Shown: positions 1-64,000 of the stretch, in pieces | Layout of the letters: each line of letters opens with the position of its first letter | Numbering within the stretch: the first letter of the stretch is position 1 | DNA from: Candidatus Woesearchaeota archaeon | GTDB lineage: Archaea > Nanobdellota > Nanobdellia > Woesearchaeales > UBA10216 | NCBI GenBank assembly: GCA_016192905.1 | Contig: JACPTG010000001.1 | Location: forward strand, 545,005-609,004 | Reading direction: 5' to 3' | Length of the DNA stretch: 64,000 bases | The notes under the pieces: model-generated | The model's input: only the letters and a program-made list of their open reading frames with translations | Databases searched by the model: none | What the model was told of the DNA's origin: nothing | Made by a program: the position numbers and the translations under genes

Positions 1-263
1 AACAGATTCAGGCCTGCCTTAACGGCCCTTACGACAGGAAAAGGTACGAAGACCTGATAAGTATTATAGCAGAACACCCGGATTTCACAAGAGTTGGCGG
101 AATAGCTGGCATGGTTTATGGGGCGATAGTGGATGGCGAACTCGAGCTGGCCAAGTTGCACATTAAAGAAGGCAACAATGGCCTGGCACAGGAAGCGCTA
201 ACCAACGCACAGAATTACTACGCCCTCGTCAGATATGAGCAGGGAGAATTAGGATTCAGATGA
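1..263 (+). CDS. C-terminal fragment of an unrecognised protein
   Basis: An open frame read from base 3 runs without a stop to TGA at 261-263, giving about 86 residues. The start lies outside the window. The fragment is soluble and mostly helical in composition, with alternating Ala, Leu, Glu and Tyr (ending in ...YEQGELGFR), somewhat like the last helices of a helical-repeat protein. I do not recognise a family. It is co-directional with purF, but a gap of about 115 bases containing a TATA box separates them, so it is probably a different transcription unit. Confidence 0.6.
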   Translation, partial: QIQACLNGPYDRKRYEDLISIIAEHPDFTRVGGIAGMVYGAIVDGELELAKLHIKEGNNGLAQEALTNAQNYYALVRYEQGELGFR

Positions 264-330
264 TTTTCTAAAGGCTAACGGGCCTGCTGTATATATTGTT
301 TGCGGCCAGAAGGCAGATGCAAGGGGCCAG

Positions 331-350
331 GGCAAATAAACTATATATAT
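331..350 (+). promoter_or_regulatory. TATA-box promoter of the purF operon
   Basis: An A-rich BRE-like stretch is followed by CTATATATAT at 341-350, centred about 34 bases before the purF GTG. That predicts a very short leader. It is the only plausible promoter in the 264-379 gap. Confidence 0.6.
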
Positions 351-379
351 GAGCCGCATTCCAGCCCTTTCAGAATGGG

Positions 380-1792
380 GTGGCGCAGTTGTGCGGAGTG
401 TTTGGGGTAATCGGAAGCAGCCAAGCTGCGGCTGAACTATACATAGCGCTAACCCACCAGCAGCACCGCGGGCAGGACGCGGCAGGAATAGCAACTTCTG
501 ACAGCCAAGGAAAGCTTAACGTCCTGAAAAGCAGGGGGCTTGCCATTGAAATATTCAGCGAGGAAAACATAGCCAATCTTGACGGAGGGATGGGGATATG
601 CCACAACCGCTACCCGACAGCAGGATACGGCGACGTCAAGGAATGCCAGCCATTCTTCCTTGACAAGGAAGGCATAGGAATAGCGTTCAACGGGAACATA
701 ATCAACTACCCCTACATGAAGAAGCAGCTTGAGGCAGCAGGCAGGGAATTTGAGTCAAGCTCAGACGGGGAGCTGCTCCTCTACATCTTCCAGGAAGGGT
801 ATGCCAACGGAGGCTTTTTTGAAGCGGTCAGAAACGTGCATGAGAAACTCATCGGAGGCTATTCAGTGGTTGGCATAATAGCAGGAGAAGGCATATTCGC
901 CTTCAAAGACCCCAACGGGATAAGACCGCTCCTGATGGGAAAAAGGGGAACTGCATACGCGTTTGCATCAGAAAGCATAGCGCTCTCCATAGAAGGCTAC
1001 AATGATATCCAAGACCTGAAGCCAGGCGAGGCCGCATTCATCCGAAAGGACATGGAAGCTGAAAGGCGGGTCGTAACAGCAGGGGAACCAAGGCCATGCG
1101 CATTTGAATTCGTATACTTTTCAACAGTGGAATCAAAACTTGAGGGAATCCCAGTATACCAGGCGAGAAGCAGGCTCGGCCAGGCACTCGCAAGAAAAGC
1201 CAGGGAAAAATGGCCAGAGCTTGAGATAGACGTAGTAATACCAGTGCCTGACACAAGCAGGCCAGCTGCAAACGCCCTCGCAAAGGAGCTGGGAAAGCCA
1301 TACGAGGAAGGGCTTGTCAAGAACAGGTACATCGGAAGGACATTCATAATGCCCACTCAGCGAATTAGGGAGAACGCGCTCAAGCTGAAACTCAAGCCAA
1401 TCGAATCAGTAATCAAAGGCAAAAAGGTAATGGTGGTTGACGACTCCATAGTAAGAGGGACAACATCAAAAAGAATAATCAGGCTTATAAGGGACTTCGG
1501 GGCTGAAAAGGTATACCTCCTCAGCACATTCCCGCCAATAAGAAACCCCTGCCTCTACGGAATAGACTTCACAAGCGAAAAAGAGCTCATAGCCCACGGC
1601 AAGACGATAAAGGAAGTTGAGCAGCATGTCGGGGCAGACAGGCTAATCTACATGAGCCCTGAAGACCTCAAGGAATGCATCGGGCTGAAAAGCCTCTGCA
1701 TGGCCTGCATAACAGGCGAGTACCCGACACCAACCGGGCACGCAAAGGAAATGCAGACGCAAAGGCAGGAGGACTACGCAAAGATAAAATGA
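380..1792 (+). CDS. purF: Amidophosphoribosyltransferase PurF
   Basis: PurF performs the first committed step of purine synthesis, PRPP + glutamine to phosphoribosylamine. The N-terminus carries the Ntn-hydrolase glutaminase with nucleophile Cys in CGVFG at residues 5-9, followed by HQQHRGQDAAG. The C-terminal phosphoribosyltransferase domain has the PRPP loop VMVVDDSIVRGTT near residue 350. The length of 470 aa is normal. The frame opens with GTG (380). An in-frame TTG at 389 would put Cys at position 2, so that Met removal alone would expose the nucleophile; otherwise a 4-residue propeptide must be cleaved. The stop overlaps the purD ATG (ATGA at 1789-1792), which indicates translational coupling. 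Confidence 0.97.
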   Translation: MAQLCGVFGVIGSSQAAAELYIALTHQQHRGQDAAGIATSDSQGKLNVLKSRGLAIEIFSEENIANLDGGMGICHNRYPTAGYGDVKECQPFFLDKEGIGIAFNGNIINYPYMKKQLEAAGREFESSSDGELLLYIFQEGYANGGFFEAVRNVHEKLIGGYSVVGIIAGEGIFAFKDPNGIRPLLMGKRGTAYAFASESIALSIEGYNDIQDLKPGEAAFIRKDMEAERRVVTAGEPRPCAFEFVYFSTVESKLEGIPVYQARSRLGQALARKAREKWPELEIDVVIPVPDTSRPAANALAKELGKPYEEGLVKNRYIGRTFIMPTQRIRENALKLKLKPIESVIKGKKVMVVDDSIVRGTTSKRIIRLIRDFGAEKVYLLSTFPPIRNPCLYGIDFTSEKELIAHGKTIKEVEQHVGADRLIYMSPEDLKECIGLKSLCMACITGEYPTPTGHAKEMQTQRQEDYAKIK

Positions 1793-3090
1793 GAGTCCTT
1801 GTAATAGGCTCAGGAGCAAGGGAGAACGCGATAGCTGACGCGCTGCTGCACGGCGGAACAGAACTTTACGCCTACATGAGCACAAAAAACCCGGGGATAT
1901 ACAAATACTGCAGGGGATACACAACCGGGAATTTAGAAGATGCCAAGGGAATAGGCGACTTTGCCACAGCAAACAAAGTGGAGCTTGCCGTTGTCGGGCC
2001 TGAGGCCCCGCTGGCAGCAGGGGTTGCAGACGAACTTATCCGCATAGGGGTAAAATGCTTCGGGCCTACAAAAGAGCTGGCCAAGCTTGAGACCAGCAAA
2101 GCCTTCCTCCGCAGCCTCCTGGAAAAATACAGGATAAACGCAAGCCCGAAATTCAGGGTATTCCGGAATTATGATGAAAAAGGCATGCTGGACTTACTGG
2201 AGGAATTGGGAGAGTATGTAATAAAGCCAGACGGCCTCACAGGCGGCAAAGGGGTGAAACTCTCAGGCGAGCACCTGGCAGGAAAAGAAGACGCGCTGGC
2301 ATACTGCGAGGAAGTCCTGCAGGGACACGGCTGCGTCATTATAGAAGAAAAGCTTTACGGAGAGGAATTCAGCCTCCAGACAATAGCAGACGGGATGACA
2401 GCCATAGACTGCCCGGCAGTCCAGGACCACAAAAGGGCATATGAAAATGACGAAGGGCCAAACACAGGCGGCATGGGCTCGTACAGTGATTCAAACCACT
2501 CCCTGCCATTCCTGCAGAAAGAGGACCTTGAAGAGGCACACGAGATAACCGTAAGAGTAATGAGAGCACTCAAAAAGGAAACCGGAAGCTTCATAGGAAT
2601 AATGTACGGAGGCTTCATGGCCACGAAAAAAGGCGTAAAGCTGCTGGAATACAACGCAAGGTTCGGCGACCCTGAGGCAATGAACGTGCTGCCCCTGCTG
2701 AAAGGAAAGCTGGCTGACGTATGCGCCGCTGCCGCCAATGAGGAGCTGGGAAGCGCAAGGGTGGAATTTGAAAAAAAAGCGACTGTCTGCAAATACGTAG
2801 TCCCAGAAGGATACCCAGACCGCCCGGTAATCTCCAAGATTGAAATAGAAAAACTCCCAAACGCGCTCACATACCATGCAGCTGTTGAAGAAAGGGAAGA
2901 CGGGCTGTACACCACAAAATCAAGGGCGGTTGCATTCGTCGGGGTAGCGGACACAATAGAAGAAGCAGAGAAGATTGCAGAGGATGCCGCAAATGGGGTA
3001 AAAGGAAGCGTATACCACAGGAAAGACATCGGAACCAAAGAGCTTGTCCAGAAAAGGGTGGAGCACATGAGGAGGATAATGAATGGATAA
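1789..3090 (+). CDS. purD: Phosphoribosylamine-glycine ligase PurD
   Basis: GAR synthetase is an ATP-grasp enzyme joining phosphoribosylamine and glycine, the second purine step. The start is the ATG at 1789, giving MRVLVIGSGARENAIA with the family's N-terminal G-x-G-x-R-E motif; a longer frame back to 1675 is only overlap with purF. The ATP-grasp core includes VIKPDGLTGGKGV (around residue 145), NTGGMGSYS and LEYNARFGDPE with metal-binding residues. The 433 residues are typical. The gene is coupled to purF upstream by ATGA and overlaps purN downstream by 8 bases. Confidence 0.96.
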   Translation: MRVLVIGSGARENAIADALLHGGTELYAYMSTKNPGIYKYCRGYTTGNLEDAKGIGDFATANKVELAVVGPEAPLAAGVADELIRIGVKCFGPTKELAKLETSKAFLRSLLEKYRINASPKFRVFRNYDEKGMLDLLEELGEYVIKPDGLTGGKGVKLSGEHLAGKEDALAYCEEVLQGHGCVIIEEKLYGEEFSLQTIADGMTAIDCPAVQDHKRAYENDEGPNTGGMGSYSDSNHSLPFLQKEDLEEAHEITVRVMRALKKETGSFIGIMYGGFMATKKGVKLLEYNARFGDPEAMNVLPLLKGKLADVCAAAANEELGSARVEFEKKATVCKYVVPEGYPDRPVISKIEIEKLPNALTYHAAVEEREDGLYTTKSRAVAFVGVADTIEEAEKIAEDAANGVKGSVYHRKDIGTKELVQKRVEHMRRIMNG

Positions 3091-3862
3091 CCACACACAC
3101 AAAAGAAAAAGCCCGCTGATGATTGCGGCATTCATGTCCGGAACAGGGACAAACCTCAGGAGGATACTGGAACTCCAGCATGAGCTTGGGAACGAGCTGT
3201 TTGAAGTGGCTGTGATATTCACAGACACAAGGGATGAAAAGAAATGCAGGGCGGCGGAAATAGCAGAGGAGTACAGCATACCATTGGTGGTAAATGACAT
3301 GGAGGAGTTTTATGCTGACAGGGGCCAAGAAAACACAAAGGACATGACTGTACGCGAGGAATACGACCTTGAAACAGCGGCAGAGCTGGAAAAAAGGGAA
3401 GTGAGCGTCGTGGCGCTGTGCGGATACATGAGGCTGGTAACACAGGCAATATACTCAAACTATGTCACGCTGAACGTGCACCCTGCAGACCTCACAAAAA
3501 AAGACAAGGACGGAAGGAGAATCTACGCAGGCCTGGCAGGAGCAAACTGCCTGAAAAAAGCAATCCTGAACGGCGAGCGCGAAGTCAGGTCAACAGTGCA
3601 CATAGTGAATGGGGAGCTTGACGGCGGGCCAATACTGGCAATTTCACCACCACTGCCAGTCAGTGCCCACCTAAAGGGATTGGGTGCTGAAGAGCTAAAC
3701 AAGGCGGCTGAAGACATGCAGGCAGAGCTGAAACACAAAGGAGACTGGATAATATATCCGGAAGTGATAAAGATGATTGCGCAGGGAAGAATGAAAATAG
3801 ACGACGACGAAAAAGTATATGTTGACGGAATACTGATGAAGGAAGGGTTTAGGTTTGTATGA
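3083..3862 (+). CDS. purN: Phosphoribosylglycinamide formyltransferase PurN
   Basis: PurN transfers the formyl group of 10-formyl-THF to GAR, the third purine step. The N-terminus MIAAFMSGTGTNLRRIL matches the phosphate-binding loop of PurN. The catalytic Asn-His pair is in LNVHPADL near residue 132, and the distal Asp region is STVHIVNGELDGGPIL near residues 170-185. At 259 aa it is about 45 residues longer than E. coli PurN because of an insertion after the first beta strands and an extended C-terminus. A folate-dependent PurN, rather than formate-dependent PurT, fits the neighbouring folate genes. The stop overlaps the next start (ATGA). Confidence 0.9.
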   Translation: MDNHTHKRKSPLMIAAFMSGTGTNLRRILELQHELGNELFEVAVIFTDTRDEKKCRAAEIAEEYSIPLVVNDMEEFYADRGQENTKDMTVREEYDLETAAELEKREVSVVALCGYMRLVTQAIYSNYVTLNVHPADLTKKDKDGRRIYAGLAGANCLKKAILNGEREVRSTVHIVNGELDGGPILAISPPLPVSAHLKGLGAEELNKAAEDMQAELKHKGDWIIYPEVIKMIAQGRMKIDDDEKVYVDGILMKEGFRFV

Positions 3863-4395
3863 AAGGCAGGCTTAGGAAGAAATACATCATGGAAAGGCTA
3901 ACCTTGAGCAGCCAGGAGTCTGCTGCAAAAAGCGCGCTGATACAGGAAAAGGCAATGGCCACCGAAGCATACAGGAAGGCAAGGCGAATAAGCCTGTACC
4001 TGGCCTCTGAAGGAGAAGCAAAGACTGAAGCGATAATGGAAGACTGCCTGAGGATGAAAAAGGAAACCTACGTGGCAAGAATCAATGGAAAAACGCTTGA
4101 GCCTGTCAAGGTCACAAAATCCACCGGATTTGCAAAAGGGATGCAGGGACTAACAGAGCCAGAGGGCAATGCCGCGCAAGTAACCGGGTTTGATGTAATA
4201 ATTGTGCCACTGGTGGCATTTGACACTAAAAGAAACAGGCTTGGCCGGGGAGGAGGGCACTATGACCGCTACCTAAGCCAGCATCCGGGCTACAGGATTG
4301 GCCTTGCCTTTGACATGCAGGAAGCAGAGGAAATACCTGCAGAAGGCCACGACGAGAAACTTGATGCCATCATAACCGAGACAAGGACAATATGA
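3859..4395 (+). CDS. 5-formyltetrahydrofolate cyclo-ligase
   Basis: This enzyme (MTHFS) converts 5-formyl-THF to 5,10-methenyl-THF using ATP and so recycles folate. The diagnostic C-terminal motif NRLGRGGGHYDRYL is present near residues 123-137, preceded by DVIIVPLVAFD. The N-terminus has a basic region (KGRLRKKYI) as in the family. The 178 aa length is normal. It overlaps purN and the next membrane gene by ATGA-type junctions, so all four genes are translationally coupled. Confidence 0.92.
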   Translation: MKGRLRKKYIMERLTLSSQESAAKSALIQEKAMATEAYRKARRISLYLASEGEAKTEAIMEDCLRMKKETYVARINGKTLEPVKVTKSTGFAKGMQGLTEPEGNAAQVTGFDVIIVPLVAFDTKRNRLGRGGGHYDRYLSQHPGYRIGLAFDMQEAEEIPAEGHDEKLDAIITETRTI

Positions 4396-4940
4396 AAACA
4401 ACCCTTCCATACGCCAGGGAAGCGCTGCGGAAATACTGGCCTGCAATGATAATCGGCGCAATAGCCACCATTGTAGCCATATCCATGACCAAATACATCA
4501 TAATAGGAGCACTCCTATTCCTGCATGCGGCCATGAGTGTCTTCACCAAGGTGCTGAAGAAAAACCATATAGGAATAGAGATTGTCACTCTGATAGCAGT
4601 CACCAGCGGAATTGCGTACGGGCCAAAAATCGGGGCAATAGCAGGGGGGCTTGCAATGGTAATCGACTACATATTCTCAGGAAGGCTATCAATGTTCAGC
4701 ATAGTGACAATACCCACATACGCGCTGATAGGCGTGATTGCCAGCGGCTTCGCCACAGCAAACATACTGACCCTCGGAATAGCGCTCACCATTTTTTACA
4801 ACCTATTCACCTGGATATTCATACTCGGCTTCATGGGAGGCCATGTTGACAAGTGCCTAAGGTTCGGAGCAACTAATCTTGCATTCAACACATTCATGTT
4901 CGGCAGCATAGCGCCAATGCTGCTGGCAATAATGAGCTGA
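4392..4940 (+). CDS. Small multi-pass membrane protein, possible ECF S-component-like
   Basis: The protein has 182 residues and five to six hydrophobic segments (roughly residues 18-36, 38-52, 62-80, 84-105, 113-135, 140-180). A short basic N-terminal helix precedes the first. Size, segment count and the glycine-rich loops (YGPKIGAIAGGLAMVIDY) resemble substrate-binding S components of energy-coupling-factor importers, but no diagnostic motif lets me assign a substrate. It sits between MTHFS and glyA with an ATGA overlap to the former, so a folate or other vitamin or one-carbon substrate is a reasonable inference, not an observation. Confidence 0.6.
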   Translation: MKTTLPYAREALRKYWPAMIIGAIATIVAISMTKYIIIGALLFLHAAMSVFTKVLKKNHIGIEIVTLIAVTSGIAYGPKIGAIAGGLAMVIDYIFSGRLSMFSIVTIPTYALIGVIASGFATANILTLGIALTIFYNLFTWIFILGFMGGHVDKCLRFGATNLAFNTFMFGSIAPMLLAIMS

Positions 4941-4954
4941 CGGAGGAAAAAAAA

Positions 4955-6286
4955 ATGAACCGAAAAGCGCCGCTGAAAGATGAAGACCCTGAGATATACG
5001 AGCAGATACAGAACGAGCTGAAAAGAAGAAGGGAAGGGCTGGAGCTTATACCCTCTGAAAACCTCACCAGCAAGGCAGTCCTGGAAGCGCTAGGAAGCAT
5101 ACTAACAGACAAATACTCAGAAGGATTCCCAGGAAGAAGATACTATGGAGGGAACGAATTCATAGACAAGATAGAAATGCTTGCGATAAAAAGGGCGATG
5201 AAGGCTTTCAAAGTACCCTTTGCAAACGTCCAGGCATACTCAGGAAGCCCTGCAAACCAGGCAGTTGCATTCGCAGTGCTGAAGCCCGGCGAAACGCTGA
5301 TGGGGCCTGACCTGCCTGACGGAGGGCACCTGACCCACGGCTGGAAGGCAAACTTCTCAGGCATATACTACAAGTCAGTGCCATACCACTGCAGGGCAGA
5401 CGGGTACATTGACCTTGAAGAGGCAAGGAAACTCGCGCTTGAGCACAAGCCAAAGCTTATATGGACAGGGTTCACAGCATACAGCAGGGAATTCCCATTC
5501 GAGGAAATGGCAGAAATAGCTGATGAGGTGGGAGCCTACCTTGCGGCAGACATAGCCCACATTGCAGGCCTTGTAGTGGCGGGCGTGCACAAAAGCCCTG
5601 CACCCTACGCGCACATAATAACCACAACAACGCACAAGACCCTGAGAGGGCCAAGAGGTGCGATTATAATGGCGACAGATAAAGGCCTTTCAAAGGAGCC
5701 TGAGCTGGGAAACAAGATAGACAAGGCGATAATACCCGGGCTGCAGGGAGGGCCGCACAACCACCAGACAGCAGCCATAGCGGTTGCCCTGCACGAAGCC
5801 ATGCAGCCGGAGTTCAGGGAGTACGCGCAGCAGATAGTGAAAAACTGCAAGGCACTGGCGCAGGCACTTATGGAAAATGGGCTGAAAATAGTCTCAGGGG
5901 GAACAGACAACCACCTGATGCTCATTGACCTTACACCCCACGGGAAAGGAAACGGCGTATTCGCGCAGGAAGCACTCGACGCAGCAGGAATAACAGTCAA
6001 CAAGAACACAATCCCGCAGGAGCCAAGCTCGCCATTCTACCCAAGCGGAATAAGGCTTGGAACGGCAACAGTAACCACACAGGGCATGAAGGAAAGGGAA
6101 ATGAAACAGATAGCAGAGCTGATGGCTGCGGTCATAGATGAAACAAGGCAGTACCAGCTGCCTGAGAAAAAAGAGGAAAGGACAGCCTACATAGCCAACT
6201 TCAAGAAGGAAATCCAGGCAAACCCGAGAATAATGGGAACAAGGCAGCGGGTAAAGGAGCTCTGCTCAGGGTTTGAGCTGTACTGA
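4955..6286 (+). CDS. glyA: Serine hydroxymethyltransferase
   Basis: SHMT interconverts serine + THF and glycine + methylene-THF, supplying glycine for PurD and one-carbon units for PurN. Family marks are LIPSENLTSKAVLEALGS, YYGGNEFID, SGSPANQAV and the PLP-lysine motif TTTTHKTLRGPRGA (Lys near residue 228). The 443 aa length is bacterial or eukaryotic-like. A strong purine-rich site (GGAGG at 4943-4947) precedes the ATG. It is followed after 3 bases by folD. Confidence 0.96.
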   Translation: MNRKAPLKDEDPEIYEQIQNELKRRREGLELIPSENLTSKAVLEALGSILTDKYSEGFPGRRYYGGNEFIDKIEMLAIKRAMKAFKVPFANVQAYSGSPANQAVAFAVLKPGETLMGPDLPDGGHLTHGWKANFSGIYYKSVPYHCRADGYIDLEEARKLALEHKPKLIWTGFTAYSREFPFEEMAEIADEVGAYLAADIAHIAGLVVAGVHKSPAPYAHIITTTTHKTLRGPRGAIIMATDKGLSKEPELGNKIDKAIIPGLQGGPHNHQTAAIAVALHEAMQPEFREYAQQIVKNCKALAQALMENGLKIVSGGTDNHLMLIDLTPHGKGNGVFAQEALDAAGITVNKNTIPQEPSSPFYPSGIRLGTATVTTQGMKEREMKQIAELMAAVIDETRQYQLPEKKEERTAYIANFKKEIQANPRIMGTRQRVKELCSGFELY

Positions 6287-6289
6287 ACA

Positions 6290-7126
6290 ATGGCAATACT
6301 GCTAGATGGGAAGGCGACCGCGGAGAAGATACGCAAAAGGCTGGCTGAAGAAACAAAAAAACTCCCAGAAAAACCAGGCCTCGCCGCAATCTTGGTGGGA
6401 AGCAATCCCGCCTCCAAGATTTATGTGGACATAAAAGAGAAGACCTGCAAGGAAGTCGGAATATACTCTGAGAGGCACAACCTTCCTGAAAACACGGATG
6501 GGAAAGAGCTAATCGCGCTGATAGAGGGTCTTAATGCAAAGAGCAGCATACATGGAATACTGCTCCAGCTCCCCCTTCCAGGCCATATCAACACCCAAAC
6601 TGCGCTGGACATAATAAGCCCGGCGAAAGATGTTGACGGATTCACAAGCCGAAGCGTGGCAAAGCTTGCTGCCGGAAACGAAGATAATGTGCCATGCACG
6701 CCAAAGGGAATAATCAGGCTGCTTGAGGAATACAAGATACCCATAGCCTCAAGGCATGCAGTTGTTGTCGGAAGAAGCATGATAGTCGGAAAGCCAACCG
6801 CGGCAATGCTGCTAAACAGGAACGCGACAGTAACAATATGCCACAGCAAAACCCCTGATTTGGGAAATTACACAAGGCAAGCGGACATACTAATCGTGGC
6901 AGCAGGAAAGCCCAAGCTTGTAACCGCAGAGATGGTAAAGCAGGGAGCAGCTGTTGTTGATGTTGGCATAAACAAGGTGGATGGGGGAATTGCCGGAGAC
7001 GTGGACTTTGAAAGCTGCAAGGGAAAGGCGGGATGGATAAGCCCTGTGCCTGGCGGAGTGGGGCCTATGACTGTTGCAATGCTGCTTGAAAACACGCTGA
7101 ACTGCTACAAGGGGATTGAAGGGTAG
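6290..7126 (+). CDS. folD: Methylene-THF dehydrogenase / methenyl-THF cyclohydrolase FolD
   Basis: FolD is a bifunctional enzyme taking methylene-THF to 10-formyl-THF, the PurN cofactor. The sequence shows ASKIYVDIKEKTCKEVGI (the catalytic Lys region), GILLQLPLPGHI, DVDGFT, PCTPKGIIRLL, and the Rossmann motif VVVGRSMIVGKPTAAMLL, ending in PVPGGVGPMTVAMLLENT. The length is 278 aa. It is the last gene of block one; the following 70 bases are AT-rich and hold a palindrome. Confidence 0.95.
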   Translation: MAILLDGKATAEKIRKRLAEETKKLPEKPGLAAILVGSNPASKIYVDIKEKTCKEVGIYSERHNLPENTDGKELIALIEGLNAKSSIHGILLQLPLPGHINTQTALDIISPAKDVDGFTSRSVAKLAAGNEDNVPCTPKGIIRLLEEYKIPIASRHAVVVGRSMIVGKPTAAMLLNRNATVTICHSKTPDLGNYTRQADILIVAAGKPKLVTAEMVKQGAAVVDVGINKVDGGIAGDVDFESCKGKAGWISPVPGGVGPMTVAMLLENTLNCYKGIEG

Positions 7127-7154
7127 AATGAAAAACAAAAGATTTATATAGCAC

Positions 7155-7174
7155 AATATAATCATGATTATATT
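7155..7174. promoter_or_regulatory. Perfect 20-bp palindrome, probable operator
   Basis: AATATAATCATGATTATATT is fully self-complementary. It lies 24 bases before the ATPase start and overlaps AT-rich TATA-like sequence, so a dimeric regulator bound here would block initiation. Further TATATT/AATATA repeats continue to 7195. Confidence 0.5.
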
Positions 7175-7197
7175 ACAATATAACAAAGGTTATATTA

Positions 7198-8625
7198 ATG
7201 GCAGAAGCTAAAACCGAGTTTTACAATAGGAAAGAAGAGCTTGCAATGCTCACTGAAAAACATGCGGCAATAGAGCGCTCCGGAAAGGGCGTCATGCTGG
7301 CCATATATGGCAGGAGAAGGGTTGGAAAAACTGAACTCATAAAGAAATTCATCAAGAAGTGCAAGGAGCAAAAGCTGTATTTTTATGTTGATCTTGCTGA
7401 AAGGGTGGTAATCCTTAACTCCCTGTCAAAGGCCATAAAGGAGCAGCTGAACGAGGATATTATCCTTGCAGATTTTGAGGATTTTTTCAATTATCTGACT
7501 AAAAAATCGGATGAAAGCGGCTTTATTCTGGTCATAGACGAATTTCAGAGGTTTTCGGACGTGGCTCCTGAATTCATAACATCTTTGCAGAAGCATTGGG
7601 ATAATACCCTCAAAAATAGCAGGGTCATGGTTTTTCTGGTAGGTTCTTCGATAGGGATGGTGCAAAAGATAACCAGCAGCAAGGCAGGGGCGTTATACGG
7701 CAGGGCTCAGAAAATCAAGATTTCCCCGTTTAGATATATTGATTTTAGGCGGATGTTCAGTGAATTGGATGAAGAGGAGAAAGTATTGAGATACGGGGTT
7801 TTTGGCGGGACCCCATTCTATCTTGAAAAAACAAAGCCGTTCAAGAATACCCTTGATGCAGTCCATGAGTTGGTTATTAAAAAGGATTCCGAACTATCAG
7901 AAGAGCCGAAAAACCTGCTGGAGTATGAAAATGTGAGGATTCATGCAAAGTATAATTCCATACTGCAATCAATATCGGCAGGAAAAGAAATCCTGAACGA
8001 AATAAAAGATTTCACAAAAATGCCTGCCTCCAGCCTTCCCCCTTACATAAACAGGCTTGATGGACTCTTGGACCTGGTCAGGAGAAACGATCCGATAAAT
8101 GGCAAGGAGAGGCTTGGGAGGTATAAGATAACCGACAATTTCTTCAGGTTTTGGTACAAGTTCGTATTTGAAAACCAATCTGCATTAAACATGGGTGCAA
8201 GGGACCAAATTCTAAAGCTGATAAAAAAAGAACTGAATGCCTACATTGGAAGGATATTTGAAGACATTATAAGGGAGATGCTTATTCTTTATAACGGAAA
8301 AGAAATTAATGGCCACAAAATAAGCTTTGAGAACATAGGCTCCTGGTGGGACAGGAATAATAATGAGGTTGATATTTTGGCTTATAATTCAAGGGAAAGA
8401 AGTTTTTTAGTTGGAGAGGTCAAGTGGTCTTCTGAAAAGCTGGATGTTAACATTGTTGAGGAATTGGCAAGAAAATCAAGATTGGTTGGATTAAGCGGAT
8501 CATACAAGCTACTTTTTGTCTCAAAGAGCGGGTTTACCGGAAGCGCATTAACGCGCTTGCGGGAAATGAATGCTTTATACCTGGACTTAAATGATATGAA
8601 AAAGCTATACAATGCAATAGAATAA
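7198..8625 (+). CDS. Archaeal-type ATPase with DUF234 nuclease-like C-terminus
   Basis: The 475-residue protein is of the archaeal ATPase family (STAND/AAA-like). Walker A is YGRRRVGKTELIKKF near residues 39-53 and Walker B is FILVIDEFQRF near residue 108. A middle winged-helix-like segment (LPPYINRLDGLLDLVRR) follows. The C-terminal region contains WWDRNNNEVDIL then FLVGEVKWS, a D...ExK arrangement of the PD-(D/E)xK type seen in DUF234. Its cellular role is unknown; relatives are expanded in archaea, often as mobile or defence-associated orphans. Base composition is more AT-rich than in the pur genes around it, which fits an insertion between folD and purM. Confidence 0.85.
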   Translation: MAEAKTEFYNRKEELAMLTEKHAAIERSGKGVMLAIYGRRRVGKTELIKKFIKKCKEQKLYFYVDLAERVVILNSLSKAIKEQLNEDIILADFEDFFNYLTKKSDESGFILVIDEFQRFSDVAPEFITSLQKHWDNTLKNSRVMVFLVGSSIGMVQKITSSKAGALYGRAQKIKISPFRYIDFRRMFSELDEEEKVLRYGVFGGTPFYLEKTKPFKNTLDAVHELVIKKDSELSEEPKNLLEYENVRIHAKYNSILQSISAGKEILNEIKDFTKMPASSLPPYINRLDGLLDLVRRNDPINGKERLGRYKITDNFFRFWYKFVFENQSALNMGARDQILKLIKKELNAYIGRIFEDIIREMLILYNGKEINGHKISFENIGSWWDRNNNEVDILAYNSRERSFLVGEVKWSSEKLDVNIVEELARKSRLVGLSGSYKLLFVSKSGFTGSALTRLREMNALYLDLNDMKKLYNAIE

Positions 8626-8655
8626 AAATTTTGTGGCCGCAGAGCCGGCATTCAG

Positions 8656-8668
8656 AAACCAATAAAAA
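8656..8668 (+). promoter_or_regulatory. TATA box for purM-purSL-purQ
   Basis: CCAATAAAAAG lies about 27 bases before the purM ATG in a GC-richer surround, which predicts a leaderless or near-leaderless transcript for the second purine block. Confidence 0.5.
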
Positions 8669-8691
8669 GACGGCCGAAATCCGCCAGGTTA

Positions 8692-9714
8692 ATGACCACC
8701 TACAGGGAAGCGGGAGTGGACATAGACGCCGCTGAAAAGGCGAAGCAGAGAATAAAAGAGTATGTAAAGGAAACCCGGAACGAGCTTTCTGTAATGGACG
8801 CCGGATTCTTCTGCGGAGGGATAAAAGCGGATTTTGCAGGCTACAAAGAACCTGCGCTGATGCTAAGCACAGACGGAGTGGGCACAAAGATGGCAATAGC
8901 CAGGATGATGAGCAAGTATGACACCGTCGGATATGACGTGGTAAACCACTGCGCCAATGACATTCTAACAAGCGGGGCAAAGCCAATCTTCTTTCTGGAT
9001 TACATAGCCTCTGACAGGATAAACCCTGAAATTGCTGCACAGCTTGTAAAGGGGGTGGCTGAAGCATGCAGGAAGCTTAATGTTGTTCTTGCAGGCGGAG
9101 AAACAGCACAGATGCCCGGCACATACATGAAAGGAGAACATGAACTTGCAGGCACCATGGGAGGCGTTGTAGAAAGGGCTGAGATAATAGACGGCAGCTC
9201 AATAAAAGAAGGTGATGCCCTGATAGGAATAGCCAGCACAGGACTGCACACAAACGGCTATTCTCTGGCGAGAAAAATAGCATTTGAAACAGCAGGGCTC
9301 AAGACCGACAGCCACGTTCCAGAACTTGGGAGGGCCATTGGAAATGTGCTGCTTGAGCCGCACAGGGAGTATGTAACTGCAATACTTGAGCTTAAGAAAA
9401 CATGCGGAATAAAAGGCATTGCCCATATCACTGGGGGAGGGATAACAGACAACCTGCCAAGAATACTTCCAAATGGCATAGGCGCTGAGATAAGAAAAGG
9501 CGCCTGGGAAATCCTGCCAATATTCAAATGGCTCCAGGAAAAAGGAAACGTGCCTGAAGAGGACATGCACAGGACATTCAACATGGGAATCGGGCTCATA
9601 ATAGCGGTTGACAAAAAGGAAGCCATAGGCACATGGGGCAGGCTGAAGCAAATGGGCGAAAAGGCGTGGATAATAGGGCAAGCCAAGCCTGGAAAAGGGG
9701 TAATGTATGCCTAG
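8692..9714 (+). CDS. purM: Phosphoribosylformylglycinamidine cyclo-ligase PurM
   Basis: AIR synthetase closes the imidazole ring from FGAM using ATP, the fifth purine step. Family motifs visible are LMLSTDGVGTKMAIA, VNHCANDILTSGAKPIFFLDY, VLAGGETAQMPG, IGIASTGLHTNGYSLARK and HITGGGITDNLPRIL. The length of 340 aa is normal. The stop overlaps the next start (ATGCCTAG, 9707-9714), so it is coupled to the PurS-PurL fusion, which makes its substrate. Confidence 0.96.
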   Translation: MTTYREAGVDIDAAEKAKQRIKEYVKETRNELSVMDAGFFCGGIKADFAGYKEPALMLSTDGVGTKMAIARMMSKYDTVGYDVVNHCANDILTSGAKPIFFLDYIASDRINPEIAAQLVKGVAEACRKLNVVLAGGETAQMPGTYMKGEHELAGTMGGVVERAEIIDGSSIKEGDALIGIASTGLHTNGYSLARKIAFETAGLKTDSHVPELGRAIGNVLLEPHREYVTAILELKKTCGIKGIAHITGGGITDNLPRILPNGIGAEIRKGAWEILPIFKWLQEKGNVPEEDMHRTFNMGIGLIIAVDKKEAIGTWGRLKQMGEKAWIIGQAKPGKGVMYA

Positions 9715-12541
9715 GATTGAGGTGTATCCAAGGGAAATGCACTCTGCCGAAAGGCTTGGCCAGGCACTGCTTGAAGACCTTGGAATAAAGGCCGGAAAAA
9801 TAAAAACAGGAACAGCCTACACGATAAAGGGAATAAGCGTGGAACTGGCCGGGGAAATAGCGGCCAACGTGCTGGCCGATCAACTTGTACAGGAATACAG
9901 GCATGGAAGGGCAAGGCACCCGGCAAGCTGGGTGCTTGAAATATCCTACAAAAAGGGCGTGCAGGAGCCTGCAGAGCTCAGCGCAGCCAAGGCGTTAAGG
10001 CAGCTTGGAATCGCAGGCGAAGCAGGGGTAAAGATATCTGCAGTCACAGCAATAGAAGGAATAAATGCAGAGCAGGCCAAAAGGATAGCAGCATACCTGT
10101 CCAACAGCATAATACAGGACTGCAGGATTGGATATGAAAAGCTGGACGAAGAGGAAGAAACAAGCCATGAGAACGCTGCACACAGGGCAGAGACAGTACA
10201 GATAACCACATTAAAGGACGAGTACCTTCTGAAGCTAAGCAAAGAAGGACTGCTATCACTAAACCTCGAAGAAATGAAGGCCATACAGAAACATTTCGGG
10301 CATCTCGGAAGGGAGCCGACTGACGTGGAAATAGAGACAATAGCCCAGACATGGAGCGAACACTGCAAGCACAAAACATTCAACTCTGAAATAGAGTTCG
10401 ACAATGACGGAAGGCAGGAGACAATAGAGAACCTGTTCAAGGAGACGATAGTTGCGGCAACCGGGAAGACAGCCAAGCCATGGCTTATATCCGTATTCAA
10501 GGATAACGCTGGAATAATAAAATTTGACGAAGCGCATAACGTAGCCTTCAAGGTTGAAACCCATAACCATCCAAGCGCACTCGACCCGTATGGAGGGGCT
10601 AACACAGGACTTGGAGGGGTGATAAGGGACGTGCTTGGGGCTGGAATGGGGGCAAAGCCAATACTCAACACAGACATATTCTGCTTTGCAAGCCCTGACT
10701 TCAAGGATGAGCTGCCTGAAAGGATACTGCACCCGAAAAGGATAATGAGGGGAGTCGTTGCAGGGGTAAGAGACTATGGAAACAGGATGGGAATACCAAC
10801 AGTAAACGGCGCAATAGTGTTCCACAAAGACTACCTTGGAGCTCCGCTTGTGTTCTGCGGAACAGCAGGAATAATGCCAAGCGGACTGCCTGGAAAAAAG
10901 GCTATGCCAGGAGACTTAATAGTTGTTATGGGCGGCAGAACAGGCCGTGATGGAATACACGGAGCCACGTTCAGCTCAGCAATACTGGACGAAAGCTCAT
11001 CAAGCAGCGCAGTCCAGATAGGAAATGCGATTGAGGAAAAAAAAATGCTTGATGCGCTGCTCATAGCCAGAGACAAAGGGCTGTACAACAGCATAACAGA
11101 CTGCGGGGCAGGAGGCTTCAGCTCAGCCATAGGCGAAATGGCAGCCGAAACAGGGGCAAGGGTTGAACTGGACAGGGCGCGGCTCAAATACGAAGGCCTA
11201 AGGCCATGGGAAATATGGCTGTCCGAGTCACAAGAAAGAATGATAGTGGCTGTGCCGCCTGAAAAAATCCGCGAATTCCTCGAAATATGCGCAACAGAGG
11301 ACACAGAAGCCACAGCAATAGGGGAGTTCACAACAACCGGCCAGCTTGAAATATACCACAATGGACAAAAAGTTGCGGGGTTAGGCATGGAATTCCTCCA
11401 CAAAGGCATTCCAATGAGCAAAAGAAAAGCCGTATGGAAGAAGCCAAAACTAAGCGAGCCACTCATCAAAGAGGAGGAAAACTACGGGGAGACACTAAAA
11501 AGACTGCTGTCACACCCAACAATAGCAAGCAAGGAATGGGTGATAAGGCAATACGACCATGAAGTGCAGGCTGGAACGGTAATCAAGCCGCTGGTAGGGG
11601 CAGAAAATGACGGGCCTGGCGACGCGGCAGTAATCAAGCCGCTGTTAAACTCCCACAAGGGAGTGGTGGTGGCAAACGGAATAAACCCGCTATACAGCCA
11701 GATAGACCCCTACTGGATGGCGGCCTCTGCAATAGACGAGGCAGCAAGAAACCTTGTGGCAACAGGAGGAAACACGGAGCACACGGCATTACTGGATAAT
11801 TTCTGCTGGGGAAGCGTATCCGACGAGGCAAAGCTGGGGCCGCTTGTGAGGGCAGCGCAGGCATGCCACGACATTTCAGTGCTTTTCCAGATGCCATTCA
11901 TATCAGGAAAAGACAGCCTCCACAACGAATTCTCCTCCAAGGGAAAAACAATAAGCGTCCCGGACACGCTGCTAATCTCGGCAATAAGCGTAATTGAAGA
12001 CATAAGAAAGTGCATAACGATGGATCTGAAAAAAGTGGGAAACAGAATATACGTTGTGGGAATGACATATGACGAGCTTGGAGGAAGCCACTACTACGAG
12101 CTGCATGGCGAAACAGGGAAAAACGTGCCCACAGTCAGGGCAACCGCGGCTGACACATTCAAAAAGCTGCACGACGCAATCAGCCATGGCCTGGTAAAAA
12201 GCTGCCACGACTGCTCAGAAGGCGGAATTGCGGTTGCACTCGCTGAAATGGCCTTCTCAGGAGACCTGGGGATAAAGGCAGACCTTGGAAAAGTGCAGTA
12301 TGAGGGCACCTTAAGAAATGACAAAATACTCTTCTCGCAAAGCAACACAAGGTTCATGGCTGAAATAGAAAGGGAGGCTGAGGAAGGGTTCCTCATCGCA
12401 ATGGACGGAATTCCATTGGCAGCCATCGGGGAAACCACTGCTGAAAAAAGGCTAGTCATTCACGGGCTTAACCAGAAAGAAACGGTAAACGAAAGCATTT
12501 ACGACCTGAAAAAAACATGGAAGGAGGGACTGAAGCCTTGA
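9707..12541 (+). CDS. purL: FGAM synthase, tandem PurS domains fused to PurL
   Basis: The C-terminal part (about residue 165 on) is the PurL synthetase that converts FGAR to FGAM: WSEHCKHKTF, KVETHNHPSALDPYGGANTG, DCGAGGFSSAIGEMA, SGKDSLHNEF and CHDCSEGGIAVALAEMAF are present. The first 160 residues read as two successive PurS-like units: MPRIEVYPR...LVQEYRHG (1-69) and SWVLEISYKKGVQEPAELSAAKALRQLGI...IQDCRIGYE (about 84-143). In most archaea PurS is a separate small protein. Here the pair is joined to the catalytic chain while the glutaminase PurQ stays separate. This resembles the large PurL of proteobacteria and eukaryotes, whose N-domain corresponds to a PurS dimer. Confidence 0.93.
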   Translation: MPRIEVYPREMHSAERLGQALLEDLGIKAGKIKTGTAYTIKGISVELAGEIAANVLADQLVQEYRHGRARHPASWVLEISYKKGVQEPAELSAAKALRQLGIAGEAGVKISAVTAIEGINAEQAKRIAAYLSNSIIQDCRIGYEKLDEEEETSHENAAHRAETVQITTLKDEYLLKLSKEGLLSLNLEEMKAIQKHFGHLGREPTDVEIETIAQTWSEHCKHKTFNSEIEFDNDGRQETIENLFKETIVAATGKTAKPWLISVFKDNAGIIKFDEAHNVAFKVETHNHPSALDPYGGANTGLGGVIRDVLGAGMGAKPILNTDIFCFASPDFKDELPERILHPKRIMRGVVAGVRDYGNRMGIPTVNGAIVFHKDYLGAPLVFCGTAGIMPSGLPGKKAMPGDLIVVMGGRTGRDGIHGATFSSAILDESSSSSAVQIGNAIEEKKMLDALLIARDKGLYNSITDCGAGGFSSAIGEMAAETGARVELDRARLKYEGLRPWEIWLSESQERMIVAVPPEKIREFLEICATEDTEATAIGEFTTTGQLEIYHNGQKVAGLGMEFLHKGIPMSKRKAVWKKPKLSEPLIKEEENYGETLKRLLSHPTIASKEWVIRQYDHEVQAGTVIKPLVGAENDGPGDAAVIKPLLNSHKGVVVANGINPLYSQIDPYWMAASAIDEAARNLVATGGNTEHTALLDNFCWGSVSDEAKLGPLVRAAQACHDISVLFQMPFISGKDSLHNEFSSKGKTISVPDTLLISAISVIEDIRKCITMDLKKVGNRIYVVGMTYDELGGSHYYELHGETGKNVPTVRATAADTFKKLHDAISHGLVKSCHDCSEGGIAVALAEMAFSGDLGIKADLGKVQYEGTLRNDKILFSQSNTRFMAEIEREAEEGFLIAMDGIPLAAIGETTAEKRLVIHGLNQKETVNESIYDLKKTWKEGLKP

Positions 12542-13302
12542 AAGCAAAAGCGTTGGTACTGAGAGGAGCCGGGCTCAACTGCAATGACGAAACCGAGCAT
12601 GCGCTGCAACTGGCAGGAGCGAACACCCAGCAGGCCCACATAAACGAGCTGATAAGAGGCAGGATAAAACTGGCAGACTGCCAAATAGCCGTAATACCCG
12701 GCGGATTCAGCTACGGAGACGACCTTGGCGCAGGAAGGATACTGGCCCTGCAGATAAAACAGGCCCTAAAGAGGGAGTTCCAGGAATTTGTGGATGAAGG
12801 AAGGATACTGGCAGGAATCTGCAACGGATTCCAGGTACTTGTAAAGACAGGATTCCTACCCGGAAACTGCACGGCAACACTAACTGACAACAACTCAGGG
12901 CACTTTGAAGACCGGTGGATTCACATAAAGGCCGCTGGCAGGGGAATATTCACCAAAGGGATAGAAAAAATATACCTGCCGGTCAACCATGGTGAAGGCA
13001 GGTTCATTGCAGAAGAAGAAACGCTGAGGAAGCTAAACAAGAACAGCCAGATAGCCTTCCGCTACTGCGACAGGGACGGAAATGAAAGCCCTGAATACCC
13101 GCACAACCCGAACGGGTCAATGCAGAACATAGCCGCGGTGACAAATGAAAAGGGAAACGTATTCGGCATGATGCCACACCCTGAGAAAATAGTCAGCAAA
13201 TACCAGCACCCAAGATGGACAAGGGAAGAGCTGCCAGAGGAAGGGCAAGGGCTGAAGATATACAGGAACATGGTGGAGCATGCCGAGGAGAGGCTGGTTT
13301 AA
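12517..13302 (+). CDS. purQ: FGAM synthase glutaminase subunit PurQ
   Basis: PurQ is a class I glutamine amidotransferase that delivers ammonia to PurL. Motifs are VLRGAGLNCNDETEHAL, PGGFSYGDDLGAG, the nucleophile loop AGICNGFQVLVK (Cys near residue 107) and MMPHPEKIV. The longest frame starts at ATG 12517. A TTG at 12538 that overlaps the purL TGA and is preceded by GGAGGG at 12521-12526 gives KAKALVLRGAG and is at least as likely. It is the last gene of block two. Confidence 0.94.
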   Translation: MEGGTEALKAKALVLRGAGLNCNDETEHALQLAGANTQQAHINELIRGRIKLADCQIAVIPGGFSYGDDLGAGRILALQIKQALKREFQEFVDEGRILAGICNGFQVLVKTGFLPGNCTATLTDNNSGHFEDRWIHIKAAGRGIFTKGIEKIYLPVNHGEGRFIAEEETLRKLNKNSQIAFRYCDRDGNESPEYPHNPNGSMQNIAAVTNEKGNVFGMMPHPEKIVSKYQHPRWTREELPEEGQGLKIYRNMVEHAEERLV

Positions 13303-13323
13303 GTGGTTGGTTGCAGGTAGTTA

Positions 13324-13515
13324 ATGGTTAGCGGCAGGCTGGATGACCCTGAAGACCTCATTCAGCTTTATTCGACCCTGGGCTTCACTAGAAAGGGCCT
13401 TGACTGCCGGCCAATCGCAAGCAGCACCGATGACCTTGTAGCTGCTGCGCAAAGGGTAATACGCAATGTTGTGGCCGAGCATGTCGGAAGGGCATATGCA
13501 AATGAAAAAGCATAA
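13324..13515 (+). CDS. Small hypothetical protein
   Basis: A 63-residue frame between purQ and the AbrB-like gene, with ATG at 13324 and no recognised family. The middle (STDDLVAAAQRVIRNVVAEHVGRAY) could form an amphipathic helix. It has no strong ribosome-binding site. It may be a partner of the following AbrB-like protein or a remnant; there is little evidence either way. Confidence 0.4.
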   Translation: MVSGRLDDPEDLIQLYSTLGFTRKGLDCRPIASSTDDLVAAAQRVIRNVVAEHVGRAYANEKA

Positions 13516-13551
13516 TTATACGCTTCCATTAAATTTGCAGCGAGTTTAAAT

Positions 13552-13794
13552 ATGGGAACTACCAAAGTGACAAGAGACTTCCGGATAACCCTGCCGAAGG
13601 ATGTAAGGAAGGCGGCCAACATAAAGATAGGGGATACTCTTAACGTTGTTGCAGATGACAAGGGGGCAAGAATAATGAAGACGAGCGCAAGGGAAGCTAT
13701 AATGAACATTGCAGGTTCGTTCAAAGAAATCAAGGACTCTGCTGCATACGTAAGGGCCATGAGAGAAAGGTGGAAGGAAAGGCCAAGGCTTTAG
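13552..13794 (+). CDS. AbrB/MazE-type swapped-hairpin DNA-binding protein
   Basis: The 80-residue protein starts TTKVTRDFRITLPKDVRKAANIKIGDTLNVV, the SpoVT/AbrB fold signature (beta strand, LPK, helix, KxGD). The tail is basic and helical (MRERWKERPRL). Such proteins act as antitoxins or transcription regulators. No PIN or other toxin follows; purE begins 50 bases downstream. It could be autonomous, regulate the pur genes nearby, or be an orphaned antitoxin. An A/T-rich TATA-like element lies about 25 bases before its ATG. Confidence 0.8.
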   Translation: MGTTKVTRDFRITLPKDVRKAANIKIGDTLNVVADDKGARIMKTSAREAIMNIAGSFKEIKDSAAYVRAMRERWKERPRL

Positions 13795-13810
13795 CAAACC
13801 AAAAACCGCT

Positions 13811-13822
13811 TAATATAAAAAC
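13811..13822 (+). promoter_or_regulatory. TATA box for the purE-guaA block
   Basis: TTAATATAAAAA lies about 28 bases before the purE ATG, which suggests a leaderless transcript for the third, longest purine block (purE to guaA). Confidence 0.55.
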
Positions 13823-13843
13823 ACGCCGCTTAACCCCTTTAAA

Positions 13844-14614
13844 ATGGGGCGCATACTTGTGCTGTTCGCAAGCAAAAGCAACAGGCAGGCATATGAGCGG
13901 GCTGTTTCTGAGCTTAAGGAAAGGGGGGCTGAATTTGACATAAGAATACTATCAGCGCACAAGACTTCTGAAGAACTTGGAAAGCTCCTGGCTGAAGAGG
14001 GGCATAAGTATTCGGTGATAATAGCAGGAGCCGGGCTGGCTGCGCACCTTGCAGGGGCAGTGGCTGCAAGGATGACTGTTCCGGTAATCGGAGTGCCATG
14101 CCCGGACAATTTTGACGGCCTGGATGCGCTGCTCTCAACACTCCAAATGCCGCCGGGCGTGCCTGTACTGACTGTCGGGGTCGGCATGGCTGAGGAAGCC
14201 GCTGAGGCGGCCATCGAGATAGCAAAGAATGAGAAAAGGGAGATATACATAAAGGTAAGGAGCGGCCATGCTGAAAAGGCAGCAGACACGCTGGCCAAAA
14301 TGAAGGTCAGGTATGAACTATCATACGCGCTTCATGACGAGGCTGTAAACATAAGATTTATTGACCTGGGAGAAATCAGCAGTTGTGAAGACGGCAAGGG
14401 CATAACGATAAACTGCCCAATTGCTACGGAAGCAAGGGCAAGTGACGCGCTGAAGCTGCTCGACATAAAAAAAGGCGTATGGGTTGGCCTGAACAGGGCT
14501 GAAAACGCGGCGATAGCTGCGGCACAGATACTCGGAAAGGGCCTTGAGGTCAAGGAGCAGAGATGGGAGGCGGCGCAGGCTGTGCTGAAGGCAGATGAGG
14601 AGGCAAAGGGATGA
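13844..14614 (+). CDS. purE: AIR carboxylase-type PurE with an extra C-terminal domain
   Basis: PurE produces CAIR from AIR. The N-terminal 155 residues carry the core: [56 protein letters not shown] and [13 protein letters not shown]. The remaining 100 residues (from about 160) form a second, divergent segment with [16 protein letters not shown] and [11 protein letters not shown], which resembles the PurE C-terminal helices. The total of 256 aa exceeds the usual 160-170, consistent with the longer archaeal PurE proteins. No purK is seen nearby, so a class II (CO2-using) activity is likely by inference. The stop overlaps the next start by ATGA. Confidence 0.9.
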
Positions 14615-15267
14615 TAAAAGCGGTTATATTTGACCTGGACGGGGTGCTTATCCAGTCGCAGGAACTGCACAGGCTGGCTTGGAACAAGGAGCTGGAAAGA
14701 TTCGGGCTGTCATTCACCAAGGAGGAGTTCCAGCACTATTTCGGACTGAGGGGACAGGAAATAGTGAGGAAAAAATTCACCATAAGCGGCAAGCAAGCGC
14801 CTGAAGACATCCCAACAATGATATTCCAAAAAAACGCCTATTTCAGGCAAATTGCGGAAAACAGCCTTGAGCCGCTGCCAGGGGCAAAGGAGCTGCTCCA
14901 AAACCTCAAGAGGCAAAACTACAAAACCGCGCTGGGCACATCAGCGCCAAGGGAAAACGTGGAGTTCTTCATGAAGAAAACCGGGCTTGGAAAATACCTT
15001 GACGGATACGCATGCGCAGACGACGTGAGCAAAGGCAAGCCAGAGCCTGAAGTCTTCCTCAAGGCTGCTGAGAAAATAGGGGCGAAGCCTGCAGAATGCG
15101 TAGTAATAGAGGACGCAAGGCACGGGATACAGGCAGCAAAGAAAGCAGGGATGAAATGCATAGCAGTTGCAACAACGCACCCCGCAGAAGACCTGAAGCA
15201 GGCTGACATAATAGAAAAAGACATGAGCACAATAACAGTGGAAAAAATAAGGGGCCTAAATGACTGA
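14611..15267 (+). CDS. HAD-superfamily phosphatase / phosphomutase-like
   Basis: A 218-residue haloacid dehalogenase protein of the beta-phosphoglucomutase/phosphoglycolate-phosphatase type. Motif I is FDLDGVLIQS (7-16), motif II the Ser/Thr in LGTSAPRENV, motif III the Lys in SKGKPEPEVF, and motif IV VVIEDARHGIQAAKKAG. A helical cap lies at residues 17-90. The substrate is unknown. It is embedded between purE and purC with overlaps on both sides, so it is co-expressed with purine synthesis and might act on a nucleotide or sugar-phosphate side product. Confidence 0.85.
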   Translation: MIKAVIFDLDGVLIQSQELHRLAWNKELERFGLSFTKEEFQHYFGLRGQEIVRKKFTISGKQAPEDIPTMIFQKNAYFRQIAENSLEPLPGAKELLQNLKRQNYKTALGTSAPRENVEFFMKKTGLGKYLDGYACADDVSKGKPEPEVFLKAAEKIGAKPAECVVIEDARHGIQAAKKAGMKCIAVATTHPAEDLKQADIIEKDMSTITVEKIRGLND

Positions 15268-16228
15268 AGCAGAAACCCTGAGAAGGCAGCTGGAACACTG
15301 CCTGCAAAAGACCGACCTTCAAATCGGAGAAAAATATGAAGGCAAGGTAAGGGACAACTATGTGACAGGCGGCAAAAGGGTAATAGTGAGCACAGACAGG
15401 CTTTCTGCGTTTGACGTGGTGCTTACAACGCTGCCATTCAAAGGGCAGGTGCTGAACCAACTGTCAGCATTCTGGCTTGAGAAGACGAAGGGCATCGCCG
15501 CAAATCATATGATATCCGTACCTGACCCAAATGTAATGACCGCGCGCAACTGCACTCCGATAGCTGTGGAATTCGTAGTAAGAGGGTACATAACAGGGGT
15601 AACAAAAACCTCGCTGTGGTACAACTACAGCCAGGGAGCAAGGGACTTCTGCGGGCACAGGCTTCCGGAAGGGCTCAAAAAGGACCAGAAGCTTGACCAC
15701 CCAATCGTAACCCCAACAACGAAGGCAGAAAAGGGAATGCACGATGAATCCATCTCAAGAGAGGAGATAATAAGCAGGGGAATTATGGACGCTGAGGAGT
15801 TCGATGCAGTTGCTGAAACGAGCCTAAAGCTGTTTGAATACGGAACCAGGCACTGCGCATCAAACAGGATAATACTCGTTGACACAAAATACGAGTTTGG
15901 AAAGGATGAGAACGGGGAAATCCTCCTTATAGATGAAATCCACACGCCAGACTCCTCAAGATTCTGGCACAAGGACAGCTATGACTCGCTGTTTGACAAG
16001 GGGGAAGAGCAGCGGAGAATAGACAAGGAATACGTAAGGAAATGGCTGGCAGACAGAGGATACACAGGCGAAGGGAGGCCGCCTGCAATACCCGACGACG
16101 TAAGGGTAGAGGCAGCCACAAGATACATAGAGGCGTTTGAGAAGATAACCGGGCAGATGTTCAGGCCAGTGGAAGGGGACGCAGGGAAAAGGATAGCTGT
16201 GGCAGCACCCGGCTGGAGGCTGGAATAA
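15260..16228 (+). CDS. purC: SAICAR synthetase PurC
   Basis: PurC couples CAIR and aspartate with ATP. Visible motifs are GEKYEGKVRDNY, STDRLSAFDVVL, VEFVVRGYITG, KLDHPIVTPTTKAEKG and the signature LIDEIHTPDSSRFW. At 322 aa it is the longer form with an extended C-terminus (YTGEGRPPAIPDDV), rather than the compact 240-aa type of many archaea. It overlaps the HAD gene by 8 bases and shares one base with purB. Confidence 0.95.
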   Translation: MTEAETLRRQLEHCLQKTDLQIGEKYEGKVRDNYVTGGKRVIVSTDRLSAFDVVLTTLPFKGQVLNQLSAFWLEKTKGIAANHMISVPDPNVMTARNCTPIAVEFVVRGYITGVTKTSLWYNYSQGARDFCGHRLPEGLKKDQKLDHPIVTPTTKAEKGMHDESISREEIISRGIMDAEEFDAVAETSLKLFEYGTRHCASNRIILVDTKYEFGKDENGEILLIDEIHTPDSSRFWHKDSYDSLFDKGEEQRRIDKEYVRKWLADRGYTGEGRPPAIPDDVRVEAATRYIEAFEKITGQMFRPVEGDAGKRIAVAAPGWRLE

Positions 16229-17619
16229 TGGACAGGTTTGACAGCATAAGCCCGCTGGACTACAGGTACTACACAGGGAACAAGGAACTGCATGACCAGA
16301 TAAACGAGTTCCTGTCTGAAAAAGCAGCAATAAGATACCTTTTGCTTGCTGAGGAAAAGCTCGCCGAGGCGCTGTGCGAAAGAGGGGTCTGCAGCAGGGA
16401 AACATATGCTGAAATTTCAGGGGTATGCAAACAAGTAACCGCCCAGGAAGTCTATGAGGAGGAGGCAAGGATAAGGCACGACATAAGGGCGCTTGTGAAC
16501 TGCATAAGAAGAAAAGTTTCCGAGAAGGCAAAGCCATACGTTCATTTGACTGCAACATCATCAGACATAACATGCACGGCAGACGCTGCAAGAATGAAGG
16601 ACGCAGCAGAAAAGCTGCTCATTCCCCAGCTGCTGCAGCTTGAGAAGACTCTCATTGAAATCGCCCGCAGGGAAAAGGAAAGCCTGCAAATAGGAAGGAC
16701 GCACGGCCAGCACGCAGAGCCAATAACATTCGGATACGCAATGTGCGAATACGTCAGCAGGCTAGGAAACAGGATACTTGCCCTAAAAAAAGCGGCAGCC
16801 AACCTCAGGGGAAAAATGTCAGGAGCTGTAGGAAACTATAATGCCTCCATGCTGTTCTTCCAGGAGCCTGAAGAATTTGAGAAGGAAGTGCTGGCGAAAC
16901 TCGGGTTAACGGCTGCTACGCACTCCACGCAGATAGTTGAGCCTGAATACGCGGCAGACTACATGCACGCAGCTGTAAGCGCCTTTGGAGTCCTGGCAAA
17001 CCTCGCTGACGACATGAGGCACCTCCAGAGGACCGAGATAGCTGAGATAGCCGAGGAGTTCGGCAGCGAGCAGGTTGGAAGCAGCACAATGCCGCACAAG
17101 CGCAACCCGGTAAATTTTGAGAATGTGAAGTCCATGTGGAAGGCCTTCATGCCGAGGATGACCACCCTCTACATGGACCAGATATCAGAGCACCAGCGCG
17201 ACCTGACCAACTCAGCAAGCACGAGGTTCTCAACCGAGATAATAGCCGCACTGGCGCTGTCTGCCAACAGGATGGACAGGATAATGAAAAAGCTGGCGGT
17301 GAACAGGCAAAAGATGAAAGCCCACCTCCAGGAGAGCAGGCAGAGCATAGCCGCAGAGCCGGCATACATCCTGCTAGCAGCGCTTGGGCACCCGGACGCA
17401 CACGAATATGTCAGGAGACTCACGCTAAAAGTGCAGAAAGACAGCAAATCCTTTTCTGACCTGCTGATGCAAGACAAGGAAGCCAGGCCATACCTGGAAA
17501 AAATGACTGAGGAGCAACTGGGCATAATAAGAAACCCGGAGAACTACACAGGCATCGCAGCGCGCAAAACCGAAGCAGTATGCAAACACTGGGAGGATGA
17601 ACTGTGGAGCACAGGATAG
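16228..17619 (+). CDS. purB: Adenylosuccinate lyase
   Basis: PurB cleaves SAICAR to AICAR and adenylosuccinate to AMP. Fumarase/ASL-superfamily motifs are HLTATSSDITCTADAARM, IGRTHGQHAEPITFGYA and the active-site signature GSSTMPHKRNPVNFE (near residues 287-301). The start DRFDSISPLDYRYY is typical. The length is 463 aa. The 3' end overlaps purP by 16 bases. Confidence 0.95.
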   Translation: MDRFDSISPLDYRYYTGNKELHDQINEFLSEKAAIRYLLLAEEKLAEALCERGVCSRETYAEISGVCKQVTAQEVYEEEARIRHDIRALVNCIRRKVSEKAKPYVHLTATSSDITCTADAARMKDAAEKLLIPQLLQLEKTLIEIARREKESLQIGRTHGQHAEPITFGYAMCEYVSRLGNRILALKKAAANLRGKMSGAVGNYNASMLFFQEPEEFEKEVLAKLGLTAATHSTQIVEPEYAADYMHAAVSAFGVLANLADDMRHLQRTEIAEIAEEFGSEQVGSSTMPHKRNPVNFENVKSMWKAFMPRMTTLYMDQISEHQRDLTNSASTRFSTEIIAALALSANRMDRIMKKLAVNRQKMKAHLQESRQSIAAEPAYILLAALGHPDAHEYVRRLTLKVQKDSKSFSDLLMQDKEARPYLEKMTEEQLGIIRNPENYTGIAARKTEAVCKHWEDELWSTG

Positions 17620-18605
17620 CAACAATAGGAAGCCACTCAGCGCTCCAGATACTAAAAGGCGCAAAGGACGAGGGATTCGGGACAATAGCAGTCTGCGAGC
17701 GGGAGAAAAGCTGGCCATACAGGAGATTCAAGGTTGCGGACAGCATAATAGAGCTGGACAGGATGAGCAGCTTCCCTGAAACCGAAAACGAGCTGATAAA
17801 GGAGAATGCGATACTAATCCCGCACGCAAGCTTCATGAACATAATGAGCATAGGGCAGATAGAAAACCTCAAAGTGCCATACTTCGGGAACAAGAGCATA
17901 CTGAAATGGGAATCAGACAGGACACTGCAGAGGGAATGGCTCAGGAAAGCAGGGCTGACCCTGCCAGGGATATTCAAAAAGCCGGAAGACATAGACGTGC
18001 CAGCCATCGTCAAGTTCCACGGCGCAAAAGGCGGCAAGGGATTCTTCCTTGCAAAGAGCGGAGAGGAATTCCACCGCAAGATAGAGGAGCACCACGGAAA
18101 AACCTACATCATACAGGAATACATCGTAGGAGCGCCGATATACATACACTACTTCCACTCGCCGCTGGATGACGAGCTTGAGGTCATGAGCTTTGACAAG
18201 AGATACGAAAGCAACGTTGACTCAATCGGAAGGATAGCCGCAAAAGACCAGCTTGACATGGGGCTTGAAACATCCTACAACATAACAGGCAACGTGCCAA
18301 TGGTAATAAGGGAAAGCCTGCTCCCCCAGGTATTTGAAATGGGAGAAGCAGTGGTTGAGGCCTCCAGAAAAATAGAAGGCAGGGGGCTGATAGGGCCATT
18401 CAGCCTGGAGACAGTAATAACGCCTGAACTGCAATTCTACGTCTTTGAAATATCAGCAAGGATAGTTGCAGGAACAAACCCATACATAAACGGAAGCCCA
18501 TACACTGCACTAAGATACAAGGAGCCGATGAGCACAGGCAGAAGGATAGCCAGGGAGATAAGGCAGGCAATAAAAGACAGGGAGCTGCATAAGGTATTGG
18601 GATGA
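17604..18605 (+). CDS. purP: FAICAR synthetase PurP (copy 1)
   Basis: PurP is the archaeal ATP-grasp enzyme that formylates AICAR with formate and ATP, replacing the folate-dependent PurH transformylase. Family features are [20 protein letters not shown] at the N-terminus, [21 protein letters not shown], the carboxylate region [17 protein letters not shown] and [15 protein letters not shown] near the C-terminus. At 333 aa it is slightly shorter than the M. jannaschii type. It overlaps purB and the following HAD gene. It keeps the canonical motifs better than copy 2 at 19698, so it is the more likely catalytic copy. Confidence 0.92.
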
Positions 18606-19264
18606 TAAAAGCCGTAATATTCGACTGCGACGGGACAGTGTATGACAACTGCGGGGCAGGCGACCTGGGTGATGTATTGGGGCTGAAAAGGGCTTATGAC
18701 GAGCTGGGAATAAATGCAGAACTTCCTTCTAAGGAAACGCTCATGAAGAAAATGGGCAGCCCATACCCTGTCTTTTTCAAAGGCATAATCCCTGATGAAA
18801 GCTTTGAGGATGCAAACCCGCTGGCAATGAAGTATGCTGTGGAAGAAGCGGTCAAACTAGTCAGGGCAGGAAAAGGGAAACTGTACCCGGGAGCTATTGA
18901 AACAATGGCTGCGCTCAGGAAGGCAGGCATAAGAATGGGCATGGCAACAAATGGCAACAAGCCATACATAAAAGCGGTTGTGGAAACATATAAGCTTGAC
19001 AGGCTGCTTGACATTTACATGTCATACCAGGAGGTTAAAGGAGACAAGGGAGATGTTGTATCAGAGGAATTGCGGCAGCTGAAAGTGCGGCCTGAAAATG
19101 CCTTAATGGTGGGCGACAGGAAATCAGACATGGAAGCAGCGCGGAAAGCAGGATGCAAGGCAATAGGAGCCACCTATGGATACGGAAGCAAGGAAGAGCT
19201 TAAAGACGCGGACTTCATGATAAGCAGGATAACCCAGCTGCCTTCACTGGTGGAAAAATGCTAA
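18602..19264 (+). CDS. HAD-superfamily hydrolase
   Basis: The second HAD protein in the purine operon has 220 residues. Motif I is [10 protein letters not shown], motif II is MATNGNK, the motif III Lys is in [13 protein letters not shown], and motif IV is [19 protein letters not shown] helical cap lies at about 20-90. Phosphoglycolate-phosphatase-like by architecture; substrate not known. An ATGA overlap with purP1 and a 7-base overlap with the downstream frame imply co-translation. It is not a close duplicate of the HAD at 14611. Confidence 0.85.
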
Positions 19265-19275
19265 GAGGTGCAAAG

Positions 19276-19701
19276 ATGGAAGCGTGGATAATCTACAGCC
19301 TGATAGCGCTGGTCGCATTCGGGGCAAACGTAATAGTATACAAGCTGGGATTCAACGGAGGGGTTAACCCATTTGTGGCTGCGGCACTCTACGGACTGGG
19401 AATAGTCATTGCAGCGGGCATAACGGCGGCTGTTACCAGGGCGGACATCAATGTACAGCCGCTGAACATCGCAATCCTGATAGCAGCAGGGGCGGTATTC
19501 TCAATAGGCCTCATCATGATAGGGCTTGGCGTATCCAAGAACGCTGATGTCTCCAAGATGGCGATAATATACGGCGGGAACATCATAATAACAGTCATAC
19601 TCGGAATAGTGCTGCTGAAGGAGAACAGCGGAGCGCTGTGGAAGACCATGCTTGGAATGGGGCTGGTGGCGGCAGGAATAATCGTGGTAAGCGTCAAATG
19701 A
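19276..19701 (+). CDS. EamA/DMT-type half-size transporter
   Basis: A hydrophobic protein of about 141 residues with five predicted membrane segments, starting MEAWIIYSLIALVAFGANVIVYKLGF and ending in GLVAAGIIVVS. It corresponds to one EamA half, so it would act as a dimer. The GAGGTG at 19265-19270 favours ATG 19276 over the longer frame from 19258. It overlaps purP2 (ATGA at 19698). A role exporting or importing a purine-related metabolite is possible from context only. Confidence 0.8.
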   Translation: MEAWIIYSLIALVAFGANVIVYKLGFNGGVNPFVAAALYGLGIVIAAGITAAVTRADINVQPLNIAILIAAGAVFSIGLIMIGLGVSKNADVSKMAIIYGGNIIITVILGIVLLKENSGALWKTMLGMGLVAAGIIVVSVK

Positions 19702-20822
19702 TAAGCCAAGAGCAGATAAGGAAGGTGCTGGAAGCCTACGATAGCAGCAAGCTGACAATCGGAACACTGGGCGGCCACTCTGCGCTTGACATATGCCGCG
19801 GGGCAAAGGACGAAGGGTTCAGGACACTGGTTGCGTGCCAGAAGGGCAGGGAGAAAACATACACGAAACACTACAAAAGCCGGGGCAACAAGGGAATAGT
19901 GGATGAAACCATAATCCTTGACAGGTTTGCGGACATTACAATGGAAAAAGTGCAGCAGAAGCTGCGGGAGATGAACACCCTATTTGTCCACAGCAGATAC
20001 TTCTGGGTTTACTGCGACTATGGCCAAATTGAAAATAATTTCAACGTGCCAATATTCGGAACCAGAAACATTGTCCGGGCTGAGGAAAGAGACCAGCCAA
20101 ACAACCAGTATTTTTTGCTGGCTGAAGCTGGAATAAGGACTCCAAAAAGGTTTAACAGGCCTGAAGACATAGACAGGCTGGCCATTGTAAAGGCATCTGA
20201 AGCAGCAAGAGGCTATGAACGGGCGTTCTTCTTTGTAAGCAGCTTCAAAGAGTATGCGGCCAAGGCAAAAGAGCTTGTTGAGAAAAGGACAATAACAAAG
20301 GAAGCGCTCCAAAAAGCAGTAATTGAAGAGTTTGCAGTCGGGCCGCAGGTCAACCTGAACTTCTTTTACTCTGCGCTCACTGGAGAAGTTGAGCTGCTTG
20401 GAACAGACGCAAGAAGACAGACAAACATAGACGGAATACTAAGGCTCACCTCTGAACAGCAGCTTGCAATAAAGAATTTCACGCCAAAATACATAGAAAA
20501 CGGGCACATGGCTGTTACGCTTAAAGAATCGCTGCTTGAGAAGGCATTTGAACTTGGGGAAAGATTTGTTGACGCAACCAAGAAGCACTATCCGCCGGGA
20601 ATAATCGGGCCGTTTGCACTGCAAGGAGCAGTGGTGGCTGAGGAAGGCAAGGAAGAATTCGTAATATTTGACTGCAGCCTGAGGATACCGGGAAGCCCAG
20701 GCATAAGATACACGCCTTATGGCCATTACCTGTACGGACAGGACATAAGCGTTGGAAGAAGGATAGCCATGGAGATAAAGGCTGCTGAGCAGGCTGGAAG
20801 GCTGCGGGAGATAGTTACATGA
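19698..20822 (+). CDS. PurP paralogue (copy 2)
   Basis: A second ATP-grasp protein of the PurP family, 374 aa from the overlapping ATG at 19698. It aligns by eye with copy 1: TIGTLGGHSALDICRGAKDEGF versus [20 protein letters not shown], then FVHSRYFWVY, GQIENNFNVPIFG and the C-terminal FDCSLRIPGSPG. It differs in the ATP-grasp loop (KASEAARGYERAFFF in place of [12 protein letters not shown]) and carries a longer N-terminus. PurP paralogues of unproven function are known in other archaea. It could be a specialised synthetase or a partner of copy 1. Confidence 0.88.
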   Translation: MISQEQIRKVLEAYDSSKLTIGTLGGHSALDICRGAKDEGFRTLVACQKGREKTYTKHYKSRGNKGIVDETIILDRFADITMEKVQQKLREMNTLFVHSRYFWVYCDYGQIENNFNVPIFGTRNIVRAEERDQPNNQYFLLAEAGIRTPKRFNRPEDIDRLAIVKASEAARGYERAFFFVSSFKEYAAKAKELVEKRTITKEALQKAVIEEFAVGPQVNLNFFYSALTGEVELLGTDARRQTNIDGILRLTSEQQLAIKNFTPKYIENGHMAVTLKESLLEKAFELGERFVDATKKHYPPGIIGPFALQGAVVAEEGKEEFVIFDCSLRIPGSPGIRYTPYGHYLYGQDISVGRRIAMEIKAAEQAGRLREIVT

Positions 20823-22336
20823 TACTGATAATCGACATGGGGTCGCAATACACGCATCTCATAACAAGGAGGATACGGCAGCTTAAGGTATATTCTGAAA
20901 TAATTCCATGGACAGCCCCGCTGGCCGAGATACAGGCAAAGAACCCTGAAGGGATAATACTTTCCGGCGGGCCAAGAAGCGTATTTGAAAAAAACGCCCC
21001 GACAGCGAGCAGGGAGATATTTGAGATGGGAGTTCCTGTCCTGGGAGTATGCTACGGCCACCAGCTGATAGCCCACCTTTACGGAGGCAGGGTAATCAGC
21101 AGCTCAAAAGAATACGGCAAGGAAACCCTTGCTGCCAGGCCCCTCCACCTGCTCAAGGGGCTTGGAAAGAAGGAGCAGGTATGGATGAGCCACGGCACAT
21201 CTGTGGTAGAACTTCCCAAAGAGTTTGAGGTGACTGGAAGCACTCCTGACTGCAGGATAGCGGCATACGCAGAGCCAAAGAGAAGAATATACGGGCTGCA
21301 GTTCCATCCAGAAGTGCAGCACACTTTGAATGGAGCAAAAATACTCAGCAACTTCCTTGACATATGCAAATGCAGGAGAACCTATACAGTGAAGGGCATG
21401 AGCGCAAGGCTAGTTGAGGATGCAAGAGCGGCTGTCCACAAGAAAGGGGTGATAATGGCAGTAAGCGGAGGGGTGGACAGCCTGGTTGCGGCAAGGATAC
21501 TCCAGCAGGCAACAGACAACCTGCATCTGGTATTCGTGGACAACGGGCTGATGAGAAAAGACGAGCCAGAACAGGTAAAAACAACCTTTGTGAAGCTTGG
21601 CTTCAGGAACTTCCATGCAGTGGACGCAAGCGAGCTGTTCCTCAAGCGACTTAAGGGAATCACTGAGCCAGAGGAAAAGCGCAGGATAATAGGAAAGGCA
21701 TTCATCAATGTATTTGAAGGCAAGGTAAAAGAGATTGGCAGCGGAATAGAATTCCTCGGCCAGGGCACAATCTACCCAGACAGGATAGAAAGCGCCCAGC
21801 CATCAAAGACCGCGGCAGTGATAAAAACACACCACAATGTCGGAGGGCTTCCAAAGAAGATGAAACTCAAGCTTGTTGAGCCCCTCAAAGACCTGTACAA
21901 AGATGAGGTAAGGGAACTGGGGCTTGAGCTTGGCCTTGAAAATGAGCTGCTGTACAGGCACCCATTCCCAGGACCAGGGCTTGCGGTTCGTATAATAGGG
22001 GAAGTGACCAAGGAGAAGCTGGAGCTGCTAAAGGATGCAGACCACATATTCATAGACGAGCTGAAGAAAAGCAAGCACTATGACAAAACCTGGCAGGCGT
22101 TCGCAGCACTGCTGCCAGCCAAGGCAGTTGGAGTAATGGGCGATGAAAGGACTTACGGCCACATTATAGTGCTAAGGGCAGTATCCAGCATGGACGCCAT
22201 GACAGCAGACTGGGCAAGGCTGCCAGACTGGCTGCTTGAAAAAGCCGCGAGCAGGATAGTCAGGAACGTCAAAGGAATAAACAGGGTTCTTTATGACATC
22301 ACCCAGAAGCCGCCTGCCACGATAGAGTACGAGTAA
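20819..22336 (+). CDS. guaA: GMP synthase, single-chain
   Basis: GuaA aminates XMP to GMP with glutamine. The N-terminal glutaminase has GGPRSVFE, nucleophile GVCYGHQL (Cys near residue 78) and QFHPEVQHT. The synthetase domain has the PP-loop MAVSGGVDSLVAARIL, and the C-terminal dimerisation domain reads RHPFPGPGLAVRIIGEV, ending KPPATIEYE. At 505 aa both activities are on one polypeptide, whereas many archaea split them. It is the last gene of the purine block and overlaps purP2. Confidence 0.97.
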   Translation: MILIIDMGSQYTHLITRRIRQLKVYSEIIPWTAPLAEIQAKNPEGIILSGGPRSVFEKNAPTASREIFEMGVPVLGVCYGHQLIAHLYGGRVISSSKEYGKETLAARPLHLLKGLGKKEQVWMSHGTSVVELPKEFEVTGSTPDCRIAAYAEPKRRIYGLQFHPEVQHTLNGAKILSNFLDICKCRRTYTVKGMSARLVEDARAAVHKKGVIMAVSGGVDSLVAARILQQATDNLHLVFVDNGLMRKDEPEQVKTTFVKLGFRNFHAVDASELFLKRLKGITEPEEKRRIIGKAFINVFEGKVKEIGSGIEFLGQGTIYPDRIESAQPSKTAAVIKTHHNVGGLPKKMKLKLVEPLKDLYKDEVRELGLELGLENELLYRHPFPGPGLAVRIIGEVTKEKLELLKDADHIFIDELKKSKHYDKTWQAFAALLPAKAVGVMGDERTYGHIIVLRAVSSMDAMTADWARLPDWLLEKAASRIVRNVKGINRVLYDITQKPPATIEYE

Positions 22337-22345
22337 GCCACCGAA

Positions 22346-22387
22346 AGCTTTATAACTTGGCTGTTGCAGGAAATAAAGGAGGGTGAT
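22346..22387 (+). promoter_or_regulatory. Promoter and RBS for the 22394 operon
   Basis: CTTTATAACTT at about 22348-22358 is a TATA box. GGAGGGTGAT at 22378-22387 is a strong Shine-Dalgarno site 6-7 bases before the TTG at 22394. This fixes the start of the next gene downstream of the longer frame's TTG at 22364. Confidence 0.55.
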
Positions 22388-22393
22388 ACTGGC

Positions 22394-22975
22394 TTGGGCT
22401 TTTTGAAGTTTCTAAAAAAGGGGGAGGCAAAACAGGAGGTGGCTGCCGACCACCTTGACATACCTCCGCCTCCGCAGATGGGCAGCTTTGGAACAGAGTT
22501 GCCAACCTTCCCAGGCCCGTCAATGGCTGAAAAAGGACTTGAAATACCCTCTTTTGATGCGGCACCTGCAATAGCGGAGCTTCCTGAAATCAAGCCATTC
22601 AGCTATGACGAATACGAAAAGAGCCTGAACCAGACTTCTGCAGAGCCGCAGATGGCCCGGCAGCCAATAATAGTTCCGCAGCCACCGCAGGCGGTAATGG
22701 GATCTCCTCCACAGATGCCTGCGCCAATAATGCCTGAGCTGCAAAAGCCAGAAATTGAATACAAACCTGCCAAACACGCAGGAGAAAGGGCTGTTTTCAT
22801 AGAGGCGTCCACGTACAGGGAAGTGCTTGAATACCTTGACTCTGTGCACGCCCACAAGGAATCTGAAAACAAGGCAAACGACGCCCGGGACAGTGAATAC
22901 GCAAAAATGGCAGACTGCCTTGAAGACATCCAAAGGAAGCTCATGGACATAGACGAAAAGCTGTTCGAGGTGTAA
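22394..22975 (+). CDS. Proline-rich / coiled-coil hypothetical protein
   Basis: The protein is 193 residues from the TTG at 22394 and begins with a GFLKFLKKGE basic amphipathic helix typical of archaeal membrane-surface proteins. Residues 20-130 are Pro/Gln-rich and low in order. Residues 135-193 are a charged helical segment (YLDSVHAHKESENKANDARDSE) ending IDEKLFEV. I recognise no family. It is first of four tightly packed genes of small helical proteins; a structural or membrane-associated complex is one possibility. Confidence 0.75.
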   Translation: MGFLKFLKKGEAKQEVAADHLDIPPPPQMGSFGTELPTFPGPSMAEKGLEIPSFDAAPAIAELPEIKPFSYDEYEKSLNQTSAEPQMARQPIIVPQPPQAVMGSPPQMPAPIMPELQKPEIEYKPAKHAGERAVFIEASTYREVLEYLDSVHAHKESENKANDARDSEYAKMADCLEDIQRKLMDIDEKLFEV

Positions 22976-22978
22976 AAA

Positions 22979-23203
22979 ATGAACGCTCCCATGTTTGTAA
23001 AGATAGACCGGTACAAAAAAGTGAGTTTCATCATGGACAGGCTGCACAAGAGACTGGGGGACGCAAAGGTCGTGCTGCGAAGGATAAGCGAACTGAAAAG
23101 AGCAGAGGACGAGGAAATAATAAGCTGGCAGAATGAAATATCCAAGATAGAAAGCAAAGTGGCATTCATAGAGGATGCACTTGCAAGGACAAAAGAGCAA
23201 TGA
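22979..23203 (+). CDS. Small helical hypothetical protein
   Basis: A 74-residue protein, very rich in Lys, Glu and Arg in heptad-like spacing (RYKKVSFIMDRLHKRLGD...ISKIESKVAFIEDALARTKEQ), so probably a helical hairpin or coiled coil. It starts 3 bases after the previous stop and overlaps the next gene by 4 (ATGA). Family unknown. Confidence 0.75.
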   Translation: MNAPMFVKIDRYKKVSFIMDRLHKRLGDAKVVLRRISELKRAEDEEIISWQNEISKIESKVAFIEDALARTKEQ

Positions 23204-23568
23204 ACAGCGACATTTTCTATGTGGGAATAGAGAACCCTGGCGCATTCAGAAGAAGCCTGCTTGAATGCTCAAAGGACGTCATCCACTTCCTGCAGAAATA
23301 CGAGAAGCTGAAATCAATAAAGGCGCAAAAGCACGCACATCTGACAGAACTCAAGCTGATATACCAGGACCTTGCCCACCTTATGGCAGAGCTCAGGGCA
23401 GAGATGCCAAGAGTGGAGCCTGGCAGCCTTCCAAAGCCGAAGGCAGAAACGCCAAAGAAAGAGGAAAAGCACGAAGAAACACACAAGGCACCAAAGCGGC
23501 TGACAGGAGTGGAAAAGCTTGAGGCTGAACTGGGAAGGATAGAGGAAAAGCTGAGGTCGATAAGCTAG
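23200..23568 (+). CDS. Helical hypothetical protein with charged linker
   Basis: The 122-residue protein has an N-terminal helical domain (1-70, with LLECSKDVIHFLQKYEKLKS). A Pro/Lys/Glu-rich linker covers 71-97, and a short terminal coiled coil reads GVEKLEAELGRIEEKLRSIS. It overlaps its upstream neighbour and directly abuts the next start. It is unrecognised; its coil-linker-coil layout suggests a scaffold role, which is inference. Confidence 0.75.
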   Translation: MNSDIFYVGIENPGAFRRSLLECSKDVIHFLQKYEKLKSIKAQKHAHLTELKLIYQDLAHLMAELRAEMPRVEPGSLPKPKAETPKKEEKHEETHKAPKRLTGVEKLEAELGRIEEKLRSIS

Positions 23569-23889
23569 ATGCAAAAAGTGCCCCTCCCAAGAACCTTCAT
23601 GCTGACAGGCATACTCGGGTTCATGATAACAACAGTCTACACTGCCTCAGGCAAGCTGCCGCTAAAATGGGGGGCTGCCTTTGACCTTGTATTCATCCTG
23701 ATGTTCATAGCATCAGTCCTTTCAATAACACCGCCACCGGTTGGAAAGGAGCATGGGAAGAATGACTTTCCAGAGGCGAAGACAAAGCAGGCAGGAAGAG
23801 CCGCAAAGGCCAGCAGGCGGAAAGCTACATCCAAAAAGGCCCCAAGGGCAGCAAAAAAATCAGGAAGGAAATCAGCCAAGAAAAGGTGA
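23569..23889 (+). CDS. Two-TM protein with Lys/Ala-rich histone-like tail
   Basis: The 106-residue protein has hydrophobic segments at about 8-28 and 35-54, followed by a tail of Lys, Ala, Arg and Ser repeats (KASRRKATSKKAPRAAKKSGRK) like the C-terminus of a linker histone. If the tail is cytoplasmic it could bind DNA or other polyanions at the membrane. It starts immediately after the preceding stop. Confidence 0.75.
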   Translation: MQKVPLPRTFMLTGILGFMITTVYTASGKLPLKWGAAFDLVFILMFIASVLSITPPPVGKEHGKNDFPEAKTKQAGRAAKASRRKATSKKAPRAAKKSGRKSAKKR

Positions 23890-23895
23890 TGCAGA

Positions 23896-24465
23896 ATGAA
23901 GCTGGCCACAATTGATGAAGCAACAGAATTACCTGAAACACTCGGGGCAGGCTCATCATTAGTCACAGCAACATTCCAAAGAGGCCAAAAAATACCCTTG
24001 ACACACGCCGCAGTCCTGCAGTTCCAGACGCCAGGAAGAGCGTCAATGTATAACCTAACCTTTGAAGAAGTTGGAAGGATTTTAGCAGCGCATGACACTC
24101 CATTATGGATGGAGGCCTCAAGAGACCTGCAGGCAACATATGCCTTTCAAGACTATAAGATACCAGACAACGGCCCAATCGTGGCAGTACCACAGCACAT
24201 ATTCATAAGCGCGGGAGCAGAGCCAGCAAAAATAGTCCTCACAGGGGAAAGGGCTGATCCAACATACAAAGCACTCAGGCAAAGCACGGCCAAGACAACA
24301 ATATGCTGCCCGCAGATAGTCAGGATAGATGACCGTCTTTACAGAAATGTTGACAGAGTTCAAGCTGAATTCTCAGGAACCCTGCACATAATACCTATTA
24401 CCGCAGTGCCAGAGCATCTGAAGCCGGTAAGAATAGAAACGCCATACACGGCAAGAAATTTATAG
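23896..24465 (+). CDS. Hypothetical protein
   Basis: A 189-residue soluble protein without signal peptide or membrane segment, rich in beta-forming residues (GPIVAVPQHIFISAG, PAKIVLTGERAD, GTLHIIPITAV). No family is recognised. It is 7 bases after the previous gene and likely the last member of that operon, since a TATA-like AAATTTATAG occurs at its end, ahead of the next gene. Confidence 0.7.
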   Translation: MKLATIDEATELPETLGAGSSLVTATFQRGQKIPLTHAAVLQFQTPGRASMYNLTFEEVGRILAAHDTPLWMEASRDLQATYAFQDYKIPDNGPIVAVPQHIFISAGAEPAKIVLTGERADPTYKALRQSTAKTTICCPQIVRIDDRLYRNVDRVQAEFSGTLHIIPITAVPEHLKPVRIETPYTARNL

Positions 24466-24486
24466 AGCCGCTGATTAACTTTCCCA

Positions 24487-25650
24487 ATGCCGGTTGCTGT
24501 ACAGGGGACAGGCGTAGTGGATGCTCTGGTTCTAAGCGGGCAAACAGAATTCAGATGGAAGCCACGCCCAACAATGTCCGGCGGGGTAAAAATCCAGGGA
24601 GAGCTTGAGGCAATAATTGAAGGGAAAACAAGGCCAGCATCATCAGTCCAAATCCCGGGCAACTGCACATTCCAGGGCGAGATTGAACACGCTGTCCAGC
24701 TTAACGGCCCACTATACCTGATGACCATCGGCGGACTAAAGCGATACTACAGGCAGCAGTTCCCACTGGCACAAGGGGCCATAAACATTAATTCCTGGGA
24801 CGAGGCAATGGCAAAGCTCTCAGAAGGAAGAAGCTTAATGATGCGATGGGGTTCTTTCTGGTCAACAGGCGAAGGGTTCAGCTACCGCACCTCAGACAAC
24901 AGAAGCCTAACCGAGCTTTTAGGACCAGCCGCAAAATACTGGGGACTGCCTGAAAACGAGCTGCTCCTATTAAGAGGGATTGGAAGGCTAATGGTAATAC
25001 CTGAGCCAGGAATCAGGCCGAAGTTAAGATTCAACGGCGAATTCCGGGCACCCAGCCCAGCGTACGCTTCTGTGGACGGCCAATACATCCAGGCAGAAAG
25101 CCTTGCAGTCTCAGGAACCGGCACAGCGCAGTTACGCTGCCAAATCCCGCCAACAATCAACCCGCCGGTGCAAATAAGGGCAGAATATGCTGAAATCGGA
25201 ACAGGACAGCTGAACCTGTCAAGGCTTGAGGAAGACGGCCGGACAATGACTATAAACGGATTGCACAAGGAAGACCTGGAGAATGCGGTGATTACTGCCG
25301 ATGCAAACGAAGGAAGCTCAAGCCTGAAAAGCAGATTAGCCTATGCGGCACACAAGATACTCACCGGAACAACCAAACATGAGGTAGCCAGCTATTTGGC
25401 AGCCGCCTGTGCCTTATGGATTATCGCGCCCCTTATCGGAGAGCCCCTAATATTTGTGGAAGCAGAAGCATCACTCGCAGCAGTTATTCTGGCACTCCAA
25501 GCAGCAAAACCGGCATACAGAAACCTGCGGCTTGAAGCAATGCCTCCAAAAGACCAGTGGGAAGGACTTGCGCTCACCTTTTCAGGAACCCAAGCCTCCA
25601 AATGGGTGGAGCAATTCCCGATATACTTAGACCCTGGCTTAAGAAGGTAA
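24487..25650 (+). CDS. Hypothetical protein with C-terminal membrane segments
   Basis: 387 residues. The first 260 are beta-rich with many Gly, Pro and Thr. A helical region near 280-290 is followed by hydrophobic segments at about 298-320 and 322-342 (ASYLAAACALWIIAPLIG; EASLAAVILALQAA), and a short tail ends LDPGLRR. A TATA-like element is 20-25 bases ahead of the ATG. I recognise no family; similar composition in the genes at 23896, 28616 and 37858 hints at a lineage-specific group. Confidence 0.7.
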   Translation: MPVAVQGTGVVDALVLSGQTEFRWKPRPTMSGGVKIQGELEAIIEGKTRPASSVQIPGNCTFQGEIEHAVQLNGPLYLMTIGGLKRYYRQQFPLAQGAININSWDEAMAKLSEGRSLMMRWGSFWSTGEGFSYRTSDNRSLTELLGPAAKYWGLPENELLLLRGIGRLMVIPEPGIRPKLRFNGEFRAPSPAYASVDGQYIQAESLAVSGTGTAQLRCQIPPTINPPVQIRAEYAEIGTGQLNLSRLEEDGRTMTINGLHKEDLENAVITADANEGSSSLKSRLAYAAHKILTGTTKHEVASYLAAACALWIIAPLIGEPLIFVEAEASLAAVILALQAAKPAYRNLRLEAMPPKDQWEGLALTFSGTQASKWVEQFPIYLDPGLRR

Positions 25651-25684
25651 AGCTTTTTTAAGCCACAATTATTCCCACCGCAGG

Positions 25685-27430
25685 ATGAAAACAGCAGCAC
25701 TCCTGGCAATAATGCTTATTCTTGCGGCGACAGCGGCAAACGCCCAATCAGGACACATGAAGATACTTGCCGTTACAGACAAGGTAGAAGGCGGCAAAGG
25801 GATGATAGCAGACCTGTACCTTGAAGTCAAGCCAGGCCAGGGCAAAGTGTTCATTGAGTCCTTCCCGCTGACCAAGATGGACACTCAGATAAGCACGCGA
25901 TTTGCCAAGGAAATAGCATGCAGCGAGCTGGACCTTGAATGCGACCAGTATGACTTCTTCTACACAATAAAGGCAGACACAGCGCTGGTAGGCGGGCCAA
26001 GCGCAGGGGCTGCGGCTGCTGTGCTTACCGCAGCAGTTGTGGAAGGGGCTGCAACAGACGAGTCAACAGCAATAACCGGAACAATAAACTCAGGGGGGCT
26101 TGTAGGGCCGGTGGGAGGGCTGCAGGAAAAAATCACTGCAAGCCCTGAAAGAGGTGTCAAGAAAGTCCTGATAGCCAAAGGGCAAAGGTACGTAAAATCA
26201 GGCAACGCCAGCAACGCAACAATAGACCTGGTTGCAGTCGGAAAGGAAAACGGGGTCCAGGTAATAGAAGTCGTTGACATGAGGGAAGCACTGTATCATT
26301 TTACCGGCAGGCAATACATAGAAGAGGACGCCCAGCTGTCAATAGACGAGTCATACGCAGAAACAATGCAGAAAGTTGCAGAGTCATTATGCAACAAGAG
26401 CACGCAGCTCATGGCAGGCTCAAACGACACATCTGCCAACAACCTCACAGAAAGGGGCATGCTGGCAATCAAAATCGGCCAATACTATTCAGCGGCGAGC
26501 TACTGCTTCGGAGCAAACATAAGGTACAAGGTGCTGGAAAACGCGAACCTGACGCAGGAACAGGTAAGAACCAGGGCTGGGAAAGTTGTTGAGGACTCCA
26601 CCCTTCTCGAAAACGGCCTGACAAGGCCAAAGACAGTTGCAGACGTGCAGAGCTATGCAACAGTAAAGGAAAGGCTGCTCGACGCAACCGACACTGCAAA
26701 CCTGACCTTACAGAGGCTGCAGGAGAACAAGACCAGGGATGCAATAGCCCTGCTGGCCTACGCAGAGGAAAGGGTGTACAGCGCACAGGCATGGGCACAG
26801 TTCATCGGAAAGGATGGCCAGAGATTTGAGCCAGAGCTAATAGAAAAATCGTGCAGAAGCAAGCTTTCAGAGGCTGAGGAAAGGTATGAATACGTAAAGC
26901 TGTTCTTCCCGGAAACCCTGGCAGGCACAAGAAGGGACATAGACCGGGCATACGACGACCTCAACGCAAAAAGATTCGAGCTGTGCCTCTCAAAAGCCGC
27001 AAAGGCAAAAGCTGAAAGCGACGTAATACTAAACACGCTGGGAGTTGAAGACTCGCAAGTCAGCGAACTGGTTGAAAAGAAGCTTGAAATAGCAAAAAGG
27101 ACGATAGTAAGAAACTCAAAAAAAGGCATATTCCCAATACTTGGGTATAGCTATTACGAATACGCCAACTCGCTGAAGGACACAGACAAGTACTCGGCGC
27201 TGCTATACTCTGAGTATGCGCTGGAACTCAGCAACATGGACGTGTACTTCAGAAAAGACAAGGCTGAAGAGGCCACGCCTGCAGAGCAAAAAATGGCCAT
27301 TGTAAGCCCCTCCATACTGATATTTTCAGCAGGGCTAATGACAGGAGCGGTAATAGTCTTCATCCTTGGCAAATACACTCCAAAGAGGAACGGAAAGCTT
27401 GTCAAAAAAGCAGCGTTACGAAGGAGATAG
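25685..27430 (+). CDS. Secreted, membrane-anchored Lon-like (S16) protease
   Basis: The N-terminus is a signal peptide (MKTAALLAIMLILAATAANAQ). The Lon-type protease domain follows with the Ser-Lys dyad: Ser106 in VGGPSAGAAAAV and Lys149 in GLVGPVGGLQEK. No ATPase domain is present. Residues 215-530 form a helical-repeat region, and a transmembrane helix at about 538-560 plus a basic tail (KKAALRRR) anchors the C-terminus, so the protease should face outward. At 581 aa it matches the archaeal secreted S16 group. Substrates are unknown; surface-protein quality control is an inference. Confidence 0.88.
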   Translation: MKTAALLAIMLILAATAANAQSGHMKILAVTDKVEGGKGMIADLYLEVKPGQGKVFIESFPLTKMDTQISTRFAKEIACSELDLECDQYDFFYTIKADTALVGGPSAGAAAAVLTAAVVEGAATDESTAITGTINSGGLVGPVGGLQEKITASPERGVKKVLIAKGQRYVKSGNASNATIDLVAVGKENGVQVIEVVDMREALYHFTGRQYIEEDAQLSIDESYAETMQKVAESLCNKSTQLMAGSNDTSANNLTERGMLAIKIGQYYSAASYCFGANIRYKVLENANLTQEQVRTRAGKVVEDSTLLENGLTRPKTVADVQSYATVKERLLDATDTANLTLQRLQENKTRDAIALLAYAEERVYSAQAWAQFIGKDGQRFEPELIEKSCRSKLSEAEERYEYVKLFFPETLAGTRRDIDRAYDDLNAKRFELCLSKAAKAKAESDVILNTLGVEDSQVSELVEKKLEIAKRTIVRNSKKGIFPILGYSYYEYANSLKDTDKYSALLYSEYALELSNMDVYFRKDKAEEATPAEQKMAIVSPSILIFSAGLMTGAVIVFILGKYTPKRNGKLVKKAALRRR

Positions 27431-27431
27431 G

Positions 27432-27552
27432 TTCCCCTGCTTACAGCCAAACCTCAGGAAGGCCCCTTGCGGAGCCTCCCTGGGGAAAAGAGGTGATAGA
27501 TAGCTTGAAACCACTCTACAATAGAATGGCTTTGTTTGTACTATTGAGTGGT
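27432..27552. ncRNA. Two-hairpin intergenic element (possible RNA or terminator)
   Basis: Hairpin one has TTCCCC (27432-27437) pairing with GGGGAA (27482-27487), and inside it AGGAAGGC (27456-27463) pairing with GCCTCCCT (27474-27481) with one mismatch. Hairpin two has ACCACTC plus AATAG (27510-27524) pairing with CTATT plus GAGTGGT (27541-27552). It directly follows the protease stop. It could be a 3' structure or an independent RNA. Confidence 0.45.
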
Positions 27553-27591
27553 ATACCAACTATAAAAAGGTTTTGGTAATGCAGGCCACAT

Positions 27592-28548
27592 ATGGAAAAA
27601 GGGATGAGACGGGCAATCATACTGGCCGCAGCAGCAATTGCATTACTGGCCGTGGCCCTAGTGCTGCTCGCGCAATCCAGAGAGGAGCCGCAGATAACCG
27701 GAGCAGCCATTACCGAGCTGGGGCTTGACTACAGGCTGCTTTTCTGCTCAGAAACAGACTGCAGGGAGGAGATGAGGAAGCTCATAAACAGCAGCGGGAC
27801 AGCTGACTGCGCGATGTACAACTTCCACGAAAGCCTTGCTTCAGGAAACCTTCGGGTTGTCGCGGACGCCCACTACAAGGGAAATTTCAGCTTTATCAGG
27901 AAAAGAAACAGCAGCGGACTGATGCACAACAAGTTCTGCATACTTGACAACATTACGGTGATTACTGGCTCATTCAACCCGAGCAGCAGCATGAAAGACA
28001 GGAACAATATGCTGGTGATAAGCTCTCCATGGCTTGCCAGGGGATACTCGCAGGAGTTTGAAGAGCTGTGGAATAATCTGCCTGACAAAAAAAGCGTCGG
28101 CAACAAGGGGTTCCTGGGAGGGGCTGAAGTCGGGTATTATTTCTGCCCAGAGGATGGCTGCGCAGCAAGGGTTGAGCAGGCCATAGCAAATGCTTCCCGC
28201 AGCGTGCTTTTCATGGCATACAGCTTCACGCACAGGGGAATAGCAAACGAGCTGATAATAGCCAGCATGAGGGGTGTTTATGTCCGCGGGAATATAGACA
28301 GCAGCAGCGACAAGGATGCGTATTACCTGCTAAGAAACCAGAGCATAGACATAAGGATTGATGCCGCCAAGGGAATAATGCACCACAAGGTATTCATCAT
28401 AGACAACGAAACGGTAATAACCGGGAGCTTTAACCCAACCAAAAGCGCGGATGTAAGGAATGACGAGAATATGCTGGTTATAAGAAGTGGGGGGATTGCG
28501 GAGGAATACCTTAAGGAGTTTGATGAGGTGTCGATGGTGTCAAGATAA
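27592..28548 (+). CDS. Phospholipase D-superfamily protein (nuclease-like), membrane-anchored
   Basis: 318 residues. An N-terminal TM/signal segment (residues 7-25) is followed by two PLD domains. The HxK motifs are MHNKFCILDN...GSFNPSSS (near residue 110) and MHHKVFIIDNETVITGSFNP (near residue 270), both with the downstream N and E/D residues (NNMLVI, ENMLVI). This layout matches bacterial Nuc-like endonucleases and phospholipases outside the membrane. A TATA box (CTATAAAAAGG, near 27560) lies about 25 bases before the ATG. Uptake or degradation of external DNA is a possible role. Confidence 0.88.
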   Translation: MEKGMRRAIILAAAAIALLAVALVLLAQSREEPQITGAAITELGLDYRLLFCSETDCREEMRKLINSSGTADCAMYNFHESLASGNLRVVADAHYKGNFSFIRKRNSSGLMHNKFCILDNITVITGSFNPSSSMKDRNNMLVISSPWLARGYSQEFEELWNNLPDKKSVGNKGFLGGAEVGYYFCPEDGCAARVEQAIANASRSVLFMAYSFTHRGIANELIIASMRGVYVRGNIDSSSDKDAYYLLRNQSIDIRIDAAKGIMHHKVFIIDNETVITGSFNPTKSADVRNDENMLVIRSGGIAEEYLKEFDEVSMVSR

Positions 28549-28615
28549 ATATTTAACCACCACACAGTTGTGAAAAAAAGAAAACTTTATAAGCGGGTTC
28601 CTAAGCCTGCCAATT

Positions 28616-28984
28616 ATGCCAGAATACCTGATAAGCAAAGGCTACCAGTTCGCCACTTTGCCCGTATATGTGGGTGCTGCGGAAGAGCTAGCCTCAAGGC
28701 TAATGGGCCATTGTTTTAACGTAGATTTTCCAGGAGAGCTCCCACCGCCATCCATACCTCAGTTTGGCCTGCTTGGCACAGCGCTTTCAAAAGTGCCAGA
28801 AACAGGCAGCAAGGTAACCCTCAGAGGCGCGTACACCATAAGAATCGGCTACGATCCAGCGGATAATGCCATGACAGTCGAATTGGACATCGGGCTTGAA
28901 GGCGTCTTGCTTGATTTCGCCAGAGAAAACGGGTATGTGGCAAAGACCAGGGAACAGATGGAAGCTGAGAAAGCAAACAAATAA
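28616..28984 (+). CDS. Hypothetical protein
   Basis: A 122-residue soluble protein preceded by TATA element CTTTATAAG (near 28587), which gives an expected start near the ATG. The N-terminal half mixes helices and Pro-rich turns (FPGELPPPSIPQFG), the C-terminal half is beta-rich (KVTLRGAYTIRIGYD...MTVELDIGLEGVLLDF) with a charged helical end. Family unknown. Confidence 0.7.
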   Translation: MPEYLISKGYQFATLPVYVGAAEELASRLMGHCFNVDFPGELPPPSIPQFGLLGTALSKVPETGSKVTLRGAYTIRIGYDPADNAMTVELDIGLEGVLLDFARENGYVAKTREQMEAEKANK

Positions 28985-29009
28985 AAAAAAGCCCTGTTGG
29001 CACTCCTGC

Positions 29010-29909
29010 ATGGTTGATCTCGTAATAATCGGCTCAGTCGCGCTTGATTCTGTAAAGACGCCGTTTGGCGAAGTCCGGAATGCGCTTGGTGGAGCAGCCA
29101 CATACTCAGGCTTTGCAGCCAGCTTCTTCTGCAAGCCAGGAATTGTTGCCGTGGTGGGGGAGGACTTTCCAGAGGAACATCTTAAACTGCTTGTTCGCAG
29201 GGGAATCGGCCTGGAAGGCGTGCAAAGGCAGGGCAGCACATTCAGATGGCAAGGATACTATGAATACGACATGAACGAGGCCAAGACTGTAAGAACCGAG
29301 CTTGGCTCATTCGCAGGCTTTGAGCCAAACCTGCCTGATGCATACAAGGAAGCAGGCTACGTGCTCCTCGCCAACATAGACCCTGAACTCCAGCTGAAAG
29401 TGCTGAAACAGGTAAAAAAGCCAGAGCTGACAGTAATGGACACAATGAACTACTGGATACAGAACAAAAGGGAAAAGCTGCTGGATGTGATGGGACATGC
29501 TGACGTGCTGCTGCTCAACGACAGCGAAGCAAGGCAATTATTTGAGACGCCGAGCCTTGTTAAGGCGGCTGGCAAGGCACTTGCACTTGGGCCCAGGCAC
29601 GTTGTAATCAAAAAGGGAGAGCACGGGGCGCTGATGTTCTCCTCCAAGAGCCACTTCAGCGCGCCAGGATACCCGCTTGAGAACATAAGAGACCCGACTG
29701 GCTGCGGGGACAGCTTCGCAGGAGCTTTCATAGGGCACATAGCAAAAAGCAAGGATGCGAGCGAGGCGAACCTGAGGAAGGCCATAATATATGGAAGCGC
29801 AGTCGCCAGCTTCAACGCAGAGGACTTCAGCCTTGAAAGGATGAAAAGGCTGAGCATGCTGGAAATTGAGGAGAGATACAGGGAGTTTGAAGAGATAAGG
29901 AAATTCTAG
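29010..29909 (+). CDS. PfkB-family carbohydrate/nucleoside kinase
   Basis: 299 residues of ribokinase fold. The N-terminus LVIIGSVALDSV, the substrate-binding GGAATYSGFAAS and the C-terminal signature DPTGCGDSFAGAFIGH (catalytic Asp near residue 238) are clear. The start at ATG 29010 is the family-consistent one; the longer frame from 28896 overlaps the previous gene. The substrate (ribose, nucleoside, fructose or other) cannot be read from sequence. It converges with the 29912 gene, ending 2 bases away. Confidence 0.9.
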   Translation: MVDLVIIGSVALDSVKTPFGEVRNALGGAATYSGFAASFFCKPGIVAVVGEDFPEEHLKLLVRRGIGLEGVQRQGSTFRWQGYYEYDMNEAKTVRTELGSFAGFEPNLPDAYKEAGYVLLANIDPELQLKVLKQVKKPELTVMDTMNYWIQNKREKLLDVMGHADVLLLNDSEARQLFETPSLVKAAGKALALGPRHVVIKKGEHGALMFSSKSHFSAPGYPLENIRDPTGCGDSFAGAFIGHIAKSKDASEANLRKAIIYGSAVASFNAEDFSLERMKRLSMLEIEERYREFEEIRKF

Positions 29910-29911
29910 GA

Positions 29912-30628
29912 CTACTTTTTCAGAAACTCGACTTCCTTCCTTCTTTGCCCGGTGATTACGGGCGTCTCCAGGCAGACTGGCTTGCCTGCCCTCCTGATTA
30001 TCTGCTTCATGAACTCCAAATCAGTGTCAGCCACCAGAATGCTCTGGTGCCTGTCCACGCCATTGATTGTGCCTGAAAGGTGAAAGTAATCCGGCTTAAG
30101 ATTAACGAACCTGCTGATGTAGTCCTTGTAGTCCAAACCAAAATGCGAGGCTGTTCCAACAGCATGACCGAAATCAAGGCAGAACCTGAAACCCAAATCC
30201 CTGAATTCTGCAATCTCCTCAGGCGAGTAAGCAACCCAAGTCAAATCCCCGTCCTTTGGAAGCAGGTTTTCAATGCATATGCGGGAATCAAAATTTGCCT
30301 TCAGAAATGCGATTGCGTTCTTCTTGTAATCCCTAATCTTAAGCTTTGGCGAATTGTAACCTGCATGAACAACAATCCTGTCGGCATCAAGCTGGTCAGC
30401 AGCCATGATTGTTTCCCTGAGCATGGCCGTATTCCTTTCCTCACGCTTAGCATTGGAAGGGTTGAAATTGAAAGCGTCATGCGGGCAATGAACCCTGAAT
30501 TTGGCCCTGAAACTTCCGAAAACCCCAATCGGATTGCCCGGGACTGCAAGTATTTCCACGAAGTCAGCAAAGTCAAAATCCTCCTCAGAAACCTTGTTGT
30601 GGCTGTAGAACTTAACCCCGACTTCCAT
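29912..30628 (-). CDS. Xylose isomerase-like TIM-barrel protein
   Basis: About 238 residues from ATG 30628 (MEVGVKFYSHNKVSEED). The sugar phosphate isomerase/epimerase or endonuclease IV-like fold is suggested by FRVHCPHDAFNF, RIVVHAGYN, RICIENLLPKDG (Glu ligand), FRFCLDFGHAVG (Asp/His ligands), YFHLSGTI and VCLETPVI: metal-binding His, Glu and Asp residues at barrel strand ends. The exact reaction is unknown. The 77-bp gap to ahcY on the other strand must hold both promoters. Confidence 0.8.
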   Translation of the reverse strand: MEVGVKFYSHNKVSEEDFDFADFVEILAVPGNPIGVFGSFRAKFRVHCPHDAFNFNPSNAKREERNTAMLRETIMAADQLDADRIVVHAGYNSPKLKIRDYKKNAIAFLKANFDSRICIENLLPKDGDLTWVAYSPEEIAEFRDLGFRFCLDFGHAVGTASHFGLDYKDYISRFVNLKPDYFHLSGTINGVDRHQSILVADTDLEFMKQIIRRAGKPVCLETPVITGQRRKEVEFLKK

Positions 30629-30704
30629 GACGTGCCGGATTGCGGGCTTGTTTAAAATAATTGCGGACAAAAACATTAAAAGCTGCGGCGGATTTGCCTT
30701 TGCC

Positions 30705-31964
30705 ATGGACGAAGGCCCGAACTACACAGTGAAAGACATAAGGCTGGCTGAAGCAGGAAAACTGGACATAGAATATGCTGAAAGCCAGATGGCAGCCCTG
30801 ATGAAGGTCAGGGAGAGGTTCGCCAGGGAGAAGCCGCTAAAGGGGCTCAGGGTTGGGATGGCGCTGCACCCATCCAAGGAGACTGCAGCCCTTGTACGCA
30901 CTCTTGCGGCAGGAGGGGCAGAAGTAAGCCTGTGCTCCTGCAACCCATTAAGCACGCAGGACCATGTTGTGGCGGCACTTGCAAAAGAAGGAATTACAGT
31001 TTATGCATACAAAGGCGAGACAAAAGAGGATTATTACAGGTTCCTCAGGAAGGTTGTTGAGCACAGGCCGGACATAACCATAGATGACGGCTGCGACCTT
31101 GTAAGCGAGATTCACAAAAACCATCCGGAGCTCATAAAGGGCATAATAGGGGGTGCTGAAGAGACCAGCACAGGAGTCATCAGGCTGAAAGCCATGGAGA
31201 AGGACAACGCACTAAAGTACCCTATAATTGCTGTAAATGAGGCCAAGACAAAGCACCTGATGGACAATGTCAAGGGCACTGGACAGAGCACGATTGACGG
31301 AATACTAAGGGCGTCAAACGTCCTGGTTGCCGGGAAAAATTTTGTTGTCTGCGGCTACGGAGACTGCGGGAAAGGAGTTGCAAAGCGGGCCCAGGGAATG
31401 GACGCCAACGTTATAGTTGTGGAAGTTGACCCCTTCAGTGCGCTCCAGGCGGCCTATGACGGATACAGGGTAATGCCCATCAGGGAGGCTGCGAAAACAG
31501 GGGATATATTCGTAACTGTCACCGGAAACAAGAACGTAATCAATATTGAGCATATGAAAACAATGAAGGACGGGGCCGTACTCTGCAATTCAGGGCACTT
31601 TGACGCTGAAATAAACATCACCGAGCTCAGGAAATTGGCAAAATCCAGAAAAATCAGGCCCTACATGGAAGAATTCAGCCTTGGCAGCAAGCGAATCTAT
31701 ATACTCGGAGAAGGAAGGCTTGTGAACCTTGTGGCCGCAGAAGGGCATCCATCAGAAATAATGTCGATGTCATTCTGCAACCAGGCCCTGGCCTGCGAGT
31801 ACCTGGCGAAGAACAGAGGCAAGCTAAAACCAGGAGTTCATGTCCTGCCTGATGAGATTGACGATGGAGTGGCTGCATTACAACTGGAAGCCCTTGGAAT
31901 CCAGATTGACCAGCTGACCGAAGAGCAGCGAAAATACCTGTCAAGCTGGCAGGAAGGGACCTGA
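30705..31964 (+). CDS. ahcY: S-adenosylhomocysteine hydrolase
   Basis: AhcY splits S-adenosylhomocysteine to homocysteine and adenosine and restores methylation capacity. Marks are CNPLSTQDHVVAAL, TIDDGCDLVSEIH, GGAEETSTGVIRLKAM, the NAD-binding VCGYGDCGKGVAKRAQGM and GHFDAEI, plus VNLVAAEGHPSEIMSMSF. 419 aa from ATG 30705; the first 78 bases of the longer frame are upstream sequence. It is the archaeal/bacterial short form without the long insertion. Confidence 0.95.
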   Translation: MDEGPNYTVKDIRLAEAGKLDIEYAESQMAALMKVRERFAREKPLKGLRVGMALHPSKETAALVRTLAAGGAEVSLCSCNPLSTQDHVVAALAKEGITVYAYKGETKEDYYRFLRKVVEHRPDITIDDGCDLVSEIHKNHPELIKGIIGGAEETSTGVIRLKAMEKDNALKYPIIAVNEAKTKHLMDNVKGTGQSTIDGILRASNVLVAGKNFVVCGYGDCGKGVAKRAQGMDANVIVVEVDPFSALQAAYDGYRVMPIREAAKTGDIFVTVTGNKNVINIEHMKTMKDGAVLCNSGHFDAEINITELRKLAKSRKIRPYMEEFSLGSKRIYILGEGRLVNLVAAEGHPSEIMSMSFCNQALACEYLAKNRGKLKPGVHVLPDEIDDGVAALQLEALGIQIDQLTEEQRKYLSSWQEGT

Positions 31965-31980
31965 GAAAAACAATCCAAAA

Positions 31981-31995
31981 GATTTATATATAACC
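31981..31995 (+). promoter_or_regulatory. TATA box of the first pilin gene
   Basis: GATTTATATATAACC is a strong archaeal TATA box about 42 bases before the ATG. That leaves a short leader containing a GGGTG ribosome-binding site, in contrast to the leaderless genes elsewhere. Confidence 0.6.
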
Positions 31996-32030
31996 GAGTC
32001 CAGGGCTAGAAGTAAAAAAAGGGTGCATAT

Positions 32031-32528
32031 ATGAAAAAAGGCCAGGCTGCAATGGAATTCTTGATGACCTATGGCTGGGCACTCCTTGTAGTGCTGGCTG
32101 CCATTGCCGCCCTGGCATATTTTGGGGTCCTAAGCCCGCAGAAATACCTGCCAGAGACCTGCCAGTTCCCAGCAGGCTTCACCTGCCTTGAAAAGGCAGA
32201 GATAAGCGACGCAAACAACAGGTTTGACTTTGCAGTTAGGAACAACAACGGATACAGGGCAAGCCTGACGGGAGTAACTGATGACCCAGGAGCTGATGAC
32301 GACTGCGCAGCACCGGCAATAACCGCGTGCACAGGCGTAGCATGCACACCAGCAGCCCTCCCAAGCGGAGGCCTCCTCTTTGAGAACGACCAGCAGGGAA
32401 TTATAAGGATAACCTGCACCTCCATATCCTCAGGAAGGTTCAAGGCTGAAGTAACGCTGAACTACAGAAGCAACGAAACAGGGGTAACCCACGCCACAAC
32501 AGGAACAATCACAGGGCAGGCAACCTAG
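32031..32528 (+). CDS. Class III signal-peptide pilin-like protein
   Basis: 165 residues starting MKKGQAAMEFLMTYGWALL: a short basic n-region, a KGQ prepilin-peptidase site and a hydrophobic helix (residues 13-33), the archaeal type IV pilin pattern. The mature part contains six Cys (including C47, C54, C94, C104) and many Thr/Asn, suggesting disulfides and glycosylation outside the cell. Strong promoter and RBS suggest this is a major subunit. A structured gap separates it from the minor pilins at 32747 onwards. Confidence 0.88.
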   Translation: MKKGQAAMEFLMTYGWALLVVLAAIAALAYFGVLSPQKYLPETCQFPAGFTCLEKAEISDANNRFDFAVRNNNGYRASLTGVTDDPGADDDCAAPAITACTGVACTPAALPSGGLLFENDQQGIIRITCTSISSGRFKAEVTLNYRSNETGVTHATTGTITGQAT

Positions 32529-32588
32529 GCTTGGCTTTGTTTTTATTTACAATCATTTCTTCTTAAAATACACACTTTTTTATTAGCA

Positions 32589-32706
32589 GGCTGTGGCTAC
32601 CTTGGGTTCAGCAGCCCCTTACGGGAAGCATGTAGCGTGTACTGCCTGGCTTTGTGAACTGCCTTCCAATGTTCACTGCGCCTGCGCACGGCTACCCCAC
32701 GCCCGC
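32589..32706. ncRNA. Structured intergenic element, copy B
   Basis: A GC-rich island in AT-rich sequence. GGCTG (32590-32594) pairs with CAGCC near 32611, followed by CCCTTACGGGAA, and GTGAAC (around 32654) pairs with GTTCAC (around 32670). The stretch GGCTG...TTCAGCAGCCCC-TA-CGGGAA...GTGTAC is also found at 54936-54985. It has no open frame. It may be a non-coding RNA or a repeat element. Confidence 0.5.
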
Positions 32707-32746
32707 CACACAATAATTTAAATAGGCTCCACCCAAAGAACAGGTC

Positions 32747-33154
32747 ATGAAGGCGCAGATAAGCACAGAATACATAATGATAGTGGGCTTTGCCCTTCTG
32801 CTTACAATACCAACCATAGTAATATTCTACAGCCAGTCAAGCAGCAACCTGGAGCAGATAAACAGCATGCAGGCAAAAAGCGTGGCAAGGAAGATAGTGG
32901 ACAACGCAGAAAAGGTGTACTACCTCGGAAAACCCTCAGTCACAACAATAAAAGTGCTAATGCCCCAGAGAATGGAGTCTGTAAGCATCTCCGGCAGGGA
33001 GCTGGTCATATCCATAAGGGGCAGCGCAGGAGTAAGCGATGTTGTAGAAGTGGCAGATGTCAACATGAGCGGAAGCATAACATCCAGCCCAGGCGGGCTG
33101 GCCTACATAAGGATAGAAAACATCGGAGACAGGGTAAACATAACCTCAAGCTGA
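32747..33154 (+). CDS. Pilin-like protein
   Basis: 135 residues beginning MKAQISTEYIMIVGFALLL: short K-A-Q n-region, Glu at mature position about 5 and a hydrophobic helix to about residue 27, as in class III prepilins. The mature part is beta-rich. A TATA element (AATTTAAATAGG near 32714) heads this second unit, which runs through 37853 with gaps of a few bases or overlaps. Confidence 0.82.
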   Translation: MKAQISTEYIMIVGFALLLTIPTIVIFYSQSSSNLEQINSMQAKSVARKIVDNAEKVYYLGKPSVTTIKVLMPQRMESVSISGRELVISIRGSAGVSDVVEVADVNMSGSITSSPGGLAYIRIENIGDRVNITSS

Positions 33155-33156
33155 CC

Positions 33157-33537
33157 ATGAAGGCGCAGCTATCCCTCGAGTTCCTGTATGCCGCAGGAGC
33201 AGCCATGCTCATAGCGGCTGTACTGATAATAGGGGCAGGCAGGCAGTTCAGCGACCTGAAACAGGACAGCAAAACCTTCCTTGTAAAGGATCTCGCGGCG
33301 AACATCAGAAGCGAGCTTTTCATAGCCTCAGAGGCTGAAGAAGGCTACACAAGGGAGCTAAAACTGCCCCACAACCTAAGCGGAGAGGACTACTCCATAA
33401 CCACAATAGGCAGCACGATAATATTTACGAGTGATGACGTTGAATACCCTGTCAAGGCGCCTCTCACGCAGGGAAGCCTTGCCAAGGGCAGGAATACATT
33501 AAGGAAGTCAGGAGGGCTGATTTATGTCAGCCAATAA
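33157..33537 (+). CDS. Pilin-like protein
   Basis: 126 residues starting MKAQLSLEFLYAAGAAMLIAAVLII, another K-A-Q prepilin-type leader with conserved Glu. The soluble part (residues 30-126) is a small beta domain with no Cys. It lies 2 bases after the previous gene and overlaps the next by 14, so the cluster is translationally coupled. Probably a minor pilin. Confidence 0.8.
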   Translation: MKAQLSLEFLYAAGAAMLIAAVLIIGAGRQFSDLKQDSKTFLVKDLAANIRSELFIASEAEEGYTRELKLPHNLSGEDYSITTIGSTIIFTSDDVEYPVKAPLTQGSLAKGRNTLRKSGGLIYVSQ

Positions 33538-34048
33538 GGGCCAGGCATGGTTTACCGACCTCCTGATCGGCACAATAATATTCGCAATAGCCCTTGTCGC
33601 CTACATAAGAGTAAGCTCCAACATCTCTGACACAGATGAAAGGCAGCTTGAGGAGCTCAGGCTGGAATCAGAATTCATAGGAAGCTCCCTCTCAGGAAAA
33701 GGGTATCCCTCACCGTGGGATTCGGGCAGCGTCCAGAAACTGGGGATAACAAACGGGGAGCGGGTAATAATGGACTCCAAAGTCCAGGAAACGTCAAAAA
33801 TAGAGTATTCCACGCTGAAAGTGCTGCTTGGGACAAGGAACGACTTCTACGCCCACTTCCAGGAGCCAAACGGAAACGTGATAAGCATCAACGGGACCTG
33901 CGGGATAGGAAAGCTGAACATAACAAACATAACCGCAGAAACCTGCAACAACGCAACAGTAAACGCGAAATACCTTGTCCAGTCTGAAAGGCTCCTGTAC
34001 AGGAACGGCCTGACAAAGATGATGGTCTATGTGTGGAGGGAGAAATGA
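33524..34048 (+). CDS. Pilin-like protein
   Basis: 174 residues: MSANKGQAWFTDLLIGTIIFAIALVAYIRV. The NKGQ leader with hydrophobic helix at 12-30 matches class III signal peptides. The ectodomain contains N-x-S/T sequons and a Cys pair near residues 126 and 143. It overlaps genes on both sides. Confidence 0.8.
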   Translation: MSANKGQAWFTDLLIGTIIFAIALVAYIRVSSNISDTDERQLEELRLESEFIGSSLSGKGYPSPWDSGSVQKLGITNGERVIMDSKVQETSKIEYSTLKVLLGTRNDFYAHFQEPNGNVISINGTCGIGKLNITNITAETCNNATVNAKYLVQSERLLYRNGLTKMMVYVWREK

Positions 34049-36750
34049 AGTCAGGCTACTACTTCAGCCTGGACGCCCTGCTGGGAGCCATGCTGCTAAT
34101 GCTTGGCCTCCTCATGCTATCATCAACATACATCAAGGAGGAGACTGCAACAACAACATACCTTGCCCAGGACACGCTCACGCTCATGTCAGGAATAAAA
34201 GTCAGCGAAATAAACAACAGCTACCTGACAGCGCTGATAGCCAACGGGACAGTCACAAACTCAAACATAACAGTCCTGGAGCAGATAGGGGCGCTCTGGG
34301 CTGAGAACAAGACAGACTACGCAAGGCAGCTAATAATGAACCTGACAGGAGAATTCATACCTGAGAATGTCGGGTTCGCAGTATACGCTGACAACGAGCT
34401 GATTTACAGCAACAACCTTTCACAGAAGTCAAGCCTCTACGTTACAAAAGCCCTGGTGTCAGGCATTTCAAAAGACAAGCCCTACAAGGGCTATTCCTCC
34501 AGAATGGCCCTCACAAGCGTCCAGGCAAGGACAACCAACTCCTACCTGTACTTCGGCGGTTTCACAGGAGAGGGGAACATAACGCAAAGAATGGAACTCC
34601 CACAAAAAATCACAAGCATAACAGAGGCGTACATCGAGGCTGAGTCAAGCAACAATTTTACTTTAATTATAAACTCGGCCGAATCAGGAAAATACACGAC
34701 CTCCGGCGGGGTTGGAAAGTGGAACATCAGCAGCGTCCAGAACTTCAGGAACGGGACAAACACAATAAAAATAGCCTTCAACGGGACTGGATACATATCA
34801 GGCGGCTTCCTAAAAGTGAAACTTACAACAGGGGAGCTTAATGACACAGAAGCAGGCTACTTCCAGACAACAGCAGCCAAAAGGGAATGGCTGCCAGGCA
34901 TTGAAGGTATTATAAACATCTACAGCTCAATCTACATACCAGGCAACATATCCACGATGACAGCACACCTGCACTACAACAGCCCATACCTGACTTTTAT
35001 GACAATAGGAAATTCCACAGTGTACAGCAGCCAGGCAGGAGGAGCTGTGACTGCAGACATCACCAACACTGAAATGGCGGCAAAGCTCAACTACACAGCC
35101 CTCGGCCAGAGGACAATCCCGCTGAGAATAGGCTCAGGAAGCGGAAACCAGACCATAACAGGAGCAGGCACAGCAGATGTTGTCCTTGCCAACGACCTAA
35201 GCGGCTCAATGGAATGGTGCTCGGGCACAATATGCTCAACCTCGGTCCTTGGGCCGCAAAAATACTGCAACACAATAGCCAACTACAGGCCTGAAAACGG
35301 AACATACTGCGACTGGTGGACAGAAAACTACACAATACCCGGACAAGGGCCTGTATGCAGCGGAAGATGGCATGCGCACTGCACCTCAAACGACAGCAGG
35401 AAAATAGACATAGCACTCAACGCCAGCAAGATATTCGGCAGCACAATCCTCGGCACAGCCGGAAACAGGCTGGGAGTGGTTGAATACACAAACCAATGGA
35501 ACGCGGTAATACCTGCAAACGGGACATGGACAAACAGGTATGCGCCATTCCCCGACAGCATAGCAGGAAGGGAAAACCTGACTGACAACCTGAGCATCAT
35601 AAACTCGCACATTGAAACATACATGGACGCATACTGGGGAACGTGCATATGCTGCGGAGTTGAGGCGTCGGTGGACATACTTACAAAGCTAAGCAACACC
35701 AGCAGGAAAAGAAGCATGGTTGTAATGAGCGACGGAGAGGCAACAGACAAATGCACAGGAGTCGGAACAGGAAACGCAAAGACAGACGCAATAGAAGCCG
35801 CCCAGGACGCATGCACGAACTACAACATAACAGTATACACAGTGGGATTCGGGACTGACGTGGACGCTGAAACCCTACAGGACATGGCAGCCTGCAACGG
35901 AAGCTACTACAACGCCACAAATGTAACACAGCTTGCCGAAGTATACAGGCAGATAGCAGGAGAGCTCGTAGCAATAAGCTACTCAGCGCAGCAGATAAAC
36001 ATAAGCGGAACAGGAAACACGAACACAACGCTATACGACGACTCATACATAGAAATAAACTACACGCCCGCCCAGACAGCAGAATTCAACAGGATACCTG
36101 TAACGCTTGAGACAGACAGGTTCGGGAACAACATCACAACAGGAACAGTGACAATCCCTGAAAACGCCACCATAACAGCGGCGAGAGTCACATCATACTC
36201 AGGAAACAAGTGGACAGACAACCTCACAGTAAACGGGCAAAAAGCCTTCTCCCTTTCTGACTGGGGAAACGACTATGTAACCCTCGGCGACCCGTTCATA
36301 GCAGACTCGCCGGCAAGCCTGCTGCACACAGGAGACAACGGCATACTGATAAAGACAGCGACAGGACCCGGCAACGCATCAGGAGGCTCGCCTGACAACA
36401 GGGCAATATACACGCTCAACATAGACACAACCACAAGCTACACGCAAAGCCAAAGCACATCAGAAGGATGCCACTGGCAACTCCAGTTTGAAGACGGAAG
36501 CAGCACCACCATCAAAATTCCCGCAGACTACTCCGGAACCAAGACATGCAACTACCAGACAGCAAGCTATTCAGCCACAGACTCAATAGACGTGTCGGCG
36601 TACTCGCTCTTCCAGAAGCTCGACCTTGAGAAAAACGGAAAGCTAAACATAATACTAAGCCAGGAAGACATTAACATAGAGACTGCAACAGTGCAGGGAG
36701 TACCCTCGCTATGGGGGCCTGCGGTGATAGAGGCAAGGGTATGGCAATGA
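34045..36750 (+). CDS. Large vWA-domain surface protein with pilin-like N-terminus
   Basis: About 901 residues from ATG 34045 (GGAGGG ahead of it), beginning MKSGYYFSLDALLGAMLLMLGLLML. Residues 100-370 are Thr/Asn/Ser-rich beta modules with many glycosylation sequons. The vWA domain starts near residue 380 with the MIDAS motif VLANDLSGSMEW (DxSxS), then VVMSDGEATD and YTVGFGTDVDAETL. It carries Cys clusters (WCSGTICST, CICCG). The C-terminal third is beta-rich without an anchor. It is probably an adhesin displayed via its pilin-like N-helix. The stop overlaps the next start. Confidence 0.82.
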   Translation: MKSGYYFSLDALLGAMLLMLGLLMLSSTYIKEETATTTYLAQDTLTLMSGIKVSEINNSYLTALIANGTVTNSNITVLEQIGALWAENKTDYARQLIMNLTGEFIPENVGFAVYADNELIYSNNLSQKSSLYVTKALVSGISKDKPYKGYSSRMALTSVQARTTNSYLYFGGFTGEGNITQRMELPQKITSITEAYIEAESSNNFTLIINSAESGKYTTSGGVGKWNISSVQNFRNGTNTIKIAFNGTGYISGGFLKVKLTTGELNDTEAGYFQTTAAKREWLPGIEGIINIYSSIYIPGNISTMTAHLHYNSPYLTFMTIGNSTVYSSQAGGAVTADITNTEMAAKLNYTALGQRTIPLRIGSGSGNQTITGAGTADVVLANDLSGSMEWCSGTICSTSVLGPQKYCNTIANYRPENGTYCDWWTENYTIPGQGPVCSGRWHAHCTSNDSRKIDIALNASKIFGSTILGTAGNRLGVVEYTNQWNAVIPANGTWTNRYAPFPDSIAGRENLTDNLSIINSHIETYMDAYWGTCICCGVEASVDILTKLSNTSRKRSMVVMSDGEATDKCTGVGTGNAKTDAIEAAQDACTNYNITVYTVGFGTDVDAETLQDMAACNGSYYNATNVTQLAEVYRQIAGELVAISYSAQQINISGTGNTNTTLYDDSYIEINYTPAQTAEFNRIPVTLETDRFGNNITTGTVTIPENATITAARVTSYSGNKWTDNLTVNGQKAFSLSDWGNDYVTLGDPFIADSPASLLHTGDNGILIKTATGPGNASGGSPDNRAIYTLNIDTTTSYTQSQSTSEGCHWQLQFEDGSSTTIKIPADYSGTKTCNYQTASYSATDSIDVSAYSLFQKLDLEKNGKLNIILSQEDINIETATVQGVPSLWGPAVIEARVWQ

Positions 36751-37853
36751 AGTGGCAAATCAAGTTTAAGAAACAAAGGGCAGGCAACAGCAATGGTTGG
36801 ACGCGCTGCGGCGCTCTCGCCACCCCGGATGGGGCATCCCCCGGCTCGCCAACATTGTTGCCTGCCCATAGGATTAACAAGCCAAACTGCGCCTCAATGA
36901 AAAAGCCCGCCTTATACAAGAAAGCAGCCTTCTTCACGATAACAGCAGCAATACTCCTCCTTGCGCTGGCAGTCACAATATCATACCAGACCAAGTACAG
37001 GCCAACAGACAGGGCAGTATCAGACGCCAGGATAAGCACGCTCAACGAATTCACCAAGACAGTCAAGGACGACATGGAAAGAGGCCTCTACATCAGCTCA
37101 TTCCGCGCCATAATGAGCATGGAGGAGTTCATAACCACAAAAGGAACCCTGCTGAACGACAGCAAACTGAGCTTCAGGGAAGCGGTAACAATCGGAACCA
37201 TAAGCAACCAGTCAATGAGCCTGATGCAGCAGTCAACATTCCCTGACTGGGTGGCAAGGATAAACTCCAAGGCAACTGAAACAGGGCTCATCGCCAACTT
37301 CTCAGTGAACAGCCTGGAAATAAGCCACAAAAACCCCTGGACGCTGCTTATAGAGTCAAACATAAGCGCAAACATAACAGACAACATAGGCACTGCCTCC
37401 TTCATCTTCAACGAGACAATAAAGGCAGAGATAAGCATAACAGGGCTGGAAGACCCCACATTCAGCAGCCACACCCAGGGAAAGATAATAAGGACAGTAA
37501 ACGGGACGACCTATGAGGGGAACTACGCAAGCGGAACAGACACCACAAACCTGAGAAAACACATAGACGGGAATTACTATGCGAACAGCACATCAGCGCC
37601 CAGCTTCCTGATGAGGCTGGAAGGCAACTACAACAGCTCAGCATACGGAATAGAAAGCTTTGTAAGCGTGCCAGACCTCCAGCAAAAAGGAATAACGCAA
37701 TACAAAAGGAGCATGATAGACTACGTGTACTTCGGAAACCTGTCAACAAGCGGACTCTACAAGATAAACAACACCTATGAGCCATGGCTCATAATAGACG
37801 AAGCACACCTGGACAAATACCAGGTCAGGAGCATAGCCAGCCAGATGGGGTAA
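36747..37853 (+). CDS. Membrane-anchored surface protein of the pilin cluster
   Basis: Read from ATG 36747 (overlapping the upstream TGA) it has 368 residues. The conserved-looking protein begins at ATG 36898 (MKKPALYKKAAFFTITAAILLLALAVTISY) with a TM helix and an ectodomain rich in Asn/Thr/Ser and sequons. The first 50 codons pass in frame through a large palindrome (36778-36867) and have an atypical composition, so either start is possible. It ends IASQMG. No family is recognised; it is placed as the last subunit of the surface operon. Confidence 0.72.
   Translation: MKWQIKFKKQRAGNSNGWTRCGALATPDGASPGSPTLLPAHRINKPNCASMKKPALYKKAAFFTITAAILLLALAVTISYQTKYRPTDRAVSDARISTLNEFTKTVKDDMERGLYISSFRAIMSMEEFITTKGTLLNDSKLSFREAVTIGTISNQSMSLMQQSTFPDWVARINSKATETGLIANFSVNSLEISHKNPWTLLIESNISANITDNIGTASFIFNETIKAEISITGLEDPTFSSHTQGKIIRTVNGTTYEGNYASGTDTTNLRKHIDGNYYANSTSAPSFLMRLEGNYNSSAYGIESFVSVPDLQQKGITQYKRSMIDYVYFGNLSTSGLYKINNTYEPWLIIDEAHLDKYQVRSIASQMG
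36778..36867. repeat. 90-bp palindromic element
   Basis: The ends GGGCAGGCAACA-gc-AATG-g-TTGG and CCAACATTGTTGCCTGCCC pair over 19 bases with 3 unpaired. Inside, GCGC-TGCG-GCGC and GGATG-GGG-CATCC form two further hairpins. The element keeps the surrounding frame open (90 = 30 codons). It looks like a small inserted structured repeat. Confidence 0.6.
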
Positions 37854-37857
37854 AGAA

Positions 37858-38265
37858 ATGGGACTAGCGGAACTTGCCAGGGAGTATATCCAGCAAACCA
37901 AGGTATGGTTTGAGCTTTACGAGGGGAGAGGCATTGGAGGGCTTTACATTGCAAACAGGGTTTATGCCCACCCCATACTGTTCATGCAGCCGCATCTGGG
38001 CGGCGCAAAGCTGTTCATACAAGGCAGCAGGGGAGGAAACCTGTCCGGGATAGACATATCAGAATTACAGGATGAAATCAGAATAATCTGGACAGAAGAC
38101 GACCTGATGCAGACCTTCCTGGCCAACTACGCAAAACCATTACCGGAACAGGAGGATGAAGTAACCGGGCCTTACCTGACAGCCCCGAAAACTGAAATTG
38201 AAGCCGTAGTTGCGGCTGCATACAAGACAGTGATTGAGAACACAAAGCCTATGGCTGTGCTGTAA
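37858..38265 (+). CDS. Hypothetical protein
   Basis: 135 residues, soluble, no signal peptide. Sequence features: an aromatic N-terminal helix (LAREYIQQTKVWFELYEG), Gly-rich middle (HLGGAKLFIQGSRGGN) and an acidic patch (PEQEDEV). It starts 4 bases after the surface operon's last gene and converges with the secretion genes on the other strand, ending 6 bases away. Function unknown. Confidence 0.7.
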   Translation: MGLAELAREYIQQTKVWFELYEGRGIGGLYIANRVYAHPILFMQPHLGGAKLFIQGSRGGNLSGIDISELQDEIRIIWTEDDLMQTFLANYAKPLPEQEDEVTGPYLTAPKTEIEAVVAAAYKTVIENTKPMAVL

Positions 38266-38271
38266 CAATGC

Positions 38272-39414
38272 CTAAAACAGCCCCTTGAACAGGAAATTGA
38301 AGGCAAAGGTTGAGGCAAAGTAAAGCGACAGGGTGATTCCTACAAACACCGGAAAGTAACCCAGACCGGAGCGGACATCACCCTTCCTGATTGTGGCCAC
38401 AATAGCCGCGGAAAAGAAGGAAGTAATTATCAGGCTGACAACAGCAAAGATTGTAAAGTCAGTCTGTGATATGGAACTAGGGGAGAAGTTAAATGAAAAG
38501 CCAAGGCCAGGAGTCTTCTGAAGCTCAGCGAAATTAACCCTGCCCATGATGTCCTTAATGACATTCAGGAACTGGCCTGACAGCGCGAAAAGGATAGGGG
38601 AAGCGACAACAGTCGCAAAACCTATGAAGATGGCGTAAGTGGTGACGTTGGCTGACATCTCCTTCTTCATAATCTGATTCTCCTTGATGTTGTCAGCAAT
38701 CTTGTTAAGCACATCACCAATCTCGCCGCCGGCATTATAGCTCTCAATCAGCAGGTTCATCGCCCGCTTAAGCACCAGCGAATCATACTTGTCAGTAAAC
38801 CGCTTAAGGGCGGCCTCAAGGTCCTCGCCAGCCATTGTTTCCTTGGCCACCATCTCAATCTCATTAGCCAACACGCCGAACCTTGGCCTGACCGCGTACC
38901 AGAGCGCCTTGTCAATAGTCATGCCAGCGCGGATGTTAGCCGAGGTAAGCTGAAGAAAGTCAGGCAGAACCTCCTCAATGCCAACACGCCTCTTGAAAAT
39001 CCTCAAGTCAAGCATGACATAAAGCAGCAGCCAAACCAGGAAAAGAATAGCGGCGAAGACAAAAACCCAGATTACAGCCATCACCACAGTCACGTATAAA
39101 AGGCCTATCTTCAGGTCAGTTGAAAACCTGTAAACAAAATAGGCGGAAATTATGAAATTCAAAAAAACTGCCAGCCTGAAAATGTAAACAGGAATCCTTG
39201 CACTGGCCTGAAACCCTGCACGCTCAAGATAATACTTGACAAGAAAAATCCGCCTTGGCTGCTTCCTACGAATAATCTCCCTGCGGTCAAGCCTCTTGAA
39301 GTCTGTTTCCCTTGAAACCTTCCTGAAGCCCTTTAGAATCCCCCCGCTGCCAAAAAACCTCTGCAGGAAGGCCTTTTTTGGAGTTTCGGACTTCGGAGCT
39401 TCAGCCATAATCAT
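38272..39414 (-). CDS. Type II/IV secretion F-domain membrane protein (TadC/FlaJ-like), subunit 1
   Basis: 380 residues with hydrophobic segments near 75-97, 100-130, 260-285, 315-340 and 350-375. The T2SSF domain lies between: LQLTSANIRAGMTIDKALWYAVRPRFG and AMNLLIESYNAGGEIGDVLNKIADNI, the helical core that docks on the secretion ATPase. The 70-residue basic N-terminus is cytoplasmic. The start overlaps the stop of the paired F-domain gene (ATGA); MAEAPKS at 39408 is an alternative start. It forms the pilus/secretion platform with the next gene. Confidence 0.88.
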   Translation of the reverse strand: MIMAEAPKSETPKKAFLQRFFGSGGILKGFRKVSRETDFKRLDRREIIRRKQPRRIFLVKYYLERAGFQASARIPVYIFRLAVFLNFIISAYFVYRFSTDLKIGLLYVTVVMAVIWVFVFAAILFLVWLLLYVMLDLRIFKRRVGIEEVLPDFLQLTSANIRAGMTIDKALWYAVRPRFGVLANEIEMVAKETMAGEDLEAALKRFTDKYDSLVLKRAMNLLIESYNAGGEIGDVLNKIADNIKENQIMKKEMSANVTTYAIFIGFATVVASPILFALSGQFLNVIKDIMGRVNFAELQKTPGLGFSFNFSPSSISQTDFTIFAVVSLIITSFFSAAIVATIRKGDVRSGLGYFPVFVGITLSLYFASTFAFNFLFKGLF

Positions 39415-40226
39415 ACCTCCACCGAGGGCCTTGAAGACTTGATAATCATCAGGAACATCAGCTGAATAGCGCCCACAAGGCCGGCAATTGCCAGCAATGC
39501 GCCAATGTCAAGGCTAAGGGAGAGGAAAGAGGCGGTAATGACAAGCATGATAAGCCCAATCGACGGCATGATAACCGCAATAATGAGGTAAAACATGGCC
39601 AATGGGTTAAGCTTCCTTCCATACTCCCTAATCTCAATCACCTGCTCCTTGGCAATTTGGTCAACGGTTGCGTTAATGCTCAGCGAAATATCCGATCCAG
39701 TCCTCATGGAGTTGAGAATCTGCCAGAGCAGCTTCCTGAAATTGGCAGAAGGCGTGAACTCAATCTGCTCATTCAACGCCTCCTCCATAGGGATGCCCAG
39801 GTCAACCTTGTCAATAATCTCCTGGAAATACTTCCCAGTGGTTTCATAGTTCAGGGCCACAGCCCGCATGGCATTATAGACAGGAACGCCGGACTTCATC
39901 TCAATAACAAGAAAGCGGCCTGCAAACACAATCTCCCTGTTAATCTCCTTCTCCTTCCTCATAATGATAACATCAGGCGCCTTAAGGAAATAGGCGAAGG
40001 TGAGAATGAACATCAAAGGGGCAAGGAAGAAAACGGCCTTCTCCAGGACATTAAGCTGTGTCAAAAGCACGCCTGTGACCAGCATCAGGCCGGTTGTAAG
40101 GTAAAAGGCAGACATCGCGGTCTTCTGCACAAACACAGCAGGCTCATCCATAAAGCCTGCCTGCCTCAGCTTAAGCCCGATGCCAGGCAGCTTGCTGGCG
40201 ATAATCCTGAAGACGGTTGCAGTCAT
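39411..40226 (-). CDS. Type II/IV secretion F-domain membrane protein, subunit 2
   Basis: 271 residues: TM helices near 35-58, 64-82, 205-228 and 235-260, and the F-domain FAGRFLVIEMKSGVPVYNAMRAVALNY plus LLWQILNSMRTGSDISLSINATVDQI. It precedes its partner with an ATGA overlap. Two consecutive F-domain proteins are typical of the archaeal Tad-like system. The cognate ATPase is at 43624-45138, separated by three AT-richer genes. Confidence 0.88.
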   Translation of the reverse strand: MTATVFRIIASKLPGIGLKLRQAGFMDEPAVFVQKTAMSAFYLTTGLMLVTGVLLTQLNVLEKAVFFLAPLMFILTFAYFLKAPDVIIMRKEKEINREIVFAGRFLVIEMKSGVPVYNAMRAVALNYETTGKYFQEIIDKVDLGIPMEEALNEQIEFTPSANFRKLLWQILNSMRTGSDISLSINATVDQIAKEQVIEIREYGRKLNPLAMFYLIIAVIMPSIGLIMLVITASFLSLSLDIGALLAIAGLVGAIQLMFLMIIKSSRPSVEV

Positions 40227-40237
40227 TTTCGCATGCT

Positions 40238-42244
40238 TTATTGTTTTGTATTGTTGATTAGATTGCTTACCATATGGGTTATATCTGATGTCGTTGAGCC
40301 TGAAATTTCCAAAGTATATAAAGCAGGTGTTAGATTAAACATGCTTACGGCTGTATCGGAGCCAGCTAAATAATTAAATGCCCACCTTTGGTTGCCTGCA
40401 ATTGCAACTCTGTCGAATCTGCCTGTCGCTTGCGAATTGCTTAAATTTCTAGCATACAATTGTTGATCTGTTTGCTTGGTTGCAGAAGTGCCTAAAACAC
40501 TACTATTAATACCCCGTTCTATTGCAATCCTAGCGTCGGCCTCGCTTATAACTTGTTGCACAGTTTCATTTTGGCCAAAAGAAAGAATTGGCTTTTTATC
40601 AAACCATGCCCAGGTTTCATGAACAGCACTGGTGGTGTTGCCTGTTAATCCAATATATACGTTTACTTGGTTTAGATTCCATCTATATTGATTATGGAAG
40701 GCAGTTGTAGCAATGGTCACCTGAGGATCAGACGCGTCTGATTCTCTGTCGTAGGTGGTTGAACTGTTTGTCTTTGCCAAACTTTGAGCCCATGACGCAT
40801 TCCAATACATATGCGCCTTGTAACCAAATTTATCCTTGCCGCACGCAAAAATGCCTGCATTATCCCTCACAGCAGCGCTTTCACCATGGCTTATTTGAAC
40901 CAGCCCATTGTTATCCCTATAAAATGTTGAGGAAGATGACGCCGTGCCATCACCACATATAACATACATTCCATCATCAGCATCGCCATTAAATCCTGAA
41001 AAAACAACTCTGCTCCAGTTGTTATATGCTGAAAATATGAATCTTGCGCTATAGTCAGCTACACCCTCCACGCTGTTCGTACAGTTAAGCCACTTAACCA
41101 CAGTTCCATTGATACCTGAGAATTGACAGCTCCCAATGCTTCCATGCAACCGACTTGTAGTGTTGCTTTCAATGACTCCCGTACCCCAAAATCCGGTTGC
41201 AGTGCTAAAATTATCATCAAAATCTTCAATAACACTACCTTTAAACATGAATCTATGCCCGCCAACAACCAAGCTGGCAGGACTGACTGAGGAGAAATCC
41301 GTTGCAAAACTTATTGGGTTGGCATCGGCATTGCCCCAATAAATATAGAAGGAATCGTTTCCATTTGCCGTTAAATTAACTATGGGCACCAAACAAGCCC
41401 AATCTGTACCGTTGCTTATAATCTCGAAAGGCACCGTCGCATTTGTGGAATTATCGAGTATTCTTACATCAGCCGAATTGGGCTTTAAATTATTCAGCCC
41501 CGTGAAATTTATGCACTCCTGTCGGGCACTTCCGCCATCCATTAATCCAAGCGGATAATTAATCCTTTTAGTATTATTGCTTTCATTAACATAAAATGGC
41601 TTTCGATAATCCCAGCCCGTAAGCCAAGCAGCATACTCAGAAAAATACATGCCGCGATAACCTATAATGTTATCGATGCTCACCGAATTGCCACCAAATG
41701 CGGCCGGATATGTTCCCATTATTCTAATATCATAACATTTACCGGCCTCGAAAATGAATCCCGAGTAGTTAAAGTCACGCCAGTCATACTCCTCGACCTG
41801 CCTTTGCATTTGAATTTCTGTACAGTTTTTATTCAAAATCGAAATAATCGTGTCATTTTCGAGAATTGTTTCTTGATTGAACGGGTTGCATAGCGATTGT
41901 GAAATATTGCGCAGGCCACTTAGATTATGGCGCATTTCAATGCCCCAGCTGGTCAATTTGCTGCTATTTACTATGAAACTTACATTAAAATCATTAGCAT
42001 TTGCTGGCCTAAAGTCGGATGTATCAGGGTTGCAAATCCTATACCAAGTGCTACCGCCAGTAATATCCGCATGATTTTGAATTATTTGTACATACTCTGC
42101 CCTTCCAAATTGACCAGACTCATTGGTTATGTGTTGGTGAACATAGGCGGGAGGGTCTGGGCTAAAGGAATATATGCTAGGGGTCATAACAACAAAAGAT
42201 AGCAGTACAGCAACCATTATCAGATATTTATTTTTGGTCAGCAT
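40238..42244 (-). CDS. Secreted DUF2341-type surface protein
   Basis: 668 residues with a signal peptide (LIMVAVLLSFVVMTPSIYS). Residues about 200-310 match DUF2341-like features: GWDYRKPFYVNES, ADVRILDNS, VPFEIISNG, CLVPIV, DSFYIYWGNADA. A concanavalin/LamG-like beta region follows (ARFIFSAYNNWSRVVFSG). The C-terminus ends in a hydrophobic-poor helix. More than 25 Asn-x-Ser/Thr sites suggest glycosylation. Codon use is more AT-rich than in the flanking secretion genes, which suggests a recent or variable gene; it may be cargo of the adjacent system. Confidence 0.82.
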   Translation of the reverse strand: MLTKNKYLIMVAVLLSFVVMTPSIYSFSPDPPAYVHQHITNESGQFGRAEYVQIIQNHADITGGSTWYRICNPDTSDFRPANANDFNVSFIVNSSKLTSWGIEMRHNLSGLRNISQSLCNPFNQETILENDTIISILNKNCTEIQMQRQVEEYDWRDFNYSGFIFEAGKCYDIRIMGTYPAAFGGNSVSIDNIIGYRGMYFSEYAAWLTGWDYRKPFYVNESNNTKRINYPLGLMDGGSARQECINFTGLNNLKPNSADVRILDNSTNATVPFEIISNGTDWACLVPIVNLTANGNDSFYIYWGNADANPISFATDFSSVSPASLVVGGHRFMFKGSVIEDFDDNFSTATGFWGTGVIESNTTSRLHGSIGSCQFSGINGTVVKWLNCTNSVEGVADYSARFIFSAYNNWSRVVFSGFNGDADDGMYVICGDGTASSSSTFYRDNNGLVQISHGESAAVRDNAGIFACGKDKFGYKAHMYWNASWAQSLAKTNSSTTYDRESDASDPQVTIATTAFHNQYRWNLNQVNVYIGLTGNTTSAVHETWAWFDKKPILSFGQNETVQQVISEADARIAIERGINSSVLGTSATKQTDQQLYARNLSNSQATGRFDRVAIAGNQRWAFNYLAGSDTAVSMFNLTPALYTLEISGSTTSDITHMVSNLINNTKQ

Positions 42245-42992
42245 TTTTAATTTTACTTATGATCGAACCTATTAGGGCACCTATCGCTCCATATATAAAT
42301 GGGGATAAGAATATTGAATAGAGACATAAAGCCGGATGACCTTCTTTTAAAATAGCCATTGGGAAAAAACACAGCGGTATCGCTATGATTGCTAAAATTT
42401 GCTCTAATATTTCTCCAAATAGACTACCTAAAAATAAATTAGTTCTTATAAAATTAGTAAAAATAAAACTGATAACTAATGTAAACAGAAACATAATTAT
42501 AAAACCTTTTTGCCAATAAGTCAAATTTTTCCATAACCTATTCCACCCGTTTTTCATTTTAGCTTTAAACTTTAAGAATTTCTTACCAACCCACAGATAA
42601 AAGGAAACTCCCAATAGAGAAAAAAATAGTCCATTTAAGTAAGGGCCTTCACGAGGTTCGCAAATTGGCCATTGGCATGTATGAAATAATGATGAAAACT
42701 TATATATTATCGAATAAAATGGGAATGAGAAAAGGCCATAGCTAACTAGATAGGCTAAAAACCCAAAAGCAAACAAAACCGTGAATAGAAAAAAAATAAT
42801 TAAAACCTTACTAAAAAGCAGTTCCCGATGGAATAATAAAGGAAAAAACAAGCCACTAAAGAAGATGAGCACGAGGAACATATCCACTAAAAAGACATTG
42901 TTTCTAAGCCTAATGAATCCTACAATTGAGGAAATAACCATAAGTATAACTCCAATAGCAAATGGGTCTACCTTTATTGCATTATTATTCAT
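42228..42992 (-). CDS. AT-rich multi-pass membrane protein
   Basis: 254 residues with about seven hydrophobic segments (FAIGVILMVISSIVGFI; VFLVDMFLVLIFFSGLFFPLLF; VLIIFFLFTVLFAFGFLAYLV; and others) rich in Phe and Ile. It is unrecognised. Its 3' end overlaps the DUF2341 gene by 17 bases, so the two are likely co-expressed. A Cys pair (HTCQWPICEP) sits in one extracytoplasmic loop. Low GC supports a different origin from the tad-like genes. Confidence 0.72.
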   Translation of the reverse strand: MNNNAIKVDPFAIGVILMVISSIVGFIRLRNNVFLVDMFLVLIFFSGLFFPLLFHRELLFSKVLIIFFLFTVLFAFGFLAYLVSYGLFSFPFYSIIYKFSSLFHTCQWPICEPREGPYLNGLFFSLLGVSFYLWVGKKFLKFKAKMKNGWNRLWKNLTYWQKGFIIMFLFTLVISFIFTNFIRTNLFLGSLFGEILEQILAIIAIPLCFFPMAILKEGHPALCLYSIFLSPFIYGAIGALIGSIISKIKNADQK

Positions 42993-42993
42993 T

Positions 42994-43551
42994 TTAGTCT
43001 TCAGTATTCAAGCTTAAGTTAACAATTTCATAGGCATCGAAATGCAAATTGCAGAATCTTCTGGAGCCGCAATAGTCGAACATAATTGAATTTACTTTTA
43101 TATGGAATGCCCCATTTACCGTATAACTGGAAACATTATCAGTGAGTCCTGGTTTAAATTCATGAAGGCCTCCTGTGGCTTTGCCATTAACGCGGAAAAA
43201 GCAGGCTTGCTCGTTCCAATTGCAGAGAACTAAATCTATTGCATACTTTTGGCCTGCGACTTCAACGCCGCGGATATTGTCTTGGACATTACCGCTTTTT
43301 AGGATGTATTGCTTGGTTTCACCTGGAAGAAGGCGCTCGTAGGGAATGTCGGCAAAATAGTTGTTGGCCTTCAAATAGTTCTGCACATCAGGATTTGCCA
43401 TATCAAAGCCAGCAATAGGAGCAATATTATTAGGCAAGGAAGGGGGCTGAGAGGCTGCAAACACGATTAAAGATGTAGCTGCGGCTAAAAAGCAGACTAC
43501 AAGAAAAACAGCATAAGGACTACTTGCCCCTCTTTTCTCCGTAAAAACCAC
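42994..43551 (-). CDS. Secreted or anchored hypothetical protein
   Basis: 185 residues with an N-terminal hydrophobic segment (YAVFLVVCFLAAATSLIVFAAS, 13-34) and a beta-rich ectodomain holding two Cys pairs (LCNWNEQACFF; DYCGSRRFCNLHFD). Disulfide bonding outside the cell is likely. It is one base from the membrane protein gene. Family unknown; likely part of the same surface module. Confidence 0.72.
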   Translation of the reverse strand: MVFTEKRGASSPYAVFLVVCFLAAATSLIVFAASQPPSLPNNIAPIAGFDMANPDVQNYLKANNYFADIPYERLLPGETKQYILKSGNVQDNIRGVEVAGQKYAIDLVLCNWNEQACFFRVNGKATGGLHEFKPGLTDNVSSYTVNGAFHIKVNSIMFDYCGSRRFCNLHFDAYEIVNLSLNTED

Positions 43552-43623
43552 CCCTATGGATATCCTACTCTCCTCTTGTTATTAAAGCTTGCTAAATATG
43601 AAAAGAAATTGTTGAAAACTGGT

Positions 43624-45138
43624 TTACTTTTCCAAATTCAGGGGCTTGTCAGCCTTTACAAAGGACATAAGGGAATCCTTGTCAGTGTAATACTCAGCCA
43701 TGACCCTGCCGACGCTGTCAACAGTGTTAATCTTATGCCTGACAAGCCAGTTCAGAACCTCCTGCTTCTCAGCAAGGTTTGCGGCCATCTCCTTCCTGCC
43801 CATGCCGGTGTAAAGCTCAAGCGTGTCCATGAGGGCTGTTGACTCACCCACCTTAAGAAGCTCATCCTTCTTGATGTCAAGCTGCAAAAGCACATTAGGA
43901 GTTGCGTCAGGAAGAACCTCGGCAATCTGGAAAGTCCGCCTGATGCCAGTCCTCCTGTTCCTGTACTGCACAACCAAGAGGCTGACAGCAGGAATCATTG
44001 ACTTAGGAACCTCAATCGGCGGATTGGTTAGGCGGTTGACAGTCTCCTTGGCACTGTTCGCATGCAAAGTTGCATAAACGCTGTGGCCTGTGTGGATTGC
44101 CTCAAAAAGCACCTCAGCCTCCTTCTTACGCCTAATCTCACCCACAATAATCCGGTCAGGCCTCATCCTAAGGGAATTGACCAGCAGGTCAAGCATGCTG
44201 ACGCCGCCCTTCCCCTCCACATTAGGCAGGCGGGTAAGCATAGGAACCCAATGGAGGAACTTCGGAAGCTGAAGCTCATGAGTGTCCTCAATGCTGATAA
44301 TCCTCTGGTTTGGCGGGAAGAAGTTTGAAAGGACATTAAGCGCAGAAGTCTTTCCTGAGGCAGTGCCGCCTGAGATAATGGCTGAAAGCTCAAACTGCAC
44401 AGCCAGCCAAAGCAATGCAGCAGCCTCAACCGAGATGGATTTGGCCTCAATAAAGTCAGTGATGGTCCAGGGTTTGGAGGCAAACTTCCTAAGGGTGAGG
44501 GTATTGCCGCGAAGCGAAACAGGGGTAATTGTGGCGTTAACCCTGTCGCCAGAGCTGAGGTTTGCGTCCATCAGGGGCTCAAGGATGGTAATCTGCCTGC
44601 CAACCTTCCTGCCAATCATCGCGGCAAAATGCCTAATCTGGTCCTCGCTCTCAATGCCAATGTTCGTCTTAAGCCAGCCGCGCCTCCTGTGATACACCCA
44701 GACAGGCTCCTCAGCGCTGTTAATAGCAACCTCCTCAAGATTGCCATCGCCCATCAGAATCTCAATATTGCCCATCCCAAGGGACTTCTGAATGAGATAA
44801 GCCGTAAGAAGCTCAAGAGTCTCCTTTGACGCGTCAGGAAAATGCTTCTTAACCAGGACCTCAATAGTATCGCGGAAGCTTTGCTCGATAATCCCTGTCT
44901 TCCTGATCTCAAGAATATCCACCATGCCCAGGCTGACCTCCTGAACAAGCATGTGCCTTATCTTCTCAAGGATAATCTCAGTTGTAGGGCTGATTTTAGA
45001 CACAGAAGCCTCATAAACAGGGACAAAGCTGCCCTTGACGCTGAAAATATTGACAGTTATTGGTATCTTGTTGGCAATAAAGCCGTAAGACTCCAGAAGC
45101 TTCTTTGAATCCTGCCTTGCCTCTTTTTTGGTAATCAT
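43624..45138 (-). CDS. FlaI/TadA/GspE-type secretion ATPase
   Basis: 504 residues from ATG 45138. Walker A is SGGTASGKTSALNVL (near 270), the Asp box is IISIEDTHELQLP, Walker B is DRIIVGEIRRKEAEVL-like (near 345) and the His box is HTGHSVYATLHANSAKETVNRL. The N-terminal 220 residues include the N2 domain (GDGNLEEVAINSAEEPVWVYH). It powers assembly of the pilin-like proteins through the two F-domain proteins on the same strand. A longer frame to 45324 has no support. Confidence 0.94.
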   Translation of the reverse strand: MITKKEARQDSKKLLESYGFIANKIPITVNIFSVKGSFVPVYEASVSKISPTTEIILEKIRHMLVQEVSLGMVDILEIRKTGIIEQSFRDTIEVLVKKHFPDASKETLELLTAYLIQKSLGMGNIEILMGDGNLEEVAINSAEEPVWVYHRRRGWLKTNIGIESEDQIRHFAAMIGRKVGRQITILEPLMDANLSSGDRVNATITPVSLRGNTLTLRKFASKPWTITDFIEAKSISVEAAALLWLAVQFELSAIISGGTASGKTSALNVLSNFFPPNQRIISIEDTHELQLPKFLHWVPMLTRLPNVEGKGGVSMLDLLVNSLRMRPDRIIVGEIRRKKEAEVLFEAIHTGHSVYATLHANSAKETVNRLTNPPIEVPKSMIPAVSLLVVQYRNRRTGIRRTFQIAEVLPDATPNVLLQLDIKKDELLKVGESTALMDTLELYTGMGRKEMAANLAEKQEVLNWLVRHKINTVDSVGRVMAEYYTDKDSLMSFVKADKPLNLEK

Positions 45139-45151
45139 AAGCTTTTGTAAA

Positions 45152-46312
45152 CTACTTATTAACCTTGCCCTTGATAAGCCTGCCAAGCTCAAAAATCTCG
45201 CTCTCAAACTTCTCCCGCTTCTTATGGGCAGCGGCAAACCTCTGCTCAAGCTCCTCAATATGCATCGAGGCTTTTGGAGCGCCAGTAATCTCCATGAGCC
45301 TTGCCTCCTGGACAATCCCGTCAAGCTCGGCCCTGAGCTTGGCGAAGTCAGTGTTAATCCTGTCCATGAGTATGTCTATTTTGACCTTCTCCCTGAAAAA
45401 CCGCTCAAACGCCTCCCTGGCAGACTGGCTGGCGGAAACCGTGTCAACAACCTTTCCCTTCGCCTGGGCCACCTTGTCCAGAATCCTGGCCTGCACGTCC
45501 TCAATCCGCTTCTGGTGCTGGCGCTTCCTGTCAAGCAGGGGGGCAAATTCCCTCTTTCTCAACTCGATGCCCTTCCTTATCTGCTCGGCAAACCGCTTCA
45601 TCCTGATGATATTCTGCCTTAAGGCCTCCAAATCAGCGTCCTCATCCTGAAGCTGCTTCTTCATATCCCTCACAGCCTCCTCAATCTTGGCCACCCGCTC
45701 CTTCAAAATCAGCTCATTCTTCTTTATCAGGTCAGCCTTCTGGACCTCCTCATCAAGCTTCAGCTCCTGCTCCCTGATGTGACTGATGAGCTCATCATAG
45801 CTTTTCTGGCTGCCAAGAATCTGGGACTCAACCTGCTCCATCTGCCTCTTGAAAGACTGCTGCTGGTCAAGAATCTGCCGGTCAATGTTACGCTTCAAAT
45901 CCTCATAGTTCTGAAGCGTGGCAAGCTCACCCCTGACCTTCTTGACATCCTGCTCCAGCTCTGCGCCGAGCCTGGAAAACTCCTCCTTTACGCGGCGAAG
46001 GCCAGAGGACTCCTTGTTAAGGGTCCCAATGGCAGACTCAACCTGCCTGATGAAAACGTCCTTCTTGCTCTCAAAATCCTTTGACTTCCTGGAAATCTCC
46101 TCCTTGGTGAACTCCCTCTTCACCAAAAAAGGAGTGGTGAACTTGTACTCAACATCAATAATGCCCTTCTCATGCAGAAAGTCAGCCCACTCCTCAATGA
46201 CCACCCTGGGAACAGAAAGTTCCTTTGCCGCGTCAACAGTTGAGATGCGCTTCTTCCCAGAAACCAATGCGACGAGCTTGTCAGCCCCGGTGGTAACCTC
46301 CCCTGATTCCAT
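45152..46312 (-). CDS. Winged-helix plus long coiled-coil protein
   Basis: 386 residues from ATG 46312, placed 26 bases from TATA sequence TTTTTATA (46335-46342 on the minus strand), which fits a leaderless start. Residues 5-60 look like a winged helix (KRISTVDAAKELSVPRVVIEEWADFLHEKGII). Residues 75-385 are almost continuous coiled coil with Lys/Glu/Gln heptads. It has no membrane segment. Next to the secretion ATPase (13 bases away), it may act as a scaffold or as a regulator of the pilus genes; neither is proven. Confidence 0.82.
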   Translation of the reverse strand: MESGEVTTGADKLVALVSGKKRISTVDAAKELSVPRVVIEEWADFLHEKGIIDVEYKFTTPFLVKREFTKEEISRKSKDFESKKDVFIRQVESAIGTLNKESSGLRRVKEEFSRLGAELEQDVKKVRGELATLQNYEDLKRNIDRQILDQQQSFKRQMEQVESQILGSQKSYDELISHIREQELKLDEEVQKADLIKKNELILKERVAKIEEAVRDMKKQLQDEDADLEALRQNIIRMKRFAEQIRKGIELRKREFAPLLDRKRQHQKRIEDVQARILDKVAQAKGKVVDTVSASQSAREAFERFFREKVKIDILMDRINTDFAKLRAELDGIVQEARLMEITGAPKASMHIEELEQRFAAAHKKREKFESEIFELGRLIKGKVNK

Positions 46313-46334
46313 AAAGAAGAAAGGCCCTGGCGTG

Positions 46335-46394
46335 TATAAAAAGGTTTCTTCAGCCGCTGTGCAGGCTATTGACATTTGACACCGCCACTTAATT
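46335..46394 (-). promoter_or_regulatory. TATA box and upstream motif of the coiled-coil/ATPase operon
   Basis: A minus-strand TATA box lies at 46335-46342. About 38 bases upstream of it, GGTGTCAAATGTC (46371-46383, minus strand), preceded by AATTAAG, occurs again upstream of the gene at 54501-54779. This position fits an activator site. Confidence 0.45.
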
Positions 46395-46472
46395 TTTTTG
46401 GCAGCAGGCTGACTCTTCGTGAACGGCACAGATGAAGCCAACTGAAGCCAAGGTGAAAACAAAAAAACACAA

Positions 46473-46484
46473 GCTTTATATATT
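46473..46484 (+). promoter_or_regulatory. TATA box of the RHH gene
   Basis: CTTTATATATTA lies about 30 bases before the ATG at 46509. With the minus-strand promoter at 46335-46394 this makes the 46313-46508 gap a divergent promoter region. Confidence 0.55.
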
Positions 46485-46508
46485 ATTTTATACATACTAA
46501 GTAATACC

Positions 46509-46769
46509 ATGCAAGCGATAACTATAAAGATGGAAGATAGGTTATTAGAAGAGCTAGACCAAAAGTTAGAATACCATAGGTATAGCACTCGTACGGAGTT
46601 TATAAGAGATGCAATCAGAGAAAAACTTTCTGAGTTAGAAAAAGAAGAAGTTTTAAAAAATTTAGCCCTACTGAAAGGCAGTTCAAAAAGAAAAACAAGT
46701 GATGCCGAATTACATGCCGCACGTGACAAAGCTTTTGAGATGCTTGAAAAGAAATTCAATATTAAATAA
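46509..46769 (+). CDS. Ribbon-helix-helix (CopG-like) regulator / antitoxin
   Basis: The 86-residue protein begins with the RHH fold: beta strand MQAITIKMEDRLLEELDQKL, then YSTRTEFIRDAIREKLSELE. The tail (45-86) is charged and helical, as in antitoxins that wrap a toxin. It is more AT-rich than its neighbours. Its 3' end overlaps by 8 bases the 3' end of a PIN-domain gene on the opposite strand, so the two may be a toxin-antitoxin pair in an unusual convergent order, or two unrelated genes. Confidence 0.85.
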   Translation: MQAITIKMEDRLLEELDQKLEYHRYSTRTEFIRDAIREKLSELEKEEVLKNLALLKGSSKRKTSDAELHAARDKAFEMLEKKFNIK

Positions 46770-47178
46770 TATCTTGTGGTCTTTTGGCCTTGGTAATGTC
46801 CAACAATTTCCTGAAGTGATTGTCTAGTGTTACTAATATCGCTTTATTGTCCCTTGCAATAAGTGCATGCAAAGCATCGCCTTTTGGAACATTTCTTTTT
46901 GACGATAAGTCTTTTGCCTTTCTCGCTTGTTTTTCTGTTGATTCCGTGAATATAAGAATTGGCTTAGTCTTCTCCAATAATTTTTCTATTTCATGAGGCT
47001 GGTAGCCACCCACCCCTAATTCCAGCAAAACGATATCTGAATAAATCACATCATCATTATTTTCTGTTATTTTGTTTAATAGTTTATGCGCCCAGTCCCC
47101 TTTTGGCAGATTTGGTTCGTTTCTGTTTTCAAAGAAATCCAGCCAGATTGATGTATCCAGATAGTATTTTTGTGTCAA
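46762..47178 (-). CDS. PIN-domain protein (VapC-like toxin)
   Basis: 138 residues: YYLDTSIWLDFFEN (first acidic Asp at 7), YSDIVLLELGVGG (Glu), PKGDALHALIARD (Asp) and ILVTLDNHF (Asp), the four acidic residues of PIN ribonucleases. The best frame starts with TTG (47178). It has no co-directional antitoxin; the nearest candidate is the convergent RHH gene. Confidence 0.85.
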   Translation of the reverse strand: MTQKYYLDTSIWLDFFENRNEPNLPKGDWAHKLLNKITENNDDVIYSDIVLLELGVGGYQPHEIEKLLEKTKPILIFTESTEKQARKAKDLSSKRNVPKGDALHALIARDNKAILVTLDNHFRKLLDITKAKRPQDII

Positions 47179-47212
47179 TCATTAGCTGTAAAGACGCGAA
47201 ACATGCCGCCCC

Positions 47213-48058
47213 TCACCTCAAAATCTGGTAAAAAGCGTCAAAAATGGGGGTATCTGTCGTTACCACATTGAAGGATGCCTTAACAGGGATAGCAGCCTTC
47301 CTGATTTCTGAAATGTGACGCTCAAGCTGGCGCTGATAGTCTGACTTAAGCTTTGCGCTGACATAAGTCCTCATGACTTCGCCGCTCTCAGAATCCTTAA
47401 GCTTCAAGTCGCCCTCAATACCTAAACTACGTTCTGTCCTGTCAAGGACCTGGACAAGCTTTGTGTCTGCATTGCCAAGCACCTTCAGCCCATCCTTTAT
47501 GTTCTCAAGGTCATAAAGGAAGTCTGAAACCACTATAAGCATTGAACGGCTGCCCAGAATCTTCCTGTAAGACGCCATCGCCTTCGCAAAGTCAGACTTG
47601 CCAAAGGGCTTGGTGGAATTCAGAAGCTCAACCATGCCAGCAAGATGGCCCATGCCCCGCTTCGGCTGGAAAACCTTAAGGTTATCGGAAAAAACAGCAT
47701 ACTGGAACTTCTCATTACCCCTCATGGCAAGGTAGGCAAAGCCAATCCCAAGCATGGCGGCGAAGTCATACTTGCCCGGCCTGCCATAAGCCATGCTGGA
47801 GCTGATGTCCAGGATTACGTGGACTGTAAGATTCCTTTCCTCCTCAAAGCGCTTCACATAAAGGTTATCAGTCCTTGCATAGACCTTCCAGTCAATCTGC
47901 CTGAAGTCATCACCCGCGGCGTAAAGCCTGTAATCCTTAATCTGCGCGCCCCTGCCGGTCATAAGGCTAGGCCTGGAGCCTGCATACTTTGAGGTGACGC
48001 GCTTCCTCATCACCAGGTTGAAGCGGTCAAGGCCTGAAAGGAACTCTGTGGTTATCAC
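47213..48058 (-). CDS. DUF58 protein with vWA-like domain
   Basis: 281 residues. The DUF58 signature GRGAQIKDYRLYAAGDDFRQIDWKVYARTDNLYVKRFEEER lies at about 35-75 in pieces, followed by a vWA domain with DxSxS in VHVILDISSSMAYG and LIVVSDFLYD. DUF58 proteins pair with MoxR ATPases in chaperone-like systems that activate or assemble metal-dependent or surface complexes. The ATG overlaps the MoxR stop (48055-48058). Confidence 0.92.
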   Translation of the reverse strand: MITTEFLSGLDRFNLVMRKRVTSKYAGSRPSLMTGRGAQIKDYRLYAAGDDFRQIDWKVYARTDNLYVKRFEEERNLTVHVILDISSSMAYGRPGKYDFAAMLGIGFAYLAMRGNEKFQYAVFSDNLKVFQPKRGMGHLAGMVELLNSTKPFGKSDFAKAMASYRKILGSRSMLIVVSDFLYDLENIKDGLKVLGNADTKLVQVLDRTERSLGIEGDLKLKDSESGEVMRTYVSAKLKSDYQRQLERHISEIRKAAIPVKASFNVVTTDTPIFDAFYQILR

Positions 48059-48987
48059 TTAACCTTCTCCAGAAGCTGGGTGATTGCGTCATCCGCGGTC
48101 ATGCCCTTGCGCTCGGCCTCGAAGTTAAGGATAATCCTGTGGCGGAGAACCGGAAAGGCCATCTTCTGGATATCCTCAGATGAGACGTGGTTTCGGCCGT
48201 CAATCAGTGCGCGGGCCTTAGCCGCCAGAATCAAGCCAATTGTAGCTCTGGGGGATGCGCCGTAGGCGAGAAGCTCAGAGCCCCTTGTCTTTGAAATGAG
48301 CTTGACAACACGCTCCTTCAAATCAGAGGCTATGGGAACCTGCCTTGTAAGCTCCTGAAGGGCTACAAGCTGGGACTTGTCCAGAACGACCTTAACACGG
48401 CGGTCCTTAAGCTCAGCGCCGTATCTGTTAACAATCTCCATCTCCTCCTGATAAGTCGGATAGGAAACCCTGATTTTCAGCAGGAACCTGTCCGCCTGGG
48501 CTTCTGGAAGAGGGTATACGCCTTCCTGTTCGATTGGGTTTTGTGTGGCCAATACAAAGAAAGGCTCATCAAGCTTAAACGTGGAGTTTCCAACAGTTAC
48601 CTGCTTTTCCTGCATAGCCTCCAGCATCGCTGACTGGGTCTTTGGCGTTGCCCTGTTAATCTCATCAGCGAGCACAACATTGGCGAAAATCGGGCCGGGG
48701 TGGAAGCGGAACTCCCTCTTGCCATTGTTCTCCTCAATAACGTAAGTGCCAATCACGTCAGAAGGCATAAGGTCAGGGGTGTTCTGGATCCTGCTGAACT
48801 TAAGGTCAAGGCAACGGGCAATAGTGCGGACAGTGAGCGTCTTCGCAAGGCCGGGATATCCCTCCATCAGAACGTTGCTGTTCGTCAGCAGGCCTACGAG
48901 AACCTGCTCAATAACCTCGTCCTGGCCGACAATCACCTTGCCAATCTCTGACTTCAAATCCTCAAACGTCTTCTTGTAAGCCTGCAT
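48055..48987 (-). CDS. MoxR-family AAA+ ATPase
   Basis: 310 residues from ATG 48987, with an AAGGTGAT ribosome-binding site just ahead. Walker A is LMEGYPGLAKTLTVRTIA, Walker B VVLADEINRATPKTQSAMLEAM, sensor 1 FFVLATQNPIEQEG, and the arginine finger region EAQADRFLLKI is followed by SPRATIGLILAAKARAL (sensor 2). Acts with the DUF58 and vWA proteins of this cluster, presumably by ATP-driven remodelling of a partner complex. Confidence 0.95.
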   Translation of the reverse strand: MQAYKKTFEDLKSEIGKVIVGQDEVIEQVLVGLLTNSNVLMEGYPGLAKTLTVRTIARCLDLKFSRIQNTPDLMPSDVIGTYVIEENNGKREFRFHPGPIFANVVLADEINRATPKTQSAMLEAMQEKQVTVGNSTFKLDEPFFVLATQNPIEQEGVYPLPEAQADRFLLKIRVSYPTYQEEMEIVNRYGAELKDRRVKVVLDKSQLVALQELTRQVPIASDLKERVVKLISKTRGSELLAYGASPRATIGLILAAKARALIDGRNHVSSEDIQKMAFPVLRHRIILNFEAERKGMTADDAITQLLEKVK

Positions 48988-49000
48988 TTTATCACCTTTT

Positions 49001-49813
49001 TCACCCTTTAGCAATCGCTGAAAAGTAGTTCTTCACCACTTCCTGCTGCTCCCTCGGAATCCTCTCCTCAAAGGCCGCTGATGATACTGCAAAAACCTCC
49101 TTTGGATAGCTTTCCTGGAACTCCCTGGCCTCAACTTCCCTGACTTCGCGGATGTTAATAGAGTCACCGGCTGGCTTTATTCTTAACTCAACATCCTCCT
49201 CGCCAAGCTTTGCAATGGCCGGAGCGCCGAAAATGTCCTCTGCATAGGCAATCTTGCCGCCGCCAGCCTTTCCGCCTCCCAGCCCAACAGAACTGTCACC
49301 AGGCTCGCCGCCAAGGTCGAAAGTGACATTAAGCTCTGAGCCTGCGCCGGCAGGAAGAACCGGGGTAAAGTCCTCCAAACTGATGGAAACCGGAGCCAGG
49401 AGGATGAGGATGAAACATAGAACTGCCACAACGCCTGCCTTTGCAAGGATGTCGCGCTCATCAACAAACTCAGCCTCCTCAACGCCCTTAAGGTCAGACA
49501 ACACTTCATTGTGCAGCTCGTTAACAACAGGGTTGTCAACCCTTATGTACTCGGCAGCTGTCCTGAGCTTCTCATTAAGCTTGGGATAGAACAACTCGAC
49601 CTCCCTAATCCTGTTGACTGAAAGCTGCCGGCCAAGCAAGGCCATAAAGTATGCAAAGGTAACTGAGGCGGCGAAGACAAGAGGCATATTCAGAAGGGAA
49701 AGGGCGAGGTAGGACAAAAGCAGGACAATCAGGGTGTCAAGCGCAAGCTCAAAGAGCATCACCTTGCCTATGCCAAACCTCAACTCGCCCAGTGCAAATG
49801 CAAGCTGCTTCAT
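49001..49813 (-). CDS. Membrane protein of the MoxR cluster
   Basis: 270 residues with hydrophobic segments at about 18-40, 44-62 and 126-146, and a 120-residue C-terminal region with a Gly-rich linker (VGLGGGKAGGGK) and charged tail. I do not recognise the family. Placement 13 bases before moxR indicates it belongs to the same machine and may be its membrane anchor. Confidence 0.75.
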   Translation of the reverse strand: MKQLAFALGELRFGIGKVMLFELALDTLIVLLLSYLALSLLNMPLVFAASVTFAYFMALLGRQLSVNRIREVELFYPKLNEKLRTAAEYIRVDNPVVNELHNEVLSDLKGVEEAEFVDERDILAKAGVVAVLCFILILLAPVSISLEDFTPVLPAGAGSELNVTFDLGGEPGDSSVGLGGGKAGGGKIAYAEDIFGAPAIAKLGEEDVELRIKPAGDSINIREVREVEAREFQESYPKEVFAVSSAAFEERIPREQQEVVKNYFSAIAKG

Positions 49814-49814
49814 T

Positions 49815-50309
49815 TCAGCACGTCTCGTTAAGCTTCTTCCTCAGGTTGCAGTTCTGCGTCCTAAGAGAGGCAACATCAGCCTCAAGCTCGGCAGTGTACT
49901 TCAACTGCGTGTTAAGCGCTGACTTGGTTGTGTCAAGCTCTGACTTCGCGGTTGCAAGCTCCCCTGTGGCCTGCTTGAGCCTCTGAAGGGCGTCAATAAG
50001 CTCAGCTTTTGTTCCGGACAAATCCGAGCTGAGCCGCTCGTTATAGCCGCTGATGTTGGTATACAGCACGTCAAACCTGTCCTTTGCCTCAGCCTTAACC
50101 TGAAGCTCCTCATTAAGCTGGCTGAGCTGGGCCCGCTGCACAGACAGGTTATAGTTCAATTGGTTAAGTTCCTGAAGCTTGCTATCATAGCTCCCGGACA
50201 GGTTCTTATAAGTAACCTGATAATAGGCACTGAGCCCTGCCATAACGCCAAGCGCAACTATGATAAGCAGCAGCAGGAACAGATTAACGTTCCTCCTTAT
50301 GTAGCCCAT
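49815..50309 (-). CDS. Single-TM coiled-coil protein
   Basis: 164 residues. TM helix at about 9-28 (LFLLLLIIVALGVMAGLSAYY) then a coiled coil through residue 155 (QLNQLNYNLSVQRAQLSQLNEEL...) ending with two Cys (CNLRKKLNETC). Likely a membrane-tethered stalk facing either side. It lies between the vWA genes and the other membrane gene of the cluster. Family unknown. Confidence 0.78.
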   Translation of the reverse strand: MGYIRRNVNLFLLLLIIVALGVMAGLSAYYQVTYKNLSGSYDSKLQELNQLNYNLSVQRAQLSQLNEELQVKAEAKDRFDVLYTNISGYNERLSSDLSGTKAELIDALQRLKQATGELATAKSELDTTKSALNTQLKYTAELEADVASLRTQNCNLRKKLNETC

Positions 50310-50341
50310 GACCCCACCATTGCCAACGCCATTTAAATAGT

Positions 50342-52675
50342 TTACTTAGACCTCCTTATCTCCATTGCACGCCTGACAGCCACCTCCAAAAGGAAGATGC
50401 CAATGGCGGCAGCCGCAAGAATCCAGGAGTAACTGTTAGACTCTGACTTTATGCGCTTGGAATCCTGCCTTACCTTCTGGACAATGCCCTGAACGTCCCC
50501 AGGCTCAAACATCACGCCTCCAGTAACCGAGACAAGCTCAGCCAGCGCCCTGTTCATGCCCACCTCCCTGAGCTCCTTCTGATAGTTCACCGCCACAATA
50601 GAATCAAAAAACTCGTAAAAGCCAGAGTCCTTAGGAGTGTATGAGGCAACGTAGGCGTTCTCGCCAATCTTTGAAAAGTTAAGATTCGGAGCTGCAGGAA
50701 CCTGACGGCTCTTCACGAATATCTCCAAGTCCTCGCCCAGGAAAACGTCATCCATGTCAACGTCAAAGTCCTTTGCCCTGCCCAGGTCTCCAATAACCCA
50801 GTTCGCAGACCTTGAAAGAAGCCCTGAATTATCCCTGGAAAGGATGTCGCCTCCCCATGACGAGCCGTCATCGGTTGAAAGAACCGCAACGCGGCCAAGC
50901 CCAAGCCTCCAGACGGTGAGGATAGGCTCACTTGAAGCTGTGGCAACAAGCAATTGCGCCTGCGACTTTGGAAGCACAAAATTGTGGCCGCTGACAGAAG
51001 CCTTCAGCCTCAAATTCCTGGTGATGAAATGATAATTGTTGACAGTGTCCAAGGAATAGGACGCATTGGCCTTCTCAGACTCGCCAAGGACTATCTTAAG
51101 CTTCTCAGTCTCCTTAGGCTCGAAATACGCGCCCCTGCCAGCGGCGGCGATATCCTGCATGTGCCTTGTGTTTGTGCGCTCACCAACGCCAACAGCATAA
51201 ATGCGAATGCCAGCGGCAGAGGCAGACGAGGCCATCCTCACGTCATCAGGGGCAGGAGTGCCTGGGATGCCATCTGAAATCAGAATTATACTTTTGCTGC
51301 CCTGCACAGGGGCAAGCATCTCAATGGCAGCGGAAATCCCTGCTCCGATATCAGTGCCCCTTCCATACGAAATGCGGGCTATCCTGTCCTCCAAATCCGG
51401 ATTGTCAGAAAGCTTCTGAATGTCAGATACCTTATGGGGAATGGACTCAAATGCGATAACGCCAACCCTGTCTGAAGGCTTAAGCGTCCTGAGGACAGAT
51501 ACGGCGAGCGCCTTCTCCACCTCCTCAACAGTGCTGCCACTTGCCTTTCCGAAAACTGAGCCTGTGCTGCCTGAAACATCAACAAGGATAATGACATTAA
51601 CGTCCTTCTTCGGCTCATCCTTACCGGTGCCAACAACAACCGGAAGCAGAGCCTCATAAGGCTTGTACTGAAGCGACCTGAAATCATCCCGGTCAAAGGA
51701 TGACTTGCCGCCAATCACAAAAAGGCCGTTGCCATCCAGAACGTAATCCGAAAGGCGGTCAACAGGCAGCGAGGAAAGCTTAACGTCGTTTATTATAACT
51801 GCGGCATAGCCGCGAATGTCAGAGGGGACTGAACTGGCAACAGTAACATCATAAAGCTCGGAGAATACAGGGGCAGACGGGGAGACCTTCTGGGACACAA
51901 ACAGAACCTTAGGCTTGGGCTGGACCTTCACAGCCTTCAGGAAGCGGTTATTCTGCCTGAACCTGTCATCAGCAGAAATATCAGCCCTGAACCTGTGATA
52001 ACCCTCCTTAAGCCTGCTTGTAAAAGCAAATGATGACGCCTCAGATACCTCCCTTTCCAGCACAAGCTCATCATCAACCGAAACCCTCAGCATGAAAGGT
52101 ATCATGACCCCTGTTGAGGCAACAGAAACCACAAACTCATTATCAGCATCAGCAGTCGTCTCAGAAGGGCCGTCAATGAAGACAGCAGCGTCCTTTTCAA
52201 CAGGATAAAGGCTGACCGCGCTTATAGTGGTGTTAAGGGAAGACGCGAACAAAATAACGTCGCCAAGAGACCTTCCATAGTTGTTGTTCCCATCAGTGAC
52301 AAGAAGGACATTGTCATCACCGCGGATATTCGCAAGAATCATATCACCCAGCGCAGAGCGGTTAGCCTCAGCAATCGTCCTGACGTTGACAGGAATGGAC
52401 TTCTCAACTTCAGAAGCAATGGAGTCTGCTGTGGAAGTGTCAAACACCCCGAAGGAAACAGACCTGTCAGCGAAGATGTTAAGCTCGGGATTGCCTGGAA
52501 TCTCAGCCTGGCGCAGGTCAAACGGGCCTGCCAAGGCAGCGATAAGCAGCGAGAAGACGGCTACCCTTGACAGGAAGAGCAGGAACCTTCCCCTCCTCCT
52601 TGAAGCCACAAAGGACTCCTGCTCAAGCCTGCTGCCAAACCTGACAAACTCATGCGTAATTACAAGGAACAACAC
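50342..52675 (-). CDS. BatA-like membrane protein with vWA domain
   Basis: 777 residues from GTG 52675. N-terminal hydrophobic segment(s) are followed by a beta region with a degenerate vWA (FADRSVSFGVF), a central vWA domain with full MIDAS motif (ILVDVSGSTGSVFG) and LISDGIPGTPAP, and a C-terminal TM helix (SYSWILAAAAIGIFLLEVAV) with a basic end. The reading frame upstream of 52675 stays open to 52738 and encodes SFTHPGLLWLILPAIA, a typical BatA-family opening, but lacks ATG/GTG/TTG; an ATT at 52729 or CTG at 52732 would be needed. Confidence 0.85.
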   Translation of the reverse strand: MLFLVITHEFVRFGSRLEQESFVASRRRGRFLLFLSRVAVFSLLIAALAGPFDLRQAEIPGNPELNIFADRSVSFGVFDTSTADSIASEVEKSIPVNVRTIAEANRSALGDMILANIRGDDNVLLVTDGNNNYGRSLGDVILFASSLNTTISAVSLYPVEKDAAVFIDGPSETTADADNEFVVSVASTGVMIPFMLRVSVDDELVLEREVSEASSFAFTSRLKEGYHRFRADISADDRFRQNNRFLKAVKVQPKPKVLFVSQKVSPSAPVFSELYDVTVASSVPSDIRGYAAVIINDVKLSSLPVDRLSDYVLDGNGLFVIGGKSSFDRDDFRSLQYKPYEALLPVVVGTGKDEPKKDVNVIILVDVSGSTGSVFGKASGSTVEEVEKALAVSVLRTLKPSDRVGVIAFESIPHKVSDIQKLSDNPDLEDRIARISYGRGTDIGAGISAAIEMLAPVQGSKSIILISDGIPGTPAPDDVRMASSASAAGIRIYAVGVGERTNTRHMQDIAAAGRGAYFEPKETEKLKIVLGESEKANASYSLDTVNNYHFITRNLRLKASVSGHNFVLPKSQAQLLVATASSEPILTVWRLGLGRVAVLSTDDGSSWGGDILSRDNSGLLSRSANWVIGDLGRAKDFDVDMDDVFLGEDLEIFVKSRQVPAAPNLNFSKIGENAYVASYTPKDSGFYEFFDSIVAVNYQKELREVGMNRALAELVSVTGGVMFEPGDVQGIVQKVRQDSKRIKSESNSYSWILAAAAIGIFLLEVAVRRAMEIRRSK

Positions 52676-52728
52676 TGCAATGGCAGGCAGGATAAGCCAC
52701 AGCAGACCCGGGTGGGTGAAGCTTACAA

Positions 52729-54492
52729 TCAGAAATCACCCCTCCACTTGATATAAAGCAGCTCAAGAAACAAAACCAGCATAGCAGCAAGGATGAGAAG
52801 GCGCTCAAAGCTGACATCACGCTTCTCAACACCCTCCCTCGCGGACAGAAGCTGCGCCTCCTCCAACACCTTGCCAGTGTCCCCTGAAACATCAGACTCA
52901 CCAGGGTTCAGCAAGCTGGCAGACACCCTCTTAGAGCCAAAATTGTAGAAGCCCGCCTTGTCCAAGTACTTTTTACCCGAAGAGTCAGCCAAAACCCTGC
53001 CTGTCCTGAAATTGTAGTCAGCAAGGTCCTCAGTCTCAGTCAGGAAATTGATAAGCTTGCTCCAGAAGATAGGGTAGGAAACAGTTGTCTTGAAATCGCT
53101 GAACTCGTCAATAATGCCGTAATAGATGACCTTGCCTGCGCCAAAATCCTGCAGGACCAGCATCGCAGAGCCATCAGCATCAGCGATAACAGCCGTATCA
53201 GCCCTGGCCGAGGCATTATGGAACTTAAATGCGGTGCCGAAGTCAACATCAGAAGTGAACTTGTTGACAATCACGGTGGAAACGCGGGTATTGTTCCTGA
53301 CAGGACCCAGGCTAACAGGAAGCAGGTCAGCCGGAAAACCGGCCATGTTATCCTGCGCGGTAATTACCAGCGAGGAGCCGTTGCTGACCGCCTCCCGCAC
53401 CTCCTGGTAAAAATCAGGAAGGATATGGTCTGGAGAGACGCTGTGCAGGATTACCACATCATGACTGATGTCAGGAATCACAGGAGGCTCTGCAACAGTA
53501 AGCTCAATATCCCTGGAAGCCTGCAGCGCAGTCTTAAGAAAGCTCCTGTCTGCGTTGGTGACAAGCAAGACCTTAATCCTCCTTATCCCCGGAGCGCTTA
53601 TGTAAGCATGGTTATCAGCCTCAAAATCATCCTTTTCATCTATACTTACCTCTGACGAGCCAGGAATGGTGGAGAACTCAAAAACCTCAACTGAACCAGC
53701 CAGCACCTTCCTTGGAATCTTCTTTGCCTCCTTTTCGCCAGCCACGCTCAAGGTGACTGTCCGCGGGACTGAATCATAATTCCTGACAACAGCCCTGGAA
53801 GTAAACTTGCCAAGGTAAAGGTCAACGATGCCAGCGTTTTTCGCAGGCTCCTTCACGTCCTTAAAAGAAACGCTGATGCCCCTGGCGAGCAGGGAGCGCT
53901 TGGCCACAACAGGGTCAGGCCCCTCTGTGCTGATGAAATCGCTGATGACAACAACCTTCCCAGTCCTCTCGCCTATGACATCGCCGCCAAGCAGCATGGC
54001 ATCGCCAATATCCGAGCCAGTATCCTTAGGCTCAACAGAAGAGAGAACCTTCAAGGCCTGCTCCCTGTTGCCGTTCTCAAGCAGAAGCAGCGGAACATTC
54101 TGAGCCACAACAACGCTAACCTCGCCATTAAGCTCCTGGCCCGCTGCCTGAAGGGCATTCTGAAAGCGGCCTGGCACCTGCATGCTGGCAGAGCCATCAA
54201 GAACAATGACTGTCCTTTCTATTGCCGAAGTGCCGAAGAAAGTCGTGAAAGGGGAGGTAATCGCCAGGGCAAGAAGCGCAAGGCAGAGAAGCTGAAGGAG
54301 AAAAACCAGGCTGCTGAAAAGCCGCCTGAAGAAAGAAGACTTCCTGCTCGTCCCCCTGTCCCTGAGGAAAAACATAAGGGAAGGAATGTCGCGCTCAACA
54401 GGCTTTGGCCTGACAAGATAAAGGATTACCAGGACAAGCAGGCTGAAAAAGGCGTACCAGCCCCAGCTGTTGCCGAACTGGAAATCAACCAT
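52729..54492 (-). CDS. BatA-like membrane protein with vWA domain
   Basis: 587 residues: N-terminal TM helix (WGWYAFFSLLVLVILYLV), a conserved basic loop, a second TM helix (LVFLLQLLCLALLALAI), then a vWA domain with MIDAS IVLDGSASMQV and VVISDFISTEG. The rest is a beta domain plus a glutamine-amidotransferase-like segment (HDVVILHSVSPDHIL) and a final TM helix (LLILAAMLVLFLELLYI). It resembles the preceding paralogue in layout. It is the first gene of the MoxR operon or second after 54779. Confidence 0.85.
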   Translation of the reverse strand: MVDFQFGNSWGWYAFFSLLVLVILYLVRPKPVERDIPSLMFFLRDRGTSRKSSFFRRLFSSLVFLLQLLCLALLALAITSPFTTFFGTSAIERTVIVLDGSASMQVPGRFQNALQAAGQELNGEVSVVVAQNVPLLLLENGNREQALKVLSSVEPKDTGSDIGDAMLLGGDVIGERTGKVVVISDFISTEGPDPVVAKRSLLARGISVSFKDVKEPAKNAGIVDLYLGKFTSRAVVRNYDSVPRTVTLSVAGEKEAKKIPRKVLAGSVEVFEFSTIPGSSEVSIDEKDDFEADNHAYISAPGIRRIKVLLVTNADRSFLKTALQASRDIELTVAEPPVIPDISHDVVILHSVSPDHILPDFYQEVREAVSNGSSLVITAQDNMAGFPADLLPVSLGPVRNNTRVSTVIVNKFTSDVDFGTAFKFHNASARADTAVIADADGSAMLVLQDFGAGKVIYYGIIDEFSDFKTTVSYPIFWSKLINFLTETEDLADYNFRTGRVLADSSGKKYLDKAGFYNFGSKRVSASLLNPGESDVSGDTGKVLEEAQLLSAREGVEKRDVSFERLLILAAMLVLFLELLYIKWRGDF

Positions 54493-54500
54493 ATACCCGG

Positions 54501-54779
54501 CTATCCCCGCTTTGGCTTATAAGCCGCTAAGCACGATTCAGAGCAGAACCTGTAAACCTCGCCGCCAAACTCCCTCTCAACAAAATCCCTCAGGATGGAC
54601 TTGCCGCACTTCGGGCAGCGGGCCATCTTGCTACCCTCCTCATAGCCCTTCATGAAGCCCTCCTCGCCAGGAGTTATCTCATCCTCCTCCTCTTCAAGGG
54701 TTTCACGCGCATCCTCATCATAAATATCCTCCTCATGCTCCTCCCCAGTGAACTCCTCATCGTTACCATCAGCCTTCAT
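54501..54779 (-). CDS. Acidic protein with TRASH-like zinc domain
   Basis: 92 residues from ATG 54779 with a GGTGG site ahead. The first 50 residues are extremely acidic (EEHEEDIYDEDARETLEEEEDE). The C-terminus carries CPKCGKS and YRFCSESCLAAY, a four-Cys arrangement of the TRASH type that binds zinc or other metals. Could be a metal-sensing or adaptor protein for the MoxR/vWA machine, into whose operon it leads. Confidence 0.75.
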   Translation of the reverse strand: MKADGNDEEFTGEEHEEDIYDEDARETLEEEEDEITPGEEGFMKGYEEGSKMARCPKCGKSILRDFVEREFGGEVYRFCSESCLAAYKPKRG

Positions 54780-54819
54780 CAAAACCCACCTCAAAAATTA
54801 ATGCAAGCAAGCGGGAATA

Positions 54820-54886
54820 ATGATATATAAAGCTTATGGCATCGGAATTTCTTGTGGAGGGCACAGACATTTGACACCAGCTTAAT
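54820..54886 (-). promoter_or_regulatory. TATA box and shared upstream motif before the MoxR/vWA operon
   Basis: On the minus strand GCTTTATATATC (54822-54833) is a TATA box. About 40 bases further upstream, GGTGTCAAATGTC (54866-54878) with AATTAAG beside it repeats the motif found at 46371-46383. Confidence 0.45.
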
Positions 54887-54918
54887 TGGGGATTTGTCCT
54901 GATTGAATTTAAACTAAC

Positions 54919-55045
54919 CTTACCGATAAGTAGTGGGCTGTTCCTGCCTTGTTTCAGCAGCCCCTATCGGGAATCGGTAAGTGTACGGTTTGTACATCAG
55001 CCTGGCGGGTTAAACCTTTCAATTAAGCTGGCAAGGGCAAACCGT
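54919..55045. ncRNA. Structured intergenic element, copy A
   Basis: Two consecutive stem domains. In the first, CTTACCGAT (54919-54927) pairs with ATCGGTAAG (54973-54981) and encloses GGGCTG (54935-54940) pairing with CAGCCC (54958-54963). In the second, ACGGTTTG (54985-54992) pairs with CAAACCGT (55038-55045). The loop sequence TTTCAGCAGCCCCTATCGGGAA matches copy B at 32589. No coding potential. Candidate ncRNA; strand not determined. Confidence 0.55.
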
Positions 55046-55057
55046 AAACCAACGGGA

Positions 55058-55711
55058 TTAAAAGTCAGACAGCCTGCTCTGGAACTTCGCGGCCACAGCC
55101 TGCCTATACGGAAGCCAGGACTTCCTGAAAATATCTGAATTGGACTCAAAATTCTCCTTAAGGAACTGCTGCGTCTTAGGGTCAGTCAGGTAGCCTGAGC
55201 CGAAGTCGATACCCAGCTTCTCCTTCACCTCCTGAATTGCATCCTCCCTGGCGACTTTTGCCAGAATTGAGGCGGCTGAGCATTCAATATGGTTGAAGTC
55301 TGCCTTATGCTCAACAACCAACTCCATGGACTTGTCATCAAGAAGGCTCCTCAGATAGCGGGCGTAGGCTGCTGTGTTTGGAGAAGGGCAGTCCACAATG
55401 GCCCTGCCAGGAGCCAGCCTGTTGATAATGGCCGAGCAGTGGGCTGCCTCCAGCCAATTCAGGTTAGAGGAATCTGACTGAACGGCAGCGTCAATCTCAG
55501 CAGGCTGGATGAGGACGAGGTGAAAACCTGAAGCAGCGGCAACTATTGGCTGCCTCAATGAGCGCATCTTTTCAACAGTCAGCAGCTTGGAGTCCTTAAC
55601 ACCCAATGACCTAAGGCTTTCTGCCGCTGCCTTACCAAGAGCAATGCCAGCCATTGCAAGAGGGCCGATAACAGGCCCACGGCCAGCCTCATCCACGCCG
55701 CAAACAAGCAT
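55058..55711 (-). CDS. rnhB: Ribonuclease HII
   Basis: RNase HII removes ribonucleotides and RNA primers from DNA. The 217 residues start MLVCGVDEAGRGPVIGPLAMAG with the catalytic Asp-Glu pair. VKDSKLLTVEKM and ERAIVD-type strand RAIVDCPSPN (third Asp) follow, then VEHKADFNHIECSAASILAKVARED with the last Asp/Lys region. Archaeal-type length. The 158-base gap upstream (55712-55869) holds its promoter and that of the next gene. Confidence 0.94.
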   Translation of the reverse strand: MLVCGVDEAGRGPVIGPLAMAGIALGKAAAESLRSLGVKDSKLLTVEKMRSLRQPIVAAASGFHLVLIQPAEIDAAVQSDSSNLNWLEAAHCSAIINRLAPGRAIVDCPSPNTAAYARYLRSLLDDKSMELVVEHKADFNHIECSAASILAKVAREDAIQEVKEKLGIDFGSGYLTDPKTQQFLKENFESNSDIFRKSWLPYRQAVAAKFQSRLSDF

Positions 55712-55869
55712 AGCAGGGCGGTCATTCTTTAGGTTAAAACTGTTTTCTTTTCTTGGCAGTTGAAATTGGGCTCTCTACTATTCAGCCTGCATCCTTAAAA
55801 TTTAAAGGAACTCACGTTCAACCCGGATTCAGCAAGCCTTAAATAGGGCGTTGCACCCTCTCCAAGGGC

Positions 55870-56592
55870 ATGCTTCAGCTTATTGTCATCCTCCTGGTTG
55901 CAGGGCTTGCCCTGGGAGTCTACATTCATGCCATTTACGAACGCAGCAGCCCCAGCCCAAAAAAATATGTAAACCCTGCCCAGCTGTACATAAACCTGTG
56001 CGGGCCAATATTGTTTGGCAGCATAGCGTTCTTCATTATTTCAGAACTGCTAAAATTTCCAGAGCAGCCAATATTCGCGCCGGACAGGACCTTCCTGTAT
56101 GCCATGGCGCTCCTGGCTGGCTTAGGGTTCCTGGGCAGCGGAATGCACAGCTCAGCAAAGATGCTCTCAAGATTCATAGACAAAAAGCACCCGGGCTACA
56201 AGATAAACAGGTTCTACCACATATATGCAGGACACCTGATATGCTACACCAGCTTCATGCTCTTTGCATTGCTATTGTCAATGTTTGCGATAAAGCATCC
56301 CTACCCTGCTGAAGGAAGCAGCATCTTCTTTGCAGTAGCTGGAATGATATTCGGGGCACTCTGCATACATATAAGCAGGAAGCCCAGGGAACTGGTCAAA
56401 TTCTTCTGGCCCATAGCGGGGATAATGCTGATAACCTACCTAGTAATAGCATATCCCCACATGGATAGCATACTAAGGACTCCCACAGCCCTGTTCATAA
56501 CCTCGGCTGCAGCAACAATGCTTGGACTGATTGTAATACGAATTCTTCGCGCACTGGCCTCCACTGGACACTGGACAACCACCAGGGCATGA
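55870..56592 (+). CDS. Seven-TM hypothetical membrane protein
   Basis: 240 residues with about seven membrane helices (residues 3-20, 44-62, 75-93, 115-140, 150-170, 178-198, 208-228). Possible metal or heme ligands include His in GSGMHSSAK and YHIYAGHLICY. No family recognised. TATA sequence CTTAAATAG (55838-55846) lies 28 bases before the ATG, consistent with leaderless transcription. Confidence 0.75.
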   Translation: MLQLIVILLVAGLALGVYIHAIYERSSPSPKKYVNPAQLYINLCGPILFGSIAFFIISELLKFPEQPIFAPDRTFLYAMALLAGLGFLGSGMHSSAKMLSRFIDKKHPGYKINRFYHIYAGHLICYTSFMLFALLLSMFAIKHPYPAEGSSIFFAVAGMIFGALCIHISRKPRELVKFFWPIAGIMLITYLVIAYPHMDSILRTPTALFITSAAATMLGLIVIRILRALASTGHWTTTRA

Positions 56593-56712
56593 TATTTAAA
56601 GGGGCAACCGCATGGTAAAAGTTAACCTGCGGCTCGCTGCCAACACAGCGGCTTGCAAACGCAAAACAGGCCCTTGAGCCACCGCCGCTGAAGGCAGCTG
56701 CTGCCCGGGTGA

Positions 56713-57033
56713 ATGAAGCTTTGGAAAACTATTTTAAACAGGCAGGCTACAACAGAGGAAATGGCCAAGGAAAACAGAAATTCAGGGGCATTTGATAAAT
56801 TTGAAAGCTTCCTGCCTGACAATTTTGAAGAAATCCTAAAGAAAATCAGAGGCAACTCAAAGGAGAGGCTTAGGAGGCTGGGAATAACCGAGGGTAGTAT
56901 AAAAGGCTTGAAGCTAAGGATTTTAGGGCAGGATTTTATGCTTTACCAAAAGCTGATTAAATCTTTCTTTGTGAAAGGGGATATCGAAGCCAATTTTCCT
57001 AAACAGGCTGAAGTTTTGCTTGCCATAAATTGA
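56713..57033 (+). CDS. Hypothetical protein overlapping the endonuclease gene
   Basis: 106-residue frame; residues 16-70 look protein-like (KFESFLPDNFEEILKKIRGNSKERLRRLGI). Its last 111 bases are antisense to the end of the LAGLIDADG gene, so at least that part may be a shadow. A true gene might end earlier or this may be a remnant. The 56593-56712 stretch before it shows no gene. Confidence 0.4.
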   Translation: MKLWKTILNRQATTEEMAKENRNSGAFDKFESFLPDNFEEILKKIRGNSKERLRRLGITEGSIKGLKLRILGQDFMLYQKLIKSFFVKGDIEANFPKQAEVLLAIN

Positions 57034-57651
57034 TATTCTATACTGGAGGGTTCGATGCGTCCCCCCCATTCGCTCCTTTACAACCGAACTTATCCCGAGC
57101 TGCAGCAATAGCCTTTGAATGCTAACTGCAAAATCGTAATCCTTTGTTATGAATCTGATTTCGTACAGCCTCTTCAGGATTGTCCCTTCCATAGCAAAAG
57201 CCTGTCGCAAATATGAAATTTTTACAGAATCAGGAGAATTGAAAACCCAGCCGGGAACATCCATTTGCTCATCAGATTTTGGAATATTCAGCACCTTGTA
57301 GAAAAACATGGCCAAGGTTTGGGAGTTAATATACACATCAAAAGCCCCTTTTCCCTGCCTTATGAAAATCCTGTTGCTGGGCGAGAACAACCTCTTTAGC
57401 AAAGATCCAAAGAGTATAATCTTTGCATATTCCTTTTTCTGACAAAAATAGATTCTCCTCAAATCCCGGATTAGGCTGCCGTCAGGCATAAGACCTGCCA
57501 AAGCTCCAACGTCCTCATCAAACACAAAAGGGTCTGCAAATTGTATAGTATTTCTTCCAGAAGGGTACTTTAAAACGAGCTTCTCATTTTTCCTTTCAAC
57601 CTTAAACACGCTGCTCAAATCCTTTTCTGATATACTCTGATACTGAGCCAT
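56923..57651 (-). CDS. LAGLIDADG homing endonuclease-like protein
   Basis: 242 residues from ATG 57651, supported by GGAGGTTAAAATG. Two LAGLIDADG-type helices: VGALAGLMPDGSLIRD (near residue 47) and SYLRQAFAMEGTILKR (near 145), each followed by an alpha-beta repeat (RIYFCQKKEYAKIILFGSLLKRLF; EIRFITKDYDFAVSIQRLLLQLGI). First-motif Asp and second-motif Glu could be the metal ligands. It lies 162 bases downstream of the intron-rich initiator tRNA on the same strand. Being free-standing, it could also act as a maturase or be unrelated to the introns. Confidence 0.85.
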   Translation of the reverse strand: MAQYQSISEKDLSSVFKVERKNEKLVLKYPSGRNTIQFADPFVFDEDVGALAGLMPDGSLIRDLRRIYFCQKKEYAKIILFGSLLKRLFSPSNRIFIRQGKGAFDVYINSQTLAMFFYKVLNIPKSDEQMDVPGWVFNSPDSVKISYLRQAFAMEGTILKRLYEIRFITKDYDFAVSIQRLLLQLGISSVVKERMGGTHRTLQYRISIYGKQNFSLFRKIGFDIPFHKERFNQLLVKHKILP

Positions 57652-57813
57652 TTTAACCTCCAAACCATTTGGATTTCCTTGGCCAAATTGGGAATTACAA
57701 TTTATCAGCCATGCATGAATCTCGCCATGGGAAAATGTATTTAAGTCATTGGGATGAACATGTCCAGTGTCCAGTGGGAAAGTCGGAAAACATACGAGAA
57801 AATTGGAAAACAA

Positions 57814-57964
57814 TAGCGGGGGCAGGATTTGAACCTACGACCTATGGGTCTCCCTGCACCGGAGTGCTTATGAGCCTTCCGAAGCTTCTAGGTCAAAAGC
57901 CTCATCGGGCACTCCTGGCTCTTAGGTTCACAGCCAGTTTAGACTGCAAAAGCCCTACCCCGCT
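57814..57964 (-). tRNA. Initiator tRNA-Met(CAU) with three introns
   Basis: The 151-base gene gives a 75-nt tRNA: acceptor AGCGGGG/CCCCGCT with A73, D-arm GGGC-AGCCAGGAGT-GCCC, anticodon arm ATGGG-CTCATAA-CCCAT, variable loop AGGTC, T-arm GTAGG-TTCAAAT-CCTGC. The A1-U72 pair and three G-C pairs beside the loop mark an archaeal initiator. Introns (gene positions): 14-44 (D-arm 13/14), 63-88 (29/30) and 97-115 (37/38). Genomic: 57921-57951, 57877-57902, 57850-57868. Introns one and two have perfect 4-bp central helices (TAGG/CCTA, CCGA/TCGG) between 3-nt bulges; intron three has one A-A mismatch and a GCAC-TCCG-GTGC hairpin. CCA is not encoded. Confidence 0.9.
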
Positions 57965-57987
57965 ATAAGTTTGAGGATAAACCAACA

Positions 57988-57997
57988 ATTTATAAAT
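57988..57997. promoter_or_regulatory. Palindromic TATA box shared by tRNA and EamA gene
   Basis: ATTTATAAAT reads the same on both strands. Its edges are 24 bases from the tRNA 5' end (57964, minus) and 22 bases from the ATG at 58019 (plus), the distance expected for start at +1 in both directions. Confidence 0.55.
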
Positions 57998-58018
57998 CTT
58001 TACCAGAAACTCCGCACG

Positions 58019-58876
58019 ATGGTACTGCCTGCTGTGCTTGCGCTAACCGCAGCAGGATTCTATGGGGCGTCAAGCATACTTGTCCGAAGGGGGCTGCACG
58101 GCTCAAACCCGCACGCAGGCATAATATTCTCCGCCATAGCAAATGTTGCAGTGCTGAGCATCGTGTTTCTCCTGTTTGTGCCCCTCAGCGTTCTGCTAAG
58201 CTGGAAAGCCCTGCTTATCTTTGCCATTGCCGGACTGCTTGCTCCAGGACTGGCCAGGCTGCTCAGATACACCAGCCTGGAAAGAGTTGGAGTTACACGA
58301 ACAGGACCAATAACCTCAGCATCTCCGATAATATCAACCGGACTAGCAGTGCTGCTGCTTGGAGAAGAGCTTACGGCCAGAATACTGCTTGGAACAGCCA
58401 TGATAATAGCAGGTGTCCTGGTGGCGTCATGGAGGGAGCTTGATACAAACCGGGCTGACATGATATTCGCCATGGGAGCCGCTGTGCTCGTGGGCATATC
58501 CATGCCAATAAGGAAGTACGGGCTTAACCTGCTGGATGCCCCAATTGCAGCAGGCGCCATAACTGCCCTGATGGCGCTGCTAATGGCGCTGCTGATAATA
58601 GGACTTGGAGGACACATCAGGAAGGTAAGCATTCATGACAGGAACATGAAATTCTTCCTAATATCAGGTGCATGCGTGGGCGTGGCCTTCATACTAAATT
58701 ACACGGCCCTTTCACAGGCTGAAGTCTCTGTTATAGGCCCGCTAATCCAAACAGCGCCAATCTTCGCCCTGGTATTGAGCCAGGCCTTCATAAACCACCT
58801 TGAGAAGGTAACCAGGGAAGTGACGATAGGAACCCTGCTGGCTGTGGCCGGGGCTGTGCTGATAGGGGCGGCCTAA
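58019..58876 (+). CDS. EamA/DMT-family transporter
   Basis: 285 residues from ATG 58019, with ten hydrophobic segments in two EamA repeats. Marks: LTAAGFYGASSILVRRG at the start, RYTSLERVGVTRTGPITSASPIIST in repeat one and NYTALSQAEVSVIGPLIQTAPIFALVLS in repeat two. A drug/metabolite exporter by family; substrate unknown. The longer frame from 57971 runs into the promoter. Confidence 0.88.
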   Translation: MVLPAVLALTAAGFYGASSILVRRGLHGSNPHAGIIFSAIANVAVLSIVFLLFVPLSVLLSWKALLIFAIAGLLAPGLARLLRYTSLERVGVTRTGPITSASPIISTGLAVLLLGEELTARILLGTAMIIAGVLVASWRELDTNRADMIFAMGAAVLVGISMPIRKYGLNLLDAPIAAGAITALMALLMALLIIGLGGHIRKVSIHDRNMKFFLISGACVGVAFILNYTALSQAEVSVIGPLIQTAPIFALVLSQAFINHLEKVTREVTIGTLLAVAGAVLIGAA

Positions 58877-59769
58877 TTCCACACATCATCCTTCTTCTCA
58901 AAGAAAGCCCTGTAAAATGAAAGGAATGCGAAATACTGCAGAGGCCATGCAAGGAAAACAGATACAGGAACTCCAAGGAACAGCACATCCATGCCCGGCA
59001 GGTTAAAATATCTCCACAAGCCAAGAGGCGCATTCTGAACCTCCATTACCAGGGAAAGCACAACAGACGCAATCAAAATGGAAACCAGCGGAGCGTAATC
59101 GCGGTTAATCAGCCGCTCCAGAAGAGAAGACTCCCGCCGCCTATACTCAAAATACTCAAGAAGCAGATAAACAGAAAGGAACACGATAAGGACGCCAAGG
59201 AAGGATGTCCTAAGGTAAAGCGGGCTGTTGATTACGAACCTGTAACCCTTATCGTAAGACAGCAGAATCACGAACACCCCTGCTGGAATGCCAAGAAGCC
59301 CGTACCTCCAGAAAGCGGTGTAAAGGCGAGGCTCGAACCTCCTGTGCCTTACCCTTCTGGGCCTCATGAAACGCCTGACAACAGCCTTAATTCCCTCATA
59401 GCTCTCAAAAACCAGCAGGAAATACATCACAAATCCGCCGACAAACCACAAGGCATAGCTGCCAACGGAAAAGTAGGGGTAATACCACAGCTTGCCCAGC
59501 CACTGCGAAAACCCGTCCAGAAGGACGCCAGCGGCTATTCCGGCAACAGAAAAATGCAAAAAATGGCGCAAGGGATGCGGCGCGCCCAAAATTGACGAAC
59601 CGCCAAGCCTGAAAGAAACCGCATCCATGACAAGAATATACCCGACAGAGAAGAAAACATTCCCAAGGACAAGCGTGGACTGGATCCTGCCGGCAACAAA
59701 AGGAAAAAAGGAAAGGGCAAAAAGAACCACGCCAATCCAGAATGCAGCCCGAGCGCTGTACAACCTCAT
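58873..59769 (-). CDS. Multi-pass membrane protein, unknown
   Basis: 298 residues with about eight hydrophobic segments and a basic cytoplasmic loop (RRFMRPRRVRHRRFEPR, near 130-147). Aromatic residues are frequent (LWYYPYFSVGSYALWFVGG). No family recognised. It converges with the EamA gene with 4 bases of overlap. Confidence 0.75.
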   Translation of the reverse strand: MRLYSARAAFWIGVVLFALSFFPFVAGRIQSTLVLGNVFFSVGYILVMDAVSFRLGGSSILGAPHPLRHFLHFSVAGIAAGVLLDGFSQWLGKLWYYPYFSVGSYALWFVGGFVMYFLLVFESYEGIKAVVRRFMRPRRVRHRRFEPRLYTAFWRYGLLGIPAGVFVILLSYDKGYRFVINSPLYLRTSFLGVLIVFLSVYLLLEYFEYRRRESSLLERLINRDYAPLVSILIASVVLSLVMEVQNAPLGLWRYFNLPGMDVLFLGVPVSVFLAWPLQYFAFLSFYRAFFEKKDDVWN

Positions 59770-59829
59770 GACTATGACCTGCCAGGCAGACTATTTATAA
59801 GTATCGAACTACAGGCACATTCATGCAAA

Positions 59830-59894
59830 ACTATAAAAACGCGCCAGGCAATCCACCATGCCAGTGCCGAGGTCGCATACACATGATTCAATAT
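59830..59894 (+). promoter_or_regulatory. tRNA-Ser promoter with duplicated tRNA 5' end
   Basis: TATA box CTATAAAAAC at 59831-59840. GCCGAGGTCGCATA occurs at 59866-59879 and again, after 15 bases, as the start of the tRNA at 59895. The TATA-to-start distance suits the first copy better than the second, so a 29-base tandem duplication probably lengthened the tRNA leader. Confidence 0.55.
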
Positions 59895-60020
59895 GCCGAG
59901 GTCGCATAGCCTGGCCATTGCGGTAGATTGCTAGGAGCTGTTATGTTCCTTGAGACTTACAATGGCCCACAGAAATCTACTGTGCGAAAGCACACGGGAG
60001 TTCAAATCTCCCCCTCGGCG
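59895..60020 (+). tRNA. tRNA-Ser(GCU) with a 41-nt intron
   Basis: Acceptor GCCGAGG (59895-59901) pairs with CCTCGGC (60013-60019), discriminator G73 at 60020. D-arm GCA/TGC, anticodon arm GTAGA-TTGCTA/A-TCTAC with anticodon GCT (59930-59932), long variable arm TGTGC-GAAA-GCACA as in class II tRNA, T-arm GGGAG-TTCAAAT-CTCCC. The intron is 59934-59974 at 37/38; bulges TAG and AAA flank a weak 4-bp helix. CCA is not encoded. Confidence 0.9.
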
Positions 60021-60154
60021 CTTTTACTCCTTGTTCGAAATCTGCCGCTTTTTTCTCGGGGAATGTCAGAGTTCCTGGCGGCCAAATTAATAGCGAAAAG
60101 AATGAAAGTTCAATATCAACTTCACTGAATTTTAACTGGTCAGTATACGATGAG

Positions 60155-60511
60155 TCATACCAACGTGACTTCTTGATTTCCTATGATGGAAGCTACATAT
60201 GGTTGTTGTGACAGAACCATTACTTGTTCAACAGTCAATATTGTTCTTACCCGCCTTAGGGGGGCATAAGTTGAATAAGAAGCCCCTATTTCTTTTAAGT
60301 AATCAGTAACTGGACGCAGTGCTCGCTCATTGGCATTAAGAGCTGCCTGCCTCTCCGGAAGCGACATTCTGATTTTCGGGGTTCTGCCTACATCCTCTTC
60401 CAAGCCTTGCGGCAGCTTGGCAGCCACAATAACATCTATGCTGTCTGTCGGTCCCATTCCACTAAGCCTTGATAAGAATTCATCAGACATTACTGACGGG
60501 GCTACTGTCAT
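60155..60511 (-). CDS. Small hypothetical protein, possibly I9 propeptide/inhibitor-like
   Basis: 118 residues from ATG 60511, 26 bases from TATA sequence TTTATAAGC, so leaderless. The C-terminal half (RRVRTILTVEQVMVLSQQPYVASIIGNQEVTLV) resembles the last strands of subtilisin propeptide/I9 inhibitor domains, where 'VxxIexxxxV' ends the fold; no protease domain follows. It has no signal peptide. The resemblance is weak and could be chance. The IS630 element inserted just upstream of its promoter. Confidence 0.55.
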   Translation of the reverse strand: MTVAPSVMSDEFLSRLSGMGPTDSIDVIVAAKLPQGLEEDVGRTPKIRMSLPERQAALNANERALRPVTDYLKEIGASYSTYAPLRRVRTILTVEQVMVLSQQPYVASIIGNQEVTLV

Positions 60512-60556
60512 GCAAAGAGTCATTTGATATTGCTTATAAAGTTTTTGTCAAAATAG

Positions 60557-61114
60557 TTAGCGACATAAATATCCTATAAAATCTTGCATAAAAATATGTT
60601 CTTGCCAAAAGGATTCCAATGATTCCTGCATTTCGTCTATTGTTGGAAAATATTGTGATTTTGTCACATGGTTTTTAGTCACTTTCCAGCATGTTTCGAT
60701 AGGGTTTAGTTCTGGCGAGTAAGGTGGGATATACTCGACTTTTATTCTGCCTGAAAATTCTTCGAAAAGGCTTCTGATGCATTGAGTTTTATGAAATCCT
60801 GCGTTATCCAAAATCAGAACGTATTTCTTTTTCGGATTTAGTTTTTCGAACAAGTTTCTTAAAAAGTGTTTGAATGTTAAGCTGTTCTGTGAGTCGTAAA
60901 AATCGTAATAAAATTTGTGATCGCTTGTTAGTGCTCCAAAGGTTATTAGCTTTTTTGAACTCCAAAAGAAAGCTCCTCTTGGGGTTTCTCCTCGAGGAAA
61001 CCAAATTCTTTTGTAAGTTGTTGTTAGGTTGAAGCTTGCTTCGTCAATCGCTATAATTTCATGACCCACATATTCTTTTCTAGTTTTTTTTAAACTCTTG
61101 TCGGAACTCTTCAA
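60557..61114 (-). CDS. IS630 transposase, catalytic part (orfB)
   Basis: 185 residues of DDE catalytic domain: IIAIDEASFNL (first Asp), YVLILDNAGFHKT (second Asp) and YIPPYSPELNPIETCWKVTK (Glu), the IS630 D-D-E signature. It overlaps orfA by 35 bases in another frame. Its TTG start lies within the overlap and is probably not used alone; frameshifting at an A8 run would fuse it to orfA. Confidence 0.88.
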   Translation of the reverse strand: MKSSDKSLKKTRKEYVGHEIIAIDEASFNLTTTYKRIWFPRGETPRGAFFWSSKKLITFGALTSDHKFYYDFYDSQNSLTFKHFLRNLFEKLNPKKKYVLILDNAGFHKTQCIRSLFEEFSGRIKVEYIPPYSPELNPIETCWKVTKNHVTKSQYFPTIDEMQESLESFWQEHIFMQDFIGYLCR

Positions 61115-61511
61115 CTTTTTTAGGGTCGTTTCTGATGTGCTGCGGTCGGGGAGTTATTCTAGAAAAATCGAGCTTATGCATGATGCGCTCAACGTGTCGC
61201 ATCGTGTAATCTTTTCCAATTTCTCGACGGATAATTTCAGATAATTGTTTCGTGCTTAGGGAACAATAATTCTTATTTGCTGCCCTCACTTCGGCAGTAA
61301 TTTTATTTTTAAGCTTGGCGAGATTTCTCTTGGTCAACAAGGTTGGTCTGCCACTTCGAGGCAAACTTTTGAGTGATAAACCCGTTTTATGTCGGTTTAT
61401 CCACAAATTAACGCTTGGTTGGCTGCACCCAATCAATGAAGCAATCTCTTGTTGCTTTTTACCCTGACCCCACAACTTAATTATCAACTCTTTTTGGTTA
61501 AGATTTAGCAT
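61080..61511 (-). CDS. IS630 transposase, N-terminal DNA-binding part (orfA)
   Basis: 143 residues with two helix-turn-helix units: KKQQEIASLIGCSQPSVNLWINRH and a second winged-helix (STKQLSEIIRREIGKDYTMRHVERIMHKL). It ends EEFRQEFKKN then TAG. The run TTTAAAAAAAAC just before the stop allows slippage into the orfB frame, producing a fused transposase of about 320 residues. Confidence 0.88.
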   Translation of the reverse strand: MLNLNQKELIIKLWGQGKKQQEIASLIGCSQPSVNLWINRHKTGLSLKSLPRSGRPTLLTKRNLAKLKNKITAEVRAANKNYCSLSTKQLSEIIRREIGKDYTMRHVERIMHKLDFSRITPRPQHIRNDPKKVEEFRQEFKKN

Positions 61512-61601
61512 AAAACAATAAATAACAGAACTAGTATTTATAGTTTACTTTTGTCGCTTACTAAAACATTTAAAAGCCGCCCCTGTTACTCGTCTTTCTG
61601 T

Positions 61602-61740
61602 GCCGAGGTAGATGAATAGCCGGGCCATTGCGGTGATTTGCTTAGCAACCTATGCAAACCGGAAAATTGCTAGATGCTGTAAGTGCCTACGAAACTTACA
61701 ATGGCCCACAGAAATCTACTGTGCGAAAGCACACGGGAGG
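61602..61740 (+). pseudogene. Degenerate tRNA-Ser(GCU)-like copy
   Basis: It begins GCCGAGGT like the true tRNA, then differs. It contains an ATTGCTAGATG segment, the same intron 3' part (ACTTACAATGGCCCACAG), AATCTAC, the variable arm TGTGCGAAAGCACA and CGGGAG, but stops there: the T-loop and 3' acceptor strand are missing. About 45 extra bases sit between the D-arm and anticodon region. It cannot form a mature tRNA. It lies 39 bases from the IS end. Confidence 0.75.
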
Positions 61741-61919
61741 TTTTCAACGGCCGCATGCTTGCCCCCAATTATTCTGTGCCTAGGCAATTTCCGTAAGATT
61801 ACCACTTTCAGGTCCATTTTTCATCATCAGCAGAGGCTGCTATTAATAGTTTTATTCACTCAGGTGAACATTCAACCTACTATAAAAATATATAAACAAC
61901 CTCTACTCCTACTAATGCC

Positions 61920-62264
61920 ATGCAAGAAAAATCATCATTCAGGCTTGTCTTCGGTGATGCTCCTGTTGTAAAGGTGCTTGACTTTTTCCTGGAGAACAGG
62001 GAGTTCGACTACAGTTTAACTGACATAGCCAAAAACTCAGATATTGGATGGAGCACCCTTCACAAGTTCTGGAATGACCTGGTAAAGCTTGAGGTTGTTA
62101 CAAAAACAAGAAGGATAGGACGGGCAGAGCTGTACAGGCTTAATATGGGCAGCCCACTTGTCAGGAAGCTTATAGAGATAGACAACGATATTTCAAAGAA
62201 GCTTATACAGCAGGAACTGATGAGCCATCAGAAAAAACTGAAGAAAGCTGCCGGAGATGAATAA
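61920..62264 (+). CDS. Winged-helix transcription regulator
   Basis: 114 residues with a clear wHTH: VVKVLDFFLENREFDYSLTDIAKNSDIGWSTLHKFWNDLVKLEVVTKTRR in segments, and a wing (RIGRAELYRLN) followed by a helical tail (IDNDISKKLIQQELMSHQKKLKK) that could dimerise. TATA box CTATAAAAATATATAAAC at about 61880-61897. It overlaps the TPR gene by 8 bases, so likely regulates or serves that gene pair. Confidence 0.85.
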   Translation: MQEKSSFRLVFGDAPVVKVLDFFLENREFDYSLTDIAKNSDIGWSTLHKFWNDLVKLEVVTKTRRIGRAELYRLNMGSPLVRKLIEIDNDISKKLIQQELMSHQKKLKKAAGDE

Positions 62265-63204
62265 ATCGACTAAGGGAAGTTTTGGAAAAATATTGGAGGA
62301 AGCCACCTATCATATTGATGAACAACATCTGAAAAAGGCCCTCAATACCCTGAATAAGGGTCTTCTGGAGTTTGAAGATAGTTATGAGCTCGCGAGCATG
62401 AAGGCAGAGGTTCTGATTTTGCTTGGACGGACTAAAGAAGCAAAAATATTGATTGATGAACTCCTCATATGCGACCCTGAAGACCCATACCTTTATTTTT
62501 TTATTGCTAACTGCCATGCATCCAAGAAGGACTTCAACAAAGCAGTTGAAAGCCTAAAAAAAGGGCTGAAATTAGACCCCCGGAATTTCGATTTGGTAAG
62601 CGCGATTGCAAATTATTCCTATCTGGCTGGCAAGCCGTATAAGGAATACATTGAGTTGGGCTTGCATATTGATAAAGTCCGCATGCAACAATTTCTGGAA
62701 AATTATTGGATTGAGACACTGGATGTTAATGAGGCTATCAAGCAGCCTCAGCTTGATGTTCGCAAAACAATGAATCAGGTGTGCAGATCATTTGAAGAGG
62801 GGGACTTTGATACTGCACTTAATGGCATAAAGGCTGTGAAGGCCAAAGGGTATGTGGACAAGAAGATGATGGATTTGCTTCTAATGATGGAAGTTGACGC
62901 TTATATTGGAAAGGGAGAGCTGAAGAAGGGCAAGGAAACTTCAAATTATATGATTAGCCGGTGGCCTGAGAACCCTTCAGGGTACAGTTCATTGGCAAAG
63001 GTTGAGATGGCTTCTGGCAACATGGAAAGTGCCGATAAAGAAATTAACAAGGCTATTATCCTGGGGGAAAAACATAAATCACTTGAACCCCATATTTTTT
63101 TCACTAAATCAGATATTCTGAAGGCAATGGGCAACAAAGAATGGATGGTCTTCTATGAAAAAGGGGAAAAACTGTTGAAAAATGGATCTGTCACTGTTGA
63201 TTAA
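62257..63204 (+). CDS. TPR-repeat protein
   Basis: 315 residues of helical repeats: LKKALNTLNKGLLEFEDSYELASMKAEVL, DPYLYFFIANCHASKKDFNKAVESLKKGLKLDP and YSSLAKVEMASGNMESADKEINKAI show TPR spacing (W/L-G-Y-A-P positions). No signal peptide. Probably a protein-interaction scaffold. AT-richer than the window average. Co-translated with the wHTH regulator. Confidence 0.82.
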   Translation: MNKSTKGSFGKILEEATYHIDEQHLKKALNTLNKGLLEFEDSYELASMKAEVLILLGRTKEAKILIDELLICDPEDPYLYFFIANCHASKKDFNKAVESLKKGLKLDPRNFDLVSAIANYSYLAGKPYKEYIELGLHIDKVRMQQFLENYWIETLDVNEAIKQPQLDVRKTMNQVCRSFEEGDFDTALNGIKAVKAKGYVDKKMMDLLLMMEVDAYIGKGELKKGKETSNYMISRWPENPSGYSSLAKVEMASGNMESADKEINKAIILGEKHKSLEPHIFFTKSDILKAMGNKEWMVFYEKGEKLLKNGSVTVD

Positions 63205-63278
63205 AGGAATAATGAAGGCTCTTTTCAGTCATTATCGGGCGTTGTTCTAGCTATAATTTCAATGCGAAACCAAAGCAT

Positions 63279-63304
63279 TATATAGTTACTATAACTACTA
63301 TATA
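63279..63304. promoter_or_regulatory. Nested inverted repeat, probable toxin-antitoxin operator
   Basis: TATATAGT (63279-63286) and ACTATATA (63297-63304) form an inverted repeat with a second inside it (AGTTA...TAACT). It overlaps the AT-rich promoter just before the antitoxin start, the usual place for antitoxin autoregulation. Confidence 0.5.
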
Positions 63305-63317
63305 GATGGTGATATCT

Positions 63318-63548
63318 ATGCCAACAACAATACAAGTAAAGGACTCTACCCTTGACAGGCTGAAGTTCTTCAAGGAAAGCTCAAAGGAAAGCTACGATGA
63401 AGTGATTAACAAGGTGCTGGATGAGGTTGAAGAAGGCGTGCTTTCAGATGAAGCATTAGAAGATATCAGGATCGGGCTAATGGAAATCAAGGAGGGCAAG
63501 GGCGAGTCCATAGAAAAGGTCGCGAAAGAGCTTGGGATAAAGCTATGA
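63318..63548 (+). CDS. RelB-like antitoxin
   Basis: 76 residues from ATG 63318 (GGTGAT site 4 bases ahead); the longer frame from 63306 is less likely. N-terminus MPTTIQVKDSTLDRLKFFKES is a ribbon-helix-helix-type strand and helix, then SYDEVINKVLDEVEEG and an acidic helical tail. It overlaps the RelE-like toxin by 4 bases (ATGA). It should bind and neutralise the toxin and repress the promoter. Confidence 0.85.
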   Translation: MPTTIQVKDSTLDRLKFFKESSKESYDEVINKVLDEVEEGVLSDEALEDIRIGLMEIKEGKGESIEKVAKELGIKL

Positions 63549-63796
63549 ACATAAATATTCTCCCTGCTGCAAAAAAAAGCCTGCGAAAGCTGCCCAGGGA
63601 AATCGCAGAAATGATTTTAAGGAAGCTCTATTCCATAAAGGAAAACCCGCTCGGTCACATTGAAAGGCTGAAAGGAAGCCAGTTATGGAAGCTCAGGATA
63701 GGCGATTACAGGGCCATAATGATGATAGATACCGGAGAGAAAATAATGCATATTGTAAAAATCGGGCACAGAAAGGATATCTATAAGAGATTGTAA
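63545..63796 (+). CDS. RelE/ParE-superfamily toxin
   Basis: 83 residues: INILPAAKKSLRKLPREIAEMILRKL, then IERLKGSQLWKLRIGDYRAIMMID and MHIVKIGHRKDIYKRL. The G-x-xLWKLRxGDYRaI strand and HRKDIY C-terminus are RelE family marks, including Arg and His/Tyr residues used in mRNA cleavage. Overlap with the antitoxin supports a functional pair. Confidence 0.9.
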   Translation: MNINILPAAKKSLRKLPREIAEMILRKLYSIKENPLGHIERLKGSQLWKLRIGDYRAIMMIDTGEKIMHIVKIGHRKDIYKRL

Positions 63797-63859
63797 CCCA
63801 GGTGCTGGACAAATTTTTTGGATGCTTGGTCTTGCAATGGAGCGGCAGGGGAAAGCCTT

Positions 63860-63884
63860 AAATATAAATACGTATTAAATACGT
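63860..63884. promoter_or_regulatory. TATA box overlapping an operator-like inverted repeat
   Basis: AAATATAAATA (63860-63870) is a TATA box. ACGTATT (63870-63876) and AATACGT (63878-63884) form a perfect inverted repeat with a 1-base centre, directly between TATA and the ATG at 63888, suitable for repression of the next gene. Confidence 0.5.
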
Positions 63885-63887
63885 ACT

Positions 63888-64000
63888 ATGGTGGCCTTTC
63901 GCAAGGCGGTTTCACGGGGGACAAGATTCAGCCAGATTTACATCCCAAAATCAATGCATGGGCTAATAGAGCCCGGGGACGAAGTTGAGGTAAGGCTGGT
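63888..64000 (+). CDS. N-terminal part of an AbrB-like protein (cut by window end)
   Basis: 37 residues are visible: MVAFRKAVSRGTRFSQIYIPKSMHGLIEPGDEVEVRL in overlapping parts. The strand-IPK-helix-EPGDEVEV pattern resembles the SpoVT/AbrB swapped-hairpin fold. The rest of the gene lies beyond the window. An inverted repeat before it suits an autoregulated DNA-binding protein. Confidence 0.6.
   Translation, partial: MVAFRKAVSRGTRFSQIYIPKSMHGLIEPGDEVEVRL

Follow-up and report, generated by a model that had tools for sequence, protein, structure and literature searches.

The tRNA genes of Thermoproteales (Pyrobaculum and others) contain multiple introns, up to three per tRNA (PMC4033280, PMC8450103), and those of the Asgard archaea Atabeyarchaeia and Freyarchaeia carry a very high intron load (PMC11291895). 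ARMAN-1 and ARMAN-2 combine tRNA introns with an epsilon2 splicing endonuclease, EndA (PMC12397907, PMC4033280), and disrupted initiators are known from Nanoarchaeum equitans, in which iMet is split, and Thermofilum pendens, in which it is permuted (PMC3218864). Outside tRNAs, the crenarchaeal cbf5 mRNA contains a bulge-helix-bulge (BHB) intron (PMC7714728, PMC2738675). While the alpha4 form of EndA is described as strict and restricted to canonical BHB motifs (PMC4090602, PMC6379350, PMC4033280), intron diversity goes with enzymes that have a Crenarchaea-specific loop (CSL) or an ARMAN-specific loop (ASL) (PMC4090602, PMC6379350, PMC12397907, PMC4033280).

In a window of 64,000 nucleotides, the whole stretch of DNA from an uncultured woesearchaeote that was analyzed, we identified an initiator tRNA-Met gene that is interrupted three times (Table 1). 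Like the genes of the Thermoproteales, it is interrupted by BHB introns both at the canonical site and elsewhere; however, the host belongs to another lineage, its EndA appears to be a lone alpha subunit without CSL rather than an (alpha-beta)2 enzyme with CSL, and relatives of the window gene reach five introns, whereas Thermoproteales genes reach three. Non-canonical sites and several introns per gene are also reported for Atabeyarchaeia and Freyarchaeia, an unrelated lineage. As in N. equitans and T. pendens, an essential initiator is disrupted and processed at BHB motifs, but their iMet is split in trans or permuted, whereas the present gene retains the normal order with three cis introns. 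ARMAN-1 and ARMAN-2 share with the host a small DPANN-type genome and non-canonical BHB introns; they differ in EndA, which here has about 183 residues, probably lacks ASL, and has no fused subunits. The first-pass annotation had pointed to Thermoproteales and ARMAN-type archaea with broad-specificity EndA as the precedent; this holds for the introns but not for the enzyme, as the host is a woesearchaeote (DPANN) with an alpha-type EndA for which no beta partner was found in the genome. Multi-intron tRNAs are thus already known; to our knowledge, the novelty lies in the lineage, in how many introns the relatives reach, in a lone EndA devoid of the loops and in a ligase gene that is itself interrupted.

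We consider it very probable that the gene is functional, apparently the sole initiator of the genome, and that its three BHB introns are cut out by EndA and the exons joined by RtcB. Joining the exons yields a mature tRNA of 75 nt, AGCGGGGTAGGGCAGCCAGGAGTGCCCGATGGGCTCATAACCCATAGGTCGTAGGTTCAAATCCTGCCCCCGCTA, which has a complete cloverleaf with a CAU anticodon; ARAGORN calls the spliced 75-mer tRNA-Met(cat), with every stem paired. Archaeal initiator tRNAs are marked by an A1:U72 pair and by three G-C pairs at the end of the anticodon stem. The spliced product has both, A1:U72 as well as G29 G30 G31 / C39 C40 C41 (GGG CUCAUAA CCC), and so do the relatives. Because the introns break the gene, its unspliced form was missed in the search of the window, with no ARAGORN call and no Rfam match at the gathering threshold, only one weak Rfam piece of 14.9 bits. 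A template-free search, which combined BHB introns with a general cloverleaf score and was not given the isotype, placed its optimum at the same three introns (score 34.7, with the runner-up at 30.0). The first-pass annotation had assigned the gene to this place without naming a strand; the gene lies on the minus strand, and the coordinates proved exact; the intron lengths and joins that it gave likewise restore the full tRNA, and just over half of the gene is intron as it had stated (31+26+19 = 76 of 151 nt).

Table 1. Features of the initiator tRNA locus (positions in the window)
Feature	Position	Strand	Details	Basis
Initiator tRNA-Met(CAU) gene	57814..57964	-	151 nt, CCA not encoded	ARAGORN on spliced form; template-free BHB/cloverleaf search
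Putative archaeal TATA-like box TTTATAAAT (approximate)	57990..57998	-	about 30 nt upstream of tRNA 5' end	Read from sequence
Exon 1	57952..57964	-	13 nt, tRNA positions 1-13	
Intron 1	57921..57951	-	31 nt, site 13/14 (D-stem/D-loop border)	
Exon 2	57903..57920	-	18 nt, D-loop through position 29	
Intron 2	57877..57902	-	26 nt, site 29/30 (anticodon stem)	
Exon 3	57869..57876	-	8 nt, positions 30-37, with anticodon CAU	
Intron 3	57850..57868	-	19 nt, canonical site 37/38	
Exon 4	57814..57849	-	36 nt, positions 38-73, T arm and 3' acceptor strand	
Putative free-standing LAGLIDADG endonuclease gene	56923..57651	-	242 aa counted from the ATG, next to the tRNA gene on its 3' side	Pfam LAGLIDADG_3, 5.4e-8

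The 3-4-3 BHB geometry, in which each cut follows the second of the three bulge nucleotides, is exact in introns 1 and 2, in agreement with the earlier claim that these are perfect BHB introns at non-canonical sites, while intron 3 has three of the four central pairs. Intron 1 has a complete central helix (U8A9G10G11/CCUA; bulges GC^U and AG^A) and a long inner hairpin with nine inner pairs, without a continuous outer helix. In intron 2, the central helix (C24C25G26A27/UCGG; bulges UG^A and AA^G) is also fully paired and, as in the strict hBHBh' form, is flanked on both sides, by eight inner pairs and by a 2-bp outer helix (G22-C32, C23-G31). The central helix of intron 3 (CUCA/AGGG; bulges UA^A and AG^A) contains an A.A mismatch; its inner helix has 4 bp (GCAC/GUGC), and its outer helix forms only when intron 2 has been removed. 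As C32 is used both by the outer helix of intron 2 and by the central helix of intron 3, the two motifs cannot fully coexist, and since these introns compete for C32 and for the anticodon stem, they would probably be removed one after the other. The RNAfold model penalizes 3-nt bulges and ignores the enzyme, and the BHB central helices are absent from its minimum-energy structures of the precursor and of the partial splicing products, so that no firm splicing order can be derived from them. Together with the central pair missing from intron 3, these folds count against the splicing that we propose. The lengths of 19–31 nt, and the lack of an Rfam match in the window, rule out a self-splicing group I or group II intron.

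We evaluated the pairing at splice borders in 88 initiator introns of relatives, the borders being set by exon similarity only and site 29/30 being excluded because it had been used to select genomes. The central helix was complete (4/4) in 53% of these introns at the true border, compared with 0–3% when the 3' border was slid by 1–4 nt; at least three of the four central pairs were present in 81% at the true border and in 5–33% after sliding, and the inner helix averaged 3.2 bp and 0.5–1.1 bp, respectively. BHB pairing at initiator splice borders exceeds chance and is seen only in the correct register.

The host assembly comprises 1.43 Mb in six contigs and is 95% complete. Searching all 1.43 Mb with up to two mismatches allowed, we obtained a single match to the T arm and acceptor, and the D-arm and anticodon patterns matched only unrelated sequence elsewhere in the genome; three candidate second initiators (C1:487650, C2:98582, C1:59382) turned out to be coding or unrelated sequence. 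No intact second initiator, the situation that the first-pass annotation had raised against its own reading, was thus found in this genome, although at 95% completeness a missed second copy, or a missed EndA beta subunit, is possible. On the same grounds, one might suppose that the gene is a decayed pseudogene and that the working initiator lies in sequence missing from the assembly. We regard this as highly improbable, given that the exon stems are all intact, that a TATA-like box lies upstream, that BHB pairing is kept in the introns, and that relatives have the same architecture with one gene per genome. That the exons are joined differently, yielding another anticodon or placing intron 3 at 38/39, seems to us still less credible. 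This idea draws on the hairpin AGG-CUUUUGA-CCU of intron 2, which resembles a Lys UUU anticodon arm, and on an early round of template-free scoring, which ranked a UUU product first; moreover, 37/38 and 38/39 give an identical tRNA. However, the UUU product resulted from a too lenient intron score and gave way to the CAU product under the revised, balanced scoring, with a lead of 4.7 units over the nearest variant, the A1:U72 pair and the exon sequence are of the initiator type, and the alternatives are absent from close relatives. The core reading put forward initially, of a sole initiator with three BHB introns, two of them at non-canonical sites, is supported by the structure, by the genome-wide search and by many relatives.

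Three introns in an initiator tRNA had been called striking; in this lineage they are unexceptional, with relatives having from none to five. When 84,980 genomes of bacteria and archaea were scanned for initiator genes interrupted by a BHB intron at 29/30, there were 41 matches, titled as Woesearchaeota (36), Nanoarchaeota (3), Aenigmatarchaeota (1) and 'Euryarchaeota archaeon SM23-78' (1), and threading placed two to five introns in nearly all of them. Altogether, threading of 67 distinct initiator genes from Woesearchaeota gave the same mature tRNA; the intron sites recur, and the intron sequences vary. Seventeen of the 67 have no intron, seven have one, 13 two, 17 three, ten four and three five, proportions that are not population estimates, as one set was selected for a 29/30 intron and another for an intact T arm. 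The three genes with five introns (L124, L130, L145) share the sites 15/16, 29/30, 37/38, 45/46 and 59/60. All 15 intact initiator genes found in the window's family contain introns (1–5), as do 12 of the 29 readable ones in the same order outside the family. ARAGORN identified the relatives' spliced products as Met(CAU), except for one odd gene of genome G014 and unrelated matches.

A member of the same family (G007; loci L115/L165) has introns 2 and 3 in nearly letter-identical form, lacks intron 1 and has two other introns; at the site of intron 1, L131 and L143 have close copies of it, and L110 has a more divergent one. This pattern of sharing indicates that introns come and go while exons stay. 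One initiator-like gene (L171, G014:C53:10300-10900) has introns at 7/8 and 15/16 and no CAU anticodon; it may be a pseudogene, an assembly fault or an unusual arrangement.

The genome's EndA, which the first-pass annotation had proposed to locate, is encoded by one gene for an alpha-type protein of about 183 residues in which the catalytic Tyr, His and Lys regions are conserved. It is a single catalytic subunit, collinear with EndA of M. jannaschii, which along with NEQ205 of N. equitans is the nearest free single-domain structure solved. No beta subunit or fused three-unit EndA was found in the host genome; a candidate beta subunit at C4:178430 (the only other PF01974 match, weak at E = 0.05, and recurring in three relatives) is a transketolase. 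EndA is present in 39 of 39 high-quality relatives, nearly always as a single gene. In an alignment of 30 Woesearchaeal EndAs with the A. pernix and S. tokodaii alpha subunits, a gap occupies the position of CSL, the extra residues of NEQ205 are missing from all 30, and the type of enzyme does not differ between genomes rich and poor in introns. ASL is likely to be absent as well, because the host EndA is collinear with the M. jannaschii alpha subunit. Judged by its sequence, then, the host EndA is not of the broad-specificity (alpha-beta)2 or epsilon2 type, and would be expected to form an alpha4 homotetramer. The view that alpha4 enzymes accept canonical motifs only is hard to reconcile with intron 1, where a continuous outer helix is missing. 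An alpha4 enzyme may cope without the loops, as most introns keep the 4-bp core and the 3-nt bulges, or else an additional partner may be involved.

The rtcB gene of the host (L183, G000:C2:112680-114070), which encodes the exon ligase, itself contains two perfect BHB introns, of 29 and 30 nt, both in active-site motifs, and its reading frame is restored only when both are removed. Removal of the first (helix AGGG/CCCT) restores MPDAHEG-Y-GFPIG and that of the second (TAGG/CCTA) restores GGIG-Y-DVNCG. Among 11 other interrupted rtcB genes, two of which were left unassigned, the first intron recurs in seven (eight with the host) and the second in four (five with the host), with 4/4 central pairs in all; 10 genomes of the family, including the host, have one or both. 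That the frame depends on two BHB introns at sites shared with relatives argues for BHB splicing outside tRNAs as well. In other family members rtcB is uninterrupted or has apparent inteins: the frames of G008, G015 and G044 span 913–1001 residues, with the gap near profile position 50 that is expected for inteins, and these putative inteins lie in the same region of rtcB as the BHB introns. Like cbf5, rtcB is a protein-coding gene with a BHB interruption, but it differs in that its product is the ligase and that it is interrupted twice, both times within a motif of the active site. According to a 2020 paper, cbf5 was the one additional case of a BHB intron so far reported from an archaeal mRNA (PMC7714728), and we found no report of BHB introns in rtcB in the open-access literature, which is not proof of absence.

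We propose that the initiator transcript, when expressed, would carry the three BHB introns, that the sole EndA detected, presumably acting as alpha4, would cleave every 3-nt bulge in vivo between its second and third nucleotides, and that RtcB would ligate the exons to give an ordinary initiator tRNA of 75 nt. We see the gene as part of a build-up of BHB introns throughout Woesearchaeota, which extends to other tRNAs and to rtcB itself. Our catalogue of host tRNAs, based on our own scoring, lists 41 loci, a lower bound; of about 40, 16 have no introns and about 24 seem to contain them, at least 15 of these being well scored, and several introns lie at non-canonical sites. Four loci (L036, L037, L039, L030) have introns of 11–22 nt in the T loop (site 59/60); their central helix consists of the conserved exon sequence UUCG and of CGAA at the end of the intron. 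A lone tRNA 3' half (L043, G000:C6:149465-149484; T arm and acceptor), with no recognizable 5' half upstream, is a candidate split tRNA. Besides an ordinary Arg-CCU tRNA (L039), a CCU anticodon also occurs in L038 (G000:C1:113122-113200), a tRNA that has G73, a long variable arm and an intron within its T loop.

The LAGLIDADG gene beside the window gene is tied to the initiator by position, and its role as an endonuclease is putative. Of 64 distinct Woesearchaeal initiator genes, 20, host included, have a LAGLIDADG homologue no more than 250 nt away, and nearly all of these homologues are on the 3' side of the tRNA or overlap it. We counted 21 such genes within 1 kb (126 kb searched) as against one beyond (228 kb; p ~6e-9); the 30 endA loci used as controls had none, and a two-intron Lys tRNA (L020) has a LAGLIDADG gene as its neighbor. 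A 15-nt motif, GTCCAGTGTCCAGTG, occurs at 56562-56576 (-) and 57762-57776 (+) as an inverted pair flanking the LAGLIDADG gene; the genome has 15 exact copies, with practically none expected by chance, and it is present in relatives too.

Two explanations for the origin of the introns may be considered. If the initiator gene is a homing target, the LAGLIDADG enzyme would cut intron-less alleles, and repair would spread the resistant intron-bearing allele together with the endonuclease gene. The clustering of these genes beside initiators, their absence from the endA loci and the neighbor of the Lys tRNA favor this explanation, which we nevertheless hold to be rather unlikely: intron and endonuclease presence are not significantly associated (18 of 50 intron-bearing and 2 of 14 intron-free genes have a LAGLIDADG neighbor, p = 0.19), the neighbors of the two intron-free initiators do not fit it, and some of these open reading frames look truncated. 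A link between LAGLIDADG genes and introns is therefore suggestive only. Alternatively, introns may have accumulated neutrally under permissive splicing and slow loss, with the endonucleases merely inserting at tRNA 3' ends; tRNA genes are common insertion sites, and relatives with the same EndA range from no introns to five. The repeated use of sites 29/30, 37/38, 15/16 and 59/60 suggests more than random gain, although the suitability of the exons for BHB pairing could explain the recurring sites, and on balance we think neutral accumulation the probable origin. A broader proposal, in which a loop-less single-subunit EndA sustains an intron-saturated splicing system with up to five introns per initiator and a BHB-split rtcB, and in which LAGLIDADG homing makes the introns the resistant state, we regard as doubtful.

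Since standard tRNA finders miss such genes, genomes of this kind look as if they had no initiator tRNA. With five introns, a tRNA gene would surpass the maximum of three that we found in published reviews. The LAGLIDADG association offers a concrete and testable hypothesis for the spread of tRNA introns, and EndA and its substrates are small enough for in vitro work. If multiple and non-canonical introns are, as a rule, paired with a loop-bearing EndA, this lineage appears to break the rule. Furthermore, a ligase mRNA that must itself be cut and ligated constitutes a bootstrapping loop, through which the cell might sense its splicing capacity; should the proposal of an intron-saturated splicing system be correct, these archaea would need the ligase to make the ligase.
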